From a virus, in the IMG/VR virus record IMGVR_UViG_3300028025_002129, positions 1 through 29,681 of that record: a stretch of 29,681 nt of DNA; one strand, 5' to 3'. The position numbers were made by a program, and so were the translations under genes. Within the stretch, counting starts at the first letter, position 1. Each line of letters begins with the position of its first letter. Below, piece after piece: positions 1 through 29,681 of the stretch. The notes below the pieces were generated by a model. It searched no databases. It saw nothing but the letters and a program-made list of their open reading frames with translations, and had not been told where the DNA came from.

Positions 1-1
1 T

Positions 2-442
2 AATAATATAGGAGGTTCAGGCGGCTCAGGCGTAGTCATTGTTTCTTACACTAGCCCGCAAGTATTTGTTGGCGGTACGGTTACGTCATCCGGTGGAAAC
101 ACTATTCATACGTTCACTTCATCTGGTTCGCTAACACCTGGGTATACGGCTTCGTATTTAATGGTTGCCGGCGGCGGTGGCGGCGGTTCGGCATCTTACG
201 GTCAAGGCGCAGGCGGCGGTGGGGCGGGGGGATATTTAACTGGCTCTGTATCCATAGCAAGCGGGACAACTTATACCGTTACAGTAGGCGCTGGCGGCGC
301 TTCTCAAACTAACGGATCAAATACTGCGTTTACATCATTAACTTCAGCGGTTGGCGGCGGAAACGGTAATAGCGGCTCGGGTGGTTCGGGGGGGAGGCAA
401 CTCTGGCACTGGAACAGCAGGCCCACCAAGACAGGGTTATAA
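2..442 (+). CDS. Glycine-rich tail fibre/adhesin, N-terminal part (5' partial, frame broken)
   Basis: The reading frame is open from base 2, so the start lies outside the window. The visible protein is a beta-type repeat module (VVIVSY..., then TVTSSGGNTIHTFTSSGS) followed by long runs of Gly with Ser, Ala and Asn. This composition is typical of distal phage adhesins that fold as packed polyglycine helices (T4-like gp38-type tips are the known example); binding to a surface receptor is inferred. The frame leaves the glycine-rich pattern just after a run of seven G at 388-394 and stops at 442, while the +1 frame continues the same pattern to 869. The two frames are therefore one gene split by a single-base insertion, a sequencing error, or a slippage site. 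Confidence 0.75.
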   Translation, partial: NNIGGSGGSGVVIVSYTSPQVFVGGTVTSSGGNTIHTFTSSGSLTPGYTASYLMVAGGGGGGSASYGQGAGGGGAGGYLTGSVSIASGTTYTVTVGAGGASQTNGSNTAFTSLTSAVGGGNGNSGSGGSGGRQLWHWNSRPTKTGL

Positions 443-869
443 CGGCGGTGCGATATCCCCAGGCAATGATGAAGGATCGCGCGGCGGCGGCGGAGGCGGC
501 GGTGCAGGAGCTAATGGTAACAATGGAACACTTAGCGACGGCGTTGTGTTTGCAGGCGCGGGCGGCGTAGGTCTAGCAAACTCTATCACAGGCACTTCTA
601 CTTTTTATGGCGGTGGCGGCGGCGGCGCAGTGGTAAGTATTAGAGGCGCTAGCGGCGGCAATGGCGGCGGTGGAGCTACGGGAGTATCCGGCACGGCAAA
701 CACTGGCGGCGGCGGCGGAGCATCAGGTGGCGCAGGAGGTTCAGGCGTATTTATCTTATCTATCCCAACTGCTAATTACACCGGCACAACCACAGGCTCA
801 CCAACAGTTACAACTAGCGGCTCAAATACGATATTGAAATTTACGGCTTCAGGGAGTTACACAGGATGA
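351..869 (+). CDS. Glycine-rich tail fibre/adhesin, C-terminal part (continuation after the G-run)
   Basis: This frame carries on the glycine-rich adhesin after the seven-G run at 388-394. Removing one G joins the two frames as ...GSGG-GNSGTGTAGPP... without losing the pattern. The C-terminal 35 residues (ANYTGTTTGSPTVTTSG, then a T(I/L)KFT-SG ending) closely match the end of the protein at 7882-8718 and resemble the module at the start of the window, so the family is built of repeated Gly-rich and beta segments. The ATG at 351 is probably not a genuine start, because homology-like sequence runs upstream in the other frame. The stop overlaps the next start (ATGA at 866-869). Confidence 0.7.
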   Translation: MAAETVIAARVVRGGGNSGTGTAGPPRQGYNGGAISPGNDEGSRGGGGGGGAGANGNNGTLSDGVVFAGAGGVGLANSITGTSTFYGGGGGGAVVSIRGASGGNGGGGATGVSGTANTGGGGGASGGAGGSGVFILSIPTANYTGTTTGSPTVTTSGSNTILKFTASGSYTG

Positions 870-1276
870 GTTATTTTGCAAGAGTACCCACACTTACAAA
901 TGGCAAAGGCATTGTTGATGATGTGATTGCTGCTGACCAATTGTTTATTGATTCAGGTGCGGTTGGCGACCCATCTATGTGGTGGCAAACATCGTACAAC
1001 ACCCGTGGCAATGTTCATTATGGCCCTGACGGTCAGCCTGATGGCGGCGTGGCGCTTCGCGCAAATTACGCAGGGGTTGGGTACACGCTAGATACAAATG
1101 TTGTTATTCAAAGCGTAGTAGGTGTGTTCTATGCGCCTCAACCATATCCATCATGGGTTTTAGATCCGCAAACATATTTATGGGAAGCACCTGTGCCTTA
1201 TCCGACAGACGGAAAAAATTACGTTTGGGACGAAGCCACGCAATCTTGGGTGCTTGTACCTTACGAAGTTAAATAA
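866..1276 (+). CDS. Hypothetical virion-associated protein with tryptophan/proline repeats
   Basis: 136 residues, starting in an ATGA overlap with the adhesin gene, so it is translationally coupled to it. The N-terminus (MSYFARVPT...VIAADQLFIDSG) and the C-terminal aromatic repeat (YPSWVLD, LWEAPVPYP, YVWDEATQSWV) match a type of small protein I recognise from aquatic myo- and podoviruses, where it is usually called hypothetical or structural. No catalytic motif or membrane segment is visible. Its place beside the adhesin suggests a fibre accessory or virion component; this is inference from position only. Confidence 0.8.
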   Translation: MSYFARVPTLTNGKGIVDDVIAADQLFIDSGAVGDPSMWWQTSYNTRGNVHYGPDGQPDGGVALRANYAGVGYTLDTNVVIQSVVGVFYAPQPYPSWVLDPQTYLWEAPVPYPTDGKNYVWDEATQSWVLVPYEVK

Positions 1277-1289
1277 TATACTAATCGTA

Positions 1290-1306
1290 CTGGTGCGATC
1301 CACCAG
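1290..1306 (+). terminator. Short hairpin before the scaffold gene
   Basis: CTGGTG / CACCAG stem of six pairs with a five-base loop, followed by GGTTTCTT. The T-tract is poor, so it may be a weak terminator or an RNA processing/stability element rather than a full stop. Confidence 0.35.
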
Positions 1307-1325
1307 GGTTTCTTAGGAAACAAAA

Positions 1326-2105
1326 ATGTCAGAAGAAGTAACCTTAGCGGAAGTACCCGCGCCAGAACAGGACGTTACGGCAACACCTGTACCTGAAGTT
1401 TCAGCGCCGGAAGTAGTCGAGAATCAAGTTGAACAGCAAGAGGAAAAGAAGTACACCCAAGCTGAAATCGACGCGATGATCGGTAAACGACTTGCAAGAG
1501 AGCAACGTAAGTGGGAAAGAGATCAGGCGCAACGTGCGGTGCAAGCCCCACAGCCAAGTGCTCCACCCGTACCGGAAGGTTTTGCATCCACTGAAGAGTA
1601 CATCGACGCAGTAGCCGAGTACAAAGCAGCGGAAAAGCTTGCGGCACGCGAAGCACAGAAGCAGCAGTCTGCAATCTTAGAGTCCTACCACGACAAGGAA
1701 GAAGAAGCACGGACGAAGTACGACGACTTTGAACAAGTCGCCTACAACCCCAACCTTCCAATCACTGACGTGATGGCTCAGACCATTCAAGCTTCTGATA
1801 TTGGTCCCGACATGGCTTATCACCTAGGGGCAAATCCGAAAGAAGCTGAGCGGATTTCCAGACTTTCGCCATTCTTACAAGCCAAAGAAATCGGGAAGCT
1901 CGAAGCCAAATTGGCCGCTGATCCTCCCACCAAAAAGACCTCTTCGGCGCCAACGCCTATTAGTCCGGTCACTGCAAGAAGCACGGGGTCACCCTCGTAC
2001 GATACAACCGACCCACGCTCCATCAAGTCGATGAGCACCTCGGATTGGATCGAAGCTGAAAGGCAGCGTCAGATTAAAAAGCAAGAAGCGCTACGTAACC
2101 GCTAA
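1326..2105 (+). CDS. Probable capsid scaffolding protein
   Basis: 259 residues, directly upstream of the coat gene, preceded by TAGGAAAC as ribosome site. The protein is highly charged and predicted mostly helical: an acidic, Pro/Val-rich N-terminus (1-40), the signature YTQAEIDAMIGKRLAREQRKW (about 43-63) seen in many phage scaffold-like proteins, a Glu/Lys/Gln-rich helical middle, a Pro/Ser/Thr linker near 200-225 and a basic C-terminus (QRQIKKQEALRNR), which fits the coat-binding tail of scaffold proteins. Scaffolds guide procapsid assembly and are then lost. The call rests on composition and position rather than a diagnostic active site. A distant relation to P22 gp8 is plausible but unproven. 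Confidence 0.75.
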   Translation: MSEEVTLAEVPAPEQDVTATPVPEVSAPEVVENQVEQQEEKKYTQAEIDAMIGKRLAREQRKWERDQAQRAVQAPQPSAPPVPEGFASTEEYIDAVAEYKAAEKLAAREAQKQQSAILESYHDKEEEARTKYDDFEQVAYNPNLPITDVMAQTIQASDIGPDMAYHLGANPKEAERISRLSPFLQAKEIGKLEAKLAADPPTKKTSSAPTPISPVTARSTGSPSYDTTDPRSIKSMSTSDWIEAERQRQIKKQEALRNR

Positions 2106-2128
2106 CTTACTTTTTTAAAGGAACTACC

Positions 2129-3331
2129 ATGTCAAATAGCTTATTGACCATTGACATGATCACCCGTAAGTCTCTCGAAATCCTCGAGAACAACCTGGTG
2201 CTCACACGTAACGTAAACCGCCAATATGACGACTCCTTTGCTGTTGAAGGCGCCAAAATTGGTTCAACCCTCCGTATCCGCCTGCCCGATCGCGCGCTGG
2301 TGACTGACGGTGCCGCTCTGCAAGTTCAGGCCGACAACGAACAGTTCACAACGCTGACGGTGTCTAGCCAAAAGCATATCGGCGTAAACTTCACGTCTGC
2401 CGAACTTACAATGCAATTGGACGACTTCGCAGAGCGTGTTTTGAAGCCTCGCGTCTCGCAGCTCGCATCTTCGGTTGACGCCGACGTTGCAACTTCGTAC
2501 AAAGGCATCGCCAACACAGTAGGCACTCCAGGTACTACTCCTTCGACTTCTTTGGTTCTGCTCCAAGCTAACCAGAAGCTCAACGAGTTTGCTACACCTA
2601 TGAGCCCACGCTACGCGACTGTTAACCCAGCCGCTAACGCTGGTTTGGTCGAAGGCATGAAGGGCTTGTTTAACCCAACCGGCACTATCAGCCGCCAGTT
2701 CAAAAACGGCATGATGGGTGAAGGCATTTTGGGTCTGGACGAGATCAACATGTCGCAGTCCATTGCTAACCACACGAACGGCGATTGGGGCACAAGCATC
2801 ACTGTGACTTCAACTGTCACGACTGAAGGTCAATCCACCTTGCCAATCAGCTTTACTGGTTCAAGCAAGACATGGAACGTGGGCGACGTATTCACTATCG
2901 CTAGTGTTTTTGCTGTTAACCCACAGACCCGTCAATCGACCGGCAGCCTCCAACAGTTCACCGTAACTGCTGTGGCAACTGGTTCTTCGACTGCTACGCT
3001 GAGCATCAGCCCAGCTCTGTACACCGCTGGAAACGCATTGGCTACTGTTCTTGCATTCCCGCAAGCTGGCGCTGTTGTGACAATGGTTGGTTCGGCTAAC
3101 ACCGGCTACCCACAGAACTTGGTCTACCACAAAGATGCCATTAGCTTTGCTACGGCTGACTTGTTGTTGCCACAAGGCGTTGACATGGCTTCGCGCCAAG
3201 TCCACAACGGTATTTCGTTGCGTATCGTACGTCAGTACGACATCAACAACGACCGTCTGCCTTGCCGTATTGATGTTTTGTATGGCTACGCTGCCATTCG
3301 TCCTATCACTGCGGTTCGTATGTGGGGCTAA
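2129..3331 (+). CDS. Major capsid protein, P22 coat protein (gp5) family
   Basis: 400 residues with ribosome site AAAGGAA. The N-terminus (ITRKSLEILENNLVLTRNVNRQYDD, then KIGSTLRIRLP) and the segment TAELTMQLDDF-like at about 92-102 are characteristic of the P22 coat family, which has an HK97 fold and forms T=7 shells. The central part (about 213-315), rich in Ser/Thr/Val, likely corresponds to an inserted domain. The C-terminal stretch (DMASRQ, LRIVRQYDINNDRLPCRIDVLYGYAAIRP) is also typical. Length is slightly below P22 gp5 (430). A UUCG hairpin follows immediately, consistent with a highly expressed gene whose transcript is partly stopped or protected at its 3' end. Confidence 0.93.
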   Translation: MSNSLLTIDMITRKSLEILENNLVLTRNVNRQYDDSFAVEGAKIGSTLRIRLPDRALVTDGAALQVQADNEQFTTLTVSSQKHIGVNFTSAELTMQLDDFAERVLKPRVSQLASSVDADVATSYKGIANTVGTPGTTPSTSLVLLQANQKLNEFATPMSPRYATVNPAANAGLVEGMKGLFNPTGTISRQFKNGMMGEGILGLDEINMSQSIANHTNGDWGTSITVTSTVTTEGQSTLPISFTGSSKTWNVGDVFTIASVFAVNPQTRQSTGSLQQFTVTAVATGSSTATLSISPALYTAGNALATVLAFPQAGAVVTMVGSANTGYPQNLVYHKDAISFATADLLLPQGVDMASRQVHNGISLRIVRQYDINNDRLPCRIDVLYGYAAIRPITAVRMWG

Positions 3332-3337
3332 ACTAGT

Positions 3338-3353
3338 GGGGGCTTCGGCCCCC
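3338..3353 (+). terminator. UUCG hairpin after the coat gene
   Basis: GGGGGC-TTCG-GCCCCC: six GC pairs closed by the very stable TTCG tetraloop, with ATTTGTAACTTTTTTT downstream. The T-run is 13 bases away, so it could be a partial terminator or an mRNA 3' stabiliser between coat and decoration genes. Confidence 0.65.
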
Positions 3354-3382
3354 ATTTGTAACTTTTTTTAAGGATATTTATC

Positions 3383-3778
3383 ATGGCACTTTCTAATGGC
3401 ACAGGCGGTTATCAAATCGGTGCAGGCGCAACTGACGAAGCAATTATGTTTGTTCAGGGCGCACCTACTGCATTGACAGCCGCAGCAACCGCAACGTCTG
3501 CACAACTCCAAAATGGTCTGTTTACTTTTGTTGGGACTGCTGGCAACTTAACATTGCCAACAGTCGCTTTGTTGGAAGCAGATATGTTGAGTGCACAAAA
3601 AGTCAATTCTGCATTTGATTTCTTTATCATCAACACAGATGATACAGATTCGGTCACTTTGGCTGTCGGCACTGGTTGGACAATTGTTGGAGCGGCTGCG
3701 GTAACTACCGCAACGTCAGCCCATTTCCGCGCGCGCAAGACTGGCGACGGTTCGTGGACTGCATACCGCATTAGCTAA
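3383..3778 (+). CDS. Small virion protein, possible capsid decoration protein
   Basis: 131 residues, preceded by TAAGGATATTTATC. The sequence is Ala/Thr/Val-rich with alternating hydrophobic residues and no charged clusters, as in beta-sandwich surface proteins (TLPTVALLEADML, FDFFIINTDDTDSVTLAVGTGWTIVG). I do not recognise a named family with certainty. It sits between coat and gp4-type genes and is isolated by GC hairpins on both sides, the usual place for head decoration or stabilising proteins. The C-terminus (SAHFRARKTGDGSWTAYRIS) resembles ends of head-fibre-like proteins. Role is inferred. Confidence 0.75.
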   Translation: MALSNGTGGYQIGAGATDEAIMFVQGAPTALTAAATATSAQLQNGLFTFVGTAGNLTLPTVALLEADMLSAQKVNSAFDFFIINTDDTDSVTLAVGTGWTIVGAAAVTTATSAHFRARKTGDGSWTAYRIS

Positions 3779-3787
3779 TGTAACGAC

Positions 3788-3808
3788 CCCGCCCTTCGGG
3801 GCGGGTTT
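3788..3808 (+). terminator. UUCG hairpin terminator
   Basis: CCCGCCC-TTCG-GGGCGGG, seven GC pairs with a TTCG loop, followed by TTT. Ten bases after the stop of the preceding gene. Confidence 0.65.
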
Positions 3809-3822
3809 CATAAGGAAATATT

Positions 3823-4281
3823 ATGCCAAATACCAAAGCAACTGGGGTAGCATTTTTAGACCCTGATTTATCAGGCGGTACACTTGACAACACACCTATC
3901 GGCGCTGTGACACCTAATACTTTTGTTGGTACGACAGTGTACGCAACTTCTGAGATTGGTTACTCCGCCGCTGCACAAGGTGCGGTAACTCAATTGACAT
4001 CAAAATCTACTGCCGTGACGCTTAACACGTCAGCCGGTCAGATTACGATGAACGCAGCCTCTTTGGCAGCAACTACTAACGTCACATTTACGCTGACTAA
4101 CAGTTTGTTGTCGGCTAAAGACGTGTTGATTTTAAACGTCACTAACGGTACATCGGCTGCGTACAACTGCTGGGTATCTAGCATGGGTGCAGGGGCGGCG
4201 ACTATTACGTTGCGTAACATCAGCGCAAGCCCTTTGGCTGAAGCTGTTGTGATCAACTTTGCAATTATTCATTGCGCTTAA
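3823..4281 (+). CDS. Virion protein, head decoration/head-fibre-like
   Basis: 152 residues, ribosome site TAAGGAAATATT. The central and C-terminal part (QGAVTQLTSKSTAVTLNTSAGQ, AATTNVTFTLTNSLLSAKDVLILNV, ATITLRNISASPLAEAVVINFAI) is a recurrent beta-rich module that I have seen after coat genes of many phages, generally annotated as structural or head-fibre protein. It repeats the compositional style of the gene before it, suggesting both coat the shell surface. No enzyme motif is visible. Function as decoration is inferred from family resemblance and position. Confidence 0.75.
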   Translation: MPNTKATGVAFLDPDLSGGTLDNTPIGAVTPNTFVGTTVYATSEIGYSAAAQGAVTQLTSKSTAVTLNTSAGQITMNAASLAATTNVTFTLTNSLLSAKDVLILNVTNGTSAAYNCWVSSMGAGAATITLRNISASPLAEAVVINFAIIHCA

Positions 4282-4287
4282 TAAGGC

Positions 4288-4303
4288 GGGGGCCTTGGCC
4301 CCC
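4288..4303 (+). terminator. GC hairpin after decoration gene
   Basis: GGGGGC-CTTG-GCCCCC stem of six pairs. It lacks a T-tract and lies only nine bases before the next ATG, so it may occlude the ribosome site or act on mRNA stability rather than terminate. Confidence 0.5.
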
Positions 4304-4311
4304 AACTCAAA

Positions 4312-4476
4312 ATGAACATATACCTAGAACATCCTTTGCACGGTCAAAAAGTTGCCACAATGGAACTTGAAGCCGAAGAAGATGAAAAAAATGGTTGGGT
4401 GCGTTATACTTTGGATACGCCTGAAGATGCGGAGCCGGTAAACGAGCTAAAACGTAAACGTAAAACTTCGGAGTAG
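4312..4476 (+). CDS. Small conserved phage protein between capsid and gp4-type genes
   Basis: 54 residues (MNIYLEHPLHGQKVATMELE...). The pattern HPxHGxKVA...E.E.DE.NGWVRYTxDTP...EPVNEL followed by a basic tail (KRKRK) is familiar from phages with P22-like tail genes, at this same position. It starts just after a GC hairpin with no obvious Shine-Dalgarno, and ends two bases before the next start. No known function. Its strongly acidic middle and basic end suggest a small adaptor or assembly protein; this is inference. Confidence 0.75.
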   Translation: MNIYLEHPLHGQKVATMELEAEEDEKNGWVRYTLDTPEDAEPVNELKRKRKTSE

Positions 4477-4478
4477 CC

Positions 4479-5192
4479 ATGAGCACCACAGCCGGCGATC
4501 AGATAAATGGGGCGCTGCGCCTAATCGGCCAATTAGCTGAGGCTGAAGTGCCCTCAGCCGCTACGTCTGAGGATGCGCTGGCAACACTTAACCAGATGAT
4601 TGACTCATGGAATACTGAGCGGTTGTCGGTGTTTTGTACGCAAGACCAAATCTTTTCTTGGCTGCCAGGGTTTATGACCCGCACGCTAGGACCTACGGGA
4701 GATTTCGTTGGAAACCGCCCGATTCTTATTGACGATTCAACTTATTTTCGCGATCCTTCTTCTGGCATTTCATTCGGCATTAAGCTGATCAACCAGCAAC
4801 AGTATGACGGTATTGCGGTCAAAACGGTCACGTCAACTTATCCACAAGTCATGTTTGTAAATATGACTTACCCCAACATCACAATGACCGTTTATCCGGT
4901 GCCAACTAAGGTACTGGAGTGGCACTTTGTGTCGGTTCAAGAGCTTACAACACCTGCGCTACTGAGCACGCCCTTGGCGTTCCCACCAGGCTATCTCAGA
5001 GCCTTTAAGTACAACCTTGCGTGTGAGCTTGCCCCCGAGTTTGGTGTTGAGCCCTCGCCCACTGTGCAGCGCGTTGCGATGACGTCTAAGCGCAATCTCA
5101 AGCGCATCAACAATCCTGACGACATCATGTCCTTGCCATATTCTATTGTGGCCACACGTCAGCGCTTTAACATCTTTGCGGGTAATTATTAA
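4479..5192 (+). CDS. Tail accessory factor, P22 gp4 family (head-to-tail adaptor)
   Basis: 237 residues. The N-terminus (QINGALRLIGQLAEAEVPSAATSEDALATLNQMIDSWNTERL) is the hallmark of the P22 gp4 / head-completion adaptor family: a four-helix bundle that binds the portal ring and extends it. Family proteins plug the portal after packaging and provide the seat for gp10 and tailspikes. P22 gp4 also has muramidase activity; no such active site can be confirmed here, and this protein is longer than P22 gp4 (166), with an added C-terminal beta part. The stop shares one base with the next start (TAATG). Confidence 0.88.
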   Translation: MSTTAGDQINGALRLIGQLAEAEVPSAATSEDALATLNQMIDSWNTERLSVFCTQDQIFSWLPGFMTRTLGPTGDFVGNRPILIDDSTYFRDPSSGISFGIKLINQQQYDGIAVKTVTSTYPQVMFVNMTYPNITMTVYPVPTKVLEWHFVSVQELTTPALLSTPLAFPPGYLRAFKYNLACELAPEFGVEPSPTVQRVAMTSKRNLKRINNPDDIMSLPYSIVATRQRFNIFAGNY

Positions 5193-6712
5193 TGCAGTCG
5201 CCTATCCTCGGATCAGCTTATGTGGCACGCAGCGTTAACGCTGCCGATAGCCGCATGGTTAATTTGTTTCCCGAGGTTATACCCGAAGGCGGTCATACCC
5301 CAGCGTTTCTGAACCGTGCCCCAGGTCTAAAGCTTGAAGTTGCCGTTGGCACGGGGCCGGTGCGCGGGCTGTGGACGTTTGGTGCTTACGCATACGTTGC
5401 ATCAGGGAATACCCTATATAGGTTAGATTCTGAATACAACATTACAACGCTTGGCACTTTGGCAAATGATGGCCCAGTGTCAATGGCCGACGATGGCACG
5501 CATTTGTTTGTAGCGTGTAACGGCCCAAGCTTTGTCTACAACGCTACAACCGATGCGTTTGGCGAAATCACCGACCCAGACTTTCCTGGCGCGCTGACGG
5601 TGTCTTACCTTGGCGGCTACTTTGTGTTTATTGAGCCAGACAGCCAACGCGTGTGGGTAACAGAGTTACTTGACCCAACATCTATTGACCCGCTTGACTT
5701 TGCAAGCGCTGAAGGCAGCCCAGACGGATTGGTGTCATCCATTACCGACCATTCTGAAATTTGGTTGTTTGGCACAAACTCGGTTGAGGTTTGGTACAAC
5801 GCGGGTACGGCAGACTTTCCTTTACAGCGCATTCAAGGTGCGTATAACGAGATTGGATGCGCGGCTACCTATTCGGTTGCCAAGCTTGATAATGGCCTGT
5901 TTTGGCTTGGTGCTGACGCCCGTGGGCGGGGTATTGTCTACCGCGCTAACGGTTATACCGGAACGCGCATCAGCACGCACGCAATTGAGTGGCAGATTCA
6001 GCAATATGGCGACATCTCTGACGCTATCGCGTACACGTACCAGCAAGACGGCCATGCGTTTTACGTGCTAACTTTCCCAACCGCGGGTGCAACTTGGGTG
6101 TACGACGTGGCCACACAAGCGTGGCATGAGCGCGCAAGCTTTACCAATGGCGACTTTGGTCGTCATCGCAGCAATTGTCAGATGGCGTTTAACAGCGAAA
6201 TCATCGTAGGCGATTATCAAAACGGCAACTTGTATTCGTTTGATTTAGAAGTTTACGCAGACGGCCCCCGCGTACAGAAATGGTTGCGCTCATGGCGTGC
6301 ATTGCCTACCGGCACAAACAACCTAAACCGTACAGCGCAGCACAGTCTGCAACTTGATTGCGAATCCGGTGTAGGCGCTGTGGGCGTGACTGAAGTGCCT
6401 GGGCATATTTACTTGACCCCGTTGACTATCGGGGACTTAGGCATTGAGGATGAGATTGTTATTGTCAACTCAATTGACCTATATGTTGAGCCACAAGTTA
6501 TGTTGCGCTGGTCCGATGACGGTGGCCATACGTGGTCTAACGAACATTGGCAGTCAATGGGCACCAAAGGCGGTTACGGCACCCGTGTCTTTTGGCGACG
6601 CCTTGGCATGACGCTTAAATTGCGTGATCGTGTTTATGAGATTTCAGGCACTGATCCAGTTAAGATTGCGATTATGGGTGCTGAACTACACATGAGTGCT
6701 ACAAATGGCTAA
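5192..6712 (+). CDS. Packaged DNA stabilisation protein, P22 gp10 family (tail hub)
   Basis: 506 residues, beginning at the ATG that overlaps the upstream stop. Signature features are the N-terminus SPILGSAYVARSVNAADSRMVNLFPEV, repeated propeller-like blades (for example GLWTFGAYAYVASGNTLYRL, PVSMADDGTHLFVACNG, DHSEIWLFGTNSVEVWYN) and the C-terminal RWSDDGGHTWSNEHWQSMGTKG segment. P22 gp10 forms the hexameric hub below gp4, closes the DNA channel and attaches tailspikes and needle. Length is close to P22 gp10 (472). Gene order gp4-gp10-fibre adaptor supports the assignment. Confidence 0.9.
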   Translation: MQSPILGSAYVARSVNAADSRMVNLFPEVIPEGGHTPAFLNRAPGLKLEVAVGTGPVRGLWTFGAYAYVASGNTLYRLDSEYNITTLGTLANDGPVSMADDGTHLFVACNGPSFVYNATTDAFGEITDPDFPGALTVSYLGGYFVFIEPDSQRVWVTELLDPTSIDPLDFASAEGSPDGLVSSITDHSEIWLFGTNSVEVWYNAGTADFPLQRIQGAYNEIGCAATYSVAKLDNGLFWLGADARGRGIVYRANGYTGTRISTHAIEWQIQQYGDISDAIAYTYQQDGHAFYVLTFPTAGATWVYDVATQAWHERASFTNGDFGRHRSNCQMAFNSEIIVGDYQNGNLYSFDLEVYADGPRVQKWLRSWRALPTGTNNLNRTAQHSLQLDCESGVGAVGVTEVPGHIYLTPLTIGDLGIEDEIVIVNSIDLYVEPQVMLRWSDDGGHTWSNEHWQSMGTKGGYGTRVFWRRLGMTLKLRDRVYEISGTDPVKIAIMGAELHMSATNG

Positions 6713-6908
6713 CGTCACCCAAATCCCAGCACCGCGTGTGCCGATTGTTGACCCCACAACGGGGCTCATGTCACGCGAATGGTTTAGGTTTTTTAACGCC
6801 GTATACGAACAGCTTGGGGGCGGCGAAGGCGGCGCTTCTGGCACCTTTACAACTGTTGATTCCAAGACCGTGACCGTTGTCAACGGCATTATTACAGGGA
6901 TAGTCTGA
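6705..6908 (+). CDS. Small conserved phage protein after gp10
   Basis: 67 residues starting at the ATG at 6705 (MANVTQIPAPRVPIVDPTTG), which overlaps the end of the gp10-type gene by eight bases. A GTG three codons upstream is less likely. The motif RVPIVDPTTGLMSREWFRFF is common in short proteins next to tail genes of many phages. The C-terminal third (TFTTVDSKTVTVVNGIITGIV) looks like a beta-rich fibre stub. The stop shares the A of the next ATG-containing junction (TGATG). Probable tail or fibre attachment component; function unknown. Confidence 0.78.
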   Translation: MANVTQIPAPRVPIVDPTTGLMSREWFRFFNAVYEQLGGGEGGASGTFTTVDSKTVTVVNGIITGIV

Positions 6909-7873
6909 TGTCAATTAACATTTCCTACTTAGCTGGCGCAGGCGCTCAATTCTTTGACAGCAACGGCGACCCCTTGGCCGGCGGTCTGCTGTACACGTAC
7001 AACGCCGGCACTACAACGCCTGTATCGACTTACACGTCACGCTCGGGCGCGGCCTTTAACACCAACCCGATTGTGCTGAATTCGTCAGGCCGCACACCCG
7101 CTGAAATTTGGCTAGAAGGTGGAGTGCTGTACAAGTTTGTGTTAAAGGATTCGACCTTTGTTCAGATCGGCAGCTACGACAACATTCCTGCGGTAAACGA
7201 CCCCACCACGACCAACAACCTGATTACGGTTACAGGAACTAACGCGTTGACGGGTTTGGCGGTCCCCCCGTTAGAAGGGTACGCAACGGGCGCACAGTAT
7301 TCGTTCATAGCACAAAACACAAATACCGCGGCCGTCACACTAGACATTGATAGCTTGGGCGTGAAAAGCGTCACCAAGTTTGGCACAACACCTTTGGTCG
7401 CAGGCGACATTATTGCAAGTTCTTTAGTTATTGTTGAGTACGACGGAACACGTTTTCAATTGTTAACTGTTGGAAAGACTACGTTTAACTACATTCTTGA
7501 AACTACAACCATATCGGCAACGGCCGCAACCGGCACGATTACTTTTGACGTGCTGAACCAGCCAATTGTGTACTACACGACAGCGGCTACTGCCAACTGG
7601 ACAATCAACTTTAGGGGCAATAGTTCTACGTCGCTCAATAATGCAATGGCTATTGGTCAGACGTTGACAGCTACTTTTATGGCTACCCAAGGCGCAACTG
7701 CGTACTACAACAACGCGGTCACCATTGACGGCACGCCCGTTACGCCTAAATGGCAAAGCGGAATTGCGCCTAGCGCGGGCTATACCAACAGCGTGGACAC
7801 TTACACTTACGCAATTATTAAAACGGCTAACGCTACGTTTACCGTGTTAGGTTCGCAAACCAAATTTGCGTAA
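6908..7873 (+). CDS. Tail fibre/tailspike protein with head-binding-like N-terminus
   Basis: 321 residues. Residues about 10-100 (FDSNGDPLAGGLLYTYNAGTTTP, VLNSSGRTPAEIWLEGGVLYKFVLKDS, VQIGSYDNI) follow the pattern of the P22 tailspike head-binding domain: a beta-strand with G-x-L/I-Y, a default-value strand, N-x-x-G and a V-Y/L-x-F strand. The rest (about 105-320) is Thr/Asn/Ala-rich beta sequence ending VLGSQTKFA. No glycosidase or lyase motif is visible, so it is probably the anchor that joins fibres to the gp4/gp10 hub. The glycine-rich adhesin follows eight bases later. Confidence 0.8.
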   Translation: MSINISYLAGAGAQFFDSNGDPLAGGLLYTYNAGTTTPVSTYTSRSGAAFNTNPIVLNSSGRTPAEIWLEGGVLYKFVLKDSTFVQIGSYDNIPAVNDPTTTNNLITVTGTNALTGLAVPPLEGYATGAQYSFIAQNTNTAAVTLDIDSLGVKSVTKFGTTPLVAGDIIASSLVIVEYDGTRFQLLTVGKTTFNYILETTTISATAATGTITFDVLNQPIVYYTTAATANWTINFRGNSSTSLNNAMAIGQTLTATFMATQGATAYYNNAVTIDGTPVTPKWQSGIAPSAGYTNSVDTYTYAIIKTANATFTVLGSQTKFA

Positions 7874-7881
7874 GGATTAAA

Positions 7882-8718
7882 ATGCCCCGTATATCTTTAA
7901 TTGGTGCTGCGTGTTCTAGGGCTTTTGGTTTTGAAGGCGGCGCAGCCTATCCAGCTAGCTACATTGTGGTGGGGGGCGGCGCGTCCGGTAAAGGATCACC
8001 AGCTAACGGCACAGGTGGCTTGGGTGGAGGTGCGGGCGGCGCGTTAACTGCAAATATAAGTTTTGTCTTTGACCAGCTATACACTATCGTAATTGGTGCG
8101 GGCGGCGCGGGAAATACCAGCTCTAACACAAACGGCAATAGCTCCACTTTAACTAGCACCGGTCTTTCGGTTACTTGTTTTGGTGGCGGTGTGGCGTCCG
8201 GCAACGGCGGGGCAACTACAACTTTTGTTGCAGGGCAAGGATTTCCTGGTGGTGCGGATAGCGGCGGTGGTGATCCGTATCCTAAACCTGGTGGCGGTGG
8301 AGCGGGCGCTGCGGGCGGTGCGCCCACACCACCTACTCAGGCCGGTAACGGTGGTATAGGTATTGCTGTAACGCTTACCGGCACAAGCACTTATTTTGCC
8401 GGTGGTGGCGGGGGCAGTCGAGGCGTGTACGATAGTTCAGCCGGCGGCAACGGTTCAGGCGGCTTAGGCGGCGGCGGCACGGGTGGCAACGGTGGTCCGT
8501 TTACCCCAACATCTGGCACGGTTAATACTGGCGGTGGCGGGGGTGGCTGTTCGGGTACGGACGGTGGTGGCGCCGGAGGTAACGGCGGTTCAGGCGTTGC
8601 AATTTTCCGCATCCTGACTGCTAACTATCGCGGCGTTGTGACTGGGTCGCCTACGGTTACGACCGACGGCGCGTTTACCGTAATTAAATTTACGTCGTCG
8701 GGGACTATTTTAGGATGA
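7882..8718 (+). CDS. Glycine-rich tail fibre/adhesin, intact paralogue
   Basis: 278 residues, with TAAGGATTAAA before the ATG. After a short N-terminus (MPRISLIGAACSRAFGFEGG) nearly the whole protein consists of glycine-rich tracts broken by conserved aromatic or beta motifs (YIVVGGG, YTIVIGAGGAG, TYFAGGGGGS). The C-terminus (ANYRGVVTGSPTVTTDG, then TVIKFTSSG) closely resembles that of the broken gene at 2-869. It likely forms the receptor-binding tip. Its G-runs are in frame, unlike the copy at 388-394. The stop overlaps the cupin-like gene (ATGA at 8715-8718). Confidence 0.82.
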   Translation: MPRISLIGAACSRAFGFEGGAAYPASYIVVGGGASGKGSPANGTGGLGGGAGGALTANISFVFDQLYTIVIGAGGAGNTSSNTNGNSSTLTSTGLSVTCFGGGVASGNGGATTTFVAGQGFPGGADSGGGDPYPKPGGGGAGAAGGAPTPPTQAGNGGIGIAVTLTGTSTYFAGGGGGSRGVYDSSAGGNGSGGLGGGGTGGNGGPFTPTSGTVNTGGGGGGCSGTDGGGAGGNGGSGVAIFRILTANYRGVVTGSPTVTTDGAFTVIKFTSSGTILG

Positions 8719-9233
8719 ACATAACCGTGTCTTATAGCCCAACGCTATTTCAAAATACGCCGTCTAAGGTTAAATTTAGGCAAGGTATTTTGAACGCGCA
8801 AGAACGTATGCAGAAACTTATTGCAGACGGTGAAATCCCGTCTACGTTAGAAGATTGCACGCTTAAGCATTACTACACTCCGGTAGACGAAAAGTACGGT
8901 TGTTGTGCCTACGCCCGCGAAATGACTATCCCAAAAGGAACGGTCATTATAGGTAAAATTCATCGCCATCAGCATTTGAATTTTATCTCTAAAGGTAAGG
9001 TTGTTGTCGCCACGGAATTTGGCGAAAAAGAATACACCGCGCCGTGCACGTTTGTATCGGAGGTAGGGCTTAAGCGGGCAGTCTATGCTTTAGAAGACAC
9101 ACTATGGACCACAGTTCACCTAACAGAACACCGCGGTGAAGAAAATTTAGATAAAATGGAAGCCGAAGTCATTGCGCCAAGTTACAATGATTTAGGCTTA
9201 ATCGCATCTTTTGAAGCGAAGGAACTAACATGA
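8715..9233 (+). CDS. Cupin-fold-like protein in the tail gene cluster
   Basis: 172 residues. Segment 70-110 (TIPKGTVIIGKIHRHQHLNFISKGKVVV) resembles the first cupin motif: beta strands with a histidine cluster H83, H85, H87 and a following glycine turn (SKG), then a strand in which H135 or so lies in TTVHLTEHRGEENLD. This suggests a metal-binding small beta-barrel. Enzymatic activity is unknown. It overlaps both neighbours by ATGA junctions, so it is expressed with the adhesin and ejection proteins. It may be a fibre chaperone or a virion component; cupin assignment is by pattern only. Confidence 0.7.
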   Translation: MNITVSYSPTLFQNTPSKVKFRQGILNAQERMQKLIADGEIPSTLEDCTLKHYYTPVDEKYGCCAYAREMTIPKGTVIIGKIHRHQHLNFISKGKVVVATEFGEKEYTAPCTFVSEVGLKRAVYALEDTLWTTVHLTEHRGEENLDKMEAEVIAPSYNDLGLIASFEAKELT

Positions 9234-10300
9234 CATTTGGACTTGTTGCCGCAGGCACAATGGCCGCCGCTACAATAGGCGGCTCACTAATTGCGGCAGA
9301 CGCCGCGGGCAAAGCTTCAAAAACGCAAGCCAAGTCAGCTAGCGAAGCTGCTGATCTTCAGTATAAAGTTTCGCAAGAACAAATTGCAGCGCAAAAAGAA
9401 GCGCTTGATAAGCAACTTGCGGCGCAAGGCGGCTATCTTGATAAACAACTCGCCGCCAGTTACTCTACACTAGAACAACAATTAGCGTTTCAAAAGCAAA
9501 TTTATGACCAGCAACGCGCTGATCTTGCGCCTTATCGTGAAGCCGGTTTAGCTGGTCAAAACAAACTATTAAATTACCTTGGTATTGGCCCAATTGCTAA
9601 CGCAGGTACGGACCCTGATTACGGGAAGTATGCTACGGCTGAGTTTACGCCAGAAGCGTTTTTGGCTAATAAAGACCCAGGCTACGGTTTCCGTATGTCT
9701 GAAGGTTTGAAAGCTGTTGATCGTCAGGCAGCCGCCCGCGGCGGTCTGATCTCAGGCGCTGCTCTCAAAGCAACAGAACGATTTGGACAAGAAATGGCGT
9801 CGCAAGAGTACGGCAACGCGTTTAACCGTTATCAGACAATTCGTGGCAACACACTAAGCCCGTATGAGCGATTGCAAGGCGTGGGCTTAAACGCAGCCAA
9901 TATGACAGGCAACGCTGGTGCAACTTATGGCGGGGCTGGCAATCAAGCTTACGGTGCGTTAGGTTCTGGTTTGTTTAACGCATATGGTGGTGCTAGCGCA
10001 GGGGCTACAAACGCGTATGGCGCGTTAGGCACTGGAACTTATAACGCTCTTGGTGGTTACGGCGCAGGTGCGTCTGAGGCACTGACAGGTGCAGGGAACG
10101 CACGCGCGTCTGGTTACATTGGTCAAGCCAACGCCATTACTGGTGGCATTAGTAACTTGAGCAACCAATACTATCAAAATCAATTATTAAATTCTTTAGA
10201 AAATAAAAGAACATTACCAGGTTATCCGACAAGTTCTTATGAAGGTGTAAACCCATTTGGCTATGGCTCATGGACTCCTGGCGGGTCGCCCAATTTTTAA
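9230..10300 (+). CDS. DNA ejection/internal virion protein 1
   Basis: 356 residues. The N-terminus (1-25) is a hydrophobic Ala/Gly-rich segment that could insert in a membrane. Residues about 28-100 form a Gln/Lys/Ala-rich helix with repeats of the type (A/E)ALDKQLAAQGGYLDKQLAA. The part LAPYREAGLAGQNKLLNYLG and GYGFRMSEGLKAVDRQAAARGGLISGAALKATERFGQ is a family signature for phage DNA-transfer proteins. The C-terminal third is Gly/Ala/Asn/Tyr-rich with repeats of NAYGALGTGTYNALGGYGAG type. In P22-like phages such proteins (gp7, gp20, gp16) travel in the capsid and form the ejection conduit. First of three. Confidence 0.8.
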   Translation: MTFGLVAAGTMAAATIGGSLIAADAAGKASKTQAKSASEAADLQYKVSQEQIAAQKEALDKQLAAQGGYLDKQLAASYSTLEQQLAFQKQIYDQQRADLAPYREAGLAGQNKLLNYLGIGPIANAGTDPDYGKYATAEFTPEAFLANKDPGYGFRMSEGLKAVDRQAAARGGLISGAALKATERFGQEMASQEYGNAFNRYQTIRGNTLSPYERLQGVGLNAANMTGNAGATYGGAGNQAYGALGSGLFNAYGGASAGATNAYGALGTGTYNALGGYGAGASEALTGAGNARASGYIGQANAITGGISNLSNQYYQNQLLNSLENKRTLPGYPTSSYEGVNPFGYGSWTPGGSPNF

Positions 10301-10310
10301 GGATTAAGTT

Positions 10311-12032
10311 ATGCCAATTAACCCAAACATTGCGTTAGGCGTTCAACAACAACAGCCCGTTAATATGCTTGGTCAGCTTGGCCAATTGTATGCGTTAAAA
10401 GGCGCCAAACAAGAATTTGAAGGTAACGAAGCGTTACGTGACGCGTTTGCGTCCGGCGGCGATTTAAACGATCCCGAATTTGTTAAACGTCTGCGTGCGG
10501 CCAACCCTAAAATGGCAATGGACATTGAAGCTAAACATTTAGCTGGCCAAAAGACGCGAAGTGAATTGGAAGCCAACGCGTATAAAAACACACGCGAAGC
10601 GCTTACTATGGTTAATAACCCAGAAAGTTTGCGCGCGTTTTCACTTAGCCAATTTAATGATCCAATCATTGGGCCAAGACTTAAATCAATAGGTTTAACA
10701 CCCGAAATTGTTATTGCAAACCTTGACAGAGACATTGCGACTTCAGGGTTTAACGGCGCTCTTAAAAAAGCTGCAATGGGTTTAAATGAATTTTTTAAAG
10801 ACGAAACATCGCGTCGCAACACGGATGTAAGTTCGGGCGCGGCGTATGGTCAATTAGCGCTTGCACAAAAGAAATTTGATTTAGAACAAACGCAACAAGG
10901 TGATGTTGCTAGGATATTGCGCGGTGAAACGCCTTCGGTAGCCGGTAATGCGCCTATGGGTGGTGGTCAATTAGGTTCGGGCACTTTTAACATTCCTATG
11001 GGCGGCGGCGCGCCTGTTACTGGTGCGGTAACACCTAGTGCAGTAACGCCTGTTGCCGCGGCTCCCACAAGCGTTGTAACAAAACCCAACGTGTTAGCAA
11101 CGCAAGTTGCGCCTTCTGGCACCACACCAGCACAAGTTAACGCGTTATTAAACCCCCCTGCTGGCCAGACCGGAGCAGCACCAGCGGCGAACCGCGTAGA
11201 TCAGATTACAACGCAACTTACACAATTGTCTAAAATTAATAACCCTGCGGCAAATCAAGCAATGGAACGCTTGATTAAAGAATACAACGTCTTAAACCCT
11301 GAAGGGGAAATTAAACAAAACGCAAACGGTGCGTTAGTAACTGTAAATCGACGCACAAATGTTGCTACGCCTGTTTTGGGTAAAGACGGCAAACCGGTAA
11401 TGGGCAACCTTCCTTACGAAACGGCATTTGCAACTACCGTTGGCAAAGGGCAAGGCGAACGAAATGAAAAAGTTGTTTTGGCTGCACAAGCTGCCGTAGA
11501 TAACATCGCAAAAATTGATTCTACAATTGAACTTCTTAAGACAGGTGACGCAACTACAGGGTTAGGCGCAGAGCTTCGCAATAACATAGACCGCGCAAGA
11601 GCTTTGTTTGCAGGCGATATTAAAGCCGGTAAAAAAGTTGCAGATACACAAATTCTTGACGCTTTGCTTGGTTCAGACGTGTTCTCAATGATTCAATCTT
11701 TAGGTATCGGCGCCAGAGGTTTAGATACGCCTGCTGAACGAGATTATTTGCGCCAAGTAATGACCGGCACAATTCAAATGGATAATAAAGCACTTGTTCG
11801 TTTGAGCGAAATTCGGCGAAACATTGAAACCCGCGCAATTGAAAAATACAACACTCAACTTGAAAAAGGTGACCTTAACAAGTATTTTGAAACGCAAGGT
11901 TTAAAACCTGAAAAAATTGAAGTTCCTAAAATGGCGGGGGGCAGCAATACAGTAAGTGTCGGTGGAAATACATACACATTTCCAAACGCAGAAGCAGCAG
12001 CTAAATTTAAAAAAGACGCGGGGATTAAGTAA
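10311..12032 (+). CDS. Ejection/internal virion protein 2
   Basis: 573 residues, ribosome site AAGGATTAAGTT. N-terminal 190 residues are helical and charged, a Pro/Thr/Val/Gly linker spans about 205-295, and the C-terminal half (about 295-550) is again helical, with LDALLGSDVFSMIQSLGIGARGLDTPAERDYLRQVMTG and a final SVGGNTYTFPNAEAAAKFKKDAG motif. The TYxFPNxEAAxxFKKxAG ending recurs in phage internal proteins. The bipartite helix-linker-helix build suits a protein that passes through the portal. Assignment rests on position and composition. The stop overlaps the next start (TAATG). Confidence 0.7.
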   Translation: MPINPNIALGVQQQQPVNMLGQLGQLYALKGAKQEFEGNEALRDAFASGGDLNDPEFVKRLRAANPKMAMDIEAKHLAGQKTRSELEANAYKNTREALTMVNNPESLRAFSLSQFNDPIIGPRLKSIGLTPEIVIANLDRDIATSGFNGALKKAAMGLNEFFKDETSRRNTDVSSGAAYGQLALAQKKFDLEQTQQGDVARILRGETPSVAGNAPMGGGQLGSGTFNIPMGGGAPVTGAVTPSAVTPVAAAPTSVVTKPNVLATQVAPSGTTPAQVNALLNPPAGQTGAAPAANRVDQITTQLTQLSKINNPAANQAMERLIKEYNVLNPEGEIKQNANGALVTVNRRTNVATPVLGKDGKPVMGNLPYETAFATTVGKGQGERNEKVVLAAQAAVDNIAKIDSTIELLKTGDATTGLGAELRNNIDRARALFAGDIKAGKKVADTQILDALLGSDVFSMIQSLGIGARGLDTPAERDYLRQVMTGTIQMDNKALVRLSEIRRNIETRAIEKYNTQLEKGDLNKYFETQGLKPEKIEVPKMAGGSNTVSVGGNTYTFPNAEAAAKFKKDAGIK

Positions 12033-13807
12033 TGGATTACGAAGCCTTAGCTAAAAAATATGGCGGCGCTGTTGCGCCTCCTGCTGTGGATTACGACGCA
12101 ATGGCTAAACAATACGGTGGGTCGGTTCAGGCACCATCGGCCACGCCTCAAATGACAGCGCCAACTGGCGGTATTCCTTCAGGGCGTCAACCGATGTCTT
12201 GGGGTAAGGTTGCAACTGAAGCGGTTAGTAATCTTGGTCCAAGCGCATACGCACAAGGCCAAGGACTTGTCAGCGCTGTTCTTAGCCCAATTGACACGCT
12301 TAAAACTCTAGGCAAACTTGGTGGCGGGGCAGCGCTTAACATCATGCCGGACAAAGCGCGTGAAATAGCGACTAGCATTTTTACAAACCCACAATCTGCT
12401 AAAGAAGCAATGGATTTGGCTTCAAGCGTCGGTGGTGAATACGCTACAAATTACGGATCAATGGAAGGTTTTAAACAAAAATTATCTTCTGATCCAGTTG
12501 GTGTGTTGGCTGATTTATCCACATTATTTTACGGTGGCGGAGCTGCGCTTAAAGTTGGGGGCCTGTCAAAAACTGGTGCAGCAGTGTCTAAAGTTGGTTC
12601 GGTGATAGATCCTTTAAACATCGTTACCGCGCCAATCCGCATACCAATTGAATCCGCAAAAAAAGCGTCGGTTGCCTCAACGCAAGCAGCTAACGCGGTA
12701 CGCGATGCAAACATCGCCTCTGCGCAAGCGGCGGGTTACACGTTAACGCCAGGTAGTGTCAGTCCAACAGGTAAAAATATTCTTGCTGAACGTGTTGCCG
12801 GCAAAACAAGTCTAGAGCAATTGTCTTCTGTAAAAAATCAAACCGTAACAGACGAATTAGCGCGGAAAGCGGTTGGTTTGCCAGAAAATGCACCGCTTAC
12901 AAGCGGCGCTATGAAAGATATCCGCACAACAGAATATGCTAAAGGATATGAACCAGTAAAACAAATTGGTCAACTACCTACAGACGCACGCTTTTTAGAT
13001 GACTTGGTAGAAGTAGAGTCTAAGTATGTTGGCGCCAATTCTTCGTTCCCAGGCGCCGTTCCGCCAGAAGTTGAAAAACTTGTAAAAACATATACTGTTG
13101 GTAAGTTTGACTCTAAAGACGCAATAAACGCATCCAGAACATTACGCGACGAAGCCTCCGCCAATTTTAGAAAAGGTGAAAATTCAATTGCTAAAGCGCA
13201 ACTTGATATAGCCAATGCGTTAGAAAATCAAATTGAACGTCATTTAATTAACACTGGCCGCCCTGACGCGCATACTTTGCTTGAGCAATTTAAATTGTCG
13301 CGTCAACGCATGGCGGTTAGCCATACTGTAGAAAATGCAATTCGTGAAGGTTCTGGTTCGTTAGACGCTAAAAAATTAGCCGGCATGTTGCAGCGTGGCG
13401 ATTACATGACAGGCGAATTAAAAACTATTGCAGAATTTGCCAACATTGCGCCTCGCGTTACCAATATGCCTAGCTCAATTGGTACGCCTGCGGCGGGGTC
13501 TATGCTTGGTCAAAACCTTCTTACAAATGCTGCCCTTGGCGGCGGCGTAGGAGGCGCTTATGGTGGCTTACCTGGTGGGCTAGCAGGCTTGGCAACTGGT
13601 GCAGCGGTTAGCTTGGGACCAGCAATGATATCTTCTGGAATGCGAAAATATTTAATGTCCGACGTAGGGCAGAAAAATCTTTTGCCTAGTATGTACAACA
13701 CCCAAATACCAGGCATGTCCCGCGAAGCTATGCGTAATGCATTGTTAACTTCGCAAGCAGGCAAAACTTACCAAGATTTAGAAAACCGTAACGCGTTGAG
13801 GCCGTAA
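12032..13807 (+). CDS. Ejection/internal virion protein 3
   Basis: 591 residues. It opens with two copies of a short motif, DYEALAKKYGG (2-12) and DYDAMAKQYGG, separated by a Pro/Ala spacer, a type of N-terminal repeat seen in large phage ejection proteins. Then come helical stretches, a folded central region (about 190-470; TLTPGSVSPTGKNILAERVAG) and a Gly/Ala-rich hydrophobic segment near 500-535 (GGGVGGAYGGLPGGLAGLATGAAV) that could contact a membrane. This order suggests a role like P22 gp16 in crossing the cell envelope. No lytic motif is seen. The stop overlaps the next start by one base. Confidence 0.72.
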   Translation: MDYEALAKKYGGAVAPPAVDYDAMAKQYGGSVQAPSATPQMTAPTGGIPSGRQPMSWGKVATEAVSNLGPSAYAQGQGLVSAVLSPIDTLKTLGKLGGGAALNIMPDKAREIATSIFTNPQSAKEAMDLASSVGGEYATNYGSMEGFKQKLSSDPVGVLADLSTLFYGGGAALKVGGLSKTGAAVSKVGSVIDPLNIVTAPIRIPIESAKKASVASTQAANAVRDANIASAQAAGYTLTPGSVSPTGKNILAERVAGKTSLEQLSSVKNQTVTDELARKAVGLPENAPLTSGAMKDIRTTEYAKGYEPVKQIGQLPTDARFLDDLVEVESKYVGANSSFPGAVPPEVEKLVKTYTVGKFDSKDAINASRTLRDEASANFRKGENSIAKAQLDIANALENQIERHLINTGRPDAHTLLEQFKLSRQRMAVSHTVENAIREGSGSLDAKKLAGMLQRGDYMTGELKTIAEFANIAPRVTNMPSSIGTPAAGSMLGQNLLTNAALGGGVGGAYGGLPGGLAGLATGAAVSLGPAMISSGMRKYLMSDVGQKNLLPSMYNTQIPGMSREAMRNALLTSQAGKTYQDLENRNALRP

Positions 13808-14028
13808 TGGATTCACAAATGTTTTTCAACATTGCAATTGGCTTGGCGTCGTTCTTCGGTGGTTGGGTGCTGAACAACATCACCAAAGCGATTGATCGCT
13901 TGGATAACGACGTGCGTAAGATGCCGATGGTTTACATTAGCAAAGACGAGTACCATCGCGACATCGCCGAAATCAAAAACATGCTTGGCAAAATTTTTGA
14001 CAAGCTTGACAATAAAATGGACAAGTAA
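13807..14028 (+). CDS. Small membrane-anchored coiled-coil protein, lysis region
   Basis: 73 residues. An N-terminal hydrophobic segment (about 5-25: MFFNIAIGLASFFGGWVL) is followed by a charged helix (ITKAIDRLDNDVRKMP, IAEIKNMLGKIFDKLDNKMDK). The build NITKAIDRLDNDVRKMPxxYxSKDEYHRDIAEIKxMLGKIFDKL is one I recognise as frequent upstream of holin/endolysin genes in phages of proteobacteria, without a proven role. Overlaps both neighbours at TAATG junctions. It could assist lysis timing or be a virion membrane factor. Confidence 0.78.
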   Translation: MDSQMFFNIAIGLASFFGGWVLNNITKAIDRLDNDVRKMPMVYISKDEYHRDIAEIKNMLGKIFDKLDNKMDK

Positions 14029-14669
14029 TGGCCACCGCTAGAAGGCCCGCAACAAGGGCTAGAAAAGCAGCGTCACGGGACATAACAGATAAGATTCTTG
14101 ACCTGATCAAGTGGGTGGACAACCCGTTCAAGCTTGTTTCGGTCATCCTGCTGTCTACAATTGCTTTCACCGGATACTTCGCATGGGACAGCCGTCAGGT
14201 TATCTTGGCTGCGATTAAGTCCAACAACTCGATGCCGCAGATCAAGGATCATGACCAATTACTTCCACTGGCAAACGCTTTGGTCAAAGAGGTAAGCGCT
14301 GTCGGAATTGTTATTAACAAGGTCAATCTTGCAACAAACTCACGCACAACAGTATTAGCCATTGCTAACGGTGAGCGCAATCACAAGCTCGAAGGTTTAA
14401 CAGTCAGCCTGTTTGCCGCCAGCCCTGAGCGCAATGCAGATGTGGTCTCAATGCTAAACAACGAAGTAGCGTGTAAACCGTTTGAATCGTCTAGCCCAGT
14501 TGGTGAGTGGGCAAAGTTGATGGGTGTTACTTACATGTGCAGGGCTTCAATACCCAACGAGATAGGCAAGTTTGCTGGTTATGTTGCTGTAGGCTTTAAG
14601 TCTGAGCCACGGGACTTGATATCCGTTAAGACCCGAATGATATTAGCCGCATCGGAGATGGACAAATGA
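14028..14669 (+). CDS. Probable holin, T4 gpT-like (single TM, large C-terminal domain)
   Basis: 213 residues with a basic N-terminus (1-17), an amphipathic stretch, one membrane segment at about 36-53 (LVSVILLSTIAFTGYFAW) and a C-terminal domain of about 155 residues with two cysteines, C149 and C171. This is the layout of T4 holin gpT (218 residues, one TM, periplasmic domain with a disulfide). The ending (AGYVAVGFKSEPRDLISVKTR then MILAAS) also resembles the gpT end. In T4 the periplasmic domain senses an antiholin. The match is by architecture and short similarity, so it needs profile confirmation. The next small gene overlaps by ATGA. Confidence 0.6.
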   Translation: MATARRPATRARKAASRDITDKILDLIKWVDNPFKLVSVILLSTIAFTGYFAWDSRQVILAAIKSNNSMPQIKDHDQLLPLANALVKEVSAVGIVINKVNLATNSRTTVLAIANGERNHKLEGLTVSLFAASPERNADVVSMLNNEVACKPFESSSPVGEWAKLMGVTYMCRASIPNEIGKFAGYVAVGFKSEPRDLISVKTRMILAASEMDK

Positions 14670-14752
14670 AAGCAAAATGGGAAGCATTCAAGGCTTGGTG
14701 TAGCGCCAAGTGGATAGCAACTAAAGCATGGTTTTCAGGCGTGAGGTTCTAA
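14666..14752 (+). CDS. Possible 28-residue peptide between lysis genes
   Basis: ATGA overlap with the gpT-like gene, and the stop TAA at 14750-14752 lies one base before the next ATG. The peptide (MKAKWEAFKAWCSAKWIATK...) is basic, with five tryptophans or phenylalanines spaced as in an amphipathic helix. Its tight packing between two lysis genes argues that it is translated. Function unknown; it may only couple translation of the neighbours. Confidence 0.45.
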   Translation: MKAKWEAFKAWCSAKWIATKAWFSGVRF

Positions 14753-14753
14753 T

Positions 14754-15185
14754 ATGTTACCGATAATGGATATCCTTGGCATCGGCATGAAGGTGCTAGA
14801 CAAGTTTTTTCCTGATCCTGAGCAAAAAGCAAAGGCTCAGTTAGAGCTAATGCAGATGCAGCAAAATGGCGAACTTGCCAAAATGCAAGCCGACATGCAA
14901 GAACAAGGCGAGCTCACTAAGCGCCAAGAGAACGACATGAAGTCCGACTCATGGCTCTCCAAGAACATCCGCCCTATGACGCTTATAGCGATTCTGGCGG
15001 GTTATTTCACGTTTGCCATGATGTCTGCCTTTGACATGGAAACAAACAAAGCGTATGTCGAACTGCTTGGTCAGTGGGGTATGCTAATTATGTCTTTCTA
15101 CTTCGGTGGCAGGACGTTGGAAAAGATTATTGATATGAAAACTAAAGAAAAAGTCACTGAAGCGGAGATTAAAAATGCAAAGTAA
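14754..15185 (+). CDS. Holin, GTA-type 3-TM holin superfamily
   Basis: 143 residues. Residues 20-66 are a polar helix rich in Gln, Met, Glu and Lys. Then comes SWLSKNIRPMTLIAILAGYFTFAMM with a membrane segment at about 74-91, a second hydrophobic segment at about 103-118 ending in SFYFGGRTLEKI, and a charged tail. The N(I)RP(M/L)TL...YFGGR(T/S)LEK pattern is diagnostic of the holin family first named from gene transfer agents. It makes the inner-membrane lesion that releases or activates the endolysin. Overlaps the endolysin gene by 11 bases. Confidence 0.8.
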   Translation: MLPIMDILGIGMKVLDKFFPDPEQKAKAQLELMQMQQNGELAKMQADMQEQGELTKRQENDMKSDSWLSKNIRPMTLIAILAGYFTFAMMSAFDMETNKAYVELLGQWGMLIMSFYFGGRTLEKIIDMKTKEKVTEAEIKNAK

Positions 15186-15687
15186 TTGGGACAGCGCTTT
15201 TAAGATGATGTTGGCATCGGAAGGCGGCTACGTTAACCACCCGTCTGATCCAGGCGGCATGACCAACCTTGGCGTCACAAAGCGTGTCTGGGAAGAGTGG
15301 GTGGGTCGTGAATCGAATGAGAAAGAGATGCGTTCGCTTACCCCTGAGATGGTGGAACCCCTGTACAAGCGCAAGTTCTGGGATGCTTGCAAGTGCGACG
15401 AGCTGCCCAGCGGGATTGATTACTTGGTGTTTGATTTCGCTGTCAACGCTGGTGTTGGGCGCAGCGCAAAGATTCTACAGACTGCCGTGGGTGCTACCCC
15501 TGATGGCGGAATTGGACCCATGACCCTAGCTGCGGTCAACGCCATTCCTGAAGCCGAGCTAATTGAAAAGTTTAGTCAAGCCAAAGAAGATTTTTACCGC
15601 AGTCTGAATACTTTTGAGACATTCGGTAAAGGATGGCTCAACCGCGTTGCGGCCGTTAAAGTTAAAGCAACATCTATGCTTGGGTAA
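15175..15687 (+). CDS. Endolysin, glycoside hydrolase family 108 N-acetylmuramidase
   Basis: 170 residues. The N-terminus (LASEGGYVNHPSDPGGMTNLGVT) carries the GH108 signature with catalytic glutamate E16 in SEGGY and the conserved D-P-G-G-x-T-x-x-G-V-T loop. The C-terminal half (FDFAVNAGVGRSAKILQTAVGATPDGGIGPMTLAAVNA) is the associated peptidoglycan-binding type 3 region. Full length for the family. No signal peptide or N-terminal anchor is visible, so export depends on the upstream holin. Cleaves the glycan strand of murein at the end of infection. Last gene of the rightward late block. Confidence 0.93.
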   Translation: MQSNWDSAFKMMLASEGGYVNHPSDPGGMTNLGVTKRVWEEWVGRESNEKEMRSLTPEMVEPLYKRKFWDACKCDELPSGIDYLVFDFAVNAGVGRSAKILQTAVGATPDGGIGPMTLAAVNAIPEAELIEKFSQAKEDFYRSLNTFETFGKGWLNRVAAVKVKATSMLG

Positions 15688-15714
15688 ACCACCCCGTTTT
15701 TTAAGCGGGATGGT
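15688..15714 (+). terminator. Hairpin after endolysin gene
   Basis: ACCACCCCG and CGGGATGGT pair with one mismatch around a T-rich loop (TTTTTTAAG). It sits immediately behind the endolysin stop and before the end of the convergent small gene at 15723. The T-run is in the loop and not after the stem, so strength is uncertain. Confidence 0.45.
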
Positions 15715-15722
15715 CAAGCACG

Positions 15723-15857
15723 TTAGGACTGCCGCGCTTGGGATGGTGGACTCCAACCAAACTTAGCCCATGTTCTGGCCACGTCGGTTGACGCGGCTGG
15801 AACGTACACCCATTTAGGGTCGTCGATCAGTGGGCAAGGTAGCTTCTGTTCGTTCAT
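15723..15857 (-). CDS. Small conserved phage protein (WVYVPA...)
   Basis: 44 residues, start at 15857 preceded by AAGGAAAAG. The core KWVYVPAASTDVARTWAKFGWSPPSQ is a motif that I recognise from very short proteins in phages of Burkholderiales. It is nearly all one conserved block rich in Trp and Pro. It overlaps the upstream 52-residue gene in another frame by 44 bases. Last gene of the leftward block. Function unknown. Confidence 0.7.
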   Translation of the reverse strand: MNEQKLPCPLIDDPKWVYVPAASTDVARTWAKFGWSPPSQARQS

Positions 15858-15972
15858 TTTTCTTTTCCTTCATACATTGGTCATAAAGATCGCACAAGGG
15901 TATGTGCTCGCACCTACAAATTTTGTCCTCGCGGTTGTCTTCCGCTTGGACAAAAATCTTAAACGTATTCAT
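15814..15972 (-). CDS. Small cysteine-containing protein
   Basis: 52 residues (MNTFKIFVQAEDNREDKICRCEHIPLCDLYDQCMKEKK...). Four cysteines in C-x-C-x6-C-x5-C spacing with a histidine between them suggest a small zinc site. The C-terminal tail is charged and lies over the start of the next gene. It begins inside the end of the gene at 15959. No family recognised; reality is supported by the tight overlaps and the clustered Cys/His residues. Confidence 0.55.
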   Translation of the reverse strand: MNTFKIFVQAEDNREDKICRCEHIPLCDLYDQCMKEKKNERTEATLPTDRRP

Positions 15973-16276
15973 ACCTAAGTCTCCCGCTCACGGATATTAG
16001 TTCAGGTTGTACTGCTCGGGCCCTTTGTGCTGCCTGTCGCATACCCAAGGGCGGCTGGTACTCTTTGCGGTGAACGCGGTCAAGCTTCTCAATGGCCGCA
16101 GGACGCAAGAACAAGTCTAGCAATTGCTGCTCATCGTTTTGGCCAAACATCTCTTCAAGAGTCGCCAAGATGCGCTTGCGGCTGTGCATGTTGGTGTGCC
16201 CCAACTGCAACAGTTTGAATCTGGCTATGCCGTAGCGGGCGGCCAACTGTTCTTTAACGAGATGCTTGCTTGTCAT
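15959..16276 (-). CDS. Hypothetical helical protein
   Basis: 105 residues starting at an ATGA overlap with the DUF6378-like gene. The N-terminus (LVKEQLAARYGIARFKLLQLGHTNMHSRKRILATLEEMFG) reads as two or three helices that could be a small DNA-binding or protein-binding domain. The rest is basic and Gln/Arg-rich (QAAQRARAVQPEL). I do not recognise a named family. A helix-turn-helix is possible in residues 8-40 but not convincing. Confidence 0.65.
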   Translation of the reverse strand: MTSKHLVKEQLAARYGIARFKLLQLGHTNMHSRKRILATLEEMFGQNDEQQLLDLFLRPAAIEKLDRVHRKEYQPPLGMRQAAQRARAVQPELISVSGRLRYEYV

Positions 16277-16620
16277 CGCGCAACGCCTTCAAGTCTGTCT
16301 GCGACCAATTTAGCATAGCCCGCAATGTCAACCCAAGAGTCGGCGTAATTAGGATCGCCGTTCAAGATGCGCGCAATCTTGTGCACGATCATCTCAAGCG
16401 CTTCTTTTTGGTCAGGGTCAAGTCGCGCCCATCCTTCTTCTTGTTTCATCATGTCTTTTATCGTTTGCGCGATCATCGCGTGGTCCTTAAACAGACCGTA
16501 GCGACGCCCGCGCTCCTCTAGTATGGCTTCTACGCCTTTAATCGGGTACGCGTAGCCTTGAGCGTAATCACGCGCTTGTTGTTCGCGTACGATGTCGGCA
16601 AGCGTTTCAATGTTCTTCAT
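16273..16620 (-). CDS. DUF6378-like phage protein
   Basis: 115 residues. The block AILEERGRRYGLFKDHAMIAQTIKDMMKQEEGW, then L-P-DQKEALEMIVHKIARILNGDPNYADSWVDIAGYAKLVADRL, is a highly conserved pattern in tailed phages, annotated as DUF6378. The acidic/His residues E-x-x, H-x-K and D-x-W-x-D-I-A-G-Y recall the helical MazG/all-alpha NTP pyrophosphatase fold, so a nucleotide-handling role is possible but not shown. Overlaps both neighbours by four bases, which indicates one leftward operon. Confidence 0.82.
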   Translation of the reverse strand: MKNIETLADIVREQQARDYAQGYAYPIKGVEAILEERGRRYGLFKDHAMIAQTIKDMMKQEEGWARLDPDQKEALEMIVHKIARILNGDPNYADSWVDIAGYAKLVADRLEGVAR

Positions 16621-16805
16621 GGCTGTCGTGCCTCATTCATAATCTCGATACGTTCGCGGTCTGCACGTAGCGCCGTGTAACGCTGGTGCAACCGCTTTAG
16701 TATAGATGAGCGCCGTGCTGTTGCGCGTTCTTCGTTCAGTAGCTCTAAAACGGTTTGCTCGCTTAGGCTATGCAATTCGTTATTTAGACTGCGCCAAGTT
16801 TTCAA
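16617..16805 (-). CDS. Small coiled-coil protein (TTG start)
   Basis: About 62 residues, Arg/Glu/Leu-rich, likely a helical coiled coil (SLSEQTVLELLNEERATARR, LKRLHQRYTALRADRERIEIM). There is no ATG in the frame upstream of the tail. A TTG at 16805 lies seven bases behind GGAG and is my choice; a TTG at 16826 would add seven residues. It overlaps the preceding coiled-coil gene at its start. Function unknown. Confidence 0.6.
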   Translation of the reverse strand: MKTWRSLNNELHSLSEQTVLELLNEERATARRSSILKRLHQRYTALRADRERIEIMNEARQP

Positions 16806-16941
16806 TTTTTTGCTCCAAGTCTGCAATGCGTGAGGTGACGTTAAATAATGCGCGTTGAACGGCGTTAGCCTGGCGCTGCCGGATGGTTAGCTCAACCTTT
16901 GCTGCTTTGAGCTTGGCTTTGTACAGATCAGTTCTTTTCAT
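16780..16941 (-). CDS. Small coiled-coil protein
   Basis: 53 residues from the ATG at 16941 (MKRTDLYKAKLKAAKVELTIRQ). It is Lys/Ala/Gln-rich and almost certainly a single long helix, ending RIADLEQKIENLAQ. A longer open frame upstream exists but overlaps the cysteine-rich gene at 16928-17092 entirely, so the short form is preferred. It may pair with the next helical protein. No family recognised. Confidence 0.6.
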   Translation of the reverse strand: MKRTDLYKAKLKAAKVELTIRQRQANAVQRALFNVTSRIADLEQKIENLAQSK

Positions 16942-17092
16942 ATAAGGGCTCACAATCGTCAAAAGGGAAAGGGGTTGATTCGTCAAAGTAATGCCAGACG
17001 CCGTTGACCTTTTTGCGCCAAGCGACGGGCTCTGGGTACAGACATTCAATGCAGCTACAAAAGCCTGAGCCGCAATTTTCGGGTTTGGTCAT
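16928..17092 (-). CDS. Small cysteine-rich protein, probable zinc binding
   Basis: 54 residues, start ATG at 17092 in an ATGA overlap with the zinc-ribbon gene upstream. Cysteines C7, C12, C14 and C17 (NCGSGFCSCIECLYPEP) plus C47 suggest a small metal site. The middle (VAWRKKVNGVWHYFDESTPFPFDDCEPLYEKN) is rich in aromatic residues. The pattern of a CxCxxC knuckle followed by a WHYFDE strand is shared with short phage proteins of unknown role. Confidence 0.65.
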   Translation of the reverse strand: MTKPENCGSGFCSCIECLYPEPVAWRKKVNGVWHYFDESTPFPFDDCEPLYEKN

Positions 17093-17694
17093 TTCTTATC
17101 CTCATAATATTGTTTCCGATTCAACATATACGCAGACCCTGATAACCAAAACCGCGCTGCTTCCATATGACATTTTTTACAAATCAAACGCGCGCTACTG
17201 CCATCGGCACAAGATAGCCCGTCCTCAACCCAAGTCTTTATACCTGCTGCTACCCACGGCCCACTTGTTACTCCACAAGCGTTGCAAGAGCCAATTTTTT
17301 TTAGCCTATTAACTATTGTTAAATAATCGGGGGAAGTCCTTAAATTTATATAACTTTTAACTCGTCTTTTTCTTGAGCAATCTTTAGAACAAGTTGATAC
17401 CCGCGTGTATTTTGTCGGGTTTAGCAACATTTCAACGTCGCACACCACACAATTTTTAGGTATTTGAATTACTTTTGCAGCCCATGCACAAGCGCGGGAA
17501 CAATAGTGGTGCGAAGTTCTTTTAGCCCAACAAGCGTATTTTTCAAACGGCAAGCCACAATGCTCGCAATTAAAAAGTAATTTAGAGCTAACTTTAGACA
17601 ACGCTGTAAGAGCTGAACCTTGCCGTAATAGCCCCGATTTAGGCGGCGCTATACTACGATAATGAGCATCGTATCCGTTACTTAACTTAGCCAT
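17089..17694 (-). CDS. Multi-zinc-ribbon protein, HNH endonuclease-like
   Basis: 201 residues with at least four Cys pairs: CEHC (43-46), C-SRAC-type near 65-69, CVVC (about 82-85), CSKDC (about 102-106), then CNAC (about 137-140) and LICKKCH (about 169-175). The last part, GSCNACGVTSGPWVAAGIKTWVEDGLSCADGSSARLICKKCH, looks like a degenerate HNH/zinc-ribbon nuclease core of free-standing homing type, although the catalytic His pair is not obvious. Codons are more A/T-rich than in the helicase next to it, consistent with a recent mobile insertion. Its start overlaps the helicase stop by one base. Confidence 0.65.
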   Translation of the reverse strand: MAKLSNGYDAHYRSIAPPKSGLLRQGSALTALSKVSSKLLFNCEHCGLPFEKYACWAKRTSHHYCSRACAWAAKVIQIPKNCVVCDVEMLLNPTKYTRVSTCSKDCSRKRRVKSYINLRTSPDYLTIVNRLKKIGSCNACGVTSGPWVAAGIKTWVEDGLSCADGSSARLICKKCHMEAARFWLSGSAYMLNRKQYYEDKK

Positions 17695-19025
17695 TATTTC
17701 AACGCCTCCATAGCAATATCAGACACGGCACGCTTGTCATGCAACGCCGCCCAAATTTTCTCATCAACGGTTTTGTTGGTGAGCAGTACATACACCCACA
17801 CGTCATGCTTTTGGCCCGAGCGGTGCAGACGCCCTACGGTTTGCTCGAACAATTCAAGACTCCAAGGCAGTGACAGAAAGACCATCCGGCAACCGCCGTG
17901 TTGCAAGTTAAGCCCATGTCCGGCTGACTTGGGGTGGACAAGAAGCAACTCCACCTCTCCCTTATTCCAGCGCTCGATAGCGCGGTCATCGTCAAGGGTA
18001 AGGGCGTGCTTATAGCGGCGCTTGAGCTCGGCGAGCTCTTCCTTGTACGTGTACGCGATGATTGTGTTGGCATGTTGGTTCTCCTGTATTAGATCGTCGA
18101 GTAGTTCAAACTTGTGGCGGCTAAACCAGATGGGCGTCTGTGTTGTCACAAACTTGCCTGGTGCTAACGGGTTGGGCTTGACCTCTGTGTCGTAAATAAA
18201 CCCCGCGGCCATCTGTTGCAGCTTGCCTGTCACGACTGCGGCGTTCACCGCCTCGATCTGCGTGTCGCCATACTGCAACACAAAATCTTTTTTCATTTGG
18301 TTGTATTCGGTCATCGGCATATCGCAGCGCAACTCGACCATGTGACAGGGCGGCAGCTTATCTGCGTACTCACCAGGCTCAAGCAAGTACGTCGCAGGGC
18401 GAATGACGTCCATAACCATCTTAAGCGACCCAGGGCGCGGTGCCCATTCACCATACTCGGGGTTCATCAGCACAAAGTACTTCTGCATGAACGCGCCCTT
18501 GCTGCGCCCAAGCAACGACTGATCGACAATCTTGCATTGGCCGAACACGTCTTCTAGGCCATTCGAGGTAAACGATCCGGTCAACCCCCAACGTATACGC
18601 ATCTTGTCGATGATCTTAAAGAGCGCTTTGAACCGCGCGCCTGACGGGTTCTTAAGCCGTGTCAGTTCGTCAAACACCACGCCGTCAAAGTCCAATTCTT
18701 GCTTGGCTAACCATTGCAGATTGTCGTAGTTGGTGACAACCACATTGGCCGTAAGTGCCGCTAACCGTTGCTTGGGCGTCCCTACAGCAACTGCGATGTC
18801 AAGCTTAGGCGCCCATTTAGGCGCTTCAACTGGCCAGACGTCGGTCGCTACACGCTTAGGCGCCAACACTAGCCACCGGTGCACGACGCCCTTGTCAAGC
18901 GCGTCTTGCATGGCGGTAAGTGTGATGGCCGTTTTGCCCGCGCCCACGGGCGCAAGCACCATTGCACGGTCATGCGCGTACAGGAAGTCAGCGGCTTCGT
19001 TCTGGTAGGGTCTTAATGAAATCAT
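17694..19025 (-). CDS. SNF2/DEAD-type DNA helicase
   Basis: 443 residues. Motif Q-like RPYQNEA (5-11), Walker A APVGAGKT (25-32), motif II DELT (119-122; DExx-type), a motif III-like GLTGSFTSN, and motif VI VGRLHRSGQ (397-405) preceded by the motif V GHGLNLQ. This is the compact SNF2-like helicase of phage replication modules, usually neighbour of a VRR-NUC gene, as here. It would translocate on DNA in an ATP-dependent manner during replication or recombination. Full length; starts with MISLRPYQ, overlapping the nuclease gene by 38 bases. Confidence 0.9.
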   Translation of the reverse strand: MISLRPYQNEAADFLYAHDRAMVLAPVGAGKTAITLTAMQDALDKGVVHRWLVLAPKRVATDVWPVEAPKWAPKLDIAVAVGTPKQRLAALTANVVVTNYDNLQWLAKQELDFDGVVFDELTRLKNPSGARFKALFKIIDKMRIRWGLTGSFTSNGLEDVFGQCKIVDQSLLGRSKGAFMQKYFVLMNPEYGEWAPRPGSLKMVMDVIRPATYLLEPGEYADKLPPCHMVELRCDMPMTEYNQMKKDFVLQYGDTQIEAVNAAVVTGKLQQMAAGFIYDTEVKPNPLAPGKFVTTQTPIWFSRHKFELLDDLIQENQHANTIIAYTYKEELAELKRRYKHALTLDDDRAIERWNKGEVELLLVHPKSAGHGLNLQHGGCRMVFLSLPWSLELFEQTVGRLHRSGQKHDVWVYVLLTNKTVDEKIWAALHDKRAVSDIAMEALK

Positions 19026-19275
19026 TAATCTGTTCCTTAGTCCATAGACAACTGTAGTTTTGTTTAAGTCTTACCATTTCCGCGGCGAATAACTTTTGGA
19101 GTGGTGAAAGCCTGCCACCCTTGGTCTTCAACTCCACGAACCACGTCTGCCCATCGGGCAGGCACGCTATTCGATCGGCGACGCCCCGATGCGATGGCGA
19201 TGTGAACTTGTAAGTAATGCCACCGACCATTTCGACCGACCATTTGAAATACGCCTCAATTTCTGATTCACGCAT
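18988..19275 (-). CDS. VRR-NUC domain nuclease
   Basis: 95 residues from the ATG at 19275 (MRESEIEAYF). An upstream in-frame ATG would run through the divergent promoter, so it is rejected. The VRR-NUC core is clear: GVADRIACLPDG with D34, WFVELKTKGG with E48-x-K50, and LSPLQ with Q60. This PD-(D/E)xK nuclease family resolves or cuts structured DNA and is commonly paired with SNF2 helicases in phages. First gene of the leftward block, transcribed from the shared promoter gap. Confidence 0.9.
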   Translation of the reverse strand: MRESEIEAYFKWSVEMVGGITYKFTSPSHRGVADRIACLPDGQTWFVELKTKGGRLSPLQKLFAAEMVRLKQNYSCLWTKEQINDFIKTLPERSR

Positions 19276-19280
19276 AAAAA

Positions 19281-19315
19281 GTATTTGACAACAAAAACAA
19301 AATGATGTCAAATAC
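19281..19315. promoter_or_regulatory. Divergent promoter pair with perfect inverted repeat
   Basis: The 64-bp gap between the VRR-NUC gene and the rightward replication genes contains GTATTTGACA (19281-19290) and its exact complement TGTCAAATAC (19306-19315), 15 bp apart. Each arm has a TTGACA -35 hexamer for one direction and, 17 bp from the other TTGACA, the sequence TCAAAT that can serve as -10 for the opposite direction. The dyad could also be a regulator's operator. Promoter activity is inferred from sequence. Confidence 0.6.
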
Positions 19316-19339
19316 AAATTCACAACAGGAGACTACACT

Positions 19340-19528
19340 ATGAACACACCCGCTTTCCCCACTTGGTCTGCTAAGGACGTCGTCCAAGGCATGACACTAC
19401 GCGATTACTTTGCCGCCGCCGCTTTGCAAGGCATTCTCTCAACAAACCCTAGTTACTTCCCCTCCGAGATTGTTGACGTCGCGTATGATTACGCTGACCT
19501 AATGATGAGGAAACACAATGCTGCATAG
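19340..19528 (+). CDS. Small conserved phage protein (GMTLRDYFAAAAL)
   Basis: 62 residues, with a good ribosome site (CAGGAGACTACACT). The motif GMTLRDYFAAAALQGIL with a later AYDYADLMMRKH is a frequent small protein in phage early or replication regions, function unknown. It overlaps the DUF2800 nuclease gene by 11 bases and is the first rightward gene behind the divergent promoter. Confidence 0.82.
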   Translation: MNTPAFPTWSAKDVVQGMTLRDYFAAAALQGILSTNPSYFPSEIVDVAYDYADLMMRKHNAA

Positions 19529-20609
19529 TTCAATCGTAGGCGGCTCGACCGCCAAACGCGTGATGGCGTGCCCAGGCTCGGTTAACCTGTGCGCTAAGAT
19601 GCCACCCAAGCCGTCTAGCGTACACGCTGACCGTGGGACGCTATTGCATGACGCGATTGCCATGCTCTTAGATGGTAAGGTTGAGAGCGTAATCGGTATG
19701 GAATACAACGGCATCATACTTACGCAGGAGCTCTACGATGAGAAAATTGCTGTCGCATTTGAAAAGTTGGACGAGATTGATCCTGACAAGCGTATGGAAT
19801 ATGTTGTGGAAAGCCGCGTTGGGTTTGGCGACTTATTGCGTGGGGTGTTTGGTTCTGCTGATCTGCTTGGTCGGATTGGTAGTCGGGCTATTGTTTTGGA
19901 TTGGAAGTTTGGTGATGGTGTGGTGGTTGATGCAGTAGAGAACGCGCAGGGGATGTTCTACTCAGCCGCCGCCATGCGTACGCCCGAGACGCAATGGGTG
20001 TTTAACAGCGCAACAGAAATCGAAATCATCATTGTGCAACCCCCTATGATGCGCCGCTGGGTCACAACCCCCGAGCGCATTGCGAAATTTGAGCGTGATC
20101 TGGTATTAGCTGTCAAAGCATCGCAGCGCCCCAAAGCAGACTTCAACGCGGGCGATCATTGTCGGTGGTGCGCGGCCAAGCCCGTGTGCCCCAAGATGAC
20201 AGGTGAAGTTGATCGCTTTATGAAGACAAGCTTGCAGACAATTGACGCAACTCAGATTGGTCATTACTTGCAACAAGCCGATCAGATTGAAGACTTTATT
20301 AAGTCTGTGCGTGAGATGGCGTTTACCATGCTTGAGAACGATGTCCCAGTGTCTGGCTACAAGTTGGTTGCCAAGCGTGGCACACGTCAATGGGCTAACG
20401 AAGACGACGCGATAAAATTTTTAGGTGACAAAGCTTTTGAAAGTAAGCTAATATCTGTCGCTCAGGCCGAGAAGTTGGTCGGCAAAAAGAATTTCCCGCA
20501 GGAACTAGCTGTATCGGTTTCATCGGGCAATACGCTGGCAAACGAGGATGATCCTCGCCCAGCAATCTTGAACCTCTCAAAGGTTCTATCTAAACTTAAG
20601 GTAATCTAA
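19518..20609 (+). CDS. RecB-like PD-(D/E)xK exonuclease, DUF2800 family
   Basis: 363 residues. Conserved SxxKRVMACPGSVNLC at the N-terminus, RGTLLHDAIA (about 39-48), nuclease core with D115 (SADLL), D128-W-K130 (VLDWKFGDG) and QGMFYSAA, and a C-terminal cysteine triplet C215, C218, C224 (CRWCAAKPVC). Together with C18 these four cysteines are placed as in AddB/Cas4-type nucleases that hold an iron-sulfur cluster. It is followed by the probable ssDNA-binding protein, the standard DUF2800-DUF2815 neighbourhood in phages, which suggests a recombination or end-processing role. Confidence 0.9.
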   Translation: MLHSSIVGGSTAKRVMACPGSVNLCAKMPPKPSSVHADRGTLLHDAIAMLLDGKVESVIGMEYNGIILTQELYDEKIAVAFEKLDEIDPDKRMEYVVESRVGFGDLLRGVFGSADLLGRIGSRAIVLDWKFGDGVVVDAVENAQGMFYSAAAMRTPETQWVFNSATEIEIIIVQPPMMRRWVTTPERIAKFERDLVLAVKASQRPKADFNAGDHCRWCAAKPVCPKMTGEVDRFMKTSLQTIDATQIGHYLQQADQIEDFIKSVREMAFTMLENDVPVSGYKLVAKRGTRQWANEDDAIKFLGDKAFESKLISVAQAEKLVGKKNFPQELAVSVSSGNTLANEDDPRPAILNLSKVLSKLKVI

Positions 20610-20610
20610 A

Positions 20611-21252
20611 ATGTCTAATATCGCAACTTTTAAATCCGCAAACCTCCCCGCTGTTTCGTCACTTTCTCAGTCGCTGCGCGCGCTTGAGCAAGACGTGGGC
20701 ACGCCTGGCTCGGTCATCATTAAGATGGACAAGACAGGCCATTGGGTATTTGGTGCAGACCAGACCGAAGCCGAAGACGACGCTCGTTGGGCGATCAATC
20801 CTTTCTCATTCGTTCACGGCTTTATTGCTTGGGGCGAGGGTGAAGTGTTGGGCGAGAAGATGGTGTCGGTGTCCGAGCCGTTGCCTGAGCTTGACACACC
20901 ACCTCCAAACGCCAAGCGTGGTTGGGAAACGCAAGTCGGTATGTCGCTTAAGTGTGTCTCCGGCGAAGACGAAGGGATGGAAGCGCGTTACACCGTGACC
21001 TCCGTTGGCGGTAAGCGCTCGGTGCAAGCGTTGGCCGTGGCCATCGCAAACCAAGTCGATGTTGACCAAAGCAAGCCTGTGCCTGTCGTGTTGCTCAAAA
21101 AGGAACACTATCAGCACAAGAGCTATGGCCGCATCTACACGCCGGTCTTTGAGATTGTCGAGTGGGTTAGCATGGATGGGGAAGCCGCAGAACCAGAGGC
21201 GCAAGCCGAGGAACCCGCAGCCCCCGCACGTCGTCGTAGAGGTGCCGCATGA
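20611..21252 (+). CDS. Probable ssDNA-binding protein, DUF2815-like
   Basis: 213 residues one base after the nuclease gene. The sequence ILKMDKTGHWVFGADQTE-type (here IIKMDKTGHWVFGADQTE), NPFSFVHGFIAWGEGEVLGE, KRGWETQVGMSLKCV and KSYGRIYTPVFEIVEW are well conserved in phage replication modules. The predicted all-beta fold and the gene order support a single-stranded DNA-binding role beside DNA polymerase. Unlike classical SSB, the acidic region (EAAEPEAQAEEP) is followed by a basic end (ARRRRGAA). Function is by context and family resemblance. Confidence 0.75.
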   Translation: MSNIATFKSANLPAVSSLSQSLRALEQDVGTPGSVIIKMDKTGHWVFGADQTEAEDDARWAINPFSFVHGFIAWGEGEVLGEKMVSVSEPLPELDTPPPNAKRGWETQVGMSLKCVSGEDEGMEARYTVTSVGGKRSVQALAVAIANQVDVDQSKPVPVVLLKKEHYQHKSYGRIYTPVFEIVEWVSMDGEAAEPEAQAEEPAAPARRRRGAA

Positions 21253-21389
21253 TTGACTTGACCCTTTCAATTGAGCAAGTCAATGTAATTATGGGTATGC
21301 TTGGCCGCCAACCTTACGAACAGGTCGAAGGCCTGATCGCTGAGATTCGCGCTCAAGCTATTCCACAATTGCCAAAGACAGAAGAGTAA
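21249..21389 (+). CDS. Small conserved phage protein
   Basis: 46 residues, in ATGA overlap with the SSB-like gene (MIDLTLSIEQVNVIMGMLGRQPYEQVEGLIAEIRAQA...). The IEQVNVIMGxLGxxPYxxVxxLIxxIRxQA pattern is a recurrent short helical protein in many phages, probably a subunit or cofactor of a neighbour. No function known. Confidence 0.75.
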   Translation: MIDLTLSIEQVNVIMGMLGRQPYEQVEGLIAEIRAQAIPQLPKTEE

Positions 21390-21514
21390 GGTTCAGGGGC
21401 GGTTAGGCAAGCATTCAAGGATGTCGTAAGTGCGTGTTTTTCTTGCCTTCCAACGCACAGTTAGCAACGACCAAATTGACGCCCCGCCTATAAACTAAAC
21501 TAAGGTAAAGTAAA

Positions 21515-22009
21515 ATGGTTATGACTATTGAAGAACGTAAAGAAGCAAAACGCGCGGCGCAGAAAAAGTACCGCGACACGCACAAAGCTGAATTGGCGGA
21601 TCGGCAACGTCGATATTTGGCAAAAGATGAGAACAAATCTAAACGTCGGATATGGGATGAACAAAAACGACGCCGCGCCGGAATACCTCCCCGCAAAGTT
21701 TTAACTCAAGATGATTATCGTGCTTATCATCGTGAGTATTCCGCGCGCAAGCGTCGAGAGACAGGTGTGCCGGTAAAGAAAAGAATAACTGACGAACAGC
21801 GCGAAGTAAATAGACGCGCGCGTTGGGCTAAATTAGTTGCTATGTTCAACGACCGGCCTGAAGACCGCAAAGCTATACGACGTAAAAGCGCGACAAAAGG
21901 TCGTATAGCCGACACACTTAACGTGCCCGTAAAAGACGTGCCCCAAGAATTGTTAGAGGCTTACGTTTTACATTTAGACGTACAACGATACATTAGGAGA
22001 AACAAATAA
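21515..22009 (+). CDS. Highly basic helical protein of unknown function
   Basis: 164 residues with extreme Arg/Lys content. Three blocks of the type AKRAAQKKYRDTHKAELADRQRRYLAKDENKSKRR, YRAYHREYSARKRRETGVPVKK, and KRITDEQREVNRRARWAKLV suggest long basic helices that could bind DNA or RNA; similar repeats precede HNH domains, but no HNH motif is present here. The end (KGRIADTLNVPVKDVPQELLEAYVLHLDVQRYI) looks like a small folded domain. It follows a 125-bp gap that holds no gene, in which a TAAACTAAACTAAGG leader precedes the ATG. A recent insertion is possible. Confidence 0.65.
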   Translation: MVMTIEERKEAKRAAQKKYRDTHKAELADRQRRYLAKDENKSKRRIWDEQKRRRAGIPPRKVLTQDDYRAYHREYSARKRRETGVPVKKRITDEQREVNRRARWAKLVAMFNDRPEDRKAIRRKSATKGRIADTLNVPVKDVPQELLEAYVLHLDVQRYIRRNK

Positions 22010-22203
22010 TGAAAACGCTAATTGACATTAAACAAGACATGAGTGAACTTTACGAAGCGCTGAAAGTGGGCGCGGTAGATATAAAAATAGCGGGCGAACT
22101 GGCTAACATTAGCGGTAAGTTTTTGAAAGCCGAACAGCTTGAGTTAGCAAAAGAAATTTTTATGTCTAATCGTAATCGTACGCTGACTATTGATAGCGAA
22201 TGA
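22009..22203 (+). CDS. Small conserved phage protein before DNA polymerase
   Basis: 64 residues (MKTLIDIKQDMSELYEAL..., VDIKIAGELANISGKFLKAEQLELAKEIF). The ELANISGKxLKAEQLxLAxEIF block is a familiar helical family in phages of Gram-negative hosts, located near replication genes. The ribosome site GGAGAAACAA supports the start. Overlaps the DNA polymerase gene by ATGA, implying coupled translation; a polymerase accessory role is possible. Confidence 0.82.
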   Translation: MKTLIDIKQDMSELYEALKVGAVDIKIAGELANISGKFLKAEQLELAKEIFMSNRNRTLTIDSE

Positions 22204-24110
22204 TTCTCTGGGTTGATTTTGAAACGCGTAGCCACTGTGACCTTAAAAAGCACGGTGTCTACAACTACGCGCAGGACGGCACAACAGACGTGCTCTGTAT
22301 GTCGTACGCGTTTGATGATGAAGACGTGCGTACCTGGACGCCCGATCAACCCTTCCCCGAAGATGTCCGACACCACACGGGCGAGATACGCGCGCATAAC
22401 GCGACCTTTGAGCGCCTGATCTTTTGGTATGTACTCAATGTACAGTTCGACTTAGAGCAATTCTACTGCACCGCAGCACAAGCCCGTGCCAACTGCGCTC
22501 CAGGCTCGCTTGAGGATGTCGGCCGCTTTGCCGGTGCGAGTATGAAGAAAGATCACCGCGGCGCGCAGCTTATCCGTGCGCTGTGCGTGCCGCCGTTTAA
22601 GAATGACCCTGCACTCATGACCGAACTCGTGCAATACTGTGAGCAGGACGTGCGTGCCATGCGTGCGATTAGTCTAGGTATGCGCCCCCTCTCACCGGAT
22701 GAGCTTGGAGATTATCATGTCAACGAACGAATCAACGACCGCGGCGTCTTGGTGGACGTGCATCTTGCCACAGCAGCCGTTGGATATGCGGCACAAGAGC
22801 TCGAAGATATACAGTCCATTGTCCGATCCGTCACCGATGGCGCGATCACGTCAGTCCGGTCGCCGAAAATGCGCGAGTGGGTCAAAGAAAGGGTCGGCCA
22901 AGACGCGTTAAAACTTATGGAGGTTGAAGATGGTAAGTACAGCATCGACAAAACGGTTCGTGCGAACCTACTCGCAATGGACGACCCCGAGCAAGTACCG
23001 CCCGACGTGGCCGAAGTCATACAGTGCGCCGATGACCTTTGGGCGTCGTCGGTTGCTAAGTTCAGCCGCCTTAAAGACTTGGCGGACGTCGAGGATTGCC
23101 GCGTTAGAGGCGCTTTTGTGTTCGCTGGTGGATCAGCTACAGGCCGAGCTTCTAGCTACGGTGCCCAAGTCCACAACTTCACGCGCAAGTGTGCAGCCGA
23201 TCCAGATGCGGTACGACAAGCAATGGTCAGAGGACATGACATCGTCCCAAAATACGGCAAACGAATTACAGATGTACTTAAGGGAATGCTTCGACCCTCA
23301 ATCATTCCGGCCAAAGGTAAAGCATTAGTCGTGGCCGACTGGTCATCCATTGAAGCGCGCATGAACCCGTGGCTATCCAATTGTTTAGCGGGCGATGCTA
23401 AATTAGATTTGTTTCGCCGTGGCGAGGATGTATATATTGCCAACGCCCGCGCAACCTTTCACACCCAAGAGATCAGCAAAGATCAACGCCAGATTGGCAA
23501 GGTTCAAGAGCTTGCTTGTGGGTTTGCCGGTGGCGTGGGCGCCTTTGCTGCGATGGGTCGCGCCTATGGTATTAACTTACCCGAGTCGGATGCGCGACGC
23601 ATGGTAGACGCTTGGCGTCGTGCCAATCAGTGGTCGGTACCCTACTGGCAAAAGCTTGAAGAAGCGTATACGCGTGCCATGCGAAATAAAAGTTACGAAT
23701 TTAGCGCAGGGCGCGTAACGTACCTGTTCGATGGTGTCCACTTGTGGTACGCTTTACCTTCGGGACGCGTTCTGTGTTACCCGTTCGCCAAACTTGATAA
23801 TGACGGTGTTACTTATGCCAAAGCCGCTTGGAAGCCCGCCGCCGACGCCACAGAGTGGCCACGCGCTAGGCTCTGGAAAGGACTCGCTTGCGAGAATATC
23901 ACCCAAGCCGCAGCCAACGACGTACTACGCCACGCACTGCGTGAGCTACCAGACGCAGTACTTCATGTACATGACGAAATCGTACTCGAAGTCGAAGACC
24001 CCGAAACAGCTATGCTTGAATTGGAGCGTGTGATGTGCACGCCTCCCGCTTGGTGCCCTGATCTTCCGTTGGGCGTTGAAGCGCAGATTATGACCCGTTA
24101 CGGTAAGTAA
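22200..24110 (+). CDS. DNA polymerase, family A, with 3'-5' exonuclease
   Basis: 636 residues. The N-terminal exonuclease carries DxE at D6/E8 (WVDFETRS), an HNATFERLIF segment (Exo II) and Y146-x3-D150 (YCEQD; Exo III), i.e. an intact DEDDy proofreading site. Polymerase motif A is VADWSSIEAR with D380, motif B lies in RQIGKVQELACGFAGGVGAF, and motif C is HVHDEI with D592. This is the short phage family A type without a 5'-3' exonuclease. It replicates the phage genome together with the primase-helicase downstream. All catalytic carboxylates are present. Confidence 0.95.
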   Translation: MILWVDFETRSHCDLKKHGVYNYAQDGTTDVLCMSYAFDDEDVRTWTPDQPFPEDVRHHTGEIRAHNATFERLIFWYVLNVQFDLEQFYCTAAQARANCAPGSLEDVGRFAGASMKKDHRGAQLIRALCVPPFKNDPALMTELVQYCEQDVRAMRAISLGMRPLSPDELGDYHVNERINDRGVLVDVHLATAAVGYAAQELEDIQSIVRSVTDGAITSVRSPKMREWVKERVGQDALKLMEVEDGKYSIDKTVRANLLAMDDPEQVPPDVAEVIQCADDLWASSVAKFSRLKDLADVEDCRVRGAFVFAGGSATGRASSYGAQVHNFTRKCAADPDAVRQAMVRGHDIVPKYGKRITDVLKGMLRPSIIPAKGKALVVADWSSIEARMNPWLSNCLAGDAKLDLFRRGEDVYIANARATFHTQEISKDQRQIGKVQELACGFAGGVGAFAAMGRAYGINLPESDARRMVDAWRRANQWSVPYWQKLEEAYTRAMRNKSYEFSAGRVTYLFDGVHLWYALPSGRVLCYPFAKLDNDGVTYAKAAWKPAADATEWPRARLWKGLACENITQAAANDVLRHALRELPDAVLHVHDEIVLEVEDPETAMLELERVMCTPPAWCPDLPLGVEAQIMTRYGK

Positions 24111-24138
24111 AAAAAAGCCCGCCGGACAAGGGCGGGCT
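24111..24138 (-). terminator. Rho-independent terminator on the minus strand
   Basis: AGCCCGCC (24116-24123) pairs with GGCGGGCT (24131-24138), loop of seven bases. The plus strand has A-residues in front (24111-24116), so a minus-strand transcript reads stem then an uninterrupted U-run: a classic intrinsic terminator facing leftward, between two rightward genes. It would stop antisense transcription from the right. Confidence 0.7.
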
Positions 24139-24153
24139 AACAAGGAGTATTAC

Positions 24154-26457
24154 ATGAACTTTTTTGAGTATATAACAAACTTAGCCCCAGAGGGCGAAAC
24201 CGTACTTTTTGTGCGTCAAAAGCCACAAATAAAAGACGGCGGTTACCAATTCCACGCCGATGGTGCGATGAAGTGCACTTGGCCAGCCTCACTGCCCGAG
24301 AAGTACAACGGCAAAGGTGCGTGGTACGCCAATACGGCTATGTTTATCGTGAGCCGTTTTAAAGATGGGCACCCGTCTGCGTCCATCGCCAATTGCGAGC
24401 GTGTAGGCTTCCTAGTGTTAGACGATGTCGGCACCAAGTCCAAGCTGCCCCCGATTGAGCCCACTTGGAAGATCGAAACCTCCCCCGACAATTACCAGTG
24501 GGGGTATACCTTTGCGTTAGATGATCACCCGACCGTTGATGAGTTCACCGCCGCTATCAAGGCGATAGCGGAAGCGGGTTACACCGATCCTGGTGCGACC
24601 AACGCTGTGCGTAACTTCCGGCTGCCTAAATCAGTCAACCTGAAACCTGGGCGCGACAATTTTGCCGCACGTTTAACCGAGTTTCACCCCGAGCGTGAGT
24701 TTAGCCTTGCCCAGATATGCGAGGCGTTAGATGTCACCCCCGCCCCGATTGAAAGCACGCGCTTCACGCCTATTCGTGTAGCAGACGATGGTCAGGACGA
24801 TGTAGTTGTATGGTTAAGCGCAAACGGTCTAGTCTTGTCACGCCCCAACCCCGAGGGCTGGATGGGGGTAGTGTGCCCTAACAGTGCCGAGCATACCGAT
24901 GGCAACCCCGAGGGTCGTTACAACCCTTCCATGCGTGCATTTTGTTGTCTGCATTCGCATTGCTTAGACTTAGATTCGCACACCTTTCTTGATTGGGTTG
25001 CCGACCAAGGCGGCCCTGTGCACGCTCCTGGGCTCAGGGATGAATTGCTTGCCTCCATGATGGATGGCGCGTTGTCTAAATTAAAGCCTACCGAAGCGTT
25101 CCCCGACCGTGCTGCCGAGATTGTCGCAGAGGTTGATTTAAAACAATTAGGCCGCGTTGAGCGTGCGGGTTGGTTTACCCGTTTTGCGTACATTCAAGAC
25201 GAAGAGGCGTTTTTTGATATGCAAGAGCGGCGCGAGATCAGCCGTAGTGCGTTTAATGCGTTGTTCCGCCATATAGACTGCAAGAGTGTGCACAACCTTA
25301 AACGCCGCGTTGAAGCGTCCGTGTCGTTTGATGAAAACCGACAGAACCGAGGCGCGCCCGTTTTGGTCGGAATTACTTACGCTGCGGGCGATGATGTGCT
25401 TGTAAGCCGTGATGGCGATGTGTACGGTAACCGTTGGCGCAACGCGCGGCCTACGCCCGTGTCTGCCAAGACAGACATTACCCCTTGGCTTGAGCATTGC
25501 GAGCGGCTAGTGCCCAATACGCAAGAACGCGAACACTTGTTTAACATCATGGCGCACAAGGTGCAGTTCCCTAAGATCAAGATCAACCACGCAGTGCTGC
25601 ATGGCGGCGATCAAGGGTGCGGCAAAGATACCATGTGGGCACCGATGCTTTGGGCGGTTTGCGGTAACGATTTACGCAACCGAGGGCTGTTAGACAATGA
25701 CACTATGTCGAGTCAGTTCGACTATGCTTTAGAGTCCGAAATTTTAATTTTGAACGAATTGAAAGAGCCCGATGCACGGGAGAGGCGCGCGCTTGCCAAC
25801 CGATTAAAACCAATCATTGCCGCCCCGCCTGAGATGCTATCCATTAACCGCAAGGGCTTACACCCTTACGACATGGTCAACCGCATTTTTGTATTGGCGT
25901 TCTCGAACGACCCCGTGCCGATCACGCTCGACTCACAAGACCGCCGATGGTTTTGCATTTGGTCGCACGCTTCTAGAATGCTTCCTGAGGATGCCCAAAG
26001 CCTTTGGAAGTGGTACAAGTCGGGCGGCTTTGATGCAATTGCCCAATGGTTCTACGCACGCGACTTAAGCGCGTTTAATCCGGCAGCAACCCCTGCATGG
26101 ACGGACTTTAAACATAACCTGATTGAACATGGCATGAGTACCGCCGAATCCTACCTTGTGGAGATGTTGCGTGGGCGCATGGGTGAGTTTGAGCGTGGCG
26201 TTATAGCGTCACCGTTTCACGCACTATGCGAGCGTTTAGCCAACACGGCACCTGGAGGGGTGAGAATACCCCAACCCGCGCTCTTACACGCGCTTAAAGA
26301 GGCCGGATGGGAGGATTGTGGACGCATCATGTCAACTGAACTCACCACGCGCAAGCACATATACGCCGCGCCTGATATTGCGCGGTCATACTCCAAGTCG
26401 GACTTGCGGCGCATGGTTGAAGTACCCGCGCCGCCTAAGATAGTAAAAACGGCCTAG
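24154..26457 (+). CDS. Primase-helicase (prim-pol like N-terminus, D5/VapE-type helicase)
   Basis: 767 residues, ribosome site AAGGAG. The N-terminal 210 residues resemble the archaeo-eukaryotic primase fold (FLVLDDVG with D90/D91, WGYTFALDD, ATNAVRNFRLPKSVNLKPG). A cysteine/histidine-rich segment (CPNSAEHTDG...FCCLHSHC) follows near 245-275. The helicase has Walker A GGDQGCGKDT (484-493, K491), Walker B-like LILNEL (E535) and an arginine/sensor region NDPVPITLDSQDRRWFCIW; this is the DUF5906 class of superfamily 3 helicases. It primes and unwinds DNA at the fork for the family A polymerase. Confidence 0.88.
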   Translation: MNFFEYITNLAPEGETVLFVRQKPQIKDGGYQFHADGAMKCTWPASLPEKYNGKGAWYANTAMFIVSRFKDGHPSASIANCERVGFLVLDDVGTKSKLPPIEPTWKIETSPDNYQWGYTFALDDHPTVDEFTAAIKAIAEAGYTDPGATNAVRNFRLPKSVNLKPGRDNFAARLTEFHPEREFSLAQICEALDVTPAPIESTRFTPIRVADDGQDDVVVWLSANGLVLSRPNPEGWMGVVCPNSAEHTDGNPEGRYNPSMRAFCCLHSHCLDLDSHTFLDWVADQGGPVHAPGLRDELLASMMDGALSKLKPTEAFPDRAAEIVAEVDLKQLGRVERAGWFTRFAYIQDEEAFFDMQERREISRSAFNALFRHIDCKSVHNLKRRVEASVSFDENRQNRGAPVLVGITYAAGDDVLVSRDGDVYGNRWRNARPTPVSAKTDITPWLEHCERLVPNTQEREHLFNIMAHKVQFPKIKINHAVLHGGDQGCGKDTMWAPMLWAVCGNDLRNRGLLDNDTMSSQFDYALESEILILNELKEPDARERRALANRLKPIIAAPPEMLSINRKGLHPYDMVNRIFVLAFSNDPVPITLDSQDRRWFCIWSHASRMLPEDAQSLWKWYKSGGFDAIAQWFYARDLSAFNPAATPAWTDFKHNLIEHGMSTAESYLVEMLRGRMGEFERGVIASPFHALCERLANTAPGGVRIPQPALLHALKEAGWEDCGRIMSTELTTRKHIYAAPDIARSYSKSDLRRMVEVPAPPKIVKTA

Positions 26458-26468
26458 AAGGCCGTTTT
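26446..26468. terminator. Bidirectional terminator between convergent blocks
   Basis: AAAACGGCC (26446-26454) pairs perfectly with GGCCGTTTT (26460-26468), loop TAGAA. Both strands end in four T, and the primase-helicase stop codon TAG is in the loop. It serves the rightward replication genes and the leftward small-gene block. Confidence 0.8.
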
Positions 26469-26469
26469 A

Positions 26470-26529
26470 TTAGAGGTCGAAAGTTAGAATCATAAGTAAA
26501 ACTACTGCCGCTATTATCAGGGACGCCAT
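26470..26529 (-). CDS. Possible 19-residue membrane peptide
   Basis: MASLIIAAVVLLMILTFDL: a single hydrophobic helix with no charged residue before the C-terminal Asp. It overlaps the end of the preceding gene by 13 bases and ends just before the bidirectional terminator. Short membrane peptides at the ends of phage operons are known, yet at this size translation cannot be shown from sequence. A similar peptide lies at 28688-28753. Confidence 0.4.
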   Translation of the reverse strand: MASLIIAAVVLLMILTFDL

Positions 26530-26744
26530 GCGCTTAGTACCTCCCCAAATAGGGGGTGCACATTGTCCCAGTACGCGCCAATGTCTTTAGGGTACAGTGG
26601 GCGCAGCGTGCGGCTTTCGTCCATGCTACGGGCATATATATAGCCGCTTTTCTGATCGTACGAATCAACGGTATAGGCGCGGTTCTTTACATGCACAATA
26701 TCGCCGTGTTGGACTGGCGCGCCAGTAGTGTACTTAATCGGCAT
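26517..26744 (-). CDS. Small beta-rich protein of unknown function
   Basis: 75 residues (MPIKYTTGAPVQHGDIVHVKNRAYTVDSYDQKSGYIYARSMDESRTLRP...). The first 45 residues have the strand pattern of an SH3-like barrel (GDIVHVKNRAYTVDSYD, YIYARSM), and YPKDIGAYWDN resembles small phage proteins of unknown role. It begins inside the end of the 58-residue gene upstream. No enzymatic motif. Confidence 0.7.
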   Translation of the reverse strand: MPIKYTTGAPVQHGDIVHVKNRAYTVDSYDQKSGYIYARSMDESRTLRPLYPKDIGAYWDNVHPLFGEVLSAWRP

Positions 26745-26910
26745 AGTGTTCCCCTAATTCTTCGATGTCGGTTATCTCGCGCTCGTGAAATTCAAGGTCT
26801 GAATATTGCATAGCGTCAAACTGATCGCAAGCGGCGTCAGAATCAACCGCGACAATCTCAAGCGTGACTCGAATATATCCCGTTATTTTAAAGGCGTGTG
26901 GTTTGTTCAT
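26734..26910 (-). CDS. Small acidic protein
   Basis: 58 residues (MNKPHAFKITGYIRVTLEIVAVDSDAACDQFDAM...). It starts in the ATGA overlap of the repeated GAGGTGACAGC junction and ends with many acidic residues (YSDLEFHEREITDIEELGEHYAD). The N-terminal KITGYIRVTLEIVAVDSDAA could be a beta-beta-alpha unit of DpnD/PcfM type. Function unknown. Confidence 0.65.
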   Translation of the reverse strand: MNKPHAFKITGYIRVTLEIVAVDSDAACDQFDAMQYSDLEFHEREITDIEELGEHYAD

Positions 26911-27068
26911 GCTGTCACCTCAAGTTGTAATTTTAAAACCGCCATTGCTTCGGCGAATGTATCCCAACAATTGTTTCCGTTATCATCATCAAGGTATTCA
27001 TCCTCAAACAGAACCATGAACCCGTTTGATGTTTCCAGTACATCAATACATAAAATAGTCGTTTTCAT
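26907..27068 (-). CDS. Small acidic protein of the junction-linked cassette
   Basis: 53 residues from the ATG at 27068 (MKTTILCIDVLETSNGFMVLFEDEYLDDDNGNNCWD...EVTA). It ends with the junction-encoded EVTA and begins in the preceding junction. The longer open frame upstream reads through the neighbouring gene and is rejected. Net charge is strongly negative (EDEYLDDDNG). It could be a small beta-alpha fold; no family is recognised. Confidence 0.65.
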   Translation of the reverse strand: MKTTILCIDVLETSNGFMVLFEDEYLDDDNGNNCWDTFAEAMAVLKLQLEVTA

Positions 27069-27229
27069 GCTGTCACCTCTTCTGTAGATAGAATACTGTT
27101 GTCCGCATAGCCGTCCGTTCCGCCGTCCCATTCATCCCAAGCAGCATCTTGGGCTTCGTCCGCGTTTTCGGCTTCGATGATAATTTCTTTGTAACTAATT
27201 GACTCGATAATCACTTTATAGGTTTTCAT
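27065..27229 (-). CDS. DpnD/PcfM-like small acidic protein
   Basis: 54 residues (MKTYKVIIESISYKEIIIEAENADEAQDAAWDEWDGG...EVTA). The arrangement YKVxIExxxxxxIxIEAENxDEAxxxA is that of the short DpnD/PcfM-like family found on phages and mobile elements, function unknown. Fourteen acidic against three basic residues. Starts and ends in GAGGTGACAGC-ATGA junctions. Confidence 0.65.
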   Translation of the reverse strand: MKTYKVIIESISYKEIIIEAENADEAQDAAWDEWDGGTDGYADNSILSTEEVTA

Positions 27230-27465
27230 GCTGTCACCTCTTGTTCATCCAGTAATCGTGTAACTGCGCTTACAAAATTTTCCATAATGTGTATCACATC
27301 ACAATCTTCAAACGGCTCCCACGCGGTTACTTTGGGTTCGCCGTCAGGGTACCGCGTGTCTTCGATGTACCACGCGACAATCTCGTCATAACTAGCGTCT
27401 GGTGGGTAATCGGATAAGCATTGACCGATTACAAAATCCTGCGCTTTTTCTAGATTTGTTTTCAT
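27226..27465 (-). CDS. Acidic small protein, paralogue of the 28277-28513 product
   Basis: 79 residues. It aligns along its length with the 78-residue product at 28277-28513: L-x-x-A-x-x-F at the N-terminus, YPPDASYDEI against YPDGKTYAQI, and a final W-x-x-x-E...D-x-I...LL-x-EVT. Rich in Asp and Glu with aromatic residues (WYIEDTRYPDGEP, WEPFEDCDVIHIMENF). Both genes are flanked by GAGGTGACA junctions, suggesting duplication of the cassette. No known domain. Confidence 0.65.
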   Translation of the reverse strand: MKTNLEKAQDFVIGQCLSDYPPDASYDEIVAWYIEDTRYPDGEPKVTAWEPFEDCDVIHIMENFVSAVTRLLDEQEVTA

Positions 27466-27719
27466 GCTGTCACCTTTGAGTTGTCAAAACAGAATGAGTA
27501 GCCTTTGCCATCCGCGCTGTCACCGTAGCGCATGTCTGACAAATCCCAGTCTAGGTCATGCTTTGCGATCAAGGCTTTGACCGCCTCAAAGTGCACCATC
27601 TCATAAGACAGCGCATGGGGAAAGGGAATCGTGGCGGTCAAACCGCCCCATGTGTAGGCTTTAATACGCGAGCCTTTAAAATTAGTTGCGGGAAGATATT
27701 TGGTGTGAATAGCTATCAT
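27462..27719 (-). CDS. Small protein, first gene of the downstream junction cassette
   Basis: 85 residues, ribosome site AAAGGTAC. The core RIKAYTWGGLTATIPFPHALSYEMVHFEAVKALIAKHDL is conserved-looking; I know similar short proteins in phages of proteobacteria (a strand-rich front and a helix that ends in KHDLDW). It ends KVTA through the repeated junction. A TAAACTAAACT leader precedes it at 27735-27745. Function unknown. Confidence 0.7.
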   Translation of the reverse strand: MIAIHTKYLPATNFKGSRIKAYTWGGLTATIPFPHALSYEMVHFEAVKALIAKHDLDWDLSDMRYGDSADGKGYSFCFDNSKVTA

Positions 27720-27759
27720 TTTAAAGTACCTTTAAGTTTAGTTTAGTGAAACCTGGGGG

Positions 27760-28089
27760 TCATACAAATTCTGAATCGTGGTAGCCCTGCGCGCGCGCCA
27801 TACCTGTAAAGACATCGGCGTATTGCCCGTACACTTCTGGCCTATCCCAAAACCCTGCGCCGTGACCGTTACGGGTCAGCCATAGATCGTGGCCTACTTG
27901 TTCGGCTGAGTATTGGCGTAAATCAATTTCTAGCGTGGCACACGCATTCTCAAAGTTAAGACAAGCCTCGTAAGCGTCCGCTTTGAATTGTGTAGAGAAT
28001 ACTTCGTCTTCGCTTGCTTCTTCGCCATCTGTGAACTCGGCGGCCTCAAGATAGGCGTCTGTCATTGTTTCTAGAAAATATCTGCTCAT
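27760..28089 (-). CDS. Acidic phage protein with GHDLWLTRNGHGAGFWDR motif
   Basis: 109 residues. The motif AEQVGHDLWLTRNGHGAGFWDRPE is a highly conserved hallmark of a small-protein family common on phages and conjugative elements; function is unknown. The N-terminal 60 residues are very acidic helical sequence (TDGEEASEDEVFS). Followed by a 40-bp gap before the next gene. Overlaps the preceding stop by one base. Confidence 0.8.
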   Translation of the reverse strand: MSRYFLETMTDAYLEAAEFTDGEEASEDEVFSTQFKADAYEACLNFENACATLEIDLRQYSAEQVGHDLWLTRNGHGAGFWDRPEVYGQYADVFTGMARAQGYHDSEFV

Positions 28090-28280
28090 TATTCAACCCT
28101 CAACACAAAATGATCACCACTTGGATGGCCGGATTGCCAAGACTGGCCGACCTTGAGCGCACTAATTGCTTTAATTTCGTCCGGCTCATACCCTGTGTCT
28201 TCGTGAAAAAAATCAAGCGTATGGCTCACAATATGCTCTTCGCCATACCCCGCGCCCCAATAACATACGAATTTCTTCAT
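28089..28280 (-). CDS. Small hypothetical protein
   Basis: 63 residues (MKKFVCYWGAGYGEEHIVSHTLDFFHED...). It starts inside a junction (GAGGTGACAAA-ATGA) and ends in an ordinary stop. The GYEPDEIKAISALKVGQSWQSGHPSGDHFVLRV segment looks like a compact beta fold with the SGDHFVLRVE strand at the end, a type I have seen in small phage proteins. No function known. Confidence 0.68.
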   Translation of the reverse strand: MKKFVCYWGAGYGEEHIVSHTLDFFHEDTGYEPDEIKAISALKVGQSWQSGHPSGDHFVLRVE

Positions 28281-28513
28281 TTTGTCACCTCTGCTAATAA
28301 CTCGTTTATTTGATCGCGTAGTGAATCTTGAAAATCTATGATGTCACCATCGCTCCAATACTCAAGCGACCCCCATACGTCTATTTTGTTCCAACCCTTC
28401 GCGTATTCGCGCTCAAGTAATTTTTGAATCTGAGCGTACGTTTTACCGTCAGGGTAGCAAGCAAGAGTATTGTCAAGCGCAAACACTTCAGCGCGGGATA
28501 GGGTTGGGTTCAT
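28277..28513 (-). CDS. Small hypothetical protein, paralogue of the 27226-27465 product
   Basis: 78 residues (MNPTLSRAEVFALDNTLACYPDGKTYAQIQKLLEREY...EVTK). Helical, mixed charge. Shares the length, the YPxxxxY(A/D)(Q/E)I block and the W...E...D-I...LL ending with its cassette relative. Starts and ends in GAGGTGACA junctions. Confidence 0.68.
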   Translation of the reverse strand: MNPTLSRAEVFALDNTLACYPDGKTYAQIQKLLEREYAKGWNKIDVWGSLEYWSDGDIIDFQDSLRDQINELLAEVTK

Positions 28514-28677
28514 TCTGTCACCTCAGATAGTTGAATTAAAAGGTCTGCTAAGTCTGATACGCTCATATCCTCATACTCGGCTAAGTTCTCTGTTTCTAAT
28601 AGCGTGTAGGCGCGTTGTGGCACTCGCAAGCCCACTTCGCGCATAGCGTTAAATTCTTTGATTAGATCGGCTTTCAT
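28510..28677 (-). CDS. Small helical protein, junction cassette
   Basis: 55 residues from the ATG at 28677 with AAGGGG before it (MKADLIKEFNAMREVGLRVPQRAYTLLETENLAEYEDMSVSDLADLLIQLSEVTE). The longer frame upstream overlaps the membrane peptide gene and is rejected. It ends EVTE through the junction with the next gene. Acidic, fully helical. No family recognised. Confidence 0.65.
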   Translation of the reverse strand: MKADLIKEFNAMREVGLRVPQRAYTLLETENLAEYEDMSVSDLADLLIQLSEVTE

Positions 28678-28687
28678 GGTTAACCCC

Positions 28688-28753
28688 TTAAAGAAAACAA
28701 GCGGCCACAATTGCCGCGCCAAATAAAACAATTGCTACGAGATCGTCAATCAT
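28688..28753 (-). CDS. Possible 21-residue membrane/leader peptide
   Basis: MIDDLVAIVLFGAAIVAACFL: one hydrophobic helix behind two aspartates. GGAG lies ten bases before the ATG, and the next gene's ribosome site starts right after its stop. Its coding sequence contains TGTGGCCGCTT, complementary to the upstream leader, so it may act as a regulatory leader peptide as well as a membrane peptide. Confidence 0.5.
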   Translation of the reverse strand: MIDDLVAIVLFGAAIVAACFL

Positions 28754-28789
28754 GCTGTAGTGCTCCAAAGTGTGGCCGCTTGCGCGGCC
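28699..28789 (-). promoter_or_regulatory. Leader with alternative hairpins
   Basis: In the leftward transcript GGCCGC-GCAA-GCGGCC (28774-28789) can form a local hairpin. The downstream half of this hairpin is also part of AAGCGGCCACA, which pairs perfectly over 11 bp with TGTGGCCGCTT at 28699-28709, inside the small peptide gene. The two structures exclude each other and the second encloses the GGAG ribosome site. Attenuator-like behaviour is inferred. Confidence 0.4.
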
Positions 28790-28797
28790 GTTTAAGT

Positions 28798-28986
28798 TTA
28801 GATAATGAAGTGAGGGTTGGAAGTCAACTCATACGCGAGCGCTAATTTCAAAAGCGCATCTTGTTGCAAGGGTTTGCGCGCGGCGCGGTACAGGCCGGAA
28901 ATCACACGCGCGGCGCTATCGTTGTTGCCGCTGTTAGCGTGTTTGAGGGCTACTGCTACAATCTTGAATTGCTGTTTGTTTAGCAT
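28798..28986 (-). CDS. Small hypothetical protein, first gene of the leftward accessory block
   Basis: 62 residues (MLNKQQFKIVAVALKHANSGNNDSAARVISGLYRAARKPL...). GGAGCTCAAAAA precedes the ATG. Mostly helical, with two helical repeats rich in Ala (IVAVALKHANSGN, RVISGLYRAAR, ALLKLALAYELT). No family is recognised. Its promoter should lie in 28987-29100, where the dyad TGTAAA-CAATTGT-TTTACA is found. Confidence 0.65.
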   Translation of the reverse strand: MLNKQQFKIVAVALKHANSGNNDSAARVISGLYRAARKPLQQDALLKLALAYELTSNPHFII

Positions 28987-29021
28987 TTTTTGAGCTCCAA
29001 TTAGTTAACCAACAGAGACAG

Positions 29022-29040
29022 TGTAAACAATTGTTTTACA
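29022..29040. promoter_or_regulatory. Dyad operator candidate upstream of leftward block
   Basis: TGTAAA-CAATTGT-TTTACA, six-base arms with a seven-base centre, 36 bp upstream of the first leftward gene. The position fits an operator over the leftward promoter; the promoter elements themselves (minus-strand TTGCAT and TACACT, 17 bp apart) are weak. Confidence 0.4.
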
Positions 29041-29236
29041 GTATGCAAGCTAAACGGCAATAAATATTTCTATCGGTTGGCCAGGTTGGATAGGGAAAAG
29101 CTATTGGAGTTTAGCTATAGATCGGTAAGGGTTTAGTAGCGGGATTAGTCATGGGGAATGGGGCGGGACGCCACTGGAATCAGGCCTCTTAGTCATTTTA
29201 GCTATTGGATTGGTATTTCTTTAATAAAATAAAAAG

Positions 29237-29256
29237 TACTGTATATATGTACAGTA
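29237..29256. promoter_or_regulatory. LexA/SOS box candidate
   Basis: TACTGTATATATGTACAGTA contains CTGT-N8-ACAG and differs from the enterobacterial LexA consensus at one position. TATACT (29255-29260) overlaps its right edge as a possible -10 in either direction because the sequence AGTATACT is palindromic. Confidence 0.75.
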
Positions 29257-29298
29257 TACTGTAACGGTAGTGGAACGCACGCGGTTTGGCGCGCGACT

Positions 29299-29493
29299 TT
29301 TCCGGCATGGCTAAAATGGCTAAAATGACTATTTCTTGCCATTTTGGCAACCTTTCCCTGTGGGAAATTTCCTCACTAAGTCTTAGTTTCTTAGCTACTT
29401 TAGTTAAAGGATTCCTTTAACTAAACTAGCTAAACACTCACTAAGTCTTAGCCCAAGTTTTGGGTTGGCAACCAACTTTCCGGCATGGCTAAA
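29299..29493 (+). repeat. Direct repeat TTTCCGGCATGGCTAAA
   Basis: A 17-bp identical sequence at 29299-29315 and 29477-29493. The first copy continues into ATGGCTAAA (29307-29315 and 29316-29324 in tandem). Both lead into the GCTAAARTGACTA motif. Confidence 0.8.
29372..29451. repeat. 43-bp palindrome flanked by 15-bp direct repeats
   Basis: Arms 29391-29410 and 29414-29433 (TTAGCTA-C-TTTAGTTAAAGG and its complement) match in 19 of 20 positions with a three-base loop ATT. CTCACTAAGTCTTAG stands on both sides, at 29372-29386 and 29437-29451, four and three bases away. No T-tract follows, so it is unlikely to be a terminator. Confidence 0.85.
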
Positions 29494-29541
29494 GTGACTA
29501 ATGTTGCAATGCACAATGTTGCACTGCAACAATCCTAAGAT

Positions 29542-29585
29542 TTACACAGCCAGGTTACACTAAGGATTACACAGCCAGGTTACAC
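29542..29585 (+). repeat. Two 19-bp tandem repeats (iteron-like)
   Basis: TTACACAGCCAGGTTACAC occurs at 29542-29560 and 29567-29585, a period of 25 bp, each followed by (T/C)AAG. Upstream AATGTTGCA is repeated at 29500 and 29515, and TGTTGCA-C-TGCAACA forms a hairpin at 29517-29531. Confidence 0.8.
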
Positions 29586-29681
29586 CAAGCAAACCTTAGC
29601 CCAGGTAGCAGGAGGCAAAAGGCTAAAAAATCCTTGATGGGGGGGGTAGGGCGAAGAGCATATTGTGAGCCATACGCTTGA

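Follow-up and report, generated by a model that had tools for sequence, protein, structure and literature searches.

The window, by which we mean the whole stretch of DNA analysed here, is a viral record of 29,681 bases, classed as linear, that carries structural genes together with genes for a helicase, a PHROG 69 exonuclease, a DNA polymerase, and a VapE-type primase. The nearest annotated record that we found, Podoviridae sp. ctNMl277, is 66% identical to it over part of the polymerase-primase region and bears a P22-like portal annotation. The virus is podophage-like, and the minus-strand block of small genes at 26517-28986, convergent with the primase gene, is its accessory mini-gene region (Table 1). 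A defense-gene identity for the block was considered and dropped, as PADLOC gave no credible match. Scans of the block proteins against Pfam and PHROG gave no nin-family match, a search of bacterial genomes found no relatives of the gene at 27226-27465, a search of the phage collection with four cassette proteins returned no matches, and no sigma-70-like promoter was found in 26300-29681.

Table 1. Genes of the minus-strand block and the EVT junctions between them
Feature	Positions	Strand	Remarks
MLNKQ, 62 aa	28798..28986	-	First gene of block; kept in L002 and L008; not EVT-linked
MKADL, 55 aa	28510..28677	-	Ends SEVTE; L201 homologue ends SEL
EVT junction GAGGTGACAGAATGA	28510..28524	-	3' end of 28510-28677, start of 28277-28513
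MNPTL, 78 aa	28277..28513	-	Distant paralogue of 27226-27465
EVT junction GAGGTGACAAAATGA	28277..28291	-	Between 28277-28513 and 28089-28280
MKKFV, 63 aa	28089..28280	-	Without family match
MSRYF, 109 aa	27760..28089	-	PHROG 1915-like; RBS at start non-EVT
MIAIH, 85 aa	27462..27719	-	PHROG 3199-like
EVT junction AAGGTGACAGCATGA	27462..27476	-	Between 27462-27719 and 27226-27465
MKTNL, 79 aa	27226..27465	-	Homologues in L003, L004, and L334 with different tails and neighbours
EVT junction GAGGTGACAGCATGA	27226..27240	-	Between 27226-27465 and 27065-27229
MKTYK, 54 aa	27065..27229	-	DpnD/PcfM-like (Pfam E = 1.1e-5)
EVT junction GAGGTGACAGCATGA	27065..27079	-	Between 27065-27229 and 26907-27068
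MKTTI, 53 aa	26907..27068	-	94.7% nt identity to L004, different next gene there
EVT junction GAGGTGACAGCATGA	26907..26921	-	Between 26907-27068 and 26734-26910; breakpoint versus L004 and versus L191/L192/L195
MNKPH, 58 aa	26734..26910	-	Likeness to L191/L192/L195 begins at its ATG
MPIKY, 75 aa	26517..26744	-	Last gene of block, conserved

A repeated junction between unrelated mini-genes

Six minus-strand gene boundaries between 26907 and 28524 share the sequence (A/G)AGGTGACANNATGA, just as the first-pass annotation had described; elsewhere in the window it is absent. This sequence, the EVT junction, combines the end of the upstream protein, a ribosome site, a stop, and the next start within 15 nt. 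Exact matches to RAGGTGACANNATG in the window lie only at 26908, 27066, 27227, 27463, 28278, and 28511. The window contains 7 copies of the string AGGTGACA where 0.51 would be expected, and none of 100 shuffles reaches 7; six of the copies are on the minus strand at 26913-28523, and the seventh, at 20423 on the plus strand, sits inside the ORF 19518-20609, off any boundary. All six EVT junctions are ATGA stop/start overlaps between ORFs, with the Shine-Dalgarno (SD) sequence inside the upstream gene. GAGGTGA is a seven-base match to the 3' end of bacterial 16S rRNA, and seven bases separate GAGG from the ATG. Three consecutive junctions have a longer block in common, (A/G)AGGTGACAGCATGAAAAC, which reaches through ATGAAAAC, and so three products begin MKT. 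Inspection by eye found nothing shared 5' of the junctions.

In an ATGA overlap the upstream stop begins at the second base of the next start codon. This leaves a single possible frame across the junction, in which the upstream protein can end only in (E/K)VTx; the six products end in SEVTE, AEVTK, SKVTA, QEVTA, EEVTA, and LEVTA. That unrelated small proteins end alike, as had been remarked, is thus correct, but these common C-termini need no separate explanation and are a by-product of the fixed frame. Tails vary between homologues of one and the same gene. Homologues of MIAIH in isolated phages align only as far as residues 59-82, mostly 76-78, and none of them covers its last three residues. 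A protein function for the EVT tail is unlikely, given that there are homologues without it and that a low-confidence AF2 model places it outside the final helix.

Shared ends would also be explained if all cassette genes were paralogous, a candidate that we rejected since only one pair among those tested is homologous. That pair, 27226-27465 and 28277-28513, had already been called paralogous, and rightly so: global alignment with the EVT tails removed gives Z = 8.4, a score that none of 2,000 shuffles matches, at an identity of ~29% and a BLASTP E value of only 0.025. The remaining tested pairs among the eight cassette proteins all have Z < 3. An identity of ~29% is compatible alike with two separate acquisitions from one family and with an old duplication, and the pair has diverged too far to reveal a recent one.

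Gene turnover among relatives

Relatives were gathered in two ways, 57 of them fetched by the primase and a further 19 loci by the last cassette gene. In the primase-derived set, exact EVT junctions occur only in the window, L002, and L004-L008. Between the conserved end genes of the block, gene content and order vary, as the first-pass annotation had expected. The window runs MIAIH-MKTNL-MKTYK-MKTTI-MNKPH-MPIKY; L004 runs MKIYRAN-MRVNEM (the MKTTI homologue)-MKTNL-MLKKYR-MSIKY; L005 runs MKIYRAN-MKTYDI-MRVNEM-MNKPQ-MPIKY; and L003 shows yet another order and uses a junction of its own, GGAGCGCGCAGAATGA, twice.

DNA similarity breaks off at the junctions. That between the window and L004 ends at 26906, and that between the window and L191, L192, and L195 starts at 26910. 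L004 and L005 have nearly identical flanks around one gene that was lost or gained exactly between the SD-bearing sequences AAAGGTGATTAACATG and GAGGTGACAGCATG, a difference that alters the upstream tail from IKGD to IKEVTA. L336 equals L324 plus one gene, with GAGGTGACAGC on either side, and L331 equals L326 plus one gene, with an EVT junction only on the left side of the insert, a one-sidedness that we count against the explanation proposed below. A gene common to L082 and L339 (99% nt) stands behind upstream genes that are unlike. In these alignments, one-gene insertions, losses, and neighbour swaps map to junctions at base resolution.

Whether the EVT junction is a preferred site of exchange is a separate matter. 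Breakpoints coincide with EVT junctions in 44 of 73 cases and with other SD-plus-ATGA junctions within 3 kb in 34 of 57 (p = 1), in a coarse comparison built on all-against-all alignment, with related contigs counted repeatedly and control junctions defined by simple ORF rules. These counts do not support EVT junctions as breakpoint hot spots. We also compiled 41 swaps in the window's own family, at loci picked by homology where the downstream gene is the same and the upstream gene differs. Downstream of the ATG identity is 0.83; in the seven bases that precede it the values are 0.36 and 0.31, and farther upstream 0.31-0.35, near background. The SD core, however, retains an identity of 0.65 versus 0.37 for unrelated junctions. 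Because identity collapses at the ATG while the SD core stays alike, the junction normally travels with the upstream gene, and SD function alone is preserved. That non-EVT junctions are broken as often, and that family swaps mostly exchange the junction too, we likewise count against our own explanation.

The earlier expectation that junctions persist while genes change fails in these swaps, in which the junction is usually exchanged together with the upstream gene. The proposal of duplication and shuffling at short homologies has fared unevenly: turnover does fall at junctions to the base, but neither a preferred site nor a recent duplication emerged. Gene shuffling at stop-start overlaps is supported, and the repeated 9-mer as a driver of recombination is, on present tests, unproven and not favoured.

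Repetition of one junction and its possible causes

A phage-wide ribosome site, which the first-pass annotation had itself set against its reading, is rejected, as the EVT ribosome site is used by none of the 23 other genes in the window. Codon bias is rejected as the cause of the motif as well: in the core genes ACA makes up 29% of Thr codons, and GAG and GTG make up 40% and 27% of their boxes, so that none is dominant. The filler, the two bases that follow GAGGTGA, is CA at 6/6 window junctions, and it is CA in 8 and non-C in 19 of 32 single GAGGTGA-NNNN-ATGA overlaps elsewhere, all genuine overlaps taken irrespective of filler, with ATGAAAA required. Since only 8 of the 32 carry CA, a working SD site can do without the full motif, which bears out the earlier remark that a ribosome site alone needs no full 9-mer.

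The filler behaves differently in tandem. Among viral contigs with two junctions 130-160 bases apart, a tandem scan found CA repeated in 22 and CA followed by a non-C filler in 2, whereas the single-site frequencies predict that switching tandems should be commoner than CA-repeating ones (Fisher p = 9e-6 against 8 CA and 19 non-C; p = 4e-4 with related contigs collapsed by eye, 14 versus 2). Two of the eight CA single sites stem from tandem loci, and dropping both sharpens the contrast. Near-identical 12-nt junctions between unrelated genes of the same phage form 15 pairs among the relatives versus 1.5 under label shuffling, 8 of the 15 coming from the window itself and 4 from L020, whose repeat is an intergenic leader and no true overlap. 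That this excess is largely the window and L020 is a further point we hold against our explanation. Taken together, the comparisons show a motif that moderately exceeds ribosome-site needs. Repetition of the junction within a phage is real but confined to particular phages; it is an excess separate from turnover.

We propose, with a probability of roughly 0.6, that the block consists of ATGA-coupled mini-genes that turn over at their junctions, one junction having been multiplied by copying during gene gain and loss. The motif, the overlaps, the turnover at junctions, and the excess repetition within the phage are observed directly, and translational coupling and the copying step are our reconstruction. 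The strong SD sequence GAGGTGA, set in the final codons of the upstream gene, would together with the ATGA overlap couple translation across each junction. Gene gain, loss, and exchange have their breakpoints at the junctions, since no other breakpoints would keep every gene intact and coupled, and the junction usually moves with the upstream gene because it is the coding end of that gene. In some phages, the window's among them, one junction sequence has multiplied past ribosome-site needs, most simply by insertions and losses that copied the adjacent junction; copying during gene gain and loss is thus a cause that we infer.

The first-pass annotation favoured a more active role for the repeat, in which crossover between copies of the junction inserts, deletes, and duplicates genes. 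The one-gene difference between L324 and L336, with a junction at either side, is what such exchange would leave, as are the gene in L004 and L005 whose neighbours are unlike on both sides but whose ends in both phages are EVT junctions, the L082/L339 case, and the homogeneity of the CA filler in tandem. We nevertheless consider homology-driven exchange unlikely, as breakpoints are no commoner at EVT than at other junctions, the junctions in the 41 family swaps are mostly unlike, and the L331 insertion has EVT on a single side. The shared 11-19 bp is, moreover, a short homology for general recombination. Pure translational convergence, in which GAGGTGACANN is the host's best termination-reinitiation site and was reached independently at each junction, gains something from the well-spaced 7-nt anti-SD match of GAGGTGA, from CA being the commonest filler at single sites, and from the 104 of 124 exact 15-mer sites in viral contigs that sit between two overlapping open frames. 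It strikes us as improbable, however: elsewhere in the block and in the phage, genes that are coupled or lie close together have quite different sites, the C after GAGGTGA stops SD pairing and does not extend it, and a filler that is free elsewhere is homogeneous in tandem. A repeat through which a factor of the phage or of the host regulates the block's translation, in the manner of Start-Associated Sequences, would account for an RBS-centred repeat ahead of unrelated genes that is conserved beyond pairing needs (compare PMC3203893). The phage family as a whole does not conserve the repeat, roughly half of the block's own starts do without it, and no extended inverted repeat was seen by eye, so that we regard a bound signal as highly improbable.

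How phages add and remove accessory genes with their operons unbroken is a long-running question, to which conserved boundaries, on the one hand, and selection acting on random joining, on the other, are the rival answers. Among this region and its relatives there are near-identical phage pairs in which exactly one gene makes the difference, at a junction that serves as coding end, ribosome site, and start. Two matters that are usually mixed also come apart here: turnover at ATGA overlaps, which is general, and the repeated use of one junction sequence by a phage. A bolder and, in our estimate, doubtful extension is that GAGGTGACANNATGA is a standard of the gene pool: mini-genes of unrelated phages would carry the same translated junction at both ends and be swappable by short-homology recombination, each insertion duplicating the junction. 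Were it true, mini-genes could be added, removed, and swapped without harm to translation.

Comparison with known systems

The nin region of all lambdoid phages has been described as overlapping ATGA chains, a "chain of interlinked genes" (Kroger and Hobom 1982, as cited in PMC8022706), and the lambda and P22 nin genes are early and mostly dispensable. Like the nin region of lambda and P22, the window block packs small genes tightly, links them by ATGA stop/starts, and varies in content among related phages (PMC8022706). Its genes, however, are unrelated to nin genes and run opposite and convergent to the primase gene, one exact 9-mer recurs at six of its junctions, and it does not lie in the nin-type position between the replication and Q genes.

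One proposal for phage mosaicism is that short conserved boundary sequences mediate it (discussed in PMC3029335), and genes 67 and 68 of Island3 have an 18-residue C-terminal segment in common at such a boundary (PMC3029335). The window resembles these cases in having a short shared sequence at boundaries that flank exchanged genes, and exchange breakpoints do coincide with the shared EVT sequence, both in the overall count and in cases resolved to the base. It differs in that the shared piece is short (11-19 bp) and centred on a ribosome site, and in that breakpoints there are no commoner than elsewhere.

Start-Associated Sequences (SAS/ESAS) of Cluster K mycobacteriophages and Cluster EF Microbacterium phages are RBS-containing repeats conserved beyond RBS needs, about half of the SAS having an extended inverted repeat upstream (PMC3203893, PMC7302621). 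The EVT repeat is similarly a short RBS-containing repeat, specific to a phage group, that precedes genes of different families and is conserved beyond base-pairing needs. Unlike SAS, it forms part of the upstream gene's coding sequence, at an ATGA overlap, and is therefore translated, and it is absent from most of the phage family; inspection by eye showed no extended inverted repeat. We file the block under neither the nin region nor SAS, because one defining feature of each is missing. The window holds an SAS-like repeat within the coding overlap of a nin-like chain, a combination that differs from both.

The cassette slot and its boundary

The primase gene and the cassette of small minus-strand genes converge on AAAACGGCCTAGAAGGCCGTTTT, a likely bidirectional terminator; the consensus scan gave no report of it. 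The cassette slot in relatives (L191, L192, L194-L197, L199-L201, L203, L001, L002, and L008) holds larger genes among the mini-genes. These encode proteins of ~215 to 255 amino acids that start MIKLSVTSKLDGIRSWSLQ... or MTKYSCVNQYQVHLTPKST... and carry cysteine clusters.

Coordinates of the candidate terminator, junctions, and repeats (rc, reverse-complement coordinates)
Locus	Coordinates	Feature	Sequence
Window	26445-26472	Candidate terminator	AAAACGGCCTAGAAGGCCGTTTT
L345	4563-5391 (rc)	Five GAGGTGA-NNNN-ATGA junctions in ~800 bases	
L322	218-4920 (rc)	Copies preceding five genes	TGGAGGTAACTTATG
L003, close relative	3787-4140 (rc)	Two successive junctions	TGAGGAGCGCGCAGAATGA
L020, relative of window phage	682-3460 (rc)	~40-bp leader ahead of six neighboring genes	AGGACCACGACC
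L347, Gallionella MAG	3412-3590	Insert in bacterial gene row, flanked on both sides	GAGGTGACAGCATGAA
L348, Shewanella benthica	3681-3990 (rc)	Tandem mini-ORF near-copies	MISATGLLLIILAYVGLLY...EVTA

Junction copies in bacterial loci

The Gallionella insert, which translates as RHSGAGRSPAE...ISACAGMT, looks from that translation like an interspersed repeat, and it is as if the coupled junction on its two flanks had been copied by target-site duplication. Every mini-ORF near-copy in Shewanella benthica is bounded by GAGGTGACAGCATGA, and the tandem precedes a longer ORF whose start is identical to theirs.

Junctions and ribosome sites in other loci

The architecture of L345 (tails EVKE, EVTE, EVTE, EVKE, and EVMK) is that of the window's EVT junctions, in which a ribosome site runs into an ATGA stop/start overlap, but with mixed filler between GAGGTGA and ATGA. 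The L322 repeat is another phage-specific repeated ribosome site. L003 has a different house junction, and because two successive junctions share TGAGGAGCGCGCAGAATGA, two unrelated proteins end in TEERAE. The L020 leader, in which AGGACCACGACC immediately adjoins the ATG, resembles the Start-Associated Sequences of actinophages, ribosome-binding-site-containing repeats that precede unrelated genes.
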